A DNA stretch of 64,000 nucleotides from Cycloclasticus sp. GTDB taxonomy: Bacteria > Pseudomonadota > Gammaproteobacteria > Methylococcales > Cycloclasticaceae. The notes beneath the pieces are model-generated. The model was given only the letters and a program-made list of their open reading frames with translations. It had not been told where the DNA came from and made no database searches. The number at the start of each line of letters is the position of its first letter. The first letter of the stretch is position 1. Positions 1 through 64,000 of the stretch are shown here, in pieces. The stretch is taken from positions 992,001 through 1,056,000 of the forward strand of contig JBFLJU010000001.1 in the NCBI GenBank assembly GCA_040743155.1, read 5' to 3'. The translations under genes and the position numbers were made by a program.

Positions 1-1
1 T

Positions 2-82
2 TCTTCACGTAATAGCTCGTATGGCTCTAGTAGTCGAAGCTCATCCTATTCAAGTTCACGTAGCTTTCGCTCAGGCAAATAA
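2..82 (+). CDS. C-terminal tail of an upstream gene (partial)
   Basis: An open frame enters from the left edge and stops with TAA at 80-82, 12 bases before the next start codon. The 26 visible residues are almost only Ser, Arg, Tyr and Gly and end in SFRSGK. Low-complexity Ser/Arg tails of this kind occur in UPF0441/YgiB-like proteins, which can be found next to DUF350 genes, but too little is visible to name the family. The tight spacing suggests co-transcription with the DUF350 gene. Confidence 0.6.
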   Translation, partial: SSRNSSYGSSSRSSSYSSSRSFRSGK

Positions 83-94
83 GGAGACAAAAAA

Positions 95-994
95 ATGTTA
101 ACCGATTTTATCAATGTAGACGTGAATCTGGCGCTGTATTACCTAGTGGATTTTTTAATTGCAGTGGCGTTATTAACGGCAATACGTTTTCTTGCCGGCT
201 TAGTCAGTAATGTCTCCGCCACAAATGAAATTTCAGATAACGATAATAAAGCGTTTGGGGTCTCCCTGGCCGGTGCAATGATTGCCGTCAGTATTATGCT
301 GATGGGGGTTGTTTCCGGTGATGCCGGTTACAATTTAGCCGACGAAGCGGTGAGCGTGGTTTTATTTGGCACTCTTGGTATCAGCTTAATGTGGGTAACC
401 CGGATGGCTTTTGACCGCATTTCATTCCCAGGTCTCTCTATTCATGAGCAAATCATGAAGGGCAATATGGCGGCGAGCATTATTGATGCCTGTAACATGA
501 TAGCCACGGCGATCATTATAAAGGGTGCAATGATCTGGGTAGATGGCGATATGCAGGCTGCACTGTTGGCGGTGGCGGTTAGTTTTTTTGCTTCACAAAT
601 CATCATGGCGCTGGCCACATTATACCGAGTCAAAGTATATGAAAAGCGTCACGCAGGTGGTCAGCTACACACCGCGATTGAAAACAATAATATTGCCTTA
701 GCGTTGCGCTTTAGTGCTTATCGCATAGGGCTAGCGATAGCCGTTAGCGCCGCTTTCAGCGTAGTTGAGTATGATGCCGATGCTTTCATATTTGTCTTCA
801 GCTTGTGGTTTGCTGCAGCATTGCTGTTATTCGTTTTACTCACCTTAATTGCAATTGTGATGCGCTACGGTGTATTGCATAAGGTCAATGTGGGTGAAGA
901 GGTGGGCCAACAAGGCAATATAGCGGTGGGTGCTATTGAAGGCAGTATTTATATTGTGGTGGGCCTGTTACTGGCTGGACTGATTGGCGCATAA
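95..994 (+). CDS. DUF350 family inner-membrane protein
   Basis: A 299-residue polytopic membrane protein with about eight hydrophobic segments (roughly residues 13-35, 54-74, 88-108, 125-150, 150-175, 203-223, 230-255 and 278-298). The repeated layout of two similar four-helix halves, with GVSLAGAMIAV early and GAIEGSIYIVVG near the end, fits the DUF350 (YjfL) family. The start is supported by an AAGGAG ribosome site eight bases upstream. Molecular function is unknown; family members often sit with YgiB- or spermidine-synthase-like genes, and the Ser-rich gene upstream fits this pattern. Confidence 0.75.
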   Translation: MLTDFINVDVNLALYYLVDFLIAVALLTAIRFLAGLVSNVSATNEISDNDNKAFGVSLAGAMIAVSIMLMGVVSGDAGYNLADEAVSVVLFGTLGISLMWVTRMAFDRISFPGLSIHEQIMKGNMAASIIDACNMIATAIIIKGAMIWVDGDMQAALLAVAVSFFASQIIMALATLYRVKVYEKRHAGGQLHTAIENNNIALALRFSAYRIGLAIAVSAAFSVVEYDADAFIFVFSLWFAAALLLFVLLTLIAIVMRYGVLHKVNVGEEVGQQGNIAVGAIEGSIYIVVGLLLAGLIGA

Positions 995-1173
995 AAAGCA
1001 GCCCATGGCAGGCGACGTTAGCAAACAGGTAAGCTGAACGAAGCAATTTTAATAACGGCTATGTACACCTGTCAGATGACAGCTCCGTACTGCAGCAAAG
1101 CATTTTTAACTCTAACTCGCGATACCTCACCTTATAGTGAGAAATTTCACCGTTTAAATATGATTCAATCTTC

Positions 1174-1836
1174 ATGCGCCTAACACCACGACAACGACTG
1201 CTGCTTTTTATTATCGCCGCTTTTATTGTTGATTATTTACCCTTCATCAATTTGCCATTTTTATGGAGTGAAACTTTTTTTCATGAAATCAGCCATGGCC
1301 TTGCCGCACTCTTCACAGGCGGCTCGATTGATAGTATTACGTTAAACTTTAATGGCTCTGGTCTTTGTACCACCCGTGGCGGGTCAGCTTTTATTATTAG
1401 TTTTTCAGGGTATGCCGGCAGTGCGCTGTGGGGGTTGCTGATTTATAGCGTTGCAGCAACACTATCTAAGCCGAGTGCAAAGGTGATGGTCGGCACCATG
1501 GTAGTCATGCTTGCGGTAACCTTATTATTATGGGCGCGTGACGTGTCGACTATTATTATATTGTTGGTATTATTATTGATGTACGCATTACCCTTGTATA
1601 AATCGCTTTGGTTTAGCGTCACGTTTTTTATTCAGCTGGTCGGTATTTTTGTATTACTGGACGCTATTCGCAGCCCACTGTATTTACTCGATGGACGTGA
1701 TCTTGGCGATGGCGCAAACTTAGCAAGCTATACTTGGTTACCGGAATTTTTTTGGGTCGCCTTATGGTTTACTATTGCGGCTAGTGGTTTAATTGTATTG
1801 TGGAAAAATGGAGTACCTAGACAATATTCAAATTGA
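1174..1836 (+). CDS. M50B-like membrane metalloprotease
   Basis: A 220-residue integral membrane protein with six or so hydrophobic helices. It carries HEISH at residues 37-41, the HExxH zinc site expected of an M50/site-2-type protease, next to the second helix, and a Gly-rich stretch after it. A later acidic motif, LLDGRDLGDGANLA, could give the third zinc ligand. These features fit the peptidase M50B-like family, whose substrates are mostly unknown. The gene stands alone, 180 bases after the DUF350 gene and about 400 before lon. No clear ribosome site precedes the start, so the start is uncertain. Confidence 0.7.
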   Translation: MRLTPRQRLLLFIIAAFIVDYLPFINLPFLWSETFFHEISHGLAALFTGGSIDSITLNFNGSGLCTTRGGSAFIISFSGYAGSALWGLLIYSVAATLSKPSAKVMVGTMVVMLAVTLLLWARDVSTIIILLVLLLMYALPLYKSLWFSVTFFIQLVGIFVLLDAIRSPLYLLDGRDLGDGANLASYTWLPEFFWVALWFTIAASGLIVLWKNGVPRQYSN

Positions 1837-2163
1837 GCTGCCTCTTCTAGCTTGATAGATTCAAATTAGCTCGATGATAAGTAATTATTTGTGCTATTCG
1901 GACGATCATGCTTTTTATGACCAATAAACTTACTGGTTGCCCAGCGGCTCTTTCTGGCTAAATGACGTCAGTTTTTAATGTCTTAAAAAGCTTTTTATTA
2001 AGGTGTTATCCCAGCAATTTCCCCGCCGACTTGTAATTTCCTCATTAACAACCGAAGTTATAAGTAGAGGTTAAGCCTTTATAGAGCCATAAATGTGTTG
2101 ATTCAAGCGGTATTGCAGCCTGTTTGATTAAGAACTAATAATAATACTTTTTATATTTAGCGG

Positions 2164-2190
2164 CTTGAAATTAGTGCCTCATGCCCTAAT
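2164..2190 (+). promoter_or_regulatory. Heat-shock (sigma-32-like) promoter of lon
   Basis: CTTGAAA at 2164-2170 and CCCTAAT at 2184-2190 are separated by 13 bases. This is close to the sigma-32 consensus (CTTGAA, 13-17 bases, CCCCAT-T) and lies about 43 bases upstream of the lon start. lon is a heat-shock gene in related bacteria. The rest of the 396-base gap (1837-2232) shows no gene that I can support. Confidence 0.6.
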
Positions 2191-2232
2191 ATATTAGTTA
2201 ACTTTTATTATTTTCTTTAAGGCGGTACTTCA

Positions 2233-4644
2233 ATGGACGACAAATTAAACCTGACAAACTTACCCATTCTCCCGTTAAGGGATGTGGTCGTGTACCCACA
2301 TATGGTTATCCCACTTTTCGTTGGTCGTGACCGATCTATCCAAGCGATTGATTTGGCTATGGAAGAGAATAAAAAAATTGTTTTAGTTGCGCAAAAGAAT
2401 CCTGATAACGATGACCCTAAAGAGGAAGACCTTTATAGGGTCGGCACCTTAGCCACTATCTTGCAACTTCTCAAGCTACCGGATGGAACTGTAAAGGTAC
2501 TAGTTGAAGGAGAGAAGCGCGTAAAAATAGATAAAATTAATGTCAGTGATAAACTATTTGGTGCTGACGTTGCACTATTAGATGATGAATTAGATCTAGA
2601 AGAGAAAGAGATGGATGTTCTTATAAGAACAGTTACCTCTGCCTTTGAAAGCTACGTTAAATTAAATAAAAAAGTCCCTCCCGAAGTACTAACATCTTTA
2701 TCAGGAATTGATGACTCAGGTCGTCTTGCCGATACCATGTCAGCGCATATGGTGCTTAAGGTTGAAGAGAAACAAAAAATTCTAGAAACCAATAATCTTC
2801 GTGAGCGCCTAGAGCATTTAATGCTATTGATGGAAGGTGAAGTTGATATTCTCGAAATGGAAAAACAAATTCGTAGCCGTGTTAAGCAGCAGATGGAGAA
2901 GAATCAGCGCGAGTATTATTTAAGCGAGCAAATGAAAGCCATTCAAAATGAACTAGGCGATATGGATGAAGCTTCTAATGAAACAGATGAGTTAGAAAAG
3001 AAAATAGCTGACGCAGGAATGTCTAAAGAGGCAAAAGATAAAGCCGAGTCAGAGCTTAACAAATTAAAAATGATGTCGCCGATGTCGGCCGAAGCAAGCG
3101 TTATTAGAAACTATATTGACTGCATGGTCAGTGTTCCTTGGAAGAAACGTAGCCGTATTAGACACGATCTAGTGGCAGCGCAAAAGGTATTGGATGCTGA
3201 TCATTTTGGCCTAGATAAGGTTAAAGAAAGGATTCTAGAATATTTAGCTGTTCAGCAACGTGTAAAAAACATGAAAGGCCCTATTCTTTGTTTAGTGGGA
3301 CCTCCTGGTGTTGGTAAAACATCGTTAGGGCAATCCATTGCCCGTGCAACTAACCGTAAGTTTGTTCGTATGTCACTAGGTGGTGTTCGTGATGAGGCTG
3401 AAATAAGAGGGCACAGACGTACGTATATTGGTTCTATGCCTGGGAAAATTCTACAAAACCTTTCTAAAGTAGAAACCAGGAACCCATTGTTTTTGCTCGA
3501 TGAAATTGACAAGATGGCAATGGATTTTCGCGGTGACCCTGCGTCAGCCTTATTAGAAGTATTGGACCCCGAACAAAACAATACATTTAATGACCATTAT
3601 CTGGAAGTGGATTTTGACTTATCTGAGGTTATGTTTGTTGCAACAGCTAATAGTATGAATATCCCCGGCCCTTTGTTAGACCGTATGGAGGTCATCAACT
3701 TGGCGGGTTATACGGAAGATGAAAAAATCAGCATCAGTGAAAACTATTTAATTAAAAAACAGCTTAAAAATAATGGCCTGAAAGAGTCTGAATTACACAT
3801 CAGTCCGTCAGCAATAAGAGACACCGTTCGCTACTACACCCGTGAAGCGGGCGTCAGGAACATTGATAGAGAAATGTCTAAAATTTGCCGGAAGGTGGTT
3901 AGAGATATTTTATTAAGCAAACCTAAGAAAAAGATTAATATTACATCGCGTAACCTTAATAAGTATTTAGGCGTTAGACGATTTGACTTTGGCCGTGCCG
4001 AAGAGAAAAACCAAGTTGGGCAAGTGACCGGTTTGGCATGGACAGAGGTAGGTGGCGAACTACTAACAATTGAGTCAGCAATAACCGAGGGTAAAGGCAA
4101 GTTAACGCTAACCGGTAAGTTAGGTGATGTGATGCAAGAATCCATTCAAGCTGCGCTAACAGTAGTAAGAAGCCGTGCGGCCACGTTAGGTGTTAAACCA
4201 GATTTTTATCAAAACAACGATATACACGTTCACGTGCCAGAGGGAGCAACACCAAAAGATGGCCCTAGCGCAGGCGTTGGCATGTGTACGGCTTTAGTGT
4301 CTTCTCTAACGGGCATACCCGTTTTAGCAGATGTTGCGATGACAGGTGAAATTACGCTACGTGGTGAGGTATTGCCCATCGGCGGGCTTAAAGAAAAGCT
4401 GCTAGCAGCATTACGAGGCGGCATTACTACGGTTGTTATTCCGCATCAAAATGAAAAGGACTTGGTGGAAATGCCTGCAAACATAAAGCATAATCTAACT
4501 ATTATTCCTGTTCGTTGGATTGATGAAGTACTAGCTGTCGCATTAGAGAGATTGCCAGCCCCACCCAAAGGCAGCGATAAACTGGCTAAAAGTGAGTCAA
4601 AAAAGAAGAAAGCTGTAAAAAACAAAATAATAACAGCACATTAA
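2233..4644 (+). CDS. lon: ATP-dependent Lon protease
   Basis: Lon is the cytoplasmic ATP-driven serine protease that removes misfolded and short-lived regulatory proteins. The 803-residue length is typical. The order is N-terminal substrate domain (about 10-205), coiled linker, AAA+ module with Walker A GPPGVGKT at 356-363 and Walker B LFLLDE at 419-424, then the protease domain. The catalytic pair is Ser679 (in KDGPSAG) and Lys722 (in GGLKEKL), the same numbering as in E. coli. The tail after about residue 780 is Lys-rich. An AAGGCGG ribosome site precedes the start. lon-hupB-ppiD is the standard gammaproteobacterial order. Confidence 0.97.
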
Positions 4645-4730
4645 GAGTGAAAATTAGATTGAGATAAGGCATAGTAAAACCATTAAGATCAGCGTTATCT
4701 CAAAAAAGCAGCCTAAAAGCCTTATGGCGC

Positions 4731-4760
4731 TTGACACTGGTAGGGGTGAAAGGATATAAA
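4731..4760 (+). promoter_or_regulatory. Sigma-70 promoter of hupB
   Basis: A perfect -35 TTGACA (4731-4736) and a TATAAA -10 (4755-4760) are 18 bases apart, about 100 bases before hupB. This is the strongest housekeeping promoter match I noticed in the window and suits a very abundant protein. It would also read into the two tRNA genes downstream. Confidence 0.7.
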
Positions 4761-4862
4761 ACCACCCTGTTGAATTTATAGTGTAGTAGATATAACGGAT
4801 TTTAATATCAACAGCTAAAAAACGACTTTAAAAATTATTTATTAATCCTATTGGGGGAATTC

Positions 4863-5135
4863 ATGAACAAATCAGAGCTTATCAACGCAATTGCAGAAGA
4901 ATCAGGACTAACGAAAGCTGACGCAGGTCGCGCACTAGATGCAACACTTACATCAGTAACTAACGCACTTAAAGGCGGCGATTCAATTTCACTTATTGGC
5001 TTCGGTACATTCGCTGTAAAAGAGCGTTCAGCACGAACAGGTCGTAACCCACAGACCGGTGAAACTATCCAAATTAAAGCATCAAAAATTCCTTCATTTA
5101 AAGCTGGCAAAACTTTAAAAGACTCTGTAAACTAG
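4863..5135 (+). CDS. hupB: DNA-binding protein HU
   Basis: HU is the histone-like dimer that bends and compacts DNA. The 90-residue protein starting MNKSELI has the full family length and the beta-arm signature [21 protein letters not shown], where the conserved Pro of the arm tip intercalates into DNA. The frame is open four codons further upstream, but ATG at 4863 gives the canonical N-terminus and is preceded by a GGGGGA ribosome site. It lies directly behind lon, as hupB does in most gammaproteobacteria. Confidence 0.96.
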
Positions 5136-5153
5136 CGCCTTCTTCAGGACACA

Positions 5154-5229
5154 GGGTGCTTAGCTCAGCTGGGAGAGCGTCGCCCTTACAAGGCGAATGT
5201 CGGGGGTTCGATCCCCTCAGCACCCACCA
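5154..5229 (+). tRNA. tRNA-Val (anticodon TAC)
   Basis: The gene folds as a 76-base cloverleaf: acceptor arm GGGTGCT pairing with AGCACCC, D-arm GCTC/GAGC, anticodon stem TCGCC/GGCGA with TAC at 5187-5189, a TTCGATC T-loop and an encoded CCA end. It sits 18 bases after hupB and four bases before tRNA-Asp. Confidence 0.97.
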
Positions 5230-5233
5230 AATA

Positions 5234-5310
5234 GGAGTGGTAGTTCAGTTGGTTAGAATACCGGCCTGTCACGCCGGGGGTCGCGGGTTCGAGTCCCGTC
5301 CACTCCGCCA
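5234..5310 (+). tRNA. tRNA-Asp (anticodon GTC)
   Basis: A 77-base cloverleaf with acceptor GGAGTGG/CCACTCC, anticodon stem CCGGC/GCCGG, anticodon GTC at 5268-5270, the T-loop TTCGAGT and an encoded CCA. It is the second gene of a Val-Asp pair and is followed by a terminator. Confidence 0.97.
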
Positions 5311-5316
5311 AAACAA

Positions 5317-5351
5317 CCCTAAGGCCGTTTAAGGTCTTAGGGTTTTTTTTT
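5317..5351 (+). terminator. Rho-independent terminator after tRNA-Asp
   Basis: CCCTAAG pairs with CTTAGGG, extended inward by GCC/GGT around a short loop, and is followed by nine T residues (5343-5351). It closes the hupB-tRNA unit and lies only 24 bases before ppiD. Confidence 0.9.
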
Positions 5352-5375
5352 GAAAATTTTATGTAGGTTATTTTT

Positions 5376-7283
5376 ATGTTAGATAGATTGAGAGTGCATG
5401 TTAAAGGTTGGTTAGGCATCGTTATTCTGATAATGATATCAATACCATTTGCTTTGTTTGGATTGCAAAATTACACCAGTGGCGGTTCTGAGAAACCGGT
5501 AGCTGAAGTTGGTGATTATAAAATTTACCAAGCTGATGCGAATAGAGCGTATCAAAATCGTGTGGCTCAATTAAAGGATCAATACGGAGATCAATATTCC
5601 CCGGATTTATTCAATGAAGAAGCTGTTCGTCAAGAATCTTTAAACCGCTTAGTCCAAGATCAACTTGTGTTACAGACCGTCAGTAATGATGGCTATGTTG
5701 CGTCAAATAAGGCTATTCTTGAGGTCATTTCTAAAATAGATGCGTTTCAGAAAAACGGTCAATTTGATAAGGCAACATATGAGCAGCTTTTACAAGCAAG
5801 AGGCTTAACAACAACGAGTTTTGTAGCGACGATAAGGACCGGAATCGAACGCGATCAATTTATAAACGCGATTGTAGATACGACCTTAGTTGATGATAGC
5901 GAAATAAACGATTTTTATCGTTTGAATAACCAAACAAGAGACATTAAATACTTATCATTGCCCATCTCATCTGTTATTGCTGATGTCGTAGCAACAGAGG
6001 AAGAAATTAATAAAAATTACACTCAGAACGAACACTTATATAAGACACCTGCAGAGGCCTCTATTGATTATGTAGAGCTAAGTTTAGATAACCTTATGCT
6101 AGAAATTAATCCTTCTGAAGAAGAGTTATTGGCCTTTTATGAAAGTGAAAGCCAGTCATTTACTTTAGCCGGGCATCGTCGAGCCAGCCATATACTTTTT
6201 GAAGCAGCAGAGGGGACGAATGAATCTGACGCTGAGAAGAAAAGGTCGCAGGCTGAAAGCGTTTTGAACAGAATAAAAAATGGTGAAGACTTTGCTACAT
6301 TAGCCAGTGAATTTTCTGATGATATTGGTTCCGCTAAAGTTGGTGGTGACTTAGGTATTATTACTGAAGGAATGATGGGAGTGGAGTTTGAGAAAACACT
6401 AGCCTCCCTTCAAGAAGGTGAAGTAAGCGAAGTTTTCCAAACCATTTATGGGTTTCAAATCATAAAGCTGATATCAAAAGAGTCTGACAAGATTCAACCT
6501 TATAAAGATATTGAGAATAAAGTACTCGCGCTTTTTAAATCGACTATTGCTAGCGAAAAATTTTATCAAATGGCCGAGCGCTTTGCCGAATTAAGCTTTG
6601 AAAACCCCGACACTTTAGCACCTATCGTTGATGAGTTAGGTTTGTCGATTCAGCAGCAGGCTAATGTTACAGAGAATAGTGGAGAGGGCATCGCAGCATT
6701 CGACAAAGTTCGTCACGCTACATTTAATGAAGATGTATTAGCGGGTAATAATAGTGATGCAATCGAATTGGCACCAGAACATTTGGTTGCTTTACGTATC
6801 GCTCAACATACACCAGAAGATGTTATGCCGCTGCAAGCAGTAAAGGCGGTGGTTGAATTGTCGGTTAAAAAAGATAAAGCCGTTAAACTCTTAAGCGATA
6901 AGGCTGCCGAGATGCTGGCTAAAGCTAAAACGGGTGTGCCGATTAAAGAATTAGCATCGTTGGATGGCACTAGTTTAGTTGATGTTGGCCCAGTGACAAG
7001 AAATGAGCAGTCCGTCCCCGCGGTGTTACTGAGAGACACCTTTAGCATGTCTCACCCAGTTGATGGCAAGCCATCCTTTAAACAAACTACATTGGATAAT
7101 GGTGACGTCGCAATTATTGAGCTAAGAAAGATTGCAGATGGTGACGAGACTGATATTACTGAGTCTTCACGAGAATCCTTTAAGAATTTCTTGTCGCGTT
7201 TAACCGGCGAAGTGACGTTGGCGGCATCGCTCGCAAATTTAAGCGTTGAGACCGATGTTGTTCTTGCAAATCAGCCTGAATAA
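5376..7283 (+). CDS. ppiD: Periplasmic folding chaperone / peptidyl-prolyl isomerase PpiD
   Basis: PpiD is anchored in the inner membrane at the SecYEG exit and assists folding of secreted proteins. The 635-residue protein has one N-terminal transmembrane helix (about 13-32, after a short basic start), a SurA_N-like chaperone region, one parvulin domain (about 265-365, beginning GHRRASHILF and ending YGFQIIKL) and a C-terminal chaperone region. Length and architecture match the family. A GTAGG ribosome site lies upstream. The symporter gene follows after five bases. Confidence 0.93.
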   Translation: MLDRLRVHVKGWLGIVILIMISIPFALFGLQNYTSGGSEKPVAEVGDYKIYQADANRAYQNRVAQLKDQYGDQYSPDLFNEEAVRQESLNRLVQDQLVLQTVSNDGYVASNKAILEVISKIDAFQKNGQFDKATYEQLLQARGLTTTSFVATIRTGIERDQFINAIVDTTLVDDSEINDFYRLNNQTRDIKYLSLPISSVIADVVATEEEINKNYTQNEHLYKTPAEASIDYVELSLDNLMLEINPSEEELLAFYESESQSFTLAGHRRASHILFEAAEGTNESDAEKKRSQAESVLNRIKNGEDFATLASEFSDDIGSAKVGGDLGIITEGMMGVEFEKTLASLQEGEVSEVFQTIYGFQIIKLISKESDKIQPYKDIENKVLALFKSTIASEKFYQMAERFAELSFENPDTLAPIVDELGLSIQQQANVTENSGEGIAAFDKVRHATFNEDVLAGNNSDAIELAPEHLVALRIAQHTPEDVMPLQAVKAVVELSVKKDKAVKLLSDKAAEMLAKAKTGVPIKELASLDGTSLVDVGPVTRNEQSVPAVLLRDTFSMSHPVDGKPSFKQTTLDNGDVAIIELRKIADGDETDITESSRESFKNFLSRLTGEVTLAASLANLSVETDVVLANQPE

Positions 7284-7288
7284 GTAAA

Positions 7289-8551
7289 GTGAAACTTCAT
7301 TGGCAAATTTTCATAGCGATTGGACTGGCCGTTATTGCCGGTATTTTAACGGGTGAAACGGCTGGTATAGGCTCACTTCGGTTTTATGACGTTTATGTGT
7401 TTTTAGGAACCTTGTTCCTTAATGCACTAAAAATGTTGATTGTCCCTCTCATATTGTCTTCCATCATCTGTGGCATCGGTAATATGGGAAATTTAGGCGG
7501 CTTAGGTCGTCTGGGTGGAAAAACAATTGCATATTACCTTTCAACCAGTGTGATCGCCATTTTGATTGGCTTAGCACTGGTTAATATTGTCGAGCCTGGG
7601 GTGATTGATGGCGAACCTGTCCGTGACAGAGTTGGATTAACGGAAGATATTAGTGATATTGCGTCAAAAATTGAAGGCAAAGGAGCAGGGGACTTAACAG
7701 GCATATTCTTACGCATGGTTCCAACTAATATCGTTGCTGCGGCTGCGAATGGTCAAATGTTGGGTTTAATTTTCTTTGGCTTGTTGTTTGGCTACTTTTT
7801 GACTCAAATAGTCGAACAAAGAAAGGCTGTCTTGCTAACTTTTTGGAACGCCATTCTTGATGTCATGATGAAAATGACCGACTGGGTGATGAAATTCGCA
7901 CCGGTGGGAGTGTTTGGGCTTGTGGCTAAAGTAGTTGCATCAACGGGACTAGCGGTGTTTTTACCGCTGGCCTATTTCTTTTTTACCGTAATAGCGGCTT
8001 TAGCGGTTCATTTGTTCGTCGTAATGCCCTTAGCGTTGAAGTATTTGGGTCGAGTAAAACCGTTACGCCATTACAAGGCGATGACGCCAGCGTTATTAAC
8101 ATCATTTTCCACCAGCTCTTCATCGGCTACATTGCCTATTACCTTAGAATGTGTTGAAAAAAATGCCGGCGTTTCTAATAGGACCAGTAGTTTTGTGTTG
8201 CCCTTAGGTGCCACCATTAATATGGATGGCACTGCGCTATATGAGTGTGTGGCGGCGATGTTTATTGCCCAAGCCTATGGTTTGGACTTAGGCTTCACAG
8301 AACAGTTTCTTATTGTGATCACCGCATTGGTTACCTCCATTGGCGTTGCGGGCATTCCTGCGGCGAGCCTTGTTGCCATCAGCATTATCTTGGTAACCAT
8401 TGGTTTACCTTTAGAAGGTATTGGTCTAATCCTAGCTGTAGATCGAGTGCTTGATATGTGCAGAACGAGTGTTAACGTGTTCAGTGATTCATGTGGTGCG
8501 GTTATTATTGCACGCAGCGAAGGCGAGGATCAGGTTCTACGCTCGAATTAA
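7289..8551 (+). CDS. Dicarboxylate/amino acid:cation symporter (DAACS family)
   Basis: A 420-residue secondary transporter of the GltP/DctA family, taking up acidic amino acids or C4-dicarboxylates with Na+ or H+. The family marks are the Ser-rich hairpin STSSSSATLP at 274-283 and NMDGT at 311-315, which form the substrate and ion sites, followed by a second re-entrant loop around GIPAAS. The start is a GTG. The preceding gene stops five bases upstream and the next starts six bases downstream, so it is probably expressed with the peptide transporter. I cannot tell glutamate from dicarboxylate specificity. Confidence 0.88.
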   Translation: MKLHWQIFIAIGLAVIAGILTGETAGIGSLRFYDVYVFLGTLFLNALKMLIVPLILSSIICGIGNMGNLGGLGRLGGKTIAYYLSTSVIAILIGLALVNIVEPGVIDGEPVRDRVGLTEDISDIASKIEGKGAGDLTGIFLRMVPTNIVAAAANGQMLGLIFFGLLFGYFLTQIVEQRKAVLLTFWNAILDVMMKMTDWVMKFAPVGVFGLVAKVVASTGLAVFLPLAYFFFTVIAALAVHLFVVMPLALKYLGRVKPLRHYKAMTPALLTSFSTSSSSATLPITLECVEKNAGVSNRTSSFVLPLGATINMDGTALYECVAAMFIAQAYGLDLGFTEQFLIVITALVTSIGVAGIPAASLVAISIILVTIGLPLEGIGLILAVDRVLDMCRTSVNVFSDSCGAVIIARSEGEDQVLRSN

Positions 8552-8557
8552 ATCACC

Positions 8558-10693
8558 GTGAATAACGTGCTTAAAACAGCGAGTTCTATCTTTTTATTGC
8601 TGCTGATGTCGGCCTGTACTGATGACGCGTTAAATAATCCCTACGTCAAAGATGATGGCACGGATAAAGTTATTTATTCATCGTTTTCAGAACGGCCAAA
8701 GCACTTGGACCCTGCAAAAGCATACAGTTCAAACGAGTATGCGATTATCGCCCAAGTGTACGAACCATTGTTTCAATACCATTACTTAAAGCGTCCATAC
8801 CAATTAGAGCCATTGTTGGCTAGGGCTATGCCAACGGTTAGCTATTTCGACAATGACGGGCAACCACTGCCCGATAGTGCGCCCGATAACACTATTGCCT
8901 TTAGCGAATACCGTTTAACAATCAATGCGGGCACTAAATTCCAGCCTCACCCTAGTTTTAATATAGCTCTGCATAAGGGTTTCCCGCAAGATTGGGACGC
9001 TAAGTCTTTATACGATTTACCCATGGCGAGCAGAGTGTTAACGGCCGATGATTTTATCTATCAGATAAAACGTCTGGCTGACCCGGCAACGCAATCGCCT
9101 ATAGCCGGTTTGATGGCTAACTATATCGTTGGTTTTAATGATTTTTCAGAAAGGCAGTCAGCGTTAGCAAAACAGTACCCTCAATGGGGTAAGGTGCAAC
9201 GGCTGCAATCTGAAACGATGTCTGGACTGAAAAAAATAGATGAACATGCTTTTATCATACGAATTAAGGGTAAATACCCGCAGTTCGTTAATTGGTTGGC
9301 AATGCCATTTTTCGCACCGATGCCTTGGGAAGCGGATGAGTTTTACTCTAATCCCATGTTGGTATCAAACAATATAACGCTAGATTGGTTTCCAGTAGGA
9401 ACAGGGCCTTATTACCTACAAGAAAATAACCCGAATAGGCGGATGGTCTTAGCTAAAAACCCTAATTTTCATCTTGAATACTATCCGTCAGAAGGCGCTG
9501 CAGGGTCTCGTGAACAAGGTTTGTTAGATGATGCCGGTAAACGACTTCCGCTAACAGATAAAGCCATTTTCTCACTAGAAAAAGAAAGCATCCCTTATTG
9601 GAATAAGTTTTTACAAGGGTATTACGATGCCTCCGGTATTAGCTCTGATAGCTTTGATCAAGCAGTTAGTTTTTCAGCCGCAGGTAACGTCGGCCTAACC
9701 GACAATATGCTTGAGCGGGGCATAGGCCTGCAAACAGCCGTCACCACATCCAGTTATTATTTTGGCTTTAATATGTTGGATGATGTCGTTGGCGGTTATT
9801 CTGAGCAAACTAAAAAGCTACGCCAAGCTATTTCTATTGTGATGGATTACGAGGAATACATTTCAATTTTCCAAAATGGTCGTGGTGTGCCGGCACAAGG
9901 GATTATCCCACCGGGAATCTTCGGTCATGTTGACGGCAAGCAAGGTGTCAATCCAGTTGTTTACAGTTGGAATGAGGGAGCCATTAGGCGTCCGCTAACA
10001 GAAGCCAATCGCTTATTGCTTGAAGCGGGCTATGCTCAGGGTATCGACCCTAAAACAGGTAAGCCCTTAGTCTTATATTTCGACACCATGGATAGCGGCC
10101 CCGACAGTAAGGCTCGGTTGAATTGGTTGCGTAAGCAATTTAATAAATTAAATATTCAGTTAGTCATTCGTGGGACGGATTACAATCGTTTTCAACAGAA
10201 AATGCGTAATGGTAATGCGCAAATGTTCATGTGGGGTTGGAACGCCGATTACCCCGACCCCGAAAATTTCTTATTTTTATTGTATGGTAAAAATGCTAAA
10301 TCGTTGCATGGTGGTGAAAATGCAGCGAATTATCAAAGCGCACAATTTGACAACTTATTTGAAAAAATGAGTACCATGGAAAACACCCCAGAGAGACAAG
10401 AAATTATTAATGAAATGGTGGCTATTACACAAGAAGACGCGCCTTGGTTATGGGGTTTTCACCCAAAAGCCTTTTCCCTGCATCATGCATGGTATAAAAA
10501 TGCCAACCCTAACTTAATGGCCAATAATAAAACAAAATACATCAATATTGATGTCGAATTACGCAAGTCGTATCAGGCACAATGGAATAAGCCTGTTTAT
10601 TGGCCGCTGATGTTGATTTTATTGGCGTTTCTTTGTTTGCTGTTGCCGGCTTATATCATTTACCAACGAATTGAGCGTGCCTCGGCTTTATGA
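8558..10693 (+). CDS. Peptide ABC transporter substrate-binding lipoprotein with C-terminal membrane helix
   Basis: A 711-residue family-5 solute-binding protein (OppA/DppA/YejA class). It has a lipoprotein signal with lipobox LMSAC, Cys20 being the lipid site, and typical family segments such as YEPLFQYH, PVGTGPYYL and MWGWNADYPDPENFLFL. It is longer than usual and ends in a hydrophobic segment (about 682-702) followed by a basic tail, which would anchor it at both ends. Start is GTG. Its stop overlaps the permease start by four bases, so it belongs to one importer with the two permeases and the downstream ATPase. Confidence 0.88.
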   Translation: MNNVLKTASSIFLLLLMSACTDDALNNPYVKDDGTDKVIYSSFSERPKHLDPAKAYSSNEYAIIAQVYEPLFQYHYLKRPYQLEPLLARAMPTVSYFDNDGQPLPDSAPDNTIAFSEYRLTINAGTKFQPHPSFNIALHKGFPQDWDAKSLYDLPMASRVLTADDFIYQIKRLADPATQSPIAGLMANYIVGFNDFSERQSALAKQYPQWGKVQRLQSETMSGLKKIDEHAFIIRIKGKYPQFVNWLAMPFFAPMPWEADEFYSNPMLVSNNITLDWFPVGTGPYYLQENNPNRRMVLAKNPNFHLEYYPSEGAAGSREQGLLDDAGKRLPLTDKAIFSLEKESIPYWNKFLQGYYDASGISSDSFDQAVSFSAAGNVGLTDNMLERGIGLQTAVTTSSYYFGFNMLDDVVGGYSEQTKKLRQAISIVMDYEEYISIFQNGRGVPAQGIIPPGIFGHVDGKQGVNPVVYSWNEGAIRRPLTEANRLLLEAGYAQGIDPKTGKPLVLYFDTMDSGPDSKARLNWLRKQFNKLNIQLVIRGTDYNRFQQKMRNGNAQMFMWGWNADYPDPENFLFLLYGKNAKSLHGGENAANYQSAQFDNLFEKMSTMENTPERQEIINEMVAITQEDAPWLWGFHPKAFSLHHAWYKNANPNLMANNKTKYINIDVELRKSYQAQWNKPVYWPLMLILLAFLCLLLPAYIIYQRIERASAL

Positions 10694-11667
10694 TTAATTA
10701 CATCATCAGACGTTTGCTGTATGTATTACCTGTATTGATCGGGGTCAATATACTGACCTTCGTATTGTTCTTTGTTGTTAATACGCCTGACGATATGGCG
10801 CGTATGCAATTGGGTAATAAACACGTTAACCAAGCGGCTATCGACAATTGGAAACATCAGCGAGGCTATGATTTACCCTTGTTGTGGAATACCGAGCAAA
10901 AGGGGTTTAAACAGGCCACTAAGACTATTTTTTTTGAAAAGTCTGTTGGTTTGTTTGTGTTCGATTTAGGTATCTCTGACAGTGGCCGTGATATCGTGGC
11001 GGATATTAGTCAGCGAATGTGGCCGAGTTTAGCGATAGCGACCCCATCGTTAATTTTTGGCGTATTAGCCAATATCACATTCGCGCTATTGCTTATTTTT
11101 TACCGTAGCAGTGTTCTAGAATTTGGCGGCTTGTTTTTGTGCATCGCCTTGATGTCTATTTCCGGACTTTTCTACATTATTTCAGCGCAATACTTTGTCG
11201 GAAAATTATTGGCTCTGACACCCATATCGGGCTATGCCCCCGGCGCTGATGCATTTAAATTCATCATTTTGCCGGTGTTAATTGGCGTTGTGGGCGGTTT
11301 GGGCTCTGGCGTACGCTGGTACCGAAGCTTGTTTTTAGAAGAAGCGGCTAAAGACTACGTTAGAACGGCAAAAGCAAAGGGCTTATCGGACCTTCAAGTG
11401 CTGTTCAAACACGTTTTAAAAAATGCGATGATTCCGATACTAACCGGTATCGTGGTGATACTGCCTTTGTTGTTTATGGGCAGTTTAATCACGGAATCAT
11501 TTTTCGGCATACCCGGTCTTGGCAGTTACACCATTGACGCGATTAGCAGTCAGGATTTTGCGATTGTCCGCTCCATGGTCTTTCTAGGTTCTTTTTTATA
11601 TATCATTGGCCTACTGTTGACGGATATCTCTTATACCTTAGTTGACCCAAGGGTGCGTTTAGAGTGA
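10690..11667 (+). CDS. Peptide ABC transporter permease, first subunit
   Basis: A 325-residue inner-membrane permease of the OppB/DppB/YejB type, with an N-terminal helix (about 8-28), a large periplasmic loop and five further helices. The coupling motif for the ATPase is seen in RTAKAKGLSDLQVLFKHVL, the EAA loop. It overlaps the binding-protein gene and the second permease gene by four bases each, indicating translational coupling. Residues 40-90 form a long soluble loop, as in YejB-like proteins. Confidence 0.9.
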   Translation: MINYIIRRLLYVLPVLIGVNILTFVLFFVVNTPDDMARMQLGNKHVNQAAIDNWKHQRGYDLPLLWNTEQKGFKQATKTIFFEKSVGLFVFDLGISDSGRDIVADISQRMWPSLAIATPSLIFGVLANITFALLLIFYRSSVLEFGGLFLCIALMSISGLFYIISAQYFVGKLLALTPISGYAPGADAFKFIILPVLIGVVGGLGSGVRWYRSLFLEEAAKDYVRTAKAKGLSDLQVLFKHVLKNAMIPILTGIVVILPLLFMGSLITESFFGIPGLGSYTIDAISSQDFAIVRSMVFLGSFLYIIGLLLTDISYTLVDPRVRLE

Positions 11668-13022
11668 TGTTGACGTTTCTATGGACAGACATGGCAATTT
11701 TTGCCCTGGTGATTGGTGGGGCGTTGCTCGTCTGGCGTTCCAGTAAAAAGGAGCACTTACGCAGGCCTTGGTTAAAAGTATTCAATAATCGTGTCGGCGT
11801 TATTTCGCTAACCATTTTGTTGTCATTTATATTGATCGGCGTGTTGGATTCAACACGTCTACAACATCATAAAACGCTATCAAACGGTAATATAAGTAAT
11901 AATGCCGAGACATTGAGTGTGTTGGATATCGTCTTGACACCTTTACGCTCTCAGGTTGAAAAAACTTATTCAGAGCCTTTTGCCTCTACCGCTTACGCAA
12001 AAGAAATGAGCGTTGCTGAAGACGGGCAGACCCGATGGACGTATCCACGATTAGTTTATGGCGGCGCTCACTTATCCGACCCTGCAGTAGAAAAAAACGT
12101 TGATATAGTCAGCAAAACGATAAAAGGACTAGCGTTTGGCGTAGCTGCTTGGTTTGCCCTAGCGGTTGTTCTTAGGCTCAGCTTTAAGCGTTTGTTTATC
12201 ACCCAGCCTAAAGGCGTTAAAACGAGTCTTTTAACGCTATTAGCTATTTTCTGCTTAATGGGTATGGGCGCGATGCTGGCACCTTATTATCATATTCTCG
12301 GTACCGACAAAGTGGGCGAGGATGTTCTATATCAAGCAATAAAAAGTATACGAACGGGCTTGGTTATCGGTGCGCTAACAACCATTGTCATGTTGCCCAT
12401 TGCGATCAGTTTGGGCTTGATGGCCGGTTTCTTTCGAGGTTGGGTTGATGACCTGATTCAGTATCTTTATACAACGCTTAGTTCTATTCCAGGTGTGTTA
12501 TTGATAGCCGCCGCGATCCTTATGGCGCAAGTATATATGGCGAATAACCCCGAGTTATTCACAACGGTTGAAGACCGTGCCGATATGCGTTTATTGTTAC
12601 TGTGTCTCATTTTAGGCATTACCAGTTGGACCGGTTTGTGCCGCTTATTGCGTGCAGAAACCTTAAAAATTCGAGAAATGGACTACGTGCTGGCAGCCCG
12701 TGCCTTAGGCGTGAGCCGGTTCCAGCTACTAAAGCGGCACGTACTACCTAATGTCATGCATTTGGTGATGATTACCATAGTGCTGGATTTTAGCGGTCTG
12801 GTGCTAGCTGAAGCCGTCTTATCATATATAAACATTGGTGTGGATCCATCAACCTATAGCTGGGGCAATATGATCAATACCTCTCGTCTTGAAATGGCAC
12901 GCGAACCGATTGTTTGGTGGTCGTTAACCGCGTCGTTTATTTTTATGTTCACCTTAGTGTTGGCAGCGAATTTATTTGCCGACGTGGTTCGCGATGCTTT
13001 TGATCCGCGATCAAATTACTAA
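11664..13022 (+). CDS. Peptide ABC transporter permease, second subunit
   Basis: A 452-residue OppC/DppC/YejE-type permease, about 100-150 residues longer than ordinary OppC because of an extended N-terminal half (helices near 5-22 and 47-65, a soluble region, then a helix pair near 152-210). The C-terminal half carries the EAA coupling loop ARALGVSRFQLLKRHVLPN. It forms the heterodimeric channel with the preceding permease, whose gene it overlaps by four bases. serB starts 37 bases downstream. Confidence 0.88.
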   Translation: MMLTFLWTDMAIFALVIGGALLVWRSSKKEHLRRPWLKVFNNRVGVISLTILLSFILIGVLDSTRLQHHKTLSNGNISNNAETLSVLDIVLTPLRSQVEKTYSEPFASTAYAKEMSVAEDGQTRWTYPRLVYGGAHLSDPAVEKNVDIVSKTIKGLAFGVAAWFALAVVLRLSFKRLFITQPKGVKTSLLTLLAIFCLMGMGAMLAPYYHILGTDKVGEDVLYQAIKSIRTGLVIGALTTIVMLPIAISLGLMAGFFRGWVDDLIQYLYTTLSSIPGVLLIAAAILMAQVYMANNPELFTTVEDRADMRLLLLCLILGITSWTGLCRLLRAETLKIREMDYVLAARALGVSRFQLLKRHVLPNVMHLVMITIVLDFSGLVLAEAVLSYINIGVDPSTYSWGNMINTSRLEMAREPIVWWSLTASFIFMFTLVLAANLFADVVRDAFDPRSNY

Positions 13023-13059
13023 TAATTAAGATTAACTAAACAATATAACTAATTGATAA

Positions 13060-13887
13060 ATGAATAAATATATTTTCCATTCTAACGCCTTAACAAACGA
13101 ACAGCTGACGCTTATTGAATCGCTATTTAATCAGAAAGCTGAACAAAAAGACGGCTTTTATAGTTTGCAAACAACTGAAACAATCGAGCTTGCGGTACTA
13201 CGTGAACAACTCAATTTTGATGTCAGCTTGTTAACGGCTGATTTTGATGGGCAGCAGATTCGCCTACTGGTGACGGACATGGATTCGACACTCATATCCA
13301 TTGAATGTATCGACGAAATTGCCGATATGCTGGGAATAAAGCCGCAAGTATCTGCTATTACAGAGGCGGCAATGCGTGGCGAATTAAATTTTGAAGAATC
13401 ACTGACGCAGCGCGTAGGCTTATTAAAAGGCTTGCCTGTTGCTAAACTTCAATGTGTGTATGACGAACGGCTTAAACTTAACCCTGGTGCAGAAAAGCTT
13501 ATTAGTTATTTGCAACAATCAAACATCAAGTTGGCCCTAGTGTCGGGCGGCTTCACTTTTTTTACTGAGAAATTAAAGCAACGCTTAGGGCTGGATTACA
13601 CCTTGGCCAATACGCTTGGGATTGAAGATGACTGCCTAACGGGTAAAGTAGATGGCAATATTATTGGTGCTCAATCTAAGGCGGATTTATTGCTAACGCT
13701 CTCAAATGACCTAGGGCTTCAACAGCATCAAGTGATAGCGATGGGGGATGGGGCAAATGATTTATTGATGATGGATGAGGCTGGTTTAAGTGTCGCTTAT
13801 CACGCAAAACCTACGGTACAAGCAAAAACGGATATTCAGCTAAACCATAGTGGCTTAGACGCTGTGGTTGATCTTTTGAAAGCCTAA
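13060..13887 (+). CDS. serB: Phosphoserine phosphatase
   Basis: SerB makes L-serine from phosphoserine in the last step of serine synthesis. The 275-residue protein has the HAD nucleophile motif DMDST at 73-77 (nucleophile Asp73, acid/base Asp75), motif II in ALVSGGFTFF and motif III/IV in MGDGANDLLMM. The N-terminal ~70 residues are shorter than the ACT-like domain of E. coli SerB. It is located between the permeases and the ATPase of the peptide importer, with only 37 and 5 bases to its neighbours, so it seems to be part of that transcript. Confidence 0.93.
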   Translation: MNKYIFHSNALTNEQLTLIESLFNQKAEQKDGFYSLQTTETIELAVLREQLNFDVSLLTADFDGQQIRLLVTDMDSTLISIECIDEIADMLGIKPQVSAITEAAMRGELNFEESLTQRVGLLKGLPVAKLQCVYDERLKLNPGAEKLISYLQQSNIKLALVSGGFTFFTEKLKQRLGLDYTLANTLGIEDDCLTGKVDGNIIGAQSKADLLLTLSNDLGLQQHQVIAMGDGANDLLMMDEAGLSVAYHAKPTVQAKTDIQLNHSGLDAVVDLLKA

Positions 13888-13892
13888 TCAGT

Positions 13893-15899
13893 ATGTCAGT
13901 ACCCTTACTGTCTGTTCAAGGACTCAAAACTCAATTCAATCAACCTGCTGAGACAATCAGGGCGGTGGATGGCATTAGTTTTGATATTGCAGAAGGTGAA
14001 ACCTTTGCATTAGTGGGGGAATCGGGTTGCGGCAAGTCAGTTTCAGCTTTGTCTGTGTTGCGATTGCTGCCAAGTAATGCACAAATTACCGCCGGTAAAG
14101 TGATCTATCGCGGGTCAGACTTATTACGAACGGCAGAAAGGGATATGCGCGCTATACGTGGCGTGCGTATCTCAATGATTTTCCAAGACCCAATGACCTC
14201 GCTTAACCCAGTGATGAGCATTGGCGATCAAATAGCAGAGGCGGTATTCGTTCATAAACAGCAGCCCGCTAAAAACGTAAAGCAACGCGTTATCAGCTTA
14301 ATTCAGCAAGTGGGCATTCCCGATGCTGTTGAACGTTATGCAGAGTATCCTCACCAATTATCGGGTGGCATGAGGCAACGGGTAATGATCGCGATAGCGT
14401 TAGCGAATGAACCGGATTTACTGATCGCTGATGAGCCAACAACGGCCTTAGATGTCACCATTCAAGCGCAAATTCTGCAATTATTAAAAGACCTTCAGCG
14501 TCAAATGGGCATGTCGTTGTGGATTATCACACACGACTTAGGCATAGTGTCTGATATCGCCGATAAGGTAGCGGTAATGTACGCAGGCCAATTGGTAGAA
14601 GTAGCAACGCGTGATGACTTCTTTAAAAAACCCTTGCACCCGTATAGCCAGCGTTTATTTGATGCGCTGCCAACTATCGATAAACGTCACGAGTTATTGG
14701 TGACGCTCAGTGGTGCAGTACCGTCGTTATCGCAAACATTTATTGGTTGTCGTTTTGCCGAACGTTGTGATTTTAAAAAAGAACAATGCGTTAACGTGCC
14801 TGCTATTGATTGGCAGCGAATAGCTAATAATCAGCAGGTTAGATGTTTAAGAGTTGCTGAGATTGAGCAAGTTAATAAAACCGGTGGTTCATTAGCGACG
14901 CCTAAAGAGAATTTAACAGAGAGTTCGTCACTGCTCGTTAAACATTTAAAAATATATTTTCCCATAAAAAAAGGCTTATTAAAGCGAACCGTTGGGCAGG
15001 TGAAAGCGGTCGATGACGTTAGTTTTGAATTATTAGCAGGTACAACAACGGCTCTAGTGGGCGAGTCTGGTTGTGGCAAGACGACTTTAGGCAAAGGCCT
15101 ACTGCAGTTATTACCCACTACATCTGGCGAGATTCACTATCAAGGTCAGGACTTGGCATCGTTGTCTGAACAAGCGTTTCAAGCCTATCGAAAGCAATTG
15201 CAAATTATTTTCCAAGATCCATTCTCATCGATGAACCCCAGAATGCTAGTGGGCGACATTTTAGAAGAGGGCATAAGGGCGTTAAAACCTGATTTAAACG
15301 ATGCAAGCGTAGAACAGCAATGCGATGAGTTATTACAGAAAGTAGGGCTTAATGCAGAGGTGAGATTACGTTACCCACATGAGTTTTCTGGTGGTCAACG
15401 TCAGCGTCTGTGCATAGCGCGAGCCCTAGCGGTCAATCCCTCCATTATTGTTTGTGATGAGCCAACCAGTGCGCTGGATGTGTCGGTACAAGCGCAAGTA
15501 CTAAACTTATTGAAAAGGCTGCAACATGAGCAAGGCCTGAGCTACTTATTCATTACCCACGACTTATCGGTTGTTTCTTATTTAGCCGATACGGTTGCTG
15601 TGATGTATTTAGGGCGCATTGTGGAAGTTGGCACGGTGGATGATGTGTTAAATAATCCAGCCCACCCATACACAAAAGCGCTGATTGATGCAGTGCCAAC
15701 GTGGGATGCAACGCTACAGAAAAAAGTGATTAAACTGCCGGATAATATGCCGTCTCCAGCTAACCCGCCATCGGGCTGTCATTTTCATACCCGTTGTGAG
15801 CAGGTCATGCCGCAATGCAAGCAGCTTAAGCCAGTCGATGTACAGCTGAGCGAGAGCCATAAAGTCGCCTGTTTGTTATTTAGCCAAACAGACGATTAG
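13893..15899 (+). CDS. Peptide ABC transporter double ATPase
   Basis: A 668-residue fusion of two Dpp/Opp-type nucleotide-binding domains, like YejF or GsiA. Walker A motifs are GESGCGKS at 42-49 and GESGCGKT at 390-397; signature motifs are LSGGMRQR and FSGGQRQR; each Walker B ends in DEPT. Each half ends in the Cys-rich oligopeptide-transporter tail ([15 protein letters not shown] and [15 protein letters not shown]). It powers the two permeases encoded just upstream and closes the operon. The gene that follows is convergent (mltD). Confidence 0.93.
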
Positions 15900-15960
15900 T
15901 TTTTAAGCCGCGATCAATTCGAATTAGCAAAAGTATTAATGAACTAGGTCTTTAAAAGGC

Positions 15961-17556
15961 TTAGGAACGTGTCACGTCGACAATAATTTTTAGTTTTTGC
16001 CCTGGCTGCAAATATTTCTTATTCAAAGTGTTCCAACGTTTAAGGTCGTTAATGCTGACTTTAAACTTTTTTGAAATCAGGTACAAAGAGTCACCATTTC
16101 TAATGGTATAGCGAATCGTTTGGTGCTTGCGAGCAGACGTTAATTGAGTGCGGGCAGCTGGGTGAGATTTTTTACTCCAAATAACCAATTTTTGGCCTAT
16201 TTTCAAGGTGTCTCTTGGCGCCATAGCATTCCATTTTGCAAGGCTTCTAACGCCGACTTGATAGCGTTTAGCAATCGTCCAGAATGAATCACCAGATTTC
16301 ACGTAATACTCAATTTTATAGCCCTTGCGGGTTGTGTTAACAATGGCATTTTTACGCATTGCAACGCTATTCGTGTACAAACTACTGTTGTAGTTAGCGG
16401 TTGGGATGAGCAGGTGCTTGCCTGCCCTTATCAGCTTGTTTTTTATCTGATTCGCACGTTCTATTTGAGCAACCGTTGTGTGATAACGTCTAGCAATTTG
16501 TCCCAAGCTTTCACCACTTTTTACCTTATGTCGCACCCATTTTAGACGTTGCGAATCGGGCAAATCGGCCAGTTTGCTTTTAAAATCAACTGATTTAGAG
16601 GTAGGGATTAAAAGGTAATGAGGGCCTTCTGGGCTCGTCGCCCACTGGTTGAACGATGGGTTTAGCACGTAGAGCTCTTCAATACTGATATCGGCAAGTT
16701 CTGCGGCACGGGCTAAGTCAATTTGCTTCTTGGTATCTATACGCTCAAAAAATGGCTCATTCGGGATATCGCGTAGCGTAATATTATATTTTTCGGCGTT
16801 CGCTAGGATTGTTGCGATGGCGATTAACTTAGGGACGTAATGTTCGGTTTCCTTGCGAAGGTCCAATGCCCAAAAATCGGTATTTCGCCCAAGCCGTTTG
16901 TTTTTGCGAATGGCGGATGATATAGAACCACCGCCCGCGTTATAACCAGCCAAGGCGAGTAACCAGTCGTCGTTAAAACGTTTAGAAAGTTTTGATAAAT
17001 ACGTTAACGCAGCCCCCGTGGATGCGTAGACATCACGACGCCCGTCGTACCACCAAGTTTGTTTTAGGCCATACGCTCGTCCAGTAGAAGGGATAAATTG
17101 CCATAAACCGGCCGCTCTACCATGAGAGTAAGCAAAAGGTCTGTAGGCGCTTTCAACAATAGGTAGTAACGCCAGTTCACCGGGCACACCGCGTTTTTCA
17201 ATTTCATTAACAATATGGTAAAGGTAAGGCGTCGCATTTTTTTGCACCCGATCTAAATACTCAGGGTGTTTGCTATACCAGTTTATTTCCGCTTGAACAC
17301 GTTTGTTTTCAATAACGGGCAATTTGTATAATGAAAATAATCGCTGCCATAAGTTATCTGGCACGACGGGTACATCAGCTGGCGTATGTTTAAGTTGTTC
17401 ATCAACGATACTGCTAACCGTAAGTTCCGGCTTAATAGCTGTAGTGAACTTAGTGGTTTCAGGGGGTCTAAGCTGTAATGGCGTGCAGGCGATAAGCACG
17501 GAAAAGCCTGCAAATAAAAGGAACTTAATCGTTTTATTTGTGATTAAATAATGCAT
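15961..17556 (-). CDS. mltD: Membrane-bound lytic murein transglycosylase D with three LysM repeats
   Basis: MltD cleaves peptidoglycan glycan strands in the periplasm. The 531-residue protein has a lipoprotein signal (lipobox LIAC), an SLT domain at about 100-230 with the catalytic Glu in LPIVESAY followed by GLWQFIPSTGR, and three C-terminal LysM repeats, each starting (V/I)(K/R)xGDS or KSGES, at about 343-386, 412-455 and 479-522. LysM repeats bind glycan. It is divergent from the YafS-like gene, as in many gammaproteobacteria. Confidence 0.93.
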   Translation of the reverse strand: MHYLITNKTIKFLLFAGFSVLIACTPLQLRPPETTKFTTAIKPELTVSSIVDEQLKHTPADVPVVPDNLWQRLFSLYKLPVIENKRVQAEINWYSKHPEYLDRVQKNATPYLYHIVNEIEKRGVPGELALLPIVESAYRPFAYSHGRAAGLWQFIPSTGRAYGLKQTWWYDGRRDVYASTGAALTYLSKLSKRFNDDWLLALAGYNAGGGSISSAIRKNKRLGRNTDFWALDLRKETEHYVPKLIAIATILANAEKYNITLRDIPNEPFFERIDTKKQIDLARAAELADISIEELYVLNPSFNQWATSPEGPHYLLIPTSKSVDFKSKLADLPDSQRLKWVRHKVKSGESLGQIARRYHTTVAQIERANQIKNKLIRAGKHLLIPTANYNSSLYTNSVAMRKNAIVNTTRKGYKIEYYVKSGDSFWTIAKRYQVGVRSLAKWNAMAPRDTLKIGQKLVIWSKKSHPAARTQLTSARKHQTIRYTIRNGDSLYLISKKFKVSINDLKRWNTLNKKYLQPGQKLKIIVDVTRS

Positions 17557-17611
17557 TGAGTGATGTGGTTATTAGAGTCATTTAATTGTCCAATTATAGA
17601 TTGTTTAGGTA

Positions 17612-18397
17612 ATGGCACATAAAAAAAACTCACATTTAAACGGCACAATGGAGCTTCGTCATTGGTTTGAAACGCCAATTGGTCAGGCTTACCGGTATGC
17701 CGAATCGGCTCTTTTAAGTCAAAAGCTCAGTGAAAACTTCCGTACTGAAGTCTTGCAGTTAGACCTTATTGGCTGGGAAGGTGAGTTTCATGAGGCGATG
17801 CGCTTTGCGCACTATACAATTTTAGACCACGAAGTGTCCGAGCCTACTAAATATGCGCGTGTTGTTGGTGAGGCAGATGGTTTGCCGATTGATACATGCA
17901 GCGTTGATATCGTGATCATGCCGCATACACTGGAATTTGAGGAAAACCCACACCAAGTACTACGTGAGGTTGATCGAGTTTTAAAACCAGAAGGTATCGT
18001 TCTATTAATGGGTTTTAATCCGTGGGCGTTTTGGCATTTACCCCGATTTTTGCCCCAAGCAAAAAGAAAAACACCTTGGAATGGTCATTTCATTAGCCGT
18101 TATAGAGTGATTGATTGGTTAAAGTTACTGAATTTTAAGATTGAAGTGAACCGGGGGTGTTGTTTGTTTCCATTACTCAAAAACGAGAAGTCGACCAAGC
18201 TACAATCAATCTTTGAGAAAGTGCTGGCTTACTTACCTTTTTTGCCAGCAGCATATTTTATAATGGGTGTTAAACGTGTATCAGGTGGCACGTCTGTTTT
18301 TCACTTACAAGATCTAAAAAATCGATTTATTTCACCTCTAACTAAACCAGCGACAAAGAACATACATGTTGAAAAAAAGCGTGCAAATTTACACTGA
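17612..18397 (+). CDS. YafS-like class I SAM-dependent methyltransferase
   Basis: A 261-residue protein with a degenerate Rossmann methyltransferase core: [17 protein letters not shown] (motif with acidic end of strand 4), then [25 protein letters not shown], the usual post-motif II segment. It matches the YafS type always found by rnhA and dnaQ. The substrate is unknown. The gene overlaps the rnhA start by 32 bases, so the three genes are surely co-transcribed. The start is ATG at 17612 without a strong ribosome site. Confidence 0.75.
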
Positions 18398-18803
18398 CGG
18401 CGCATGCCGTGGAAACCCAGGAATAGGCGGTTGGGGCGCCAGTTTGAGCTATAACGACACCCGTAAAGAAATTTATGGTGGCGAACAGGAAACAACCAAT
18501 AATCGGATGGAATTAAAGGCCGTTATCGAAGCACTTAAAGCATTAACACAACCGAGCGACTTAACCATCAACAGTGATTCCAAGTATGTTTTAAGTGGCA
18601 TTAGCGAGTGGATGCCAAACTGGAAAAAAAGAAACTGGAAAACCGCGGCTAAAAAGCCCGTTAAAAATGTCGATTTATGGCGTGAGTTGGATGCACTTAT
18701 CCAGCCGCATACAATCAAATGGGTATGGGTTAAAGGGCATAGCGGTAACGCCGGTAATGAGCGAGCCGATGAACTGGCCAATATGGGCATAGATTCGTTA
18801 TGA
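18366..18803 (+). CDS. rnhA: Ribonuclease HI
   Basis: RNase HI degrades RNA in RNA:DNA hybrids. The 145-residue protein has the catalytic carboxylates in [11 protein letters not shown] (Asp11), [10 protein letters not shown] (Glu), NSDSKYV (Asp) and GNERADELA (Asp), and the basic protrusion rich in Trp and Lys that grips the hybrid ([12 protein letters not shown]). It overlaps the methyltransferase gene by 32 bases and dnaQ by four. Confidence 0.96.
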
Positions 18804-19504
18804 GGCAGATTATTTTAGATACGGAAACCACCGGGCTTGAGCCGAAGCAAGGGCACCGTATTATTGAAGTAGGTTGCGTGGAAGTGGTTAACCGGCGTCT
18901 TACCGGTAATAATTTCCATTACTACATCAACCCTCAGCGTGAAATTGATGAAGGCGCTGTTGCCGTTCATGGCATAACGACAGAGTTTTTGGCCGATAAG
19001 CCCTTGTATGAAGACATTGCTGAAGAACTTTTTGAATACTTAAAGGGCTCAGAGGTTGTGATTCATAACGCAGCTTTTGATGTTGGGTTCATTAACCATG
19101 AATACCGCTTAATGGGCTCCGACCATGCCGATATGGCATCTTGGTGCGAGATCACCGACTCGCTGCATATGGCGAGGAAGATGTTCCCCGGCCAACGTAA
19201 TAGTTTGGATGCACTGTGCAAACGGTATGAAATAAACAATAGCCAGCGCACATTGCACGGCGCTTTGCTAGATGCTGAGATTCTCGCTGACGTATACCTG
19301 ATGATGACCGGCGGTCAAAACTCTTTGTTTGCCGATGAAAACGCGGCAGAAAAGGAGTTTAAACCGAAAGTATTTGATAAAAACAGACCCGCATTTCCGG
19401 TTATAAAAGCCAGTGATGATGAGTTAGTCGAGCATTTTCAACGCCTTGAAGCGATCAAAAAATCATCCGGTGGAGAATGCGTTTGGGAGACGTTGAGTAA
19501 CTAA
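18800..19504 (+). CDS. dnaQ: DNA polymerase III epsilon subunit (3'-5' proofreading exonuclease)
   Basis: Epsilon proofreads newly made DNA inside the Pol III core. The 234-residue protein shows Exo I (DTETTGL at 7-13), Exo II ([10 protein letters not shown]) and Exo III ([14 protein letters not shown], with His and Asp). A linker and a C-terminal helix that binds the alpha subunit follow. It overlaps rnhA by four bases. Confidence 0.95.
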
Positions 19505-19531
19505 ACAGAACATTAGATGAGGAGCCTTAGA

Positions 19532-20149
19532 ATGAACAAAAGCATTAGCAAAAAAGTATTGGCCGTACTGATGTGCCTTTCCTTCCTTGTGCCTGCCGTT
19601 AGCGCCGCTGTTGATGTCAGCACAACGCTAACAAGTGCTGATCTTATAAAGAAAAAGCAGTCAGAGGCAAATAAATACTTAACGGCGGCTGAGGCTTATG
19701 AGCTTGTTAAAAATACCGCCAGTGAGGTCCTGTTTATCGACGTAAGAACGCTAGCAGAAATTGAGTTTATCGGTTGGACGCCATTGGTAGATGCGGTTAT
19801 TCCTTATATGACGAATGACTTTGATGAGTGGAATGCTAAAAAGTACCGCTACAAAAAAGTAATTAACGGTGATTTCCCGCTTGCTTTTGAGGATTTAATA
19901 GCGACAAAAGGGCTGAATAAAAACAGCCCGATTATCTTTATGTGTCGCTCAGGTAGCCGTAGTTCAAAAGCGGCAAACTTGGCCACTAAACTAGGTTACA
20001 CGCAAGCCTATACGGTGGTTGATGGCTTTGAAGGCGATAAAGCTAAAAAAGGTAAGCATAAAGGACATAGAACAATTAATGGTTGGAAAAACAGCAGCTT
20101 ACCTTGGAATTATAAAGTAGATATTAATAAGGTTTACTTTAATCAATAG
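19532..20149 (+). CDS. Periplasmic rhodanese-like sulfurtransferase
   Basis: A 205-residue exported protein with a signal peptide (about 1-25, ending VSA-AVD) and one rhodanese domain with the active-site loop CRSGSRSS, whose Cys would carry the persulfide. Between the DVRT strand and this loop lies a longer insert than usual. I start it at 19532, where GAGGAG stands seven bases upstream; an ATG five codons earlier has no ribosome site and spoils the signal peptide. It lies between dnaQ and an unknown Cys-rich gene, eight bases apart, so the two may act together. Confidence 0.82.
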   Translation: MNKSISKKVLAVLMCLSFLVPAVSAAVDVSTTLTSADLIKKKQSEANKYLTAAEAYELVKNTASEVLFIDVRTLAEIEFIGWTPLVDAVIPYMTNDFDEWNAKKYRYKKVINGDFPLAFEDLIATKGLNKNSPIIFMCRSGSRSSKAANLATKLGYTQAYTVVDGFEGDKAKKGKHKGHRTINGWKNSSLPWNYKVDINKVYFNQ

Positions 20150-20157
20150 GTGACACG

Positions 20158-20973
20158 ATGAGCGCACATTGGGATAAACATTCGACCTGGGAAGAAGCCG
20201 AGACAAGTTGGGATAAGCGCGCCGATGCGCTAGAAAAAACACAGCCGATAAAACAACTGGTTAAGATTCCGACATTACCGGGCATTCGGCCTAAAACGAA
20301 AAAGAATTTACGTTGGAAAGCATTAAATTATTTGGCTAAGTACGATAAAGATAAATTCTTTATTCGTTATTTTTTTTCAAACCCGCTTAAACATGGGTTT
20401 AATTTAATAATGTCCTACTTAAAGCCGCTGCCATTTACCCGCGATAAAGACTTTTTCTTATATGGCTTAAAAGATGAAGCGGAATTTAAAAGTGTTTTAG
20501 CCAAACCAGGTAGTTTATTGGTGATTGGTTTTTCTTATTGCCACAAACCGTTTGAGTGCCCATCGGGCCGATTTACCCAAGAGTGTGTTCATGAGCTAAG
20601 CAATCCTGTATGCGGGCAGTGCTTTATTGGTAAGTGCGTACACAGCTTACCGAAAGAACGTGTATTGCCCGTTTTTATCACCACGGTGCATCAAATTGGT
20701 GAAATTATCGTAAAACAGGTTCAGAAGCATCCGACACTAGAAATCACCTACATTATTACCGCCTGTGAAATGACCCTGCAAATGTTTGGTGATTGGGCAA
20801 ATATGATGCAGGTTCGTGGGTTAGGTATTCGCTTAGATGGGCAGATATGTAACACCATGAAAGCCTTTGTCGCATCAGAGCACGGCATAAAACCCGGTAT
20901 GGCCGTGGTATTGGATGATACAAAAAAACGCATTCTTAGTTTGATTAGGTTTCGTCGAGAACAAGAGCTTTAA
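20158..20973 (+). CDS. Unknown conserved Cys-rich cytoplasmic protein
   Basis: I do not recognise this 271-residue protein. It has no signal peptide or membrane helix. A central cluster of Cys and His residues (about 125-165: YCHKPFEC, ECVHEL, CGQCFIGKC, then H) could hold zinc or an iron-sulfur centre. A basic, aromatic N-terminal half precedes it and a mixed alpha/beta half follows (VFITTVHQIGEIIV, ITYIITACEM). It starts eight bases after the rhodanese gene, and a sulfur- or metal-related role is a context guess only. Confidence 0.6.
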   Translation: MSAHWDKHSTWEEAETSWDKRADALEKTQPIKQLVKIPTLPGIRPKTKKNLRWKALNYLAKYDKDKFFIRYFFSNPLKHGFNLIMSYLKPLPFTRDKDFFLYGLKDEAEFKSVLAKPGSLLVIGFSYCHKPFECPSGRFTQECVHELSNPVCGQCFIGKCVHSLPKERVLPVFITTVHQIGEIIVKQVQKHPTLEITYIITACEMTLQMFGDWANMMQVRGLGIRLDGQICNTMKAFVASEHGIKPGMAVVLDDTKKRILSLIRFRREQEL

Positions 20974-21020
20974 CAAAACGCTAGTCATTTTTTGTTGCCA
21001 TTAAATTAAGTGGATGGTTT

Positions 21021-21060
21021 TTTATTCACTTCAATGAAACTTACGCCCTTTGGGTATAAA
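21021..21060 (+). repeat. Dispersed 40-bp repeat upstream of gltX
   Basis: This 40-base stretch, ending GCCCTTTGGGTATAAA, matches 35 of 40 positions of the unit in the tandem array at 49.68-49.92 kb. It ends 32 bases before gltX and its TATAAA end could serve as a -10 box for gltX. Confidence 0.65.
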
Positions 21061-21092
21061 ATACCGTTTTTCTTATAACGCGGTAAACCTAC

Positions 21093-22511
21093 ATGACAGT
21101 TCGTACTCGATTTGCTCCCAGCCCAACTGGCTATTTACACGTTGGCGGTGCTAGAACAGCCTTATTTTCTTGGCTATATGCAAAAAAAACCAATGGCCAA
21201 TTTGTTTTGCGTATTGAAGACACAGATAAAGAACGTTCTACAGAAGAGTCTGTACAAGCCATTTTCGATGGGATGGAATGGTTGGGGCTTGCGCACGATG
21301 AAGGGCCGTTTTTTCAAACGGATCGCTTCCCACGTTATTTAGAAATTATTCAGCAATTACTTGAACAAGGTGATGCCTACCATTGCTATTGCTCTGCAGA
21401 AGAAGTGGAAGCGGTGCGAGAAGAGCAGCGCGCCAATAAGCAAAAACCACGTTATAACGGCAAATGTCGCCACCGTACCGATACAGTAGAAGGGGTGAGC
21501 CCCGTGGTGCGCTTTAAAAACCCTGAGCAAGGGCAGGTTGTATTTGATGACCTAGTGCGCGGTGAAATATCAATCAGCAATGATGAACTAGACGACTTAA
21601 TTATTGCCCGTTCAGACGGCACACCAACGTATAACTTAACCGTCGTTATTGATGACCTTGATATGAATATGACGCATATTATTCGAGGTGACGACCATAT
21701 TAACAATACGCCTCGGCAAATTAACATCATGCAAGCGCTAGGCGCTGAACTGCCTCGCTTTGCCCACGTACCTATGATTTTGGGCGACGATGGGGCGCGT
21801 TTATCAAAACGTCATGGTGCGGTAAGTGTTATGCAATATCGTGATGAAGGCTACCTACCCGAAGCGCTGCTTAATTACTTAGTGAGGTTGGGTTGGTCGC
21901 ACGGCGATAAAGAAATCTTTAGCCGCGATGAAATGATTGAGTTGTTCGACATAAAAGACGTCAACAAAACTGCCTCCGCATTCAATACCGAAAAGTTGCT
22001 TTGGATCAATCAGCAATACATTATGAAGAGCGAACCTGAAAAATTAGTGGCGCCATTAATCGCCCAGCTAGAAACACTTGGCTGCGATGTTGAACATGGT
22101 CCAGATGTGCTTGAAATCGTTAAGACGCAACAAGAGCGCGCTAAGACATTAAAAGAGATGGCCGAAAAAAGCTTACTCTTCTATAACGACTACGATGAGT
22201 TTGATGAAAAGGCAGCGAAAAAGAATTTAAAAGCTGCCGGCTTAGAACCCTTAGAAATAATGCTCGCAAAATTTGAACAATTATCAGACTGGTCAAAAGA
22301 ACCCCTGCATCAAGTCATTTTAGATACCGCTGAAGCTCTAGAACTAAAGCTAGGAAAGGTAGCGCAGCCTTTGCGTGTAGCACTGACAGGAACATCCGTT
22401 TCGCCTGCACTGGACTCAACACTTCTATTATTAGGCAAACAAATGTGCCTAAAGAATATACAACGAGGTATTGATTACATAAAAAGACGAATTGTTGCGC
22501 AAGAAAGCTAG
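21093..22511 (+). CDS. gltX: Glutamyl-tRNA synthetase
   Basis: GltX charges tRNA-Glu. The 472-residue class I synthetase has the HIGH-like motif in [10 protein letters not shown] (about 10-19), the signature RIEDTD, a Cys/His group (CYCSAEEV ... CRH) as in the zinc-binding E. coli enzyme and the KMSKS-like motif ARLSKRHGA. Two tRNA-Glu genes lie directly downstream, after tRNA-Ala, so enzyme and substrate may be co-expressed. Confidence 0.96.
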
Positions 22512-22552
22512 ACACTAAGATAATCATTCAGTACAATTCGCGTCCTGCTAGA

Positions 22553-22628
22553 GGGGCCATAGCTCAGCTGGGAGAGCGCAACACTGGCAGTGTTGAGGTC
22601 AGCGGTTCGATCCCGCTTGGCTCCACCA
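22553..22628 (+). tRNA. tRNA-Ala (anticodon GGC)
   Basis: A complete 76-base cloverleaf with acceptor GGGGCCA/TGGCTCC (one G-T pair), anticodon stem around CTGGCAG with GGC at 22586-22588, T-loop TTCGATC and encoded CCA. It starts 41 bases after gltX. Confidence 0.96.
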
Positions 22629-22685
22629 ATTTTTGGTGAACTAAAGTGATTTAGACGATACACTTTAGTAGTAAATAAAGACTTA

Positions 22686-22761
22686 GTCCCCATCGTCTAG
22701 AGGCCTAGGACACCGCCCTTTCACGGCGGTAACAGGGGTTCGAACCCCCTTGGGGACGCCA
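22686..22761 (+). tRNA. tRNA-Glu (anticodon TTC), copy 1
   Basis: A 76-base cloverleaf: acceptor GTCCCCA/TGGGGAC, anticodon stem CCGCC/GGCGG, TTC at 22720-22722, T-loop TTCGAAC and encoded CCA. It is part of the first duplication unit. Confidence 0.97.
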
Positions 22762-22770
22762 TATAAAACA

Positions 22771-22800
22771 GCCACTAACAGCAATGTCAGTGGCTTTTTT
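22771..22800 (+). terminator. Terminator after tRNA-Glu copy 1
   Basis: GCCACTAAC pairs with GTCAGTGGC (one A-C mismatch) around AGCAAT and is followed by six T residues. Confidence 0.85.
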
Positions 22801-22820
22801 ATGTTTATACGGAACATTGC

Positions 22821-22877
22821 GAGTGCAAAACACTTGTCGTGTTGAGGTCAGCGGTTCGATCGCGCTTGGCTCCACCA
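22821..22877 (+). pseudogene. Broken tRNA-Ala copy (3' part only)
   Basis: The 3' two thirds of tRNA-Ala are still readable, from the D-arm to the CCA end, with the variable and T-arms nearly intact. The 5' acceptor strand and most of the D-arm are missing, one base is inserted before the anticodon stem, and the GGC anticodon loop is changed to CTTGTCG. It cannot fold as a tRNA and is a by-product of the tandem duplication. Confidence 0.85.
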
Positions 22878-22932
22878 CTATTGGTGAATAAAAGTGATTT
22901 AGACGATTCACTTTAGTAGTAATAAAGACTTA

Positions 22933-23008
22933 GTCCCCATCGTCTAGAGGCCTAGGACACCGCCCTTTCACGGCGGTAACAGGGGTTCGAACCCCCTTGG
23001 GGACGCCA
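22933..23008 (+). tRNA. tRNA-Glu (anticodon TTC), copy 2
   Basis: Identical by eye to the copy at 22686-22761, including the encoded CCA. It lies in the second duplication unit and should be functional. Confidence 0.96.
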
Positions 23009-23017
23009 TATAAATCA

Positions 23018-23047
23018 ACCACTTACAGCAATGTAAGTGGTTTTTTT
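23018..23047 (+). terminator. Terminator after tRNA-Glu copy 2
   Basis: ACCACTTAC pairs with GTAAGTGGT around AGCAAT, followed by a T run. Compared with the first copy, both arms changed and pairing is retained or improved. Confidence 0.85.
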
Positions 23048-23061
23048 ATGTCTATACGGAA

Positions 23062-23430
23062 GTAAATACGGATAAATGAGCTCAAAATTAATAACTCTCT
23101 AAACAGTAATTTCAATACCTTGGTTTTCCTAATGTTCTAATTAAGATTGTTAGCCTAAAACTTATCAATTGGAGATAATAAAATACTCAGTGTGCGCATT
23201 AATTTTCTAAAACACCATTAAGTGGGTTCGTAGTGAGAAATTTAACTATGCCACAATAATATGATTTATTTTGGGTGTGGATTTCATGGTTTGTTTTAAA
23301 AATCAAAGAGGGGTGGAGTATAAAAATCAATAGAGCCTGAGCCCCTTGATTTTTGCTTCTCTTGCTGATCAGGCTAGCGTTAATTGGCTATTTTGAATTC
23401 TGAGGTCTTGATTTATATTATATTAAAAAA
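23062..23430. other. AT-rich non-coding stretch
   Basis: I see no gene here. An imperfect inverted repeat, AAAAATCAA-AGA-GGGG near 23298-23313 against CCCCTTGATTTTT at 23342-23354, is the only structure noticed; it is not followed by a clean T run on either strand. Confidence 0.5.
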
Positions 23431-23443
23431 GGCGGGGAGGAGT

Positions 23444-23691
23444 CATGCAAAAAATAATAAACCTTATTTTTTAAGGTATTCGCAATCATAGTTCATATTA
23501 TTCAGGCTTTTGTCTAAGACAGTGCTGAGTTATATTTTTCATATACGATTGCTATTATTTTATTTGGCGGCTATCTGTTTGATATTAGAACATTTAAGAA
23601 GCTGTTTTTTGTGCCCCAGTGGGATGCCAGCTTTTTTGGCAGTATTGTTTGGCTAATAGTGGCTATTATAGAAATGCCTATAGATAAATAG
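23444..23691 (+). pseudogene. Decayed small membrane-protein gene
   Basis: A strong ribosome site (GGGGAGGAG) and an ATG at 23444 open a frame that stops after nine codons. Shifting frame at the following run of six T residues restores a hydrophobic reading (KVFAIIVHIIQAFV, then one TAA at 23515, then about 57 more codons such as YTIAIILFGGYLF and SIVWLIVAIIEMP) to a stop at 23689-23691. One frameshift and one nonsense codon in an otherwise coherent two-helix protein suggest a dead gene. No family recognised. Confidence 0.4.
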
Positions 23692-23792
23692 GCAGGGTCA
23701 ACAGTGGTCAGATACTGCCTTAAAAATCTAGACTAAAAAGGTGCAGTTTAGGCTGTTATCTAAGGGGGAGAGGCATTGGAATACTTCGTTCT

Positions 23793-23942
23793 ATGCTATA
23801 TGTCATCATTAGCATGGTTTTATTTTTTGTTTTTGATGTCATCTATAAGAAATACCAGAAGCACAAAAGAAAAAAACACCTATTTATCGCGCTAGGGCTA
23901 CTATTATTGCCATTTACTGTGTCTATCAGGTGGCTGATTTAA
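23793..23942 (+). CDS. Possible 49-residue two-helix membrane peptide
   Basis: A short frame from ATG 23793 to TAA encodes a hydrophobic segment (residues 1-17), a strongly basic loop (KKYQKHKRKK, 19-28) and a second hydrophobic segment (30-49). This looks like a hairpin membrane peptide. The nearest ribosome-site-like GGGGGAGAGG is over 20 bases upstream, so expression is doubtful and it may be another relic. Confidence 0.3.
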   Translation: MLYVIISMVLFFVFDVIYKKYQKHKRKKHLFIALGLLLLPFTVSIRWLI

Positions 23943-24080
23943 GAGTGAATCACTCTGAGAGAATTCGTACCAGTGGAAACCAGCAAGTTACAATCAATAA
24001 TTAACCCCGACGTTACCTTTTAGAAATATCAATAGAATATCAAGGGGCTAACCAGCTAGATTTACCGCACAAGTTATATA

Positions 24081-24239
24081 GCAGGAAAAAATGAGTCTAC
24101 CTATATTTCGTTAGGCGTTACCTATCACCGCTTAGAAAACCCCGGTGCGATCGAACTCGAAATAATTGAAGTGCAGTCAGGTAGCTACTTAAGCGAGGAC
24201 GATATCGTCCGTTTTGAGGATACTTACGGACGAAAGTGA
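24081..24239 (+). pseudogene. C-terminal relic of ManC (mannose-1-phosphate guanylyltransferase / mannose-6-phosphate isomerase)
   Basis: In one frame the last ~50 codons of a ManC/CpsB-type protein are still readable: [40 protein letters not shown] and EDTYGR, ending in TGA at 24237-24239. These are hallmark segments of the cupin (isomerase) end of the enzyme, which makes GDP-mannose for polysaccharides. Nothing of the preceding ~420 residues is left, and the bases just upstream do not continue the homology clearly. It is therefore a gene fragment. Confidence 0.8.
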
Positions 24240-24540
24240 GGGTCAATAGTTGTGTATTATGGCCTGCGCTTTCATAGGTTTTTTCCGCAGTGCTATGCGC
24301 ACCTTTTCGAGCAGTGTCAACAACGCCCGAAAAGCGTACCAGCTAGGCTCCTTTTTAAACATTAATGTGAAGGGTTTTATACCTGATTCGTATTGCTAGC
24401 TAAATTGTATTCATGTTGGGAATAAACTTTTGCCAAACGACAATCCTATTAGACTCAACCTTAATGTTCAAAAATTGACCATTTTTTCTAAGTGCATGAC
24501 AGTCATCTGATTTTCTGCGCTTACTCCAGTTGCCCACAAA
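24240..24540. other. Non-coding stretch before umuD
   Basis: No supportable gene. A minus-strand frame without ATG is open over about 24403-24605, but its translation resembles nothing I know. Confidence 0.45.
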
Positions 24541-24565
24541 GTTATCCACAGTTTTCGTGGATAAC
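24541..24565. promoter_or_regulatory. 9-bp-arm inverted repeat with DnaA-box-like halves, upstream of umuD
   Basis: GTTATCCAC (24541-24549) and GTGGATAAC (24557-24565) are perfect inverted arms seven bases apart. The left half contains TTATCCACA, an exact DnaA-box consensus; the right half is one base off. It lies 69 bases before umuD, so it may be an operator of umuDC, a DnaA-binding pair, or both. Confidence 0.55.
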
Positions 24566-24633
24566 TTAAAAATCCCTTTTAATTGCCATTTGATTTTTGT
24601 ACACTATTCAATAGTTATTTTAAAGAGGCTTTT

Positions 24634-25233
24634 ATGATGGTTAAAGAACTTAAAAAACACGGTGGAACACGCATTGGAGCAGGGCGTAAGAAGGGCTCGT
24701 CTGTCTATGGAGAAGCAACAAAAGCGGTTAGGATTCCAGAAAGTTTGCTAGCAACTGTTAGCGAACTGCTGGATCATAAAAAGAAGCTGTTGGCCACTAA
24801 AAACATAGAGCATCCAGCGATTTATTTCCCCGATCTTGATAGCCCTGTACCCTCGATCCCTTTCTATAGCGCCAGTGTTGCCGCGGGTTTCCCGTCACCA
24901 GCAGATGATTATGTAGAAAAACGACTAGACCTTAATGAGCTGCTGATTAAAAAGCCGTCGTCCACCTTTTTTGTTCGAGCAGAAGGCGAGTCGATGCTCG
25001 GCGCAGGCATTCATCCAGGGGATGTTCTCGTGGTAGATCGCTCCGTACATGCCGGCGTCGGTAAAATAGTTGTCTGCGCCTTAGACGGGGAACTGACTGT
25101 CAAACGGCTACGTTCAAAAGAAGGTAAATTAGTCCTTGCGCCGGAGAACCCAGATTACTCTGATATACCGATAAGAGAGGAGGTAGAGATGGTTATTTGG
25201 GGTGTCGTGACTAGCGTTATCCACAACGTCTAA
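24634..25233 (+). CDS. umuD: UmuD-like S24 peptidase with extended N-terminus (error-prone repair / possible regulator)
   Basis: UmuD cleaves itself on RecA filaments and then joins UmuC as Pol V. The 199-residue protein has catalytic Ser120 (GESMLG) and Lys157 (TVKRL), 37 residues apart as in E. coli (60/97), and an Ala84-Gly85 cleavage site 35 residues before the Ser, again as in E. coli. What is odd is the ~84 residues before the cleavage site, against 24 in E. coli. They include TRIGAGRKKG and KAVRIPESLL, basic and DNA-binding-like, recalling the long regulatory UmuD of Acinetobacter. I chose ATG 24634, after AAAGAGG; the frame is open further upstream. umuC follows after 14 bases. Confidence 0.85.
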   Translation: MMVKELKKHGGTRIGAGRKKGSSVYGEATKAVRIPESLLATVSELLDHKKKLLATKNIEHPAIYFPDLDSPVPSIPFYSASVAAGFPSPADDYVEKRLDLNELLIKKPSSTFFVRAEGESMLGAGIHPGDVLVVDRSVHAGVGKIVVCALDGELTVKRLRSKEGKLVLAPENPDYSDIPIREEVEMVIWGVVTSVIHNV

Positions 25234-25247
25234 AAACGCTTAATATC

Positions 25248-26528
25248 GTGTCATACCCCGAAAATATAGCGCTGGTTGATTGCAATAATTTCTATGTTAG
25301 CTGTGAACGATTGTTTCGCCCAGACTTGCTTAATAAGCCTGTCGCGGTTCTAAGCAATAACGATGGCTGTATTGTTTCGCGTAGCCAAGAAGTTAAAGAC
25401 TTAGGCGTAAAAATGGCTGTCCCTGTTTATCAAATTAAGCACCTTGTAAAGCAACATAACATTCAACTTTTCTCATCTAATTACCCTTTGTATGCTGACT
25501 TGTCCGCTAGGGTCATGCATAGTCTGAACGCTTTTTCACCATCAGTGGATATTTACTCTATAGATGAGGCATTTATTGACCTAGATCGATACAGCGGAAA
25601 TCCAACAGCATTAGGTTTAGATATAAAAAGCAGTTTATCTCGCTGGGTTGGGATACCCGTTGGAATAGGTATAGGGCCAACTAAAACACTCGCTAAATTA
25701 GCTAATTACGCTGCTAAAAAATGGCCAAAGACAGGCGGTGTTGTGGATGTTGGAGACCTACAACGGCGGAAAAAAATAATGCAAATAACGCCAGTCAGCG
25801 AAGTTTGGGGTATAGGTCGACAGATAAATAAAAAGCTCAATAAGCTAGGCATAAAAACCGTGTGGGAGCTGCAGTCTCAGTCCGTGGCCGCAATAAAAAA
25901 GCATTTCAATTTAACCTTAGCTCAGACGGTGCAAGAATTACAGGGCAACCCAATCATTTCCTTCAATGAGAAAAGTAAGCCAAAACAGCAAATAATTTGC
26001 TCTAGAAGTTTTAAAGATAAAATAAATAACCAGCAAGAGCTAGCGCAGACGATCAGCGTTTTCTGTTTAAAAGCCGCCGAAAAATTACGTGCTCAAGGTG
26101 GTGTTGCTCAGCAAGTCAGCATTTTCATTCGCACCAGTCCCTTTGACAAAAAGCGGTTTTATTCAGAAAAAGCGACTTACAAATTAAAATCCGGCACACA
26201 AGATAGTCGAGACATATTAAAAATTGCCAAGAAGTTACTATCGAGCATTTACCTTCCTGCTTATGAATACCAACAGGCTGGTGTTATTTTGAGTGATATA
26301 AAGCCTAGGAATGACGAAGTATGTAAACAGGAAGATATGTTTAATTTGGTTTCGCAAGACAGTGGAAAAAGCCTACAGCTAATGAAAACCATCGATGACA
26401 TCAATACACGTTTTAATAACCGCATAAGCTTCGCCTCAACAGGCAGTAAGATGCTACAGCAATCAATACCAATCAATAAGTCAAAACTTTACACAACGAG
26501 TTGGGAGGAAATAGCACTGGTTAAGTAG
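25248..26528 (+). CDS. umuC: UmuC, catalytic subunit of error-prone DNA polymerase V
   Basis: A 426-residue Y-family polymerase, close to the 422 of E. coli. Palm motifs are LVDCNNFYVSCE (first catalytic Asp) and YSIDEAFIDL (Asp-Glu pair); the helix-hairpin region IGIGPTKTLAKLAN and the little-finger domain follow. Start is GTG, 14 bases after umuD, so the two are one SOS-type operon. It performs mutagenic translesion synthesis. The gene ends some 360 bases before the transposon. Confidence 0.95.
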   Translation: MSYPENIALVDCNNFYVSCERLFRPDLLNKPVAVLSNNDGCIVSRSQEVKDLGVKMAVPVYQIKHLVKQHNIQLFSSNYPLYADLSARVMHSLNAFSPSVDIYSIDEAFIDLDRYSGNPTALGLDIKSSLSRWVGIPVGIGIGPTKTLAKLANYAAKKWPKTGGVVDVGDLQRRKKIMQITPVSEVWGIGRQINKKLNKLGIKTVWELQSQSVAAIKKHFNLTLAQTVQELQGNPIISFNEKSKPKQQIICSRSFKDKINNQQELAQTISVFCLKAAEKLRAQGGVAQQVSIFIRTSPFDKKRFYSEKATYKLKSGTQDSRDILKIAKKLLSSIYLPAYEYQQAGVILSDIKPRNDEVCKQEDMFNLVSQDSGKSLQLMKTIDDINTRFNNRISFASTGSKMLQQSIPINKSKLYTTSWEEIALVK

Positions 26529-26886
26529 TTTAGTTTCAATATGTTATTGTGAAAACATAAACTTATTTAAGGTAAAGACCCTAATGCTTTTAAACTCCTT
26601 AGTAGTTACGTTTTAGATATGTAAGTTAACAATCTCAGACCCTTTAGCTGGGTTTGTATAATGTATTCTATTTAACATAATATACATTATGCGAAGTAGG
26701 ATATTCAGTAAAGATAGGCAGGAAAAGGCTCACAGCGTCTACTCTAGAATAATCAGGGAAAACTTTTCCCGAGGTTCATAAAGGCTTTTGGAGACTTTAG
26801 GCGTTCGATCTGTTGCTTTAGCCTGGTGTTCTCTTCAGCACGAAAACCAATCGTCATCTTTAGATATTTGTGTGCGCGGGATTTGC
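26529..26886. other. Spacer between umuC and the transposon
   Basis: No gene that I can support. An inverted repeat (ATAATGTAT at 26658-26666 with ATACATTAT at 26682-26690) lies here without a T run. On the minus strand 26760-26890 a short open frame with a charged coiled segment (EENTRLKQQIERLK) can be read, but it lacks a start and family marks. This was the left flank of the transposon target. Confidence 0.45.
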
Positions 26887-26892
26887 CTAGTG
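26887..26892. repeat. Left target-site direct repeat of the transposon (CTAGTG)
   Basis: CTAGTG here and at 41876-41881 flank the inverted repeats. The last G overlaps the first of four G residues of the terminal repeat, so the true duplication may be the 5 bp usual for Tn3 family (CTAGT or TAGTG). Confidence 0.8.
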
Positions 26893-26930
26893 GGGTAAGT
26901 TAGGATATTTTTATTGAACAGGCAAAAATA
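26892..26930 (+). repeat. Left terminal inverted repeat
   Basis: A 39-base end starting with four G residues, as most Tn3-family ends do. It matches the reverse complement of 41838-41876 at 32 of 39 positions. Confidence 0.9.
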
Positions 26931-26944
26931 TCGCATAAGATATT
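26927..26944. repeat. Small 6-6-6 palindrome inside the left end
   Basis: AATATC and GATATT flank the six bases GCATAA. It overlaps the inner edge of the left inverted repeat and has no counterpart at the right end. It could be a recombinase or regulator site, or chance in AT-rich DNA. Confidence 0.35.
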
Positions 26945-27056
26945 GATTTTAGACGGCTTCCCATTATATTTAGCTCTAGCTAGCTATAATAGGTGTCCGA
27001 CAATATTGGGAGAAAAACATCCCTAGGATCACTTTAACCAATTGATATACTGATCA

Positions 27057-28292
27057 TTATACCTCTCGGTTTTTCCCACTTTCAGCACGTTTTCGATCTT
27101 CTGACTGCACATACACAGTATCAGTAGTCGCCATGCTGGAGTGACCTAGGTCCTCTGATAAGTCTTTTAAGGCGCGACCTCGTTCAATCTCCAAACTGGC
27201 ACCTGTATGGCGTAGCCAATGGGTAGAGACCTCTTTGAATTTGCGTGCTATTTCTTCACCCTGCTGTTTTTTCATCGCTTCATACGCTTGATCAAATACC
27301 TCTTGCACCAATCGAGATAGCTGCCGCGCTGACATGCCACCACTTCCACGCAATTTTTCAACAATAGGGTGACTTTCACCCTCTAAGGGTAAGCTACTCA
27401 TACCTCGGTATAAGCGATAGCGTTTTAGATAGGGCATAAAACTGGAAGGCACCGTTATATCGCGTAACTTACGGCCTTTACCATAGACTTTAAGCCACCA
27501 GTTTTTGTGCGCATCTTCCCAAAAATGCCCCATAACGGGCATCCAATCAGGGCGCTCAGAAAACTCAGAAATTCGTAAAAAAAGTGTTTTTAAAGCCGCT
27601 ACCAAAAACAAATTACGCTCATAGCGTGGGTTATCATCAGCCATAACCGTTGCAGTTTTTAATAAAAACAACCATTGGTCTTCAGATAACCTCTTCACAT
27701 CTTTCACCTGGGCATCTTTGATAAAGTAACGACAATCCTTTTTAGCTAACTGGGCGGGATTGCCCATACAGTATTCTTCATCCATTAAGTACTTATAAAA
27801 AGCAATAATGGCCGTAAAAGTTGCCTGCAAAGTCTGTTGCGATGGCCGATACTTTTTCTTATCAGGCGTTGAATTGTCACCTTTAGAAACGACTAAGCGA
27901 TAAGGTGACCAAGCTTTGTTCTGCACATATGTTCCATCACCTTTAGGCTGAAACTTTTCGTGATTCGTTAAACAGATCCAAGTCTGCGGTGGTTTCCAAC
28001 AAAAATCAGCATAGTCTAGAATATCCGTTTTACGAAACTCATCACAAGCTTTCTCTTTAATGACGAAGCTCCATAACAAGAACTTTTCGATTTCAGAACG
28101 AAAGCGTGTATAGGTGTGTTGTGATTTGTTGCGCCCAATGTAGGAAAGAAATTCTCGTCCCCATAGCCAACTTTGTTTACGCCAACGTGGGCCAGAAGAT
28201 ATAAAAGATGACAACTCTGGAAACTCATCGAGCTGAACATCTTTAAGCTCCTTATAAGTTGGATACAGTGCGACAGGCTTATGAATGGCCAT
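27057..28292 (-). CDS. Tyrosine site-specific recombinase of the transposon
   Basis: A 411-residue phage-integrase-type recombinase. Catalytic residues visible in order: Arg in LKTLFLRISEFSE, Lys in YGKGRKLRDI, His-x-x-Arg in HWLRHTGASLE, the GH pair in LGHSSMATTDT and the nucleophile Tyr in TVYVQSE. An N-terminal core-binding domain precedes. Most Tn3-family elements resolve cointegrates with a serine resolvase; a few (Tn4430, Tn4651) use tyrosine enzymes, and this protein probably has that role here. It is transcribed toward the left end, far from tnpA. A 38-bp palindrome 42 bases upstream of its start is a good candidate for its crossover site. Confidence 0.85.
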   Translation of the reverse strand: MAIHKPVALYPTYKELKDVQLDEFPELSSFISSGPRWRKQSWLWGREFLSYIGRNKSQHTYTRFRSEIEKFLLWSFVIKEKACDEFRKTDILDYADFCWKPPQTWICLTNHEKFQPKGDGTYVQNKAWSPYRLVVSKGDNSTPDKKKYRPSQQTLQATFTAIIAFYKYLMDEEYCMGNPAQLAKKDCRYFIKDAQVKDVKRLSEDQWLFLLKTATVMADDNPRYERNLFLVAALKTLFLRISEFSERPDWMPVMGHFWEDAHKNWWLKVYGKGRKLRDITVPSSFMPYLKRYRLYRGMSSLPLEGESHPIVEKLRGSGGMSARQLSRLVQEVFDQAYEAMKKQQGEEIARKFKEVSTHWLRHTGASLEIERGRALKDLSEDLGHSSMATTDTVYVQSEDRKRAESGKNREV

Positions 28293-28334
28293 ATTTAACC
28301 CAGAAATTGTTTTTATGAGTATATAAGGCTTATC

Positions 28335-28372
28335 TCACTATGTCCAATACTAAACGGTATTGGTCATAGTGA
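28335..28372. repeat. Dif-like 16-6-16 palindrome: candidate recombination (res) core site
   Basis: TCACTATGTCCAATAC (28335-28350) and GTATTGGTCATAGTGA (28357-28372) are inverted copies (15 of 16 match) around the 6-base centre TAAACG. Two 11-16-bp arms spaced by six to eight bases is the usual form of a tyrosine-recombinase core site. It lies in the leader of the recombinase gene, so binding could also repress that gene. Confidence 0.7.
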
Positions 28373-28650
28373 ATATTTTGTCATCTATGTTAAATCAGAA
28401 CCTTATGAGTAATATCAATGCTTAAGGTCAGCCGAGGGCTACTCTCCTTCCAATGTTGTCGAACACCCATCATTCAAAAAATAGTCTCTTCATCTTCTTT
28501 TCATAGCCTTGTTAGGCGCATTATCCGCCACGGTATGACAACACGCCTTTGAGACCTGACGAATTCACACCCGAAGAGCTGAATACCTTTTTCAGAATAG
28601 CGAGGCCAATAGCGGGAGTGCGAGGCTCAACACCTGACGTGTGATATTAA
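28373..28650. other. Non-coding stretch between recombinase and repressor genes
   Basis: No gene seen. Together with the palindrome it forms a 358-base gap that would carry the recombinase promoter and possibly accessory res sequences. Short repeats of CCTGACG (28555 and 28632 region) are present. Confidence 0.4.
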
Positions 28651-28926
28651 TCATTTTAAATAACTTTTTAAAACCAAGATTACTTGTTCTACTTCTTCTG
28701 TTCGCCTTTCCTTTGACAGCTCTTCTGCGCCCAAATGTTCTCGCAAATGACCTTCCAATACTTCTTTCATTAGTCCATTAACTGCACCTTTTATAGCCGC
28801 AATTTGCTGCAAAACTTTCATGCAATCAGGCTCTCCCTCTAATGTATTTTCTAAAGCTATTGCCTGTCCTTTAACCTTTCGAACACGAGTTAGCAACTTC
28901 TTTTTACCTATGGTTGTATGAGACAT
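28651..28926 (-). CDS. RcnR/DmeR-type nickel/cobalt-sensing repressor
   Basis: A CsoR/RcnR-family (DUF156) all-helical repressor. From ATG at 28926 it is 91 residues, the RcnR length, and begins MSHTTIGKKK. The RcnR metal ligands are all present with the same numbering: His3, Cys35, His60 and His64. That set is typical of Ni(II)/Co(II) sensors rather than the Cu(I)-sensing CsoR. The open frame extends 17 codons further upstream, but the shorter start restores His3 and has an AGGTG ribosome site. It is divergent from dmeF, with a G-rich palindromic operator between them. Confidence 0.9.
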   Translation of the reverse strand: MSHTTIGKKKLLTRVRKVKGQAIALENTLEGEPDCMKVLQQIAAIKGAVNGLMKEVLEGHLREHLGAEELSKERRTEEVEQVILVLKSYLK

Positions 28927-28943
28927 ATTACACCTGTTTTTAA

Positions 28944-28968
28944 TACTATACTGGGGTACAGTATAGTA
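28944..28968. promoter_or_regulatory. Operator of the RcnR-type repressor
   Basis: TACTATACTG (28944-28953) and CAGTATAGTA (28959-28968) are perfect 10-bp inverted arms around GGGTA. The layout TACT-G(n)-AGTA resembles the E. coli RcnR site. It lies 18 bases before the repressor start and 53 before dmeF, so one site would control both genes. Confidence 0.8.
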
Positions 28969-29020
28969 GTAAGCCAAGAAATTACATTTATAGGCAATAA
29001 AATTATAGTTAGGAGCACCC

Positions 29021-29938
29021 GTGCAAGACGATAACAGTATTCAATGGGATCATTCGCATGATTTCGGTATTGATAATAAGCACCGAGAAAATAAAGTGAA
29101 GATAGTCTTTTGGTTGACGACCATCATTATGGTGCTTGAGATTACCGTTGGTACAACGTCTGGGTCAATGGCCCTACTTGCTGATGGATGGCACATGGGA
29201 ACACATTCCGCAGCGTTCCTAATTACAATATTCGCGTACTCTTACGCTAAGAAACATGCTGACAATAAAAGCTTCAGCTTTGGAACCGAAAAAGTTAATT
29301 ACCTTGGTGGCTTTGCTAGTGCTGTTGCACTTGCAATCGTTGCTTTTATGATGGCAATAGAATCCGTCCAGCGACTAATTGAGCCTCAGATGATTTTTTT
29401 CAATGAGGCAATTATCGTTGCCATAATTGGGCTTGTAGTCAATATAGCTTCAGTCTTCGTTTTACATGAAGATCATCACCATCACGGTGAAGAACATGAT
29501 GATCACCACCACGATCATAATATGAAAGCAGCTTATTTTCATGTTCTAGCAGACACATTGACTTCACTACTGGCCATTATTGCATTACTTACCGGTAAAT
29601 ATTATGGCTGGATTTGGATGGACGCAGTTATGGGTATTGTTGGTGCAGCTGTTATTTTGCGGTGGTCTTATGGGCTAATTAAAGAATCTAGTAATGTTCT
29701 GCTCGATAAAACTGTCAGCTTTACTTCCTTTGCCAAAATAGCGAAAAATATGAAGGAGGAAAATAATGCAATTATTAACGATATACACATCTGGAAAGTT
29801 GGAACATCACATCAAGCCGCCATCCTTTCAGTTGTTACTGAAGAACCGCTTGAGCCTTATTTTTACAAACGCATCTTAAAGCAACACCTACCTCGGCTGT
29901 CCCATATATCGATTGAGGTTAATGTCGCCGCCCAATAA
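29021..29938 (+). CDS. dmeF: CDF-family Co/Ni efflux transporter DmeF
   Basis: A 305-residue cation diffusion facilitator that exports Co(II)/Ni(II) by proton antiport. Six helices are seen; helix 2 has HxxxD in ADGWHMGTHS, helix 5 has FHVLADTLTS, and a His/Asp-rich loop (about 147-166) joins helices 4 and 5. The N-terminal HSHDFG and helix-5 context match DmeF, whose gene is commonly paired with a DUF156 regulator as here. Start is GTG after AGGAG. Confidence 0.88.
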   Translation: MQDDNSIQWDHSHDFGIDNKHRENKVKIVFWLTTIIMVLEITVGTTSGSMALLADGWHMGTHSAAFLITIFAYSYAKKHADNKSFSFGTEKVNYLGGFASAVALAIVAFMMAIESVQRLIEPQMIFFNEAIIVAIIGLVVNIASVFVLHEDHHHHGEEHDDHHHDHNMKAAYFHVLADTLTSLLAIIALLTGKYYGWIWMDAVMGIVGAAVILRWSYGLIKESSNVLLDKTVSFTSFAKIAKNMKEENNAIINDIHIWKVGTSHQAAILSVVTEEPLEPYFYKRILKQHLPRLSHISIEVNVAAQ

Positions 29939-29989
29939 AAAGTGTACTATTAACAGCAGCAACAGCGAGGTTTAGTTATTGAAATCATT

Positions 29990-30193
29990 TTGAAATCTAC
30001 TCTCTATTACCCAGAATGTGGTCATAAGGAAACAGAAGCAATGCCCACAGATTCTTGCCAATGGTTTTATGAATGCAAGGGTTGCGGTGTGCTGCTCAAG
30101 CCAAAGCCTGGGGATTGTTGTGTTTTTTGTTCTTACGGTTCTGTACCGTGCCCTCCCATTGAGCAAGGCACAAGCTCTTGTTGTTCGTCGTAA
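29990..30193 (+). CDS. GDCCVxC-domain small Cys-rich protein
   Basis: A small protein with PECGHKETEAMPTD, then CKGCG, then GDCCVFCSYGSVPCPP, the signature of the GDCCVxC family found next to mercury and other metal-resistance genes. It is rich in Cys, ending SSCCSS, so it probably binds metal; function is not known. The ORF start given is TTG. The frame stays open upstream to 29954, and family members usually have a few more residues, so an ATT at 29978 after GAGG may be the real start. It follows dmeF by about 50 bases. Confidence 0.75.
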   Translation: MKSTLYYPECGHKETEAMPTDSCQWFYECKGCGVLLKPKPGDCCVFCSYGSVPCPPIEQGTSSCCSS

Positions 30194-30292
30194 CTAAAAC
30201 GCATGATACGCATTAGGCTGTCGCGTTTGACGGGCGACTTTGGAGACTTGGGTGTCTCAAAAACTTTAACGAGATAGTGACTCACTTGATAG

Positions 30293-30913
30293 CTACTTTA
30301 AGTCAATACTTAAAGCGCCCTTAGCCTCACGAATAACACCCCAAGCAGAGCGCATAACGATTATGGCAATGATCAAGCCAATAATAATGTCCGGCAACGG
30401 TGAGGAGAACCAATAAACCAAGCCAGCAGCAATTAGCACGCCGACGTTGTTAATCATATCGTTGCGCGTGCATAGCCATGTGGCTCGCATATTGATGTCC
30501 CCGTCTCGATACGCCATTAACAAGAAGAAAGATATTGAATTAGCGATAAGTGCTAACACCCCAAACACCCCCATATTGAAGGCATCTGGTATGTTATTGG
30601 TGCTTATGAGATAGATAGGCTGAACCAGAATTCCTAGACCTAATACCATTTGAAAAATACCACTGGTGAGCGCTGCCCGATTTTTCCAATGTTCCGCACG
30701 CCCTAGGGCAAAAAGCCCTAGAGCGTAAACTAATGCGTCCGCCAACATATCAAGCGAGTCTGCCATGAGCGCAGTGGAGTGACTAATAAGGCCTGCCGCG
30801 AATTCAACAAAAAACATACTGGCGTTTATAAGTAAAACGATAATCAATACGCGCTTCTGTTGTTTCGTTGCTGTCGCTATTTTATCGCTGGAACAGCTGT
30901 CACATCCGGCCAT
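30293..30913 (-). CDS. Small CDF-type cation transporter
   Basis: A 206-residue, six-helix cation-efflux protein without the C-terminal cytoplasmic domain of usual CDF transporters. The N-terminus GCDSCSSD could hold metal; the metal site of helix 2 is DSLDMLAD, with Asp replacing the usual His, and helix 5 has CTRNDMINN. It is the last gene of the czc-like operon, eight bases after the RND gene, and likely moves metal from cytoplasm to periplasm for the RND pump. Confidence 0.82.
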   Translation of the reverse strand: MAGCDSCSSDKIATATKQQKRVLIIVLLINASMFFVEFAAGLISHSTALMADSLDMLADALVYALGLFALGRAEHWKNRAALTSGIFQMVLGLGILVQPIYLISTNNIPDAFNMGVFGVLALIANSISFFLLMAYRDGDINMRATWLCTRNDMINNVGVLIAAGLVYWFSSPLPDIIIGLIIAIIVMRSAWGVIREAKGALSIDLK

Positions 30914-30921
30914 GATATCCC

Positions 30922-33900
30922 CTACTCCGCATTATGTTGTTTTGAAAAATACGAATATAACGCAGGTATTACCACTAGTGTTAATAAGGTTGCTGAGAAA
31001 AGCCCGCCAACGACAACCGTTGCTAGTGGCTTCTGTACTTCTGAGCCAATTCCTGTCGCCATTAACATCGGAATAAGCCCAAGTGCAGTGGTTGCGGCGG
31101 TAATGAGCACAGGACGTAAACGTGACACAGCACCCTCAAACACGGCTTGTTCACTAGATAGCCCATCTTCAATGCGTTGATTAATGGCATTGATCATCAC
31201 CACGCCATTCAATACCGCAACACCAAACAAGGCAATAAAGCCAATTGAACCCGGTACAGACAAGTATTGACCAGAGATAAATAATGCAACGATACCGCCA
31301 ATCATTGCTAGGGGCACATTCAACATAATCAATAAGGATTGCCCGACAGAGTTGAATGCAAAATACAGCATTAAAAATATCATTCCCAGTGAAACCGGAA
31401 CGACAATCATCAGCTTATCTTGTGCTCGTTTTTGGTTTTCAAACTGCCCACCAAACACAACGGTATAACCATCAGGTAAATCTATCTCGTCATTGATTCG
31501 CTGACTTATTTCCGCTACAAGACCACCCATATCTCGACCTTCAACATTGGATTGGATAACCACTCGCCGTTGCACATCATCTCGACGGATTTGTGGTGGA
31601 CCCGATTCTATTTTCACCTCAGCTACATCAGCTAATCTAACCCATGCGCCGTTTGGTGCTTGTAAGGTGATGTTTTGAATGGCTTCCATGCTGTTGCGAT
31701 AACCCGCATCCAAACGAACGGTAATATCATAACGTTCGTTGCCGTTAATGACTTGACCTGCCTCCATACCACCAATGGCATTAGCGACTAAGTTCATTAC
31801 TTGCGCAACAGGAATGCCATAACGAGCTAATGAATCGCGATTAGGGCGAATAGCCAATTGAGCTTCACCCGCAATTTGTTCCATTTCAACGCCTCGGGTA
31901 CCCTCAATTTTGCGAACCAAGCCTTCAATTTCTTTACCGGTGCTAGCAAGCGTGGCTAAATCTGGACCAAACAGTTTTATAGCTAATTGTGCTTTTACAC
32001 CCGACAGTAATTCATCTACGCGAGTAGCAATGGGTTGTGAAAATGAGAACAGCAAACCAGGATGAACTGACATCTTTTCCTCCATCAATTTTTGTAATTC
32101 TTGACGGTTGGATGCGCTTGTCCATTCATTTACAGGCTTCAAACCAACAAATATTTCAACGTTGGATACAGGTTCTGGGTCGCCACCAATTTCAGCACGT
32201 CCCGCACGGCTTGAGACGTATAACACTTCAGGGAATGTCATTATTTTGTCTTCAAGTTTCGCAGCAACACCTAGCGAAGTATTAAGGCTTGAAGAGGGGG
32301 CCAGTGTAACGCGAATATTTAAGGTGCCTTCTTCCAATTCAGGCACAAACTCTGTGCCAAGAAAAGGCACTAAAGCGAGTGAGCCAATAAACAAGATGAC
32401 GGCGCTAAAGACAATTTTACGAGGTGCACTTAAAGCCCGTGATAACAGCGGGCGGTACATATTGTCAAAAAACGCCATAATTGGATTCTCTTTTTCTTTA
32501 ACCCCGTGACGGAACATGTATGTTGCCAGCGCGGGCACAATAATAAGCGCAACTAATAACGAGGCTAACATCGCCAATACAATTGAAATAGCCATTGGCT
32601 GGAACAACTTGCCTTCGACACCTTCCAAAGTAAATAATGGCGCGAATACGATGATAATAATCATCACCGCAAAGAACACCGGACGGCCCACTTCACGGGC
32701 AGCTTCTTGGATGCGAAGCGCAATTCCATGATGGTCTTGAGCCGCGTTATATGGATCGGGTGCACCTTCCGCTAGCACTTCTTGAGCGTATTGGTGGTGC
32801 TCCTTATCAGGCTTACTTAAATGACTGAAAACATTTTCCATCATCACAACCGAACCATCTACCATCATACCGATAGCAATGGCTAAGCCACCTAACGACA
32901 TGAGGTTCGCTGAAATACCCCAATAGGCCATAAACATGAGCGCTAAACCGACCGATATTGGCATTGAGATGAGCACCAAAAAGGCGGCACGGATGTTCAT
33001 TAAAAACAGCATTAAGACAACGACAATCAACACGAATGCTTGCAATAATGCTGAGCTTACCGTATTAACAGCTTGATCGACCAAGTCTGCTTGATCATAA
33101 AAAGGCTCAATAGTCACACCGTCCGGTAACGCCGTTTGTATCGCGGGTAGTCTTGCCTTAATACCATCGATAGTCGCTTTTGTATTAGCGCCTAAGCGTT
33201 TCATTACGATACCTGCTACTACTTCGCCCATTGCAACTGGGTTTCCTTTAGCATCACGGGTAGACATGGTCACTGCACCTTGACGAATTTCAGGGCCAAA
33301 ATCGACCACTGCCACATCACTGACTCGTACTGATACGCCATCTATATTTTTTAACGGAATATTACCGATGTCACGCAAACCCTCGTTGTCACTGCGTACC
33401 CAGCCTACACCACGAATAACGAGTTGTTCCGCACCTCTGTCTAAATACCAACCACCTGCGTTACGGTTATTTTTTTCAATAGCTTCAGCAATATCACTAA
33501 TGGTTAGTTGATAAGAAAGTAATTTACTGGGGTGTACTTGCACTTGGTATTGTCTTACTTCACCACCAAATGACAAGACTTCTGTTACCCCACTAACAGG
33601 CATTAACAGCAGTTTTACCACCCAATCGTTTAGACTACGCAAGGCAATGGCATCAAATTTCTCAGGGTCATCAGTGCGCAAAATGTATTGATATACTTGC
33701 CCAAGTCCTGAAGTATTTGGCCCCATTTCAGGGGTTCCAATACCATCTGGAATTTGCTCACGAGCAGATTGCAGGCGTTCAAAAACCAGTTGCCGAGCAA
33801 AATAAATGTCGGTACCTTCTTTGAAAACGACAGTGATAACAGATAGCCCCGTTTTAGATATTGAACGAACCTCTTTAACGTCAGGAAGGGCATACATAAC

Positions 33901-34113
33901 GGATTCAATAGGAAAGGTGATTAGCTGCTCTACTTCCTCCGAAGCAAGCCCACGAGCTTCAGTATTAATTTGTACTTGAACATTGGTTACGTCCGGAAAG
34001 GCATCAAGGTTGAGTGAAGGTAATATTAGTGTTCCGCCAACAAATGTCGCGAGCAGCGAAAGCACGACCAGTAGGCGGTTATTAATACCGAGGTCAATAA
34101 TTTTATTTAGCAT
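30922..34113 (-). CDS. Heavy-metal RND efflux pump, CzcA/CusA family
   Basis: The 1063-residue inner-membrane proton/metal antiporter of a tripartite efflux system. Twelve helices with two large periplasmic loops are seen; the helix-4 motif is AIGMMVDGSVVMMENV, which carries the essential Asp and Glu. The AIG start differs from the DFG of classical Zn/Co/Cd CzcA and is nearer to Cu/Ag or Ni types, so the name CzcA is only a family label. RcnR and DmeF on the same element favour Ni/Co. It is preceded by the adaptor gene (10-base gap). Confidence 0.9.
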   Translation of the reverse strand: MLNKIIDLGINNRLLVVLSLLATFVGGTLILPSLNLDAFPDVTNVQVQINTEARGLASEEVEQLITFPIESVMYALPDVKEVRSISKTGLSVITVVFKEGTDIYFARQLVFERLQSAREQIPDGIGTPEMGPNTSGLGQVYQYILRTDDPEKFDAIALRSLNDWVVKLLLMPVSGVTEVLSFGGEVRQYQVQVHPSKLLSYQLTISDIAEAIEKNNRNAGGWYLDRGAEQLVIRGVGWVRSDNEGLRDIGNIPLKNIDGVSVRVSDVAVVDFGPEIRQGAVTMSTRDAKGNPVAMGEVVAGIVMKRLGANTKATIDGIKARLPAIQTALPDGVTIEPFYDQADLVDQAVNTVSSALLQAFVLIVVVLMLFLMNIRAAFLVLISMPISVGLALMFMAYWGISANLMSLGGLAIAIGMMVDGSVVMMENVFSHLSKPDKEHHQYAQEVLAEGAPDPYNAAQDHHGIALRIQEAAREVGRPVFFAVMIIIIVFAPLFTLEGVEGKLFQPMAISIVLAMLASLLVALIIVPALATYMFRHGVKEKENPIMAFFDNMYRPLLSRALSAPRKIVFSAVILFIGSLALVPFLGTEFVPELEEGTLNIRVTLAPSSSLNTSLGVAAKLEDKIMTFPEVLYVSSRAGRAEIGGDPEPVSNVEIFVGLKPVNEWTSASNRQELQKLMEEKMSVHPGLLFSFSQPIATRVDELLSGVKAQLAIKLFGPDLATLASTGKEIEGLVRKIEGTRGVEMEQIAGEAQLAIRPNRDSLARYGIPVAQVMNLVANAIGGMEAGQVINGNERYDITVRLDAGYRNSMEAIQNITLQAPNGAWVRLADVAEVKIESGPPQIRRDDVQRRVVIQSNVEGRDMGGLVAEISQRINDEIDLPDGYTVVFGGQFENQKRAQDKLMIVVPVSLGMIFLMLYFAFNSVGQSLLIMLNVPLAMIGGIVALFISGQYLSVPGSIGFIALFGVAVLNGVVMINAINQRIEDGLSSEQAVFEGAVSRLRPVLITAATTALGLIPMLMATGIGSEVQKPLATVVVGGLFSATLLTLVVIPALYSYFSKQHNAE

Positions 34114-34123
34114 GGTTGTGACC

Positions 34124-35311
34124 TCAATGGTTATGAATACTAAAACCAGACTTTGCTAATTCTGATTGTAAAAAGAATGCACCGTGAGTTACCACGCGAG
34201 AGCCTGCTTTAATACCCTCAATGACGGTAACTCCCTGATTTGTTCGTAGCACCTCAACTTCTTGCGGTTCAAATTGATTGTCTTCGTGCTCGATAAATAC
34301 CATCCAATCACCGTCCGGGCTGCGTAAAACCGAATCAGCAGGAACGGCTAACGCTTTTTCTGTGTTAGTCGCTGCAATGCTTACGTCAACAAAAACACCT
34401 GAGTGTAATACGTCATTAGGGTTCGCTACTTCGATACGAACACCAATGGTACGTGTGCTTTCATCCAAAGAATGATGGCGTTGAATAACCTTTCCCTTTA
34501 ATGTTTTTCCAGCAAAATTAACATCGGCCGTAGCATCTATTTGCACGTCTTGTACTTGATTTGCAGTTAATCGAGCATCTACCCAAAGTTTCGTTTCATC
34601 ACTAATTTTAAATAACATTCGACCTGCTTCAACAGCCTCACCCAATGTAAATTGATCCTGAATTACGGTGCCACTTTGCAGTGCTAACAGTTGGAAACGA
34701 CCGTTGGCTAGTCTGCCATTACCAGCTTTCAGCATGGTGTTCACTTGCTGTTGATTCATACCATATGCTTGCACTTTTGCACGTGCCAGTTCATTGTTTA
34801 CTTTGGCTTGTATATATCGAGCCGCAGAAACTACTTTTTGGCCTAACTTTCGAACTCGGTTCCACTCTCGAGCGGCCACTAAAAGGTCACCTTGTGCCTG
34901 TGCCATTTCAACACTAGAGAGCGTGACTAATGGTTGCCCCATAGATACTAAGTCACCTAGTTTTGCATGTCTCTTAACAACTTGAGCATTAATAAGTGAT
35001 ACAGCCTGACTAGTTGCATAGGCATTTAGGGTTATTTCCCCTGGCGCGCTAATGTTGCGGGTTATATCCGTTAACTGAATGGCCGTAGTTGAAATGCCAG
35101 CTGCTTTTTGTTGAATGGCAGTTAAATGAATTCCTTCTTCTTCCTGCGTATCGTCACTTTCTTCAGTGTGTGCAGTTTTGTGGTTATGATCATCATCTTC
35201 TTCAGTGTGCGGGGTTTTCTTGTCATGGTCATCTCCTTCTGATGCATGGATAGTTTGAGCACCTGATAGCGTTAAAAGAGCGACCAAAAAAACGGTATTA
35301 AATTTATTCAT
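34124..35311 (-). CDS. Periplasmic adaptor (membrane-fusion) protein, CzcB/CusB family
   Basis: A 395-residue HlyD-type adaptor joining the RND pump to the outer-membrane channel. It has a signal peptide (about 1-23), then a repeated acidic/His-rich metal-binding region (about 24-56), then lipoyl halves (ISAPGEITLN ... KRHAKLGDLVSMGQPLV), a helical hairpin and a beta-barrel (DARLTANQVQDVQI). The order czcC-czcB-czcA with gaps of two and ten bases indicates one transcript. Confidence 0.9.
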   Translation of the reverse strand: MNKFNTVFLVALLTLSGAQTIHASEGDDHDKKTPHTEEDDDHNHKTAHTEESDDTQEEEGIHLTAIQQKAAGISTTAIQLTDITRNISAPGEITLNAYATSQAVSLINAQVVKRHAKLGDLVSMGQPLVTLSSVEMAQAQGDLLVAAREWNRVRKLGQKVVSAARYIQAKVNNELARAKVQAYGMNQQQVNTMLKAGNGRLANGRFQLLALQSGTVIQDQFTLGEAVEAGRMLFKISDETKLWVDARLTANQVQDVQIDATADVNFAGKTLKGKVIQRHHSLDESTRTIGVRIEVANPNDVLHSGVFVDVSIAATNTEKALAVPADSVLRSPDGDWMVFIEHEDNQFEPQEVEVLRTNQGVTVIEGIKAGSRVVTHGAFFLQSELAKSGFSIHNH

Positions 35312-35313
35312 TG

Positions 35314-36591
35314 TTATTCTCCACTGCCTAACTTCTTAGGGCTGTTGTTTGTTAGTAGGTTGCTTTTTGATCTTGTCCATCTAGCAATATCCCCTGAGGC
35401 GATGAGCCATTTGGTCCAGGACTGCCAAAGTTTGGCGCGTTGCCTAATGACACTTTCCTCGGTATCAAGTGATTGTTTAAGTTGCACCAAGTAGTCGGCC
35501 GTACTTAATTCACCTGCTTTCCATAGACGGCCTAACAGTTTTTCTTTTCGTAATAAATGCTGACCTCCGGTTGCTTTCCACTGAACCCATGCTTGACGAT
35601 TAACCTGAAGTGTTTGTTCTGCTGAAGCCAGTTGAGCGAGTAATGCTTGTCTCGTACTTGTTGCTTCATATTCACGCTGTATAAGCAGTAATTGGGCGGC
35701 TTCTACTTCAGCGCTTAAATTATTTCGTACAAACAGAGGCATTGAGAAACTAAGGCTCGTTAAATTGTCGCTGCCTTCCTTACCAGTTTTTATTCCAATA
35801 CTTGGGTTAGGGCGTTGTTCGCGTTGACGTAATTTAATTTCTGCACGAGCAATGTTCATTCGAGCACGGGCTAGGCGCATTTCTGGTAAGCGATCGAGTA
35901 ATTGATTTGAATCTTTTATCGGATATTCAGAGTTGTTAGGTACATCACTCATTATTGGTAATGATGTTATTGGTGCGTTACCCCCATTCCCTAATACCAT
36001 GTAAAGATTTTGTTTATTGATAATTAATTCAGAACGAGCACCGGCTAATTCAAAACTGGCTTCGCTGCTTGCTAATTGTGCCAGAGCTAGTTCAATTTCA
36101 GCAAGGTCTCCAGCTTGATAGCGTTGTTTGGCAATGCTGAAAAATTGTGACATTGAATCTGAACGTTTTTCGATTACTTTCAGAGTATCAATACTGGCTT
36201 GATATGTAGCCAATGCCAATAGAATTTCAGCTGTTAATTTCTGCTGTGCAACAGTTAATTCGGTGAGGCTAAGTTGCAGCTTATAATCCGCAACACGTGT
36301 TTGCGCAAATCGTTTATCACCCCAATCAATGCTCTGGGTGATACCTGCTGTTTTTGTGTCAACACCTGCTTGTTCATACTCAAGCTCAAGCTCTGGGTTG
36401 AACAAAGGCTGATCGGCAGCACGAAGTTCAGCTGTTGCCTTATCAGCAGCAGCTTGTGTGGCTTGTAATCTTGGGTGCTGTTGTACTACTTGGCTTAGCC
36501 AGTTTTCGAGTTTTTGTTGCTCGTTAGCGCCGGCTGTTGGAGATAACAATAAGGCACATGTAAAAAGGCTAATGACATTTAAAAATCTCAT
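35314..36591 (-). CDS. Outer-membrane efflux channel, CzcC/TolC family
   Basis: A 425-residue outer-membrane factor with a signal peptide (MRFLNVISLF..., cleavage near AGA-NEQQ) and two long helical repeats of the OEP family (for example KATAELRAADQPLFNPELEL and RARMNIARAEIKLRQREQ). The open frame reaches 36669, but ATG at 36591 gives a clean signal peptide after AGGAATT. Its stop is two bases from the adaptor start. Confidence 0.88.
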   Translation of the reverse strand: MRFLNVISLFTCALLLSPTAGANEQQKLENWLSQVVQQHPRLQATQAAADKATAELRAADQPLFNPELELEYEQAGVDTKTAGITQSIDWGDKRFAQTRVADYKLQLSLTELTVAQQKLTAEILLALATYQASIDTLKVIEKRSDSMSQFFSIAKQRYQAGDLAEIELALAQLASSEASFELAGARSELIINKQNLYMVLGNGGNAPITSLPIMSDVPNNSEYPIKDSNQLLDRLPEMRLARARMNIARAEIKLRQREQRPNPSIGIKTGKEGSDNLTSLSFSMPLFVRNNLSAEVEAAQLLLIQREYEATSTRQALLAQLASAEQTLQVNRQAWVQWKATGGQHLLRKEKLLGRLWKAGELSTADYLVQLKQSLDTEESVIRQRAKLWQSWTKWLIASGDIARWTRSKSNLLTNNSPKKLGSGE

Positions 36592-36681
36592 GATAATTCC
36601 TATATATAAAATAAAACAAACACAATTTAAATTTATGAATCGTGTAGGTATGCCGGCTATAACCGACAAAATTATTAGGAA

Positions 36682-37008
36682 TTAGCTAAGAGGGGGGCGC
36701 TGGGGCGGGCTGGTTTGAAGTGATTGAAAAAGTGAGCTATATGTCAAGTTGTGACGCTTAGCCACGTGAGGCGACACTTTTGTGTATAGACCAACCAAGC
36801 CTAATAAGTGAGCTCCTGCATGACAGCAGTGATCATCATCTAGGTGATTGTCTTGATCACTCGTTAGGTCAGTGTTGTGTAAATCAGCTGGTTGAAACGT
36901 GGTCTGTTGGTGTTTCCCTGCAATATCATCATGACCACTCATTGACCACACACTGCTATAGCTCAGTGAGCTAAGAATCATAAGTAATAGCATTAAGTGT
37001 TTAAGCAC
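36682..37008 (-). CDS. CzcI-like His-rich periplasmic protein
   Basis: A 108-residue exported protein: signal peptide (about 1-22), then a His/Asp-rich stretch with DDHCCHAGAH, and a C-terminus ending PPQRPPLS. Small proteins with this signal-His-Pro layout (CzcI) head czc operons and seem to adjust metal control. It begins the czc-like operon, about 90 bases before the channel gene. Assignment is by layout and context. Confidence 0.65.
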   Translation of the reverse strand: MLKHLMLLLMILSSLSYSSVWSMSGHDDIAGKHQQTTFQPADLHNTDLTSDQDNHLDDDHCCHAGAHLLGLVGLYTKVSPHVAKRHNLTYSSLFQSLQTSPPQRPPLS

Positions 37009-37296
37009 AATGAGGGGGTGTTGGAAACATTGTGGCAGTCTAACCTTTAGAATTATAGGTTGTCAAATTATTAGTGTTATTGCTAAATCAAATGGTTTGG
37101 CTGGGCCAGAACATTATTTTGAAATCATTTCTTAGCCGTAATTTTTATAGATAACCGTGAGCAATATGAGAAATGAATATAACAAGACTATATTTAAGGC
37201 GCCTTGTGGACACCACATCAGCTTCGTAGGGGCTAGAACGAGACCGTCAATCTCCTAAAATCCGCTTTTTTATCTATCAGGTTTTTCGCAAAAGCA
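37009..37296. other. Gap with the presumed promoter of the metal operon
   Basis: About 290 bases without a gene, upstream of the CzcI-like gene and downstream of the SprT-like gene (both minus strand). I see a short AACCT/AGGTT inverted repeat near 37040-37060 and no copy of the RcnR-type operator. Confidence 0.45.
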
Positions 37297-38064
37297 TTAT
37301 TCATTGCATTCAAACACCCTATCACAATCTTCACAGCGAATATTTAACTGCGCCTTACCGTAAACTTTAGTATCACAACCTGAACAGATATAACGATACC
37401 TAGTTTGACGCTTCGCCGCTTCAGGGATCAAAAAATCTGATATGGGTGAATCAGTGGGTTTAACTAACTCCGACAGTGTCGGCGTTGCTTTAACAGGCAC
37501 AGAAGCTAAGACTTTGTCAGGCTCAGTCCCATTTGAATTGACCATGGGTGCTATTACCGGCTCGAATAGACGTGGCAATGAGCGTCGATCCATCCACTTA
37601 AGCTGATACCCTTTATCATCAGATAGCTGTTGGAAAGTTCGAATAAATGGCCCATCTTCAATAATGTAATCACTCATAAACTGGCCAGTAATTCGTCCAC
37701 CCGGCTCTCCTGTCGAGGAAGGCATCAACCCAACTTCAATCATTTTTAAGGCCCATTCTTTATTATGGTAATAATCACGGCCGGGATGACCAAAACAGTG
37801 CTGCCAGCAATGTGCCATTTCATGGACCAACGTCTGCATCACTTCAATTAGTCTTGAATTGGCAATATACGCTGGATTAATCGCTATTTCGCTGCATTTA
37901 GTACCATCAATACCTCCCCAACGCTCAGGTGCAAAATAGCCCATGACCCCTTTTTTACGTTGTACTGTAAAAATTACGCTCGGTAATTTACCTCCAAATA
38001 AAGCTGTATTGAAATGCTCATAGGCATCCAACAGTGATGTATAAAGTTCAGAGGTAGGGTTCAT
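37297..38064 (-). CDS. SprT-like zinc metallopeptidase
   Basis: A 255-residue protein with an SprT-like domain: zinc motif HEMAHCWQH (HExxH) near residue 81, family flanks YEHFNTALFGGKLP and SEIAINPAYI, and a C-terminal zinc ribbon with CSGC and CEDC pairs. Eukaryotic relatives (Spartan) cut DNA-protein crosslinks; bacterial SprT proteins on plasmids and transposons are uncharacterised. It is divergent from a small unknown ORF, with a perfect palindrome between. A role in freeing or protecting transposon DNA is possible but unproven. Confidence 0.85.
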   Translation of the reverse strand: MNPTSELYTSLLDAYEHFNTALFGGKLPSVIFTVQRKKGVMGYFAPERWGGIDGTKCSEIAINPAYIANSRLIEVMQTLVHEMAHCWQHCFGHPGRDYYHNKEWALKMIEVGLMPSSTGEPGGRITGQFMSDYIIEDGPFIRTFQQLSDDKGYQLKWMDRRSLPRLFEPVIAPMVNSNGTEPDKVLASVPVKATPTLSELVKPTDSPISDFLIPEAAKRQTRYRYICSGCDTKVYGKAQLNIRCEDCDRVFECNE

Positions 38065-38217
38065 TAATTGCTCAATAATATTGAATTATGGTCGCTGTAC
38101 AACAATAAATAATACAGGGATTAGCAATTTATTGCATTTTGAAGATAGAGAGGATTGTTACTTAAATAACAAAAAGGAATTAAAAAGACTGTTCTTATAA
38201 CCATAATCACGAAAACG

Positions 38218-38233
38218 TGTAGTGTACACTACA
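38218..38233. promoter_or_regulatory. Perfect 16-bp palindrome between divergent genes
   Basis: TGTAGTGTACACTACA is its own reverse complement. It lies between the SprT-like gene (starts 38064, minus) and the small ORF at 38351 (plus), where an operator for divergent promoters would be. The binding protein is unknown. Confidence 0.6.
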
Positions 38234-38350
38234 AATATTTGCGCTTTTGGTTATATCAAGTGGCTAATACTGTATAAAAAGTTATAGAAACGGTATTACG
38301 CGATTAGATATGGCACGATTTCAATAATAACAAATTAAGAGCAAAAGCCT

Positions 38351-38581
38351 ATGCCCAATCTTAAAATTCTTTCTACCACTCGCAGACGTACATTTAATGA
38401 TGCACCTAAGCTATCGTCTAATGCACGATACAGCTACTTTTTGATTGACGCTGATACGCGTAAAGCCATCAACATCTTACATACAGATATAAATTGTTTG
38501 AAGAGCAGTCAATCGATTGAACTCTTGCCCAAGAAAAGGCCTGGGCTTCAAAACTCGAGCGCAGTTAAAGAACGACCATAG
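38351..38581 (+). CDS. Unknown 76-residue transposon protein
   Basis: I do not recognise this small basic protein (many Arg and Lys; no signal or membrane helix). It begins MPNLKILSTTRRRTF and has a short alpha/beta-like middle (YSYFLIDADTRKAINIL). The ribosome site is weak (AGAGC). It lies between the palindrome and tnpA, in the same direction as tnpA, and might be a regulator; this is context only. Confidence 0.45.
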   Translation: MPNLKILSTTRRRTFNDAPKLSSNARYSYFLIDADTRKAINILHTDINCLKSSQSIELLPKKRPGLQNSSAVKERP

Positions 38582-38717
38582 GGGGGGGTGATGCACTTTA
38601 GATTTTAATCCGCGTTACAAAATACAAGATTCATCCAGTATAACGAGTAAACTTTATGATTTAGACAATGATTGCGTATTTCAAGTTAACGCAGTCTGAT
38701 AAATAGCGACTATAACA

Positions 38718-41700
38718 ATGACAACAACTCAAATCATTCCCTATTCTATTAGCAGTAGATTTCAACGCCCTCCCAAATTTACAGCAGAAGAAAGGCGCGC
38801 ATTCTTTTTTATCACTCCAGCAATACGCAAGGTCTTACCGAGGAAATCAGCTATTCACAAAGTTGGGTTTGTTCTTCAATTGGGTTATTTTTCAGCCACA
38901 AGACAGTTTTATAGTACCGAACATGTACGTAATAAAGATAAAGGTTTTATAGAAAAAATGTTGGGAATTAAAACTCCTGTCGATTTATCGTCATATACCC
39001 AATCAATACAGAAGCAACACCGAGCTAAGATTAGAATGTTATTTAACTGGCATATTGCTACACCTGAAGATAGGTTAGCACTGCAAGATCACGCATTTAA
39101 TTTCGCTAATAAGCGCATGCCTGCTGAGCAACAATTCTTTCAGTTAGTCAGTATATGCTGGAAACGTCAATTTGATATTCCGAATTTTAAAACACTTCAA
39201 AACTACATAAACGAAGGTTATCTAAAGTTTGAATCAAGGCTTATTGCCTCTTTCTCGACACATTTTGATGATAATCAACAACAACTGGTTAGTAATATCT
39301 GTCAAACCGCTGATGATGCCAAGATATTACTGAATAAAAAATATGACCACTCAGATAGCACTCGACACTTTTGGAAAAATATAAGTCTGCTTGAAAATTA
39401 TCGAGCCTATCATGCTGCGGTATTACCTACCCTGTCAAAATTAAATCTTTATGATGAGTCGTTCAGGTTTTTCGCTAAATGGATAAAAGAAGCTACCTTG
39501 AGACAAATTTTGTCCATGCATAAAAAAGGCAATGCATCACTGAGGATACTCTGTTTTATACGTGAGGAATATTATCAACGCAATGATTACGCCTGTTACT
39601 CCTTCATTAAAGAAATTAAAAGCTGTATTACGAGGGGAAAAAGAAGCCAAAAAATTGAGAACGAGGAGCAAGAAGAAGCGTTTGCTGAACAAGCAATAAC
39701 CGTTATTGACTACGCAAAAACAGCAGACGCAATTATAAAGCTTGTTTATAAGGTGCAAAAAGACCCTTCAGTGAGTTTTGCTGAAAAACATACTCAAACA
39801 TTAGATCACATAGATCGTTATTTGGAAGCCATAAACCCTGAAATAATGACTACAACAGACCGGCTAAATAATAAATTAACGGGCAATACGGCATCTATAA
39901 ATTACTATTTATCCTTAGAAAAGGATGCAGAAAAAGTATTAAGAAAATATCGATCAATGTTAAAGGTTATTGAGTTTGACGAAAAGTACTCGGATAACAA
40001 CATCATCCAGGCAATTAAACATTACAACCAATCAAATGGTAAATATACCGAAGACCTACCCCTCTACTTCTTGAAGAAAAGTGAAAAAACACAGCTATTT
40101 GAAAATAATATAAAAAACATGAAGCTATATAACATGTTGTTTATGGTTGAAGTGTGTGAAGCGCTAAGGTCTAGGAGATTATGCTTAAAATATTCATTTA
40201 ATCACTTACCAGAAGAGCATTATGGTATTACTAGAAGTGAGTTCGAGGAAGACGAAGATCATATCCTAGAGCTGGCAAACTTAGAAGGCTTTAAAGATAT
40301 AAGCGGCATACTTAAAAAGAAAAGGGAAGCTGTGGATGCTGCGTTCAAAAATGTTAATGAGGGTTTAATTAATGGTGAAAACCCTCACCTTAAATTTACG
40401 AAGAAAGGTTACTGGCATATTAATACGCCTAAAACTGATTATGATATCACCAAAGTAATTCCCGGTTTACTTGGCGATAATGGATCAGTAACTTTGAGTA
40501 AAGTCATACGCGAAGTAGATGAATTTATAGGTTTCTCTGAACTTTTTAAGCATTCTCATATTGTAGGCAGCAAGAAAAAAGTACCTAGTGAGTTAATGTA
40601 TGCTGTCATTGTCAGCCTAGGTTGCAATATCAGCTTTCGCCAAATGGCGAATGCATGTGGGTCATCAATTACTGAAAGTAAGCTTCAGCATGCAAATGAC
40701 TGGCTATTCTCTAAGGAATGCATAAAAAATGCAAACAACCTAATAGTAGAAGAAATTAATTCTTTATCATTACCAAATATTTTCAAATTAAATCCTGATA
40801 CCGACCATGCCAGCAGTGATGGAGCTAAGATCACTGTTGCCGTCAATTCGATTTTAGCCAATTTTTCATTCAAGTATTACGGTAAAGAATCTGGAGTTGT
40901 CGCAAATTCTTTTATCAATGAAAAATCTGCTTTTTTTCATGCAAATATTCAAAGCTCGACAGATCGAGAAGCTCTATATATGCTCGATGCATATTCTGGT
41001 AACTCAGTTGTTAAAAGCAACAACCCTAGCCACTCCGGTGATTCTCATGTTTACACTGATGCAATATTTGGCGCAACTGATATGTTCAAGATCTCTTTAG
41101 CACCTAGAATTGCAAATGCAGGTAGACAAGTCCTAAGAGGTTTTAGCCGGTCGCAAGTCAAAAAAAGAAACAGTCATGAAATTGCTCCTACGGGTGTTAT
41201 AAATACAAAACTTATAAAACGTAATTGGAAGGAAATGTTAAGAACTATTGCGTCGATAAGTCTTGGACGCGCATCTGCATCAGAGACTTTTGATAGGCTG
41301 GCAAGAAGTGAAAAGCAAAATGAGCTTTATCGTGCTTTTAAGGAATATGGACGAATCAACAAAACAATCTTCCTGCTAGAGTACTTTGATAATATCGAAT
41401 TAAGACAAAGAATTGAAAAAATGCTTTCGCTCGTTGAGCTGGGACAGAAGCTATTTAGGGCTGTTTTTCATGGTAGACAAGGCAAGCTTTATCAGTCTGA
41501 GCCGGAAGATATGGAAAGAGTTATTTTATGTACAACACTTATCAGGAACATCATCATTTGTTGGAATTATATTGTGCTATCGGACATTATTATTGATGCC
41601 CCACCCAATGAGCAACGCTTTTTAATTGAATCTATTAGCAAAGGATCTGTACTCTCTTGGGCTCACATCAATATGTTTGGTGAATTTGATTACTCAAGTC

Positions 41701-41762
41701 GTTACAAATCGAGCATAAAAGCAGATATTAATACAATACGTAAATTTAAGGTTCCCAGTTAA
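38718..41762 (+). CDS. tnpA: Tn3-family transposase
   Basis: A 1014-residue transposase, the normal length for Tn3 TnpA. The N-terminal part shows the family DNA-binding region (FTAEERRAFFFITPA...). The catalytic DDE triad is Asp701 (ASSDGAK), Asp781 (VYTDAIFG) and Glu876 (KEYGRINKTIF). No stop or frameshift interrupts it, so it should be active. It ends 76 bases inside the right inverted repeat and transposes the element by copy-in replication, giving cointegrates that the tyrosine recombinase would resolve. Confidence 0.95.
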   Translation: MTTTQIIPYSISSRFQRPPKFTAEERRAFFFITPAIRKVLPRKSAIHKVGFVLQLGYFSATRQFYSTEHVRNKDKGFIEKMLGIKTPVDLSSYTQSIQKQHRAKIRMLFNWHIATPEDRLALQDHAFNFANKRMPAEQQFFQLVSICWKRQFDIPNFKTLQNYINEGYLKFESRLIASFSTHFDDNQQQLVSNICQTADDAKILLNKKYDHSDSTRHFWKNISLLENYRAYHAAVLPTLSKLNLYDESFRFFAKWIKEATLRQILSMHKKGNASLRILCFIREEYYQRNDYACYSFIKEIKSCITRGKRSQKIENEEQEEAFAEQAITVIDYAKTADAIIKLVYKVQKDPSVSFAEKHTQTLDHIDRYLEAINPEIMTTTDRLNNKLTGNTASINYYLSLEKDAEKVLRKYRSMLKVIEFDEKYSDNNIIQAIKHYNQSNGKYTEDLPLYFLKKSEKTQLFENNIKNMKLYNMLFMVEVCEALRSRRLCLKYSFNHLPEEHYGITRSEFEEDEDHILELANLEGFKDISGILKKKREAVDAAFKNVNEGLINGENPHLKFTKKGYWHINTPKTDYDITKVIPGLLGDNGSVTLSKVIREVDEFIGFSELFKHSHIVGSKKKVPSELMYAVIVSLGCNISFRQMANACGSSITESKLQHANDWLFSKECIKNANNLIVEEINSLSLPNIFKLNPDTDHASSDGAKITVAVNSILANFSFKYYGKESGVVANSFINEKSAFFHANIQSSTDREALYMLDAYSGNSVVKSNNPSHSGDSHVYTDAIFGATDMFKISLAPRIANAGRQVLRGFSRSQVKKRNSHEIAPTGVINTKLIKRNWKEMLRTIASISLGRASASETFDRLARSEKQNELYRAFKEYGRINKTIFLLEYFDNIELRQRIEKMLSLVELGQKLFRAVFHGRQGKLYQSEPEDMERVILCTTLIRNIIICWNYIVLSDIIIDAPPNEQRFLIESISKGSVLSWAHINMFGEFDYSSRYKSSIKADINTIRKFKVPS

Positions 41763-41837
41763 AAAGGATATTGTTTTTTCTGCTTTTAAAATGCCGAAAT
41801 AAAAATAAATATTTCGTTTAAACAGTAACTTAGATCT

Positions 41838-41876
41838 TATTCTTAACTGTTCAGAGTAAATATCCTAACTTACCCC
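41838..41876 (-). repeat. Right terminal inverted repeat
   Basis: Read on the minus strand it starts GGGGTAAGTTAGGATATTT and then TGAACAG after four differing bases, matching the left end at 32 of 39 positions. Confidence 0.9.
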
Positions 41877-41881
41877 TAGTG
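41876..41881. repeat. Right target-site direct repeat (CTAGTG)
   Basis: Same six bases as at 26887-26892. Joining the flanks at one copy restores a continuous umuC to hydratase-aldolase spacer. Confidence 0.8.
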
Positions 41882-42107
41882 CAATAAATTCATTTCAGGT
41901 GTAACGCCTTAAATACTCGGCTAATATAAAACTTAGCAAATGACTGTAGCGCTTTATTGTGGAACTCACTGTTTTTGACATAGCAATTGTTGAATGAGTT
42001 ACTAACAACCCTAATATAAGCAAAAACTGATAAAAGCCTTGTTATAGTCGTCAATTTACAATTACAATCATTGCACCATTTCTAATAACTAAATAGGCGG
42101 AATAAAC

Positions 42108-43106
42108 ATGGCGAGAAGACAGGATAGACTGACAGTAGATGACGTAAATGGCGCATGGGCAATTATTCCCACACCAGCAATTGAGACTGCCGGTGACTGG
42201 CAAACAGAAGACAGCGTTGATTACGATGAAGTAGCAAGGTCTGTTGAAGGTTTAATCGAGGCTGGTATTGACGCGATTATGTGTCAAGGTACGTTTGGTG
42301 AAGGTGCAACACTGTCTTGGGAAGAAAAGAAAAAAATGATGGAAGTCATGGTAGAAACTGCCAATGGCCGCGTTCCTATTTTTGTTGGTGTTACCACCAC
42401 GAGCACACGCGAAACTATCAGACAACTTAAGCATGCACGTGATATCGGCGCCGATGGAACGATGCTTGGTCTACCAATGTGGCAGCAAATTGATGTGCCA
42501 GCTGCAGTTGGTTTTTACAAAGATGTAGCCGAAGCTGTTCCAGAAATGGCTATTTGCGTGTACGCAAACCCAGAAGCATTTAAGTTTGACTTCCCTGCTC
42601 CATTTTGGGCTCAAGTTGCTGATATCCCGCAAGTTATTACCTGTAAATACATTAATATTGGCCACCTACAATTGCATACGATGGTCTCACGTAAGCAAAT
42701 TCGTTTCTTACCTCTTGAATTTGACCATGCCGATGCCGCGAAAATGGACCCAGAATTTCACACGGCTTTTTGGTCACCTTGCGCATGCACCGGTCCTGAA
42801 TTAACACTCCATATCCGTGATAGCGTAAAAGAATCCGTTAAAACAGGTGACTGGAGCGTACCGAATGCTTTGTACCCGCAAATAATGCAAGTGCTATCGA
42901 ACCTATTCCCTCCCGGTGGTTTTGCTGAATTCTCTCGCTATAACATCCAGTTAGAGAAAACGCGCATTAATGCAGCTGGGTGGATGAAAGCAGGCCCTTG
43001 CCGCCCTCCTTACCAAACAGCCCCTCAGAACTATTTAGATAATGCTGCTAAAGCAGGTACAGGCTGGGTAGAGCTAAATAAAAAGCTTATTGAAGGCACG
43101 CTGTAG
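42108..43106 (+). CDS. trans-o-Hydroxybenzylidenepyruvate hydratase-aldolase (NahE/PhnE-like)
   Basis: A 332-residue class I aldolase of the DapA/NahE family, matching the 331 residues of NahE. In naphthalene and other aromatic-ring pathways it adds water to and splits hydroxybenzylidenepyruvate into salicylaldehyde and pyruvate. The Schiff-base Lys is in ITCKYINIG (Lys180), the carboxylate-binding GTFGEG at 61-66, and the conserved Tyr and Asn in VYANPEAF. No ring-cleavage or dioxygenase genes are near, so substrate is inferred from the family. An AGGCGGA ribosome site precedes it. The transposon end is about 230 bases upstream. Confidence 0.82.
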   Translation: MARRQDRLTVDDVNGAWAIIPTPAIETAGDWQTEDSVDYDEVARSVEGLIEAGIDAIMCQGTFGEGATLSWEEKKKMMEVMVETANGRVPIFVGVTTTSTRETIRQLKHARDIGADGTMLGLPMWQQIDVPAAVGFYKDVAEAVPEMAICVYANPEAFKFDFPAPFWAQVADIPQVITCKYINIGHLQLHTMVSRKQIRFLPLEFDHADAAKMDPEFHTAFWSPCACTGPELTLHIRDSVKESVKTGDWSVPNALYPQIMQVLSNLFPPGGFAEFSRYNIQLEKTRINAAGWMKAGPCRPPYQTAPQNYLDNAAKAGTGWVELNKKLIEGTL

Positions 43107-43130
43107 TTAAAAACCATGGCCGTTAATGTC

Positions 43131-45233
<2,103 letters not shown>

Positions 45234-45248
45234 AGGTCGAAACTCAGG

Positions 45249-45941
45249 ATGCTGCCGTGGTTTGAACCAGATGATGATGCAACGCCATTCCCCGCTTTAA
45301 ACACCGCACTTGAAGAGCCAAATGGCCTGTTAGCCGCTGGGGGGTCATTAAGCCCCCAGCGTTTATTAAACGCGTATAGTCACGGTGTATTTCCTTGGTT
45401 TGAAGACGACCAACCTATCCTTTGGTGGTCGCCCGACCCTAGGCTGGTTTTAAGGCCCAAACAATTTCACCTTTCACGCAGCCTTAAAAAGTTCATTAAC
45501 AAAGGCACTTACACCTGTACCACAGACAAAGCTTTCAGCGAAGTTATTTTGGCTTGCTCTGCGCCGAGAGATGGTCAGCAAGGCACTTGGATTACCCATT
45601 CAATGATTGACGCCTACCAAACCTTATTTGACTTAGGTCACGCCCATTCGATTGAAGTGTGGTCAAATGATAAACTGGTAGGTGGGCTATATGGCATCAG
45701 TATCGGGCAAGTTTTTTTTGGTGAGTCTATGTTTAGTCATCTAGATAATGCGTCAAAAGTTGGTTTTTCTTTTTTGTGTAAACAATTAAGTAACTGGGGC
45801 TACGAACTGATTGACTGTCAAGTCCAATCAGATCACCTTAATAGCTTCGGCGCAGCAACTATTTCACGAGAGTTGTTTGCACAACAGCTGGGTTTATATT
45901 GCTCAAAGAGTGCTTCAGCAAAGGCTTGGTTGGCGACATGA
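45249..45941 (+). CDS. aat: Leucyl/phenylalanyl-tRNA--protein transferase
   Basis: Aat adds Leu or Phe to proteins with N-terminal Arg or Lys, marking them for ClpS/ClpAP. The 230-residue protein has the family motifs YSHGVFPWF and WWSPDPRLVL, and GISIGQVFFGESMFS in the GNAT-like core. It overlaps bpt by four bases. All four parts of the bacterial N-end rule (aat, bpt, clpA, clpS) lie within 4.5 kb. Confidence 0.95.
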   Translation: MLPWFEPDDDATPFPALNTALEEPNGLLAAGGSLSPQRLLNAYSHGVFPWFEDDQPILWWSPDPRLVLRPKQFHLSRSLKKFINKGTYTCTTDKAFSEVILACSAPRDGQQGTWITHSMIDAYQTLFDLGHAHSIEVWSNDKLVGGLYGISIGQVFFGESMFSHLDNASKVGFSFLCKQLSNWGYELIDCQVQSDHLNSFGAATISRELFAQQLGLYCSKSASAKAWLAT

Positions 45942-46711
45942 CAACACCCTCTAAACCCGGTCGGCAGCTGGAACTTTATATTTCATCACCACAAAAATGT
46001 GACTATTTGACCGACCAATTGGCACAAAGTATTTTTATCTCACCCGAGATAGAAGTGACGCCCGACATCTATGAATACCTGATTAGTGTAGGCTTCAGGC
46101 GAAGCGGACATTATGCTTATCGGCCACATTGTTCATCATGTCGCGCCTGTATTTCCTGTCGAGTTAATGTCCAGGATTTCAAGCCCTCGAAAAGTCAACG
46201 ACGGCTCTTAGTAAAAAACAAAGACCTATCATTTCGTGCCGTTAAGGCTGCCTTTTCGGAGGAGCACTATGATTTATATTTACGCTATCAAGCGTATAAA
46301 CACCCAGGTGGCTCAATGGAAAAATTTGGTACAAAAGAATATCAAGCATTCTTATGTGAGTCATTTGGCAACACACTGATTTATGAAACATATTTGGAAA
46401 ACACGTTAGTAGCGGTCTCGGTCACTGATGTTTTTTCAGAAGCGCTTTCCGCGGTCTATACGTTTTTTGATCCTGACTATTCGGCAAGAAGCCTAGGTAC
46501 CTATAGTGTTTTACAGCAGATTAAAGCTACTCAAGCATTTGAAAAGAAGCATTTATACCTTGGGTATTACATCAAAGACTCAGTAAAAATGTCTTATAAA
46601 GCTAATTTCAGACCGATTGAAATGTTAATTGAAGGCCGTTGGCGCTCTTATAATAAAAAGGATCAACTGCCCTTTCAGAGCGCTTCGTTACATTCGATAC
46701 TAAGTTTTTAA
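45938..46711 (+). CDS. bpt: Bacterial arginyl/leucyl-tRNA--protein transferase Bpt (Ate family)
   Basis: Bpt adds Leu to proteins starting with Asp or Glu, the second marking enzyme of the N-end rule. The 257-residue protein has the Cys-rich N-terminal motif HCSSCRACISCR that holds the metal or iron-sulfur site, and the C-terminal GNAT-like half (YTFFDPDY, YLGYYIKDSVKMSYK). I start it at ATG 45938, which overlaps the aat stop as ATGA. Confidence 0.93.
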   Translation: MTTPSKPGRQLELYISSPQKCDYLTDQLAQSIFISPEIEVTPDIYEYLISVGFRRSGHYAYRPHCSSCRACISCRVNVQDFKPSKSQRRLLVKNKDLSFRAVKAAFSEEHYDLYLRYQAYKHPGGSMEKFGTKEYQAFLCESFGNTLIYETYLENTLVAVSVTDVFSEALSAVYTFFDPDYSARSLGTYSVLQQIKATQAFEKKHLYLGYYIKDSVKMSYKANFRPIEMLIEGRWRSYNKKDQLPFQSASLHSILSF

Positions 46712-46802
46712 TCCAATTCACACTTAAGGCGGCTAAATAGTGTAAAATCGCGCCGCATTAGCTTGTTAATCAAGCGTTTAGTTAATTATTTTAAAGGAAG
46801 AC

Positions 46803-47021
46803 ATGGCAAAAGAAGATCAGATTGAAATGGAAGGCGTAGTAAAAGACACGCTCCCAAATACAATGTTTCGCGTTGAATTAGAAAATGGTCACGTTATCAC
46901 AGCGCACATCTCAGGAAAAATGCGTAAACACTACATTCGTATCCTAACGGGTGACCGCGTAAAAGTAGAAATGACACCTTACGACCTCACTAAAGGCCGC
47001 ATTACATACCGAGTAAAATAA
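46803..47021 (+). CDS. infA: Translation initiation factor IF-1
   Basis: IF-1 closes the ribosomal A site during initiation. The 72-residue S1-like OB-fold protein begins [11 protein letters not shown] and ends GRITYRVK, the invariant family pattern. An AAAGGAAG ribosome site precedes it. It converges on clpA, whose stop is only three bases away. Confidence 0.98.
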
Positions 47022-47024
47022 GCG

Positions 47025-49289
47025 CTAACTCTGCCCGACCAAATCTTTTCTTGCTTCAGTGATAATAAAGTCAATCTTATTATCCTTCACGTAAGCCTTA
47101 ACAGTCCCACCGTTTGTTAACCGACCAAATAATAGTTCGTTAGCCAACGGTTTTTTGATGTGCTCTTGAACCGTACGGTCCATCGGTCTTGCACCCATTT
47201 TAGGGTCATAGCCCTTCTTGGCTAACCAGCTACGTGCTTCAGGTTCCAAGGTTAGCGTGACATTCTTCTCATGAAGCTGGGCTTCAAGCTGGAATATAAA
47301 CTTATCCACTACGTGGATGATGGTATCTTCGCCCAATGCTTTAAATTGAACAACCGCATCTAACCGGTTTCTAAATTCTGGCGAAAATGATTTTTCAATA
47401 ACTTTCATGCTGTCTGATGAATGCTCTTGCTCTGTAAAACCAATCGACGCACGACTTGCCTCTTGAGCACCGGCATTTGTTGTCATCACCAACATAATGT
47501 TTCTAAAGTCGGCCTTTCTGCCATTATTATCCGTTAACGTACCATGGTCCATAATTTGTAATAACAAATTAAAAATATCGGGGTGCGCTTTTTCGATTTC
47601 ATCCAATAACAAAATCGCATACGGGTGTTTGTTCACTTCTTCCGTTAGCAAGCCGCCTTGGTCATAACCCACATAACCTGGTGGTGAACCAATTAAGCGT
47701 GACACGGTATGCCGCTCCATGTATTCAGACATATCGAAACGAATTAAGTCGACGCCAAGTATTTTTGCGAGCTGAGTAGTGACCTCAGTTTTACCAACAC
47801 CGGTTGGGCCAGAAAATAAAAATGAGCCGATGGTTCTTTCCTCATGCCCAAGCCCTGCACGGCTCAAGACAACCGCATCTGATAGTTTCTCGATGGCCTC
47901 GTTTTGGCCAAACACAACTAAGTTAAGATTGCGCGCCAAATCTTTAAGTTTGTCTTTATCTTGAGAGGAAATGCTTTTTTCAGGAATACGCGCAATTTGA
48001 GCAATAATTTTCTCAATATCACTGGTTAGAATGATGTCTTGCCGTTCACCTTCTGGCAATAAACGCTGTTTCGCACCTGCCTCATCGATCACATCAATCG
48101 CTTTATCGGGTAAAAAGCGGTCATTTATATAACGGTCCGCCAACTTGGCCGCCGTTTCAATACTATCTGAGCTATATTCAATATTATGATGTTCTTCGTA
48201 ACGAGGCTTCAAACCTCTTAAAATTTGAATCGTATCGTCCACGGATGGTTCGTTAATATCAATCTTTTGAAAACGTCTTGCCAAGGCGTGATCTTTTTCA
48301 AATATACCCCTAAACTCCTTATAAGTAGTAGAGCCAATACAGCGCAAATCACCAGAAGCCAAAGCTGGCTTAATCATGTTTGATGCATCCATTACGCTAC
48401 CTGAAGCAGATCCCGCCCCAATAATCGTATGAATTTCATCAATAAATAGGATGCTTTTTTCTTGAGTTTTTAACTGATTGATCAAGCCTTTTAGTCGTTT
48501 TTCGAAGTCACCTCGATATTTCGTACCCGCCACTAATGAGCCCATATCTAATGAGTAAATAGTCGTATCCTCAAGCACTTCCGGTACATTGCCTTCCGTA
48601 ATCTTCAACGCTAACCCTTCAGCAATCGCTGTTTTACCAACACCCGCCTCACCAACAAGTAACGGGTTATTTTTGCGTCGCCGACATAATGTTTGTATCG
48701 TGCGCTCTAATTCTGTCTCACGACCAATCAGTGGATCAATTTTTCCAAGCTTGGCTTGCTCATTTAGGTTCACCGTGTATTTTGTTAGCGGATCATTTGC
48801 CGCTTCGTCACTTTCTACGTTAGGAATCTCTTCAAAGTTGCTCATATCATCATCTTCAATCCTCGCTATGCCATGAGAGATGAAGTTAACAACGTCAAGG
48901 CGACTAACGTTTTGACGGTTCATTAAATAAACGGCCTGTGAATCCTGTTCACTAAAGATGGCAACCAAGACATTCGCACCCGTTACTTCCTTCTTACCGG
49001 ATGATTGCACGTGGAAGACAGCACGCTGTAAAACACGTTGAAAGCCAAGAGTTGGTTGAGTTTCACGCTCAACATCACTAGGAATAATTGGGGTTGATTC
49101 TTCCAAATAGGCTTCAAGCTCAACGATCATAGCCTCCACATTACCACCCGAAGCTTGAAAGACTTCACATGCGGATTTATTGCTCATCATCGCTAGCAAT
49201 AAGTGTTCTACCGTAATGAACTCTTGGCGCTTTTCGTGCGCACGCCTAAATGCATCGTTTAGGGATTGTTCCAATTCTTTGTTAAGCAT
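47025..49289 (-). CDS. clpA: ATP-dependent Clp protease, unfoldase subunit ClpA
   Basis: ClpA unfolds N-end-rule and other substrates and feeds them to ClpP. The 754-residue protein has the N-terminal Clp repeat domain (about 1-145, where ClpS docks), AAA module 1 with GEAGVGKT, and AAA module 2 with GPTGVGKT and LLLDEIEKAH. It is transcribed with clpS, three bases upstream. Confidence 0.96.
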   Translation of the reverse strand: MLNKELEQSLNDAFRRAHEKRQEFITVEHLLLAMMSNKSACEVFQASGGNVEAMIVELEAYLEESTPIIPSDVERETQPTLGFQRVLQRAVFHVQSSGKKEVTGANVLVAIFSEQDSQAVYLMNRQNVSRLDVVNFISHGIARIEDDDMSNFEEIPNVESDEAANDPLTKYTVNLNEQAKLGKIDPLIGRETELERTIQTLCRRRKNNPLLVGEAGVGKTAIAEGLALKITEGNVPEVLEDTTIYSLDMGSLVAGTKYRGDFEKRLKGLINQLKTQEKSILFIDEIHTIIGAGSASGSVMDASNMIKPALASGDLRCIGSTTYKEFRGIFEKDHALARRFQKIDINEPSVDDTIQILRGLKPRYEEHHNIEYSSDSIETAAKLADRYINDRFLPDKAIDVIDEAGAKQRLLPEGERQDIILTSDIEKIIAQIARIPEKSISSQDKDKLKDLARNLNLVVFGQNEAIEKLSDAVVLSRAGLGHEERTIGSFLFSGPTGVGKTEVTTQLAKILGVDLIRFDMSEYMERHTVSRLIGSPPGYVGYDQGGLLTEEVNKHPYAILLLDEIEKAHPDIFNLLLQIMDHGTLTDNNGRKADFRNIMLVMTTNAGAQEASRASIGFTEQEHSSDSMKVIEKSFSPEFRNRLDAVVQFKALGEDTIIHVVDKFIFQLEAQLHEKNVTLTLEPEARSWLAKKGYDPKMGARPMDRTVQEHIKKPLANELLFGRLTNGGTVKAYVKDNKIDFIITEARKDLVGQS

Positions 49290-49292
49290 AAT

Positions 49293-49622
49293 TTACTCCA
49301 CTTCTTCTAATGTACATTGCAAAGGGTGCTGACTCTCCTGAGAGTACGCTAAAACCTGTTGCACCTTTGTTTCTGCAATATCTTTAGTATAAACGCCACA
49401 CACGCCAATACCACTTGTATGCACATTCATTGTAATCCTAACCGCCTCTTCTTTATCTTTATAAAAGATCGTTTGCAAAATAGAAACTACAAAATCCATC
49501 GGTGTAAAATCATCATTTAATAATAACACCTTGTACATAGGTGGTTTTTGTAACTTGGGCCTAGCTTCTTGTACCGCTAGGTTGCCCTCGTCATCATCAT
49601 CTTTAAAAGGTAAATCAGGCAT
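49293..49622 (-). CDS. clpS: ClpS, N-end-rule adaptor for ClpA
   Basis: ClpS binds proteins with N-terminal Leu, Phe, Trp or Tyr and hands them to ClpA. The 109-residue protein has the family core YKVLLLNDDFTPMDFVV and the conserved VHTSGIGVCGVYTKDIAE with the His of the binding pocket. An acidic N-terminal tail precedes. The 57-bp repeats begin about 60 bases upstream of its start. Confidence 0.95.
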   Translation of the reverse strand: MPDLPFKDDDDEGNLAVQEARPKLQKPPMYKVLLLNDDFTPMDFVVSILQTIFYKDKEEAVRITMNVHTSGIGVCGVYTKDIAETKVQQVLAYSQESQHPLQCTLEEVE

Positions 49623-49683
49623 TCTTAAAATATACTTCCAATAGGTTGATGTTTATTTTGACAGAAAAATAGCTGCCTTGTTC

Positions 49684-49915
49684 TATAAAGCCGAATGAAA
49701 TGTGTTTTTATTCATTTCTATAAGACTTATGCCCTTTGGGTATAAAGCCGAATGAAATGTGTTTTTATTCATTTCTAAGAGACTTATGCCCCTTGGGTAT
49801 AAAGCCAAATGAAATACACGTTAATTCTTTTCTATTAAGACTTAGGCTCTTTAAATATAAAGCTGTTTTGAGCCATTTTTTTGGCTTACACGAAATTTAT
49901 GCTATTTGGGTATAA
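49684..49915 (+). repeat. Four tandem copies of a ~57-bp unit
   Basis: Units start with TATAAAG near 49684, 49741, 49798 and 49856, ending at a last TATAAA at 49911. The first two are nearly identical; the third and fourth have drifted. Each unit has AATGAA...TTCATT and TTATGCCC-TTT-GGGTATAA inverted pairs, so it can form two small hairpins. A single related copy lies at 21021-21060. There are no unique spacers, so it is not CRISPR. Confidence 0.85.
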
Positions 49916-49959
49916 AAAGCAGAGAATCATAAAGTGGGGGCTCTGGCTTTATATTTCAA

Positions 49960-50085
49960 GCTAGCGGTGTGCTAAATAGGCAAAGTAATAAGGTGATGGA
50001 AAATACCGGGTTCACGCGCTGCACCTGCTTGGAAATTGAAAAGCTGCGGTTTTTTCTCATCTACAGAGATAGATAGTGCGGCTGT
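49960..50085 (-). pseudogene. Relic of a second isocitrate lyase gene
   Basis: On the minus strand the segment reads DEKKPQLFNFQAGAAREPG, then IFHHLITLPI, a TAG stop, then HTAS. The intact AceA in this window reads DEKIRTFQADSAREANIFHH, then LITLPTYHTAAL at the same place. Length differences, the stop and lack of the other ~480 residues show a decayed fragment. It lies on the same strand as aceA, about 1 kb past its end. Confidence 0.75.
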
Positions 50086-50334
50086 GTCAGATGGTTTTTT
50101 TGCTGGTAAAAACACGAGCAGAAAAAGATACTCTAAGAATTGAAGTCACTGCATAACCTAGCGAGTGCAGGCAAGATAAGGCGAAAATTAGCGAACAAAC
50201 TCAGTTCTTCTCATGAGGCCTACTTTTGCTACTTATGTAAATGAGAATTTTGAGCTGATTTATATCAACAGTAGGCGCTTTAAGCGGCGCCGTATTGTCA
50301 AGCGCAGTAGATATGCTGAGGACTCAATAAATGC
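50086..50334. other. Non-coding stretch next to the isocitrate lyase relic
   Basis: No gene seen; probably further decayed sequence. AceA-like similarity is not readable here. Confidence 0.4.
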
Positions 50335-50898
50335 TCACTTAGAAACAAGTAAAACAAACTCTGCGTCAATATCTTGATTAATATAAGCCATTCCCAGCTT
50401 ATTCAAATACTCTAAACGACTGGCCTTCATCAAATCAATATCTAGCACACCTGCACTACAATCTTGGTATATTTTAGCGACATGAGTCATGTACGCCTCA
50501 CCCTCTTTAACCATCAGCAAACTAGCTGCGCCCACATCAGGGAGAACCTTAGCGTTCTGCTCTTCGGGTAATTCAACTTCAAAAACGACTGCACTTTCCT
50601 CACCCTCAAAACGAACACGTCGCTCTCGAACTGTCTGCTGCGCCCAGTAGTAAGCTAGCTCTTTGCTTTGCGTTAAAAATACGGGCTCAATCGATTCAGT
50701 ATAGCTATTGCCAATTGTTGCCATCGTGTTTTTCGCTGCTTGCTTCATCGCTTTATCGCCTGAACGCTTTAAGCCATGTGACTTTATAGAATCGGCTAAG
50801 GAAGATGATGTTCCGTGGTACCAAATATTGCCCGTTGCAAAGCCGTCTTTTGTTAACAGATGTGTTCCGTCCCGTAGATAACTTGGAATATCACTCAT
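50335..50898 (-). CDS. Possible ADP-ribosyltransferase-fold protein
   Basis: A 187-residue soluble protein of uncertain family. The segment WYHGTSSSLADSIKSHGLK, followed by VFLTQSKELAYYWA and then VVFEVELP, follows the pattern of ADP-ribosyltransferase-like folds (KptA, PARP-like), where the first His and a later Tyr hold NAD. I do not see a certain catalytic Glu. It lies after aceA on the same strand with a terminator between, so it is probably its own unit. It might modify a protein or RNA, but this is a fold guess. Confidence 0.5.
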   Translation of the reverse strand: MSDIPSYLRDGTHLLTKDGFATGNIWYHGTSSSLADSIKSHGLKRSGDKAMKQAAKNTMATIGNSYTESIEPVFLTQSKELAYYWAQQTVRERRVRFEGEESAVVFEVELPEEQNAKVLPDVGAASLLMVKEGEAYMTHVAKIYQDCSAGVLDIDLMKASRLEYLNKLGMAYINQDIDAEFVLLVSK

Positions 50899-50953
50899 AA
50901 TTTATTTACTGTTGGTTTAGTGGGTTATTAGCAGTGGCATTTTAAATGTACTT

Positions 50954-50987
50954 ATAAAAAAGGCGACTTTCAATTAAAAAAGTCGCC
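50954..50987 (-). terminator. Terminator downstream of aceA
   Basis: Read on the minus strand, GGCGACTTT pairs with AAAGTCGCC and is followed by a T run. A second hairpin (TAAGCTTTT/AAAAGCTTA, 51001-51023) lies between it and the aceA stop. Confidence 0.8.
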
Positions 50988-51039
50988 CCTTATAACAACT
51001 TAAGCTTTTATAAAAAAAGCTTAACTAGCCAGTCTCAAA

Positions 51040-52638
51040 TTATGAGAATTGGTTAGATGTGTTTTTCGCACCGCCCGCTTTAAGCGCGTTTTCACCAGCA
51101 AAGTATTCTTTGTGGTCATCGCCCATGTCTGAACCAGACATGTTTTGATGTTTCACACAGGCAATACCTTGACGGATCTCTTTACGCTGTACGCCAGCTA
51201 CGTAACCCAGCATACCTTGCTCACCGAAGTACTCTTTCGCTAAGTTGTCTGTAGACAAGGCAGCTGTATGGTAAGTAGGTAATGTGATCAAGTGATGGAA
51301 AATGTTCGCTTCACGAGCAGAGTCAGCTTGGAATGTGCGGATTTTTTCATCGGCCGCATGGGCTAAGTCAGTTTCGTCGTATTCAGCACTCATTAAACCA
51401 GCACGGTCGTAGCCAGAAACATCTTCGCCCGCTGCAACCATTGCGTCGAATGCTTGTTGACGGAAGTTAAGTGTCCAGTTGAATGATGGGCTGTTGTTGT
51501 AAACAAGTTTCGCATCGGGGATTTCTTTACGCACCGCATTCATCATGCCAGCAATGTCTTTAACGCTTGGCGTTGCAGTTTCAATCCAAAGAAGATCGGC
51601 ACCCGCTTTAATGGCTTCGATAGAATCAAATACGCAACGCTCTTCACCAGTACCTTGACGGAATTGGTATAGACCTGAAGGTAAACGCTTAGGACGAACC
51701 AATTTACCATCACGGTTGAAGCATACATCGCCTTCAGCCATGTCCGCTACGTCAATTTCTTCAACGTCTAAGAAAGAGTTGTAACGATCGCCTTGATCGC
51801 CTTGCTCTTTAACAACAGCTATTTCTTTAGTAAGGCCAGCACCTTCAGAATCAGTACGTGAAACGATAATGCCGTTATCAATACCTAGTTCTAAGAAAGC
51901 GTGGCGTAATGCGCGAATTTTAGAATGGAAGTCAGCATGAGGAACCGTTACTTTGCCATCTTGGTGACCACATTGCTTTTCATCAGCGACTTGGTTTTCG
52001 ATTTGAAGTGCACAAGCACCCGCTTCGATCATTTGCTTAGCCATGAGGTAAGTTGCTTCTGCATTACCAAAGCCCGCATCGATATCCGCAATAATTGGCA
52101 CAACGTGAGTGACGTGGTTATCAATTTTATCTTGAATACTTGTTTCTTTAGCAGCATCACCCGCTTCACGTGCTGCGTCTAGGTCACGGAATAAACCGCC
52201 TAGTTCACGTGCATCCGCTTGGCGTAGGAATGTGTATAGCTCTTCAACTAAAGACGCAACAGATGTTTTTTCGTGCATTGATTGATCAGGTAAAGGACCA
52301 AAATCAGAACGTAATGCAGCAACCATCCAACCTGAAAGATAAAGGTAACGACGGTCTGTTTTTCCACCAAAATGCTTTTTGATTGAAATCATTTTTTGTT
52401 GACCGATAAAACCGTGCCAGCAACCTAGAGACTGAGTGTATTTAGTCTTGTCCGCATCAAATGCAGCCATGTCAGCGTTCATGATGTCAGCGGTGTATTG
52501 TGCTACATCAAGACCTGTTTTGAATTTGTTTTGCGCGCGCATACGTGCAATTGATTCAGGGTTGATGGGGTCCCATGATGAACCCTTGGCTTCTACCAAT
52601 GCTGAAACAGCATTAATATCATTAGTATAAGATGACAT
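51040..52638 (-). CDS. aceA: Isocitrate lyase
   Basis: The first glyoxylate-shunt enzyme: isocitrate to glyoxylate and succinate, needed for growth on C2 units or on ring-cleavage acetyl-CoA. The 532-residue protein belongs to the long Pseudomonas-type class. The active-site loop is KQCGH at 221-225 with the catalytic Cys223, and the substrate motif PSFNW follows. It lies 53 bases after aceB in the same direction. Confidence 0.96.
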   Translation of the reverse strand: MSSYTNDINAVSALVEAKGSSWDPINPESIARMRAQNKFKTGLDVAQYTADIMNADMAAFDADKTKYTQSLGCWHGFIGQQKMISIKKHFGGKTDRRYLYLSGWMVAALRSDFGPLPDQSMHEKTSVASLVEELYTFLRQADARELGGLFRDLDAAREAGDAAKETSIQDKIDNHVTHVVPIIADIDAGFGNAEATYLMAKQMIEAGACALQIENQVADEKQCGHQDGKVTVPHADFHSKIRALRHAFLELGIDNGIIVSRTDSEGAGLTKEIAVVKEQGDQGDRYNSFLDVEEIDVADMAEGDVCFNRDGKLVRPKRLPSGLYQFRQGTGEERCVFDSIEAIKAGADLLWIETATPSVKDIAGMMNAVRKEIPDAKLVYNNSPSFNWTLNFRQQAFDAMVAAGEDVSGYDRAGLMSAEYDETDLAHAADEKIRTFQADSAREANIFHHLITLPTYHTAALSTDNLAKEYFGEQGMLGYVAGVQRKEIRQGIACVKHQNMSGSDMGDDHKEYFAGENALKAGGAKNTSNQFS

Positions 52639-52691
52639 TTTGTCTCCTTTGTTAGTGAGTTAAGTTAAAAATAGTTAAAGTTAATAAAGTT

Positions 52692-54275
52692 TTACAAATA
52701 TTCGTAAGCGGATACAGTCAAGAAATCGGCCAGTTCTTCGGATGTGGTAAAGCGATCCATAAGCTTCGCGGCTTCATCAAAACGACCGGCGTTAAAACGT
52801 TCTTCGCCTACTTCGCCTTTAATCGTGTCCATTTCTTCGCTCATAAATTCACGGAATAATTCAACGGTAATTTTCTTGCCGTTGCTTAGGTCTTTACCGT
52901 GGTGAATCCACTGCCAGATGGATGAACGTGAAATTTCAGCCGTTGCCGCGTCTTCCATCAAACCATAAATAGGCACGCAACCATTGCCCTGTATCCACGC
53001 TTCAATATATTGCACAGCGATGCGGATATTAGCGCGCATGCCCTCTTCCGTTCTATCGCCTTCACACGGCTCTAGTAAGTCAGCAGCGGTTACTTCAGCG
53101 TCATCAGCACGTGACACAGCCATTTGATTGGCATTGCCTTCACCGATGTATTCATCTAAAACTGCCATTGCAGTATCCGCAAGTCCCGGGTGAGCAACCC
53201 ATGTGCCATCGTGGCCATTTTGTGCTTCTAATGTTTTATCGCCTACAACGCGCTTTAACACCGCTGCATTTTCTTCTGGGTCTTTAGCTGGAATGAAAGC
53301 CGCCATGCCACCCATCGCCAATGCACCACGCTTATGGCAAGTTTTAATTAATAAACGTGAGTACGCGCTTAAGAAAGGCTTGTTCATTGTTACCGCTTGG
53401 CGATCTGGAAGGACGCGATCTGGGTAGTTCTTCAGAGTTTTAATGTAGCTGAAAATGTAATCCCAACGGCCGCAGTTTAAAGCAACAATATGGTCTTTAA
53501 ATTCATGAAGAATTTCATCCATTTCGAACACGGCTGGCAATGTTTCAATTAAAACAGTTGCTTTAACGGTGCCACGTTCTAGGCCAACTAAATCTTCAGC
53601 CTTGTCCATTAAGTCCGCCCACCAGCGCGCTTCTTTGTGCGACTGGAGCTTAGGAATGTAGAAATAAGGGCCTGAACCTTTTGCCAATAACTCTTTATAG
53701 TTATGGAAGAAGTAATACGCGAAATCAATAAGCCCACCTGGGATATTTTCGCATTCTAATTGGACGTGCTTTTCTGGCAAGTGCAAGCCACGTGCACGGC
53801 AGATCAATACGGCTGGATCTTCGTTTAGCTCGTAGTGCTTGCCCGATTTAGGATCATCTAGTGTGATCGTGCCATTAACCGCATCACGCATATTTATTTG
53901 GCCTTGAGCAACTTTTTCCCACGTTGGTGATAAAGAGTCTTCAAAGTCAGCCATAAACACTTTTACATTCGCGTTTAAGGCATTAATGATCATTTTGCGA
54001 TCAACAGGGCCGGTGATTTCGACACGTCTGTCCTGTAAATCATCGGGAACACCTAAAATACTCCAATCGCCATCACGAATGTCTTTCGTTTCAGCTAAGA
54101 AGTCAGGTAATTCACCCGCATCAATTTCAGCTTGCCTAGTTTTACGTGCGGCAAGTAATTCAGCGACGCGTGGTGCAAACTCTTCGGCTAGTGTTGCTAC
54201 AAAGGTATTAGCTTCATCGCTAAAGATACTGCTGTACTCGGGTAACATCTCACCCTTAAAAGTTAAAGATTTCAT
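52692..54275 (-). CDS. aceB: Malate synthase A
   Basis: The second glyoxylate-shunt enzyme: glyoxylate plus acetyl-CoA to malate. The 527-residue protein has the Mg/acetyl-CoA site segments VFMADFEDSLSPTW and RARGLHLPEKH, and the catalytic Asp in YGLMEDAATAEISRS. I start at ATG 54275, after a GGGGA ribosome site; an ATG 15 codons earlier gives an unlikely leader. aceB-aceA form an operon, divergent from a LysR-type regulator. Confidence 0.95.
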   Translation of the reverse strand: MKSLTFKGEMLPEYSSIFSDEANTFVATLAEEFAPRVAELLAARKTRQAEIDAGELPDFLAETKDIRDGDWSILGVPDDLQDRRVEITGPVDRKMIINALNANVKVFMADFEDSLSPTWEKVAQGQINMRDAVNGTITLDDPKSGKHYELNEDPAVLICRARGLHLPEKHVQLECENIPGGLIDFAYYFFHNYKELLAKGSGPYFYIPKLQSHKEARWWADLMDKAEDLVGLERGTVKATVLIETLPAVFEMDEILHEFKDHIVALNCGRWDYIFSYIKTLKNYPDRVLPDRQAVTMNKPFLSAYSRLLIKTCHKRGALAMGGMAAFIPAKDPEENAAVLKRVVGDKTLEAQNGHDGTWVAHPGLADTAMAVLDEYIGEGNANQMAVSRADDAEVTAADLLEPCEGDRTEEGMRANIRIAVQYIEAWIQGNGCVPIYGLMEDAATAEISRSSIWQWIHHGKDLSNGKKITVELFREFMSEEMDTIKGEVGEERFNAGRFDEAAKLMDRFTTSEELADFLTVSAYEYL

Positions 54276-54361
54276 TTTAAATCCCCTAAAATCATCATCA
54301 AGTTGGTTTGTGCAATGCATTATATTGACTTTCTACCCCCTTACAATCCCAATAAAGCTAT

Positions 54362-54390
54362 TTCTATCATTAAGAAAATTAATGATAGAA
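54362..54390. promoter_or_regulatory. 12-bp-arm inverted repeat between aceB and the LysR gene
   Basis: TTCTATCATTAA (54362-54373) and TTAATGATAGAA (54379-54390) are perfect inverted arms around GAAAA. LysR regulators bind such dyads in divergent promoters, so this is a candidate site controlling aceBA and the regulator itself. Its right end abuts the first possible start codon of the regulator. Confidence 0.65.
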
Positions 54391-54398
54391 TGTCAGTT

Positions 54399-55310
54399 AT
54401 GAACGATCACATCATAAAGTCAAACCGGCACAAACAGCTTAGATCTTTTTGTATGGCTGCAAAGGTAGGTGGGTTCTCAAAAGCTGCCGATTTATTACAG
54501 TTGAGCCAACCATCCGTCTCTTTGCAAATTCAGGGCCTAGAAAAGGAGCTTAAGGCTAAACTATTCACTAGAAATGGTCCCAAAATCACCTTAACAGACG
54601 CAGGTAAAAAATTACTTGAACTGGCAAAGCCTCTCGTTGAACAAATGGACAGCTTACCTACTCGATTTAAGGCCGTTCATAACCCCGAAGAAACCACCGA
54701 AATTAATATAGCTGCAGGGGAAGCCAGCATCTTGTACTTACTGCCAAGTATTATTGAAACGTTTAAACAGCGCTACCCAAATGTTCATATACGGCTGCAT
54801 AACGTATCGGGTAAATCCGGTGTTGAAGCCATTAGGAATAATGAAGTGGACTTTGCGGTAGGCCCAATGCTCGAAGTACCTGCTGATATTATCTATAAAC
54901 AGGTTTACCGCTTTGTGCCCGTACTCATCATGCCCTTTGGTCACCCTCTTGCGTCTATGGAAGACGTGAGCTTGCGCGATATTGTTCAATACGAGCTGAT
55001 TTTACCGCCAAAACACCTAAATACTTGGCGCATCGTTGATGATGTATTACAGAAACATAAATTAAGTTATAAAACGTCACTAGAAGCTTGGAGTTGGGAA
55101 ATTATTAAAAAGTACGTAGAGCTAGGCTTGGGCTTATCTATCGTTACCAGCGTCTCCTTAACCGGTAATGAGCAACTTATTGCCAAGCCATTATCAAAAT
55201 ATTTTCCTGATTATTATTATGGAGTTACGATGAAAAGGAAGGGCAACCTATCATTACCAGCTAAGAACTTTATTGAACTGATTGACCCGAGTTTTTTTCA
55301 AGCCTCTTAA
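54399..55310 (+). CDS. LysR-type transcriptional regulator, probable regulator of aceBA
   Basis: A 303-residue LysR protein with an N-terminal winged helix-turn-helix (about 8-68; FSKAADLLQLSQPSVSLQIQ is the recognition region) and a periplasmic-binding-like effector domain. I start at ATG 54399 (MNDHIIKS); ATG 54390 in the same frame is possible, and neither has a good ribosome site. Being divergent from aceBA, it most likely controls the glyoxylate shunt, perhaps with an acyl-CoA or organic-acid effector. Confidence 0.85.
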   Translation: MNDHIIKSNRHKQLRSFCMAAKVGGFSKAADLLQLSQPSVSLQIQGLEKELKAKLFTRNGPKITLTDAGKKLLELAKPLVEQMDSLPTRFKAVHNPEETTEINIAAGEASILYLLPSIIETFKQRYPNVHIRLHNVSGKSGVEAIRNNEVDFAVGPMLEVPADIIYKQVYRFVPVLIMPFGHPLASMEDVSLRDIVQYELILPPKHLNTWRIVDDVLQKHKLSYKTSLEAWSWEIIKKYVELGLGLSIVTSVSLTGNEQLIAKPLSKYFPDYYYGVTMKRKGNLSLPAKNFIELIDPSFFQAS

Positions 55311-55540
55311 CGACTATTACCCTAGATAGAGCAATTTCAAGAATGCCATGCCCCTGTGGCTAGCGTGACACATAAGCACCTAAGAACACAAAACTGAGAC
55401 CGTGCTTACGTTACTAATAATAGCAACAGCAATACTACTAACCACAACTATAGTTGTGAGCGTATCGATCAGCGCCATAATCGCTTCCATTCACTCACTT
55501 ATCTAGTAAAAGTCTGACGAGCAACGGCTCATCTAATCCC

Positions 55541-56722
55541 TTAATGGTAGCTGGAGTGTTGCAACCTATCCAGAGGCTTTGCTAACAGTAAAATTGCCCC
55601 CGACATGGCTAGATAAAAGAAATAAACAGACTGCCAATCAAACGCCTCGCCCATTAATAGGCCAACAAAAGGCGTTCCTAATAAAATCCCAACTCCCTGC
55701 CCTGTCACAACAATACCTAGCACTAAGCCAATGTTTTTAGGGTTTGCTGGCATACGTGGTGCCTGCGCAAAAACAGCGGTGGGAATCATGCCTATCGTTA
55801 CGCCGAGGAAAGCCAGTAACAACAAGCCCATGCCATCGGTATATTGAAAATTAAATACTATGCTAAAAATTAAGGCGACTAGGCAAGTTGGGTAGATCAT
55901 CATCTGCGTGGGCCTAATACCCCGATGAATTAACACACTGCAAAGTGCACAGCCTGGGATAACACTCAGAGGCAACAAGGAACTAACCCATAAGGCGGAG
56001 TAATTAGTCAATTGGTGATTATTGATTAAATAAGACGGTAGAAAAGTTAATAAACTAAAAAGAACACAGGCAAAACAGACAAATACGGAGCTTAGAACGA
56101 CAGCACCAAATACAAATTCTTTTGAATTACCCTCATTATTAGCTTTCACCGACTTAAACGAAATATCGGGGATATACCGTAAAAGGAATAATAATGGTAT
56201 TGCCAGTATGCCCGTGGAAAACCACAACCAACGCCAGCCTAGTTCTTGAAGAATAAGCGGCGCTGATAAAAACACAATAAAGCTGCCAGCGGGTATCCAA
56301 ACTGACCAGACACCCATACTTAAGCCGGTATCCGTTGGCTTGGAAAGGTGCGAGATAAGTGTAGGGGCGCAAACCGAAATTAAAATAATAGCAATCCCTT
56401 CAATCACCCGAATAGCCATAATGCTCGCAGAAGATTCTACTAAAAAACTAAAAGAAGCCGAAAAGAACAGTAACAACAAGGCTATTTGTAATATTCTTTT
56501 TGAACCATATTGTTGCGAAAGCCTACCGGCAATAATGCCTAGTAAAACGGTGGCAATCGATACTGAGGACATGATCCAACCCACTTGAACAGCGCTTAAC
56601 GCCAACTCACGTTGTATAACGAGTAAAGCGGGGCTTGCTTTTGTAATGGCGATAGAGGCTACCACACCAATAATAAAGGTTAGACCGATACCGACCCAAT
56701 GCGTTGATTCCCTCTTATTCAT
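55541..56722 (-). CDS. MFS transporter, CynX/NimT-like
   Basis: A 393-residue inner-membrane protein with twelve hydrophobic segments. MFS marks include GIIAGRLSQQYGSKR after helix 2 and AGSFIVFLSAPLIL in the middle. General layout recalls CynX/NimT-type transporters of small anions, but the substrate cannot be read from sequence. It stands alone, with 230 bases of apparently empty sequence on its 3' side. Confidence 0.8.
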   Translation of the reverse strand: MNKRESTHWVGIGLTFIIGVVASIAITKASPALLVIQRELALSAVQVGWIMSSVSIATVLLGIIAGRLSQQYGSKRILQIALLLLFFSASFSFLVESSASIMAIRVIEGIAIILISVCAPTLISHLSKPTDTGLSMGVWSVWIPAGSFIVFLSAPLILQELGWRWLWFSTGILAIPLLFLLRYIPDISFKSVKANNEGNSKEFVFGAVVLSSVFVCFACVLFSLLTFLPSYLINNHQLTNYSALWVSSLLPLSVIPGCALCSVLIHRGIRPTQMMIYPTCLVALIFSIVFNFQYTDGMGLLLLAFLGVTIGMIPTAVFAQAPRMPANPKNIGLVLGIVVTGQGVGILLGTPFVGLLMGEAFDWQSVYFFYLAMSGAILLLAKPLDRLQHSSYH

Positions 56723-56783
56723 AACTATTCCTTAGGTGCTTTTTGATGGCGCTACTCTTGCCTAAAGTGCTATACATTACAAG

Positions 56784-57251
56784 TCATACTTTATATTCGG
56801 TGGATTCACAGCTATCTACATATTCCCTAAATCCATCGTTATAAAACTCTTTCCTAATGTTCCATACATAAAAGACGGGTGGTGAGCCCATAAATGAAGC
56901 GTACTGCTTAGTAATCGATCTCCACAAATCATCATCAAGTCTGCCACTCTTATTCATAATGTAGGCTTCTTCCCAAACACGTAGGAGTTGATTCATAGAG
57001 CTAACAAGTATGAACCTTTCCTTTTCATCAAGTGAACCTATATCTTTTATACCTTTGATAACGATATCAGCCAGCCCCTCTTCGGAAAATTTTCCAATAT
57101 TTTCTCGGAAGGCCGCAGCTATTTCATGCATTGCTAAGGCATGCGTTTCCTTGCTTTGCACTCTAATTTGGAGGGATAGGTACACTAACGATACCACGAC
57201 TGCGAAAGCCGCCACTATGTCACTAATAGCTCCAATTGCACCCCAATTCAT
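56784..57251 (-). CDS. Unknown membrane-anchored protein
   Basis: A 155-residue protein with one N-terminal membrane helix (about 8-28, IGAISDIVAAFAVVVSLVYLS), after which a helical soluble part follows (SLQIRVQSKETHALAMHEI, LRVWEEAYIMNKSGRLDDDLW). This one-helix layout with a YLSLQIR segment is common in uncharacterised marine proteobacterial proteins. No function can be given. Confidence 0.55.
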   Translation of the reverse strand: MNWGAIGAISDIVAAFAVVVSLVYLSLQIRVQSKETHALAMHEIAAAFRENIGKFSEEGLADIVIKGIKDIGSLDEKERFILVSSMNQLLRVWEEAYIMNKSGRLDDDLWRSITKQYASFMGSPPVFYVWNIRKEFYNDGFREYVDSCESTEYKV

Positions 57252-57296
57252 AAAACACCTCTCACGTCGTTGTAAAAAGAAAATGCCTCGTTAAAA

Positions 57297-58004
57297 TTAA
57301 AGAGGATAGTTAATGGGAACACAGCCGCGCCCATAAAGCCCCGGTTTAACCTCTGCGTATTTTTCTGCGTTTTTAAAGGCTGGCCCTGCTCTCATACGCT
57401 CTAGATACGCCAAGGTCCTTGGTGAATTACCTGTTTTTAAATCCATAAGACCCCATGAGTCGCCCATGTGTAGGCTAAAGCCGCACATAGTATCGGCCAC
57501 GCTAAAGCCACTGTCTAAAAGGTAATCGCTACCGTGCTTTTCAAAATGAGATTCAAAATGTGCAACGTTTTCCCTTAAAACATTTTGCATGGGCTCAATT
57601 ATCTCAGATTGCAGGTTCTTCAACTCCTTTCCGTTCCCCATAAGTAAATGGAAAAGAGGCATTCGAAAGGTAAGGCATGTTTCTGCCATTGCAATCCACT
57701 GCAACATTTCTAGACGCTCATCAGGGTCGCCCAGTAGTTGATGGTGCGCCTGATACCTTTCAGCAATGACTTGTGAAATAACGCCAGACTCTCCAATTTC
57801 ATGGCCATCCATTTGTAATGTGGGGATTTTATGTGAACGTATAACGCCGTACTTCTGCATTTGCGGCGCATAAGGCAGCCCTGGGGTTAGCATACAGACT
57901 TCGAAGTCGTCGACTCCAAGTTCTTCAAGAAGCCAAACACATCGAAAGGCCCGTGAATGGCCGTAACTTTGTATTGCCATATGAAACAACCTTAAACTAG
58001 ACAT
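57297..58004 (-). CDS. Glutathione S-transferase family protein
   Basis: A 235-residue cytosolic GST-like protein: N-terminal thioredoxin fold (about 7-85; HKIPTLQMDGHEIGESGVISQVI is the glutathione-binding cis-Pro and Glu-Ser segment) and an all-helical C-terminal domain. The start of the fold, SYGHSRAFRC, puts Ser or His near the thiol. Substrate unknown. Confidence 0.82.
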   Translation of the reverse strand: MSSLRLFHMAIQSYGHSRAFRCVWLLEELGVDDFEVCMLTPGLPYAPQMQKYGVIRSHKIPTLQMDGHEIGESGVISQVIAERYQAHHQLLGDPDERLEMLQWIAMAETCLTFRMPLFHLLMGNGKELKNLQSEIIEPMQNVLRENVAHFESHFEKHGSDYLLDSGFSVADTMCGFSLHMGDSWGLMDLKTGNSPRTLAYLERMRAGPAFKNAEKYAEVKPGLYGRGCVPINYPL

Positions 58005-58159
58005 AAAGCTAACTCCTGTTTTAGCTAAATTGTAATGAGAAGCTTGTACCTGCAGATGAAAATTACAAGCTTGATGGTAACGTAAGAAAGCTAAAATGAG
58101 GATTTTTTATCAGACGTTTTATTCTATAATATTTAATTCATAATTATTGTTGCCCCCGT

Positions 58160-58609
58160 ATGATCTGGAAACCAAATGTCACCGTAGCCTCTATTGTGGA
58201 GCTAAACGGCAAGTTTTTAATGGTTGAGGAAGAGTCACCTTCGGGTCCAGTATTAAACCAACCAGCAGGACATTTAGAACCGAATGAAAGCGTTGAGGCA
58301 GCCGTTATTCGTGAAACACTAGAAGAAACGGGTTATCGCTTTACACCTGAAGCGATTGTTGGGTCTTATTTATGGCATAACGGAGACAACGAGACGACCT
58401 ACTTTCGGAGCACTTTCTCTGGCTCTGTGTGTGAGAAAAACGTCGAGACGAAGCTTGATGAAGGAATTATTCGCGCGCTTTGGATGGCACACGAGGACAT
58501 TCTAGCAAACCAAGACAGGTTGAGAAGCCCTATCATTTTAGAAAGCATCAACGACTACCTTGCCGGTAAAAAATACCCATTAGACATGATAAAGTCTTTC
58601 ATTAAATAG
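58160..58609 (+). CDS. nudJ: NUDIX phosphatase NudJ
   Basis: A 149-residue nucleotide/thiamine-pyrophosphate phosphatase. The Nudix box is GHLEPNESVEAAVIRETLEE plus TGY, with all catalytic Glu residues. Position directly before mnmA (21-base gap) is the same as for E. coli nudJ (ymfB). Confidence 0.9.
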   Translation: MIWKPNVTVASIVELNGKFLMVEEESPSGPVLNQPAGHLEPNESVEAAVIRETLEETGYRFTPEAIVGSYLWHNGDNETTYFRSTFSGSVCEKNVETKLDEGIIRALWMAHEDILANQDRLRSPIILESINDYLAGKKYPLDMIKSFIK

Positions 58610-58630
58610 TCCTTTTAACTCTTTGTTTCT

Positions 58631-61118
<2,488 letters not shown>

Positions 61119-61235
61119 AGTGTGACGGAGTTCATGGTTTGTTAAGGTTTACTTGCTATAGTTAATTCAACAAGGCGGTTTGAAGAGCTTATTTCTCTCC
61201 CTCTCCCCTTTTTAAGCTTTACGCCTTGTACACTT

Positions 61236-61264
61236 AACCGAATCGTTTGATTCGGTTTTTTTTT
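61236..61264 (+). terminator. Terminator after purB
   Basis: AACCGAATC pairs perfectly with GATTCGGTT around GTTT and is followed by a T run. Confidence 0.92.
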
Positions 61265-61334
61265 GCTTTATTTGCAATTAGATAAAAGCACTGGTTAACT
61301 ATTCTTATCAATTAAACTTATTGAGGATCTTCTA

Positions 61335-61853
61335 ATGTCAACCTATGAACTAGAGCACGCTGTTTTTAGAAAAACAGAAGCAATCTTCAATTTAATGTCT
61401 TTTGAAGAAGACATACTGGCATTAGTCTCTTTGATCAATCAATGCCGGTCAAGCATAAGCATTTACAGCCACACCTTAAACCCCACTGTTTTCGATACAG
61501 AGCCTGTTATTTCTGCTTTTGAAAAATTTTGTTTAAAAAACTCTAGAACCAAGGTCAATATCCTAGTGAACGAAAGTCGCCCCATAACTCGCATCTCGCA
61601 TCGTTTACTCGGGTTATCTCACCGGCATTCAAGTAGTATTTTTTTCAAAAAAATAGACTCGGTGGTTTCTTCGCGTGAAGATGATTTTGTCTGCTTTGAC
61701 AGAAGTGCATATTTCCAACTACCGAACCATCAACATTATGCAGGGATTTGTAACTTCGCCGATGCTGAAAATACGGCTAGGTTTTTATCTTATTTTAAAG
61801 AGGCTTGGGAGCAAAGCGCGCCTGACATTGAGCTTCGTTCAATACCACTATGA
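61335..61853 (+). CDS. Unknown conserved protein downstream of purB
   Basis: A 172-residue soluble protein without signal peptide. Segments such as SFEEDILALVSLINQCRSSISIYSH and TKVNILVNESRPI, HRLLGLSHRHSSSI recall a small conserved family found near purB in gammaproteobacteria, with a phospholipase-D-like or alpha/beta layout, but no catalytic residues can be named. Ribosome site GAGGA upstream. It overlaps the next gene by four bases, so the two are coupled. Confidence 0.6.
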   Translation: MSTYELEHAVFRKTEAIFNLMSFEEDILALVSLINQCRSSISIYSHTLNPTVFDTEPVISAFEKFCLKNSRTKVNILVNESRPITRISHRLLGLSHRHSSSIFFKKIDSVVSSREDDFVCFDRSAYFQLPNHQHYAGICNFADAENTARFLSYFKEAWEQSAPDIELRSIPL

Positions 61854-62671
61854 TTAAAATATTAGCCGCCACGATACTTTTCGCCTTGGCAACACCCGTG
61901 CTAGCTGAGCTAACGTTTTATTCATTAAGCCATAGAGCGCCAGAGGATATCATTCCCGCCATCAGGCCTTTTTTACAGCCTGGTGAAACCATCGGTGCAG
62001 GTTATAATGAACTAATACTTCGCGTCGAGCCTGAAAACATGGCGGATATCAAAAAACTCATCAAAAAACTGGACCAACCCGCACATCGCCTTATTATTTA
62101 TGTAAACCGTGATGGTCAGTTTAATCGACAAACAGAAGGCTACAACGTCAACAATCGCATTAATATTGGTGTCGGTTCAGATCTAAAAAGCTCGTATAAA
62201 GGCCGCGTAAAAATCTACAGTACAAAAGATAATTCAAGTAATAAAAACAACCAAACGATTCAGGTATTAGAAGGTCACACAGCGCATATTTCTGAAGGCG
62301 TAAGCGAACCGATTACAGATATTCAAGTTCAGCAGTACGGCAATCATAGTCATATATCAAGTTCAACAAACTACCAAGAAGCATCCAATGGTTTTTACGT
62401 TACACCCCGCTTAGCTAACGGCTCGGTTATTTTAGAAATTGCCCCTTGGTATGAAGACCCCTTATCTAAAAACAGAACATCCGCTGAATTTACTCGTGCC
62501 TCTAGTGTTATACGAGGTCGTTTGAACACTTGGATTCAATTGGCGGGTATTGATGATACTTCGACCCAAACATCATCGAAAATATTGGGTCGGCACGCAC
62601 AAACAACTAAACAAAAGAACACTATTTGGGTGAAGGTAGTTGATTTGGATCAAAAAACTTTAAACGATTAA
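61850..62671 (+). CDS. Exported protein with secretin N-domain-like (NolW) fold
   Basis: A 273-residue protein with a signal peptide (about 1-19, cleaved after VLA). Residues 20-80 follow the N1/NolW-type fold of secretins (YSLSHRAPEDIIPAIRPFL, then IGAGYNELILRV and DIKKLIKKLDQP). The rest is beta-rich (TIQVLEGHTAHISEG, VTPRLANGSVILEIAPWYED), much like the region before a secretin pore, but no pore domain is present. It might be a stand-alone periplasmic partner of a secretion system. It overlaps the preceding gene by four bases. Confidence 0.7.
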   Translation: MIKILAATILFALATPVLAELTFYSLSHRAPEDIIPAIRPFLQPGETIGAGYNELILRVEPENMADIKKLIKKLDQPAHRLIIYVNRDGQFNRQTEGYNVNNRINIGVGSDLKSSYKGRVKIYSTKDNSSNKNNQTIQVLEGHTAHISEGVSEPITDIQVQQYGNHSHISSSTNYQEASNGFYVTPRLANGSVILEIAPWYEDPLSKNRTSAEFTRASSVIRGRLNTWIQLAGIDDTSTQTSSKILGRHAQTTKQKNTIWVKVVDLDQKTLND

Positions 62672-62736
62672 CGCTGATTTTTTCAAGGTGCTGAAATATA
62701 GCATGCGGACTTGAAGCGACTGTTCGAGTTAAATTG

Positions 62737-62763
62737 AGTGCTTTCTAGCACTATCGGTTTTTT
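62737..62763 (+). terminator. Possible weak terminator
   Basis: AGTGCT pairs with AGCACT around TTCT; a T run begins five bases after. It would end the secretin-domain gene unit. The gap 62672-62936 between convergent genes otherwise shows nothing. Confidence 0.35.
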
Positions 62764-62936
62764 ATTCAACACCCGAGCGACAGTGGTTTATTGCGGCTAA
62801 ATTCTTTGCGCTGTTTTATTACAGTAAATTATTGCTTATGCATGCTTCACCTATTATTCCAATAACCTGCTTAATTCCAGCTATTTGTTGGCTCATTTTG
62901 GTATGTTGGCGTTTATTACATCTAAAGAGCTGATCA

Positions 62937-64000
62937 TTATTTAGGCAAGATAATAATCCACCGCTGACCACCTAAATCGCTACTAGTGGACTCAAGCGTC
63001 CCTTTGTACAGTGACACTAATTCGTTTACTACCGCTAAACCGATACCATGTCCTTTAGTCGTTTCATCAGCACGAATACCGCGTTGCAATACACTATCAA
63101 GCTTATCCAGAGGAATACCTGGCCCATCGTCTTCAATGATGATTTGTATGCCTAATGCTTCGCCTTCTTTGTTAGTAAGTATTTGCACGCTAATATTCAC
63201 CGATGATTTGGCCCATTTATAGGCGTTATCTAACAAATTCCCAAATAACTCGAACATATCGCCCTTTTCCGCATTAAATTTAATGCTTGCATCAACACTG
63301 CTAACAATGGATAGCTGTTTTTCGAGATAAACTTTGTCTAGCGATGTTGTTATTTGCTGAATAACCGGTTTAACGTGCAAAGGTGCCGCTAAGGTTTGGT
63401 GCCCTTTAGCGGCTGCTTTTTGCAACTGATAATCTACCAACTGGCGCATTTGCAGGGTTTGTGATTCTAGTGTTTTTATATCGTCAGTGGACAAGTTGTT
63501 TTGCCCATATAAGCCCGTTAAGACAGATAATGGGGTTTTTAAACTATGCGCCAAATCTGCAAGCGTATTTCTATAGCGTTTTAAATGCGTACGCTCATTA
63601 TCGATCAGCCTGTTTAGCGTATTGGCAATATCCTTCAATTCCTCGCTGTAATGGTTTGCAAGGTGTTGCGCATCGCCCTGTTGAATTTTTTCAAGGTCCG
63701 ACACAATGTGCCGTAAAGGTTGAAGGCTTACTCTAATAATCCAAAACTGAATAATGATTAATAATAAACTGATGCCACCGAGCCATTGCCATAAAACAGA
63801 CCTAAAACCCGCAACTTGAGAATCAACACTCTGAGTTGATTCTATAACAACAAATTCAAACGCACTGGACTGACCAAACGGACTTTCTAAAATCGCTTTA
63901 TAGTGAAGCTCAACATTAGAGACCTGATCTAAGCGATTGTTTAGAAATGTTTTTTCTCCGGGGGATAAGTTTTTAACAGGTGTTATGCTTTCACCGGCTG
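62937..64000 (-). CDS. PhoQ-like sensor histidine kinase (partial, start beyond window)
   Basis: The frame runs from TAA at 62937-62939 to the right edge without a stop, so the gene is cut. Visible in order (protein direction): periplasmic sensor part, a transmembrane helix (about 63730-63800), HAMP-like linker, H-box ADLAHSLKTPLSVL with the phosphorylated His, N-box NLLDNAYKWAK, and G-boxes EDDGPGI and KGHGIGLAVV. Overall it resembles PhoQ. A partner response regulator would be expected outside the window, upstream on this strand. Confidence 0.85.
   Translation of the reverse strand, partial: AGESITPVKNLSPGEKTFLNNRLDQVSNVELHYKAILESPFGQSSAFEFVVIESTQSVDSQVAGFRSVLWQWLGGISLLLIIIQFWIIRVSLQPLRHIVSDLEKIQQGDAQHLANHYSEELKDIANTLNRLIDNERTHLKRYRNTLADLAHSLKTPLSVLTGLYGQNNLSTDDIKTLESQTLQMRQLVDYQLQKAAAKGHQTLAAPLHVKPVIQQITTSLDKVYLEKQLSIVSSVDASIKFNAEKGDMFELFGNLLDNAYKWAKSSVNISVQILTNKEGEALGIQIIIEDDGPGIPLDKLDSVLQRGIRADETTKGHGIGLAVVNELVSLYKGTLESTSSDLGGQRWIIILPK

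What the first reader, a model, noticed from the sequence alone, without database searches (positions are those of the whole stretch)
28335..28372. Dif-like palindrome beside a tyrosine recombinase: a likely cointegrate-resolution site
Two 16-base arms (15/16 inverted match) around a 6-base centre lie 42 bases upstream of the recombinase start. This form is that of a tyrosine-recombinase core site. Most Tn3 elements use serine resolvases, so a 411-residue tyrosine enzyme with its own core at the end opposite to tnpA would be a distinct resolution module.
Basis: partly seen in the sequence, partly recalled or inferred. Interest (0 to 1): 0.7.

Follow-up and report, generated by a model that had tools for sequence, protein, structure and literature searches.

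The report
Terminus-type recombinase site inside a transposon
The palindrome is very probably the DNA site at which the neighbouring recombinase cuts and rejoins DNA; this enzyme-plus-site pair belongs to a family that tends to sit where chromosomes finish replicating and probably separates doubled chromosomes, and here it rides on a transposon that landed 195 bases from the host's own separation site.

Summary
The palindrome (28335-28372) is real and far beyond chance. It is almost certainly the core site of the adjacent 411-residue tyrosine recombinase: the same arms lie beside nearly every intact close homologue examined, also where they are not in the gene's promoter, and nowhere else at one mismatch or less in 2.86 Mb. 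A complete Tn3-family transposon (about 26893-41875, 6-bp target duplication, empty site in five congeners) carries the pair, and the genome has no serine resolvase, so cointegrate resolution is plausible. But the module is not Tn3-specific: no close relative was found in a Tn3 element. The transposon itself sits 195 bp from the host's XerCD dif, at the GC-skew switch. I read it as a gene-linked, XerL-type dimer-resolution module captured by a Tn3 transposon. XerL systems are reported only from Legionellales; this could answer how dif/Xer-less relatives of Colwellia and Saccharophagus resolve dimers. Recombination itself, and absence of XerCD in those genomes, were not tested.

The parts
28335..28372 (.). 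Dif-like palindrome: arms 28335-28350 and 28357-28372, centre TAAACG 28351-28356; conserved core 28339-28368
27057..28292 (-). XerL-type tyrosine recombinase, 411 aa; R240, K272, H358, R361, H384, Y394
28318..28346 (-). Likely recombinase promoter: -35-like TGGACA (28346-28341) inside the gene-proximal arm, -10 TATACT (28323-28318), spacing 17
   Evidence: prediction only
26892..26948 (+). Left terminal inverted repeat of the Tn3-family transposon; outer 19 bases identical to the right end
41820..41876 (-). Right terminal inverted repeat of the transposon
26887..26892 (.). Target duplication CTAGTG, left copy (repeat read as starting GGGTAAG)
41876..41881 (.). Target duplication CTAGTG, right copy
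38718..41762 (+). Tn3-family transposase TnpA, 1014 aa
28651..38064 (.). Passenger region: metal-responsive repressor, DmeF-type Co/Ni exporter, second cation exporter, CzcABC-like efflux genes, SprT-like protein
26670..26697 (-). Host XerCD dif, ACTTCGCATAATGTATATTATGTTAAAT, 195 bp outside the left end of the transposon, at the GC-skew switch

Best explanation
The palindrome is the dif-like core site of the adjacent XerL-type tyrosine recombinase. Two subunits bind the two 12-bp arms and cut at the edges of the 6-bp centre; two such sites in direct repeat, on a dimeric replicon or a transposition cointegrate, recombine and give back monomers. The gene-proximal arm overlaps the enzyme's own promoter, so bound enzyme probably represses its gene. 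The family is a self-contained dimer-resolution module of chromosome termini, chromids and plasmids. Here a Tn3-family transposon has captured it and inserted 195 bp from the host's XerCD dif, where it is the element's only candidate cointegrate resolvase and is placed so that it could also resolve chromosome dimers. Shown by sequence: conserved site, homology, terminus location, transposon ends and empty site, absence of a serine resolvase. Inferred: binding, cutting, resolution of dimers or cointegrates, autoregulation.
For: Site conserved beside homologues of 41-90% identity in plasmids, chromids and chromosomes, also off the promoter (L011, L012, L016, second copy in L017). In 2.86 Mb the motif at 0-1 mismatch occurs only beside family recombinases, including one 54% identical to the Legionella protein. 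Catalytic residues complete. 35% identity and 241 bits with the L. adelaidensis gene, against 32 bits with the host's XerC. Terminus location: window, Colwellia maritima, Kangiella, G296 and G309, beside dif2 on Pseudoalteromonas chromids. No serine resolvase in the genome. XerL alone resolves chromosome dimers at a terminus-proximal palindromic dif in Legionella (PMC9765430).
Against: No recombination shown. The host has its own XerC, XerD and dif, so a chromosome role is not required here. Members G223, G400 and G332 lie 65-144 kb from the skew switch, and L. pneumophila xerL lies over 400 kb from its dif. The closest homologue (90%, L014) is not on the contig that bears its host's dif. One truncated homologue (L015) has no site, one (L009) has different arms, and in L073 only one arm is recognisable. 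XerC/D absence in Colwellia or Kangiella was not tested here.
Confidence: 0.8

Rival explanations
1. Dedicated Tn3 resolution module: enzyme and site belong to this transposon lineage and serve only to resolve its cointegrates, like TnpI/IRS.
For: Both lie inside the transposon; no serine resolvase in the genome; other Tn3 elements carry tyrosine resolvases (PMC7157771; Tn4401 TnpR).
Against: No close homologue was found in a related Tn3 element; the 90% homologue is in a genome draft with no Tn3 transposase match; no accessory arm copies were seen near the core.
Confidence: 0.12
2. The palindrome is only an operator or hairpin controlling the recombinase gene, and recombination takes place elsewhere.
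For: One arm overlaps a well-placed promoter in most leaders.
Against: The same site is 1.9 kb upstream, 0.65 kb upstream or 0.24 kb downstream of the gene in three homologues. The conserved core lies upstream of the predicted transcription start, so it is not an mRNA hairpin from that promoter. Arm-centre-arm size is that of a dif site.
Confidence: 0.06
3. The recombinases are at termini merely because dif regions collect mobile DNA; the module is a selfish insert without a role in dimer resolution, and in the window a Tn3 insertion near dif is coincidence.
For: Prophage genes abut dif2 in Pseudoalteromonas; prophages near dif2 are reported (PMC7858055). The window's transposon is itself mobile.
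Against: Colwellia and Kangiella copies are lone genes next to ordinary genes; unrelated lineages share the location (rough combined P below 1e-6 without the window); the related XerL is a proven dimer resolvase (PMC9765430).
Confidence: 0.25

Closest known systems
XerL/dif of Legionellales (PMC9765430)
   Same: About 410-aa single tyrosine recombinase, 35% identical to the L. adelaidensis gene taken as xerL; palindromic, about 30-bp site with long symmetric arms near the terminus.
   Different: Here outside Legionellales, site linked to the gene (in L. pneumophila over 400 kb apart), carried by a Tn3 transposon, and in a host that also has XerCD/dif. Homology to Lpg1867 itself was not computed.
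XerS/difSL and XerH/difH
   Same: Single recombinase with its site beside the gene, acting as a dimer-resolution system (PMC5357621).
   Different: Different recombinase groups by name; sequences were not compared here.
TnpI/IRS of Tn4430 and Tn5401
   Same: Tyrosine recombinase and palindromic core next to its gene in a Tn3-family element.
   Different: TnpI genes are colinear with tnpA and have DR1/DR2 accessory sites (PMC7157771). Here the gene is at the far end, no accessory copies were seen, and a TnpI-like Legionella protein gives only 26 bits.
TnpS-TnpT/rst of Tn4651
   Same: Tyrosine recombinase resolution in a Tn3-family element, away from tnpA.
   Different: No divergent tnpT here; no sequence similarity to pWW0 TnpS.
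TnpR of Tn4401
   Same: Tyrosine recombinase in a Tn3-family transposon, detectably homologous (24%, 92 bits).
   Different: 571 aa, next to and divergent from tnpA; no matching palindrome seen in its leader.
R27 plasmid Y-rec (PMC11724359)
   Same: Replicon-borne tyrosine recombinase that resolves dimers redundantly with XerCD.
   Different: No significant sequence similarity.

Membership tests
XerL-type single-recombinase system | Recombinase homologous to XerL | tested here: met
   241 bits, 35% over 362 aa with L. adelaidensis gene beside clpP/tig; that this gene is xerL is inferred from position and Tyr385 against published Tyr387
XerL-type single-recombinase system | Complete catalytic residues of a tyrosine recombinase | tested here: met
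   R240, K272, H358, R361, H384, Y394 aligned
XerL-type single-recombinase system | Palindromic site of about 30 bp with short centre | tested here: met
   12+6+12 bp conserved core
XerL-type single-recombinase system | Site close to the replication terminus | tested here: met
   1.65 kb from dif and GC-skew maximum
XerL-type single-recombinase system | Only Xer system of its host | tested here: not met
   XerC, XerD and canonical dif present; so it is not filed as the host's own XerL system, only as a module of that type
XerL-type single-recombinase system | Recombines its site; deletion causes filamentation | not testable with these tools
   needs experiment
Tn3-family transposon (the carrier) | Tn3 DDE transposase, terminal inverted repeats, short target duplication | tested here: met
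   PF01526 and NF033527; IRs; 6-bp duplication and empty sites; usual duplication is 5 bp (own knowledge)
TnpI/IRS | tnpI colinear with and next to tnpA | tested here: not met
   recombinase and tnpA at opposite ends
TnpI/IRS | DR1/DR2 accessory arm copies | tested here: not met
   no further half-site within two mismatches near the core except one inside the repressor gene
TnpS-TnpT/rst | TnpS homologue with divergent tnpT | tested here: not met
   no TnpS similarity; neighbour is a metal repressor
XerCD dif | XerD arm TTATGTTAAAT | tested here: not met
   arms unrelated; the real dif is at 26670-26697

The most novel reading that the evidence does not exclude
A gene-linked XerL-type recombinase/site module is the missing substitute for XerCD/dif in gammaproteobacteria reported to lack it (Colwellia, Saccharophagus relatives), and it is mobile: a Tn3 transposon has carried it to the terminus of a host that still has XerCD/dif, giving that chromosome two adjacent dimer-resolution sites.
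Probability: 0.45. Interest if true: 0.85.

Novelty: new variant of a known kind. Interest (0 to 1): 0.72.

Why it matters
A 2009 survey (PMC2731167) left open how large-chromosome proteobacteria without dif/Xer, naming Colwellia psychrerythraea and Saccharophagus degradans, separate chromosome dimers, and said there was no evidence for a loxP/Cre-like substitute. XerL later solved this for Legionellales only (PMC9765430). The module described here supplies a concrete enzyme, site and position in Colwellia, Kangiella and Cellvibrionaceae, so the question becomes directly testable. It also suggests how such systems may spread: one copy rides a transposon that landed beside a dif site.

Tried and rejected
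Structure prediction from 8 sequences was poor (mean pLDDT 59) and was not used. The R27 Y-rec, experimentally a dimer resolvase, proved not to be a detectable homologue. An exact scan for the site in IMG/VR found nothing. A search for canonical dif in 53 genomes with the family gave few hits, but no control set was run, so it says nothing about replacement. NORP108, with a Tn3 transposase next to a recombinase fragment, looked like a second Tn3-borne case, but the fragment seems to be an interrupted gene. Two contig guesses for Colwellia genomes were wrong contigs and gave no data. A GC-skew table had a slicing error (redone) and another a locus offset (redone). Outer-arm symmetry beyond 12 bp is not significant over all sites (P about 0.09). 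The Coxiella plasmid bearing a published xerL relative was not fetched.

Full report
Observation. The palindrome is at 28335-28372 as stated: two 16-base arms with one mismatch and centre TAAACG, 42 bases from the start of the recombinase. It is the only such structure in the window, and none appeared in 12 simulated windows. Site and recombinase are single-copy in the 2.56-Mb genome.

The carrier. The recombinase gene ends 165 bp inside one end of a Tn3-family transposon. The two ends share 19 identical outer bases. They are flanked by CTAGTG on both sides if the repeat is read as GGGTAAG, a 6-bp duplication. A query made of the two flanks joined aligned across the junction in five congeneric genomes, which are therefore empty sites. 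The element holds tnpA, metal-efflux genes and the recombinase. PF00239, the serine resolvase family, has no match in the whole genome.

The site. Intact close homologues have a palindrome with the same arm sequence. They lie on plasmids of Agarilytica, Pseudomonas and Alteromonas, on contigs of Kangiella, Colwellia and Cellvibrionaceae, and on Pseudoalteromonas chromids. Exceptions: a truncated homologue without a site (L015), one with different arms (L009), one Pseudoalteromonas chromid with a single recognisable arm (L073), and an 8-base centre in L013. Aligned on the centre, the 12-base arms average 1.56 bits, the centre 1.38, the flanks 0.40. A motif GTCYRATAC-N6-GTATYGGAC, scanned with up to two mismatches over 2.86 Mb of fetched DNA, hit only sites beside family recombinases at zero or one mismatch; two strays appeared at two mismatches. 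Much of that DNA was fetched because it holds the family, so this is a test of specificity, not of abundance. One hit (L058) lies beside a recombinase 36% identical to the window's and 54% identical to a Legionella one. More distant relatives have other palindromes or none close by.

More than an operator. The gene-proximal arm supplies a -35-like hexamer with a -10 about 17 bp on in most leaders, so autoregulation is likely. But in L011, L012 and L016 the site is 1.9 kb upstream, 0.65 kb upstream and 0.24 kb downstream of the gene, and L017 has a second copy downstream.

The enzyme. It is a complete tyrosine recombinase. It gives 241 bits and 35% identity with a Legionella adelaidensis gene next to clpP and tig, against 32 bits for the host's XerC and little or nothing for TnpS, a TnpI-like protein or the R27 enzyme. 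From its position (recalled for L. pneumophila) and its tyrosine at 385 I take the L. adelaidensis gene to be xerL, whose published tyrosine is 387 in L. pneumophila; this step is inference. The tree puts the window's enzyme in a fully supported marine clade, near Legionella-like and Pseudomonas-plasmid groups. XerL resolves chromosome dimers alone at a terminus-proximal palindromic dif (PMC9765430).

Terminus. A search for the host's XerCD dif found one exact site, 26670-26697, 195 bp from the transposon's left end, where GC skew changes sign. On three Pseudoalteromonas chromids the recombinase palindrome lies about 0.7 kb, and on a fourth about 0.04 kb, from a dif2-like site. In Colwellia maritima the skew switches within about 4 kb of the gene, in Kangiella about 12 kb, in G296 and G309 about 6-12 kb. 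G223, G400 and G332 are farther, 65-144 kb. Contigs were chosen for length, not location. A rough combined P without the window is below 1e-6; the distances entered are approximate. The survey that reports no dif/Xer in Colwellia psychrerythraea and Saccharophagus degradans asks whether a substitute exists and recalls that Cre/loxP can replace dif only at the terminus (PMC2731167). Whether the genomes seen here lack XerC/D was not tested.

Reading. The palindrome is the core site of a XerL-type, self-contained dimer-resolution module. In this host, which has XerC, XerD and dif, the module arrived on a transposon. It probably resolves that transposon's cointegrates and could back up dimer resolution at the terminus. 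Both functions are inferred.

Noticed in passing
window 38196-38255: A second palindrome (78% over 32-base arms, centred on the perfect GTAGTGTACACTAC) between the SprT-like gene and tnpA; possibly an operator.
   Followed up: no
window 22569-23061: A stretch with tRNA-like sequences is repeated in tandem at about 248-bp spacing (96% and 85% identity).
   Followed up: no
window 26765-26892: The transposon interrupts sequence that is continuous in five congeners; next to dif it reads like the end of a small coding gene.
   Followed up: partly
L017 9875-9898 and 12510-12533: Two copies of the site in inverted orientation flank the recombinase and a neighbouring 384-aa gene in Colwellia maritima.
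   Followed up: no
L070 1-3213: Phage-like replication genes end right at a dif2-like site next to the recombinase on a Pseudoalteromonas chromid, as an element that exploits Xer would.
   Followed up: no
L069 10421-12136: TnpR of the carbapenemase transposon Tn4401 is a 571-aa tyrosine recombinase, a distant relative of the window's enzyme, not a serine resolvase.
   Followed up: partly
L021 4126-8051 and L022 4138-8060: Tn3 transposases of Legionella and Bandiella plasmids related to the window's TnpA have a TnpI-sized tyrosine recombinase overlapping the tnpA start.
   Followed up: partly
L199: The record called Legionella adelaidensis 'plasmid 9' carries clpX, clpP, tig and spoT and looks like a chromosome fragment.
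   Followed up: no
   Followed up: no
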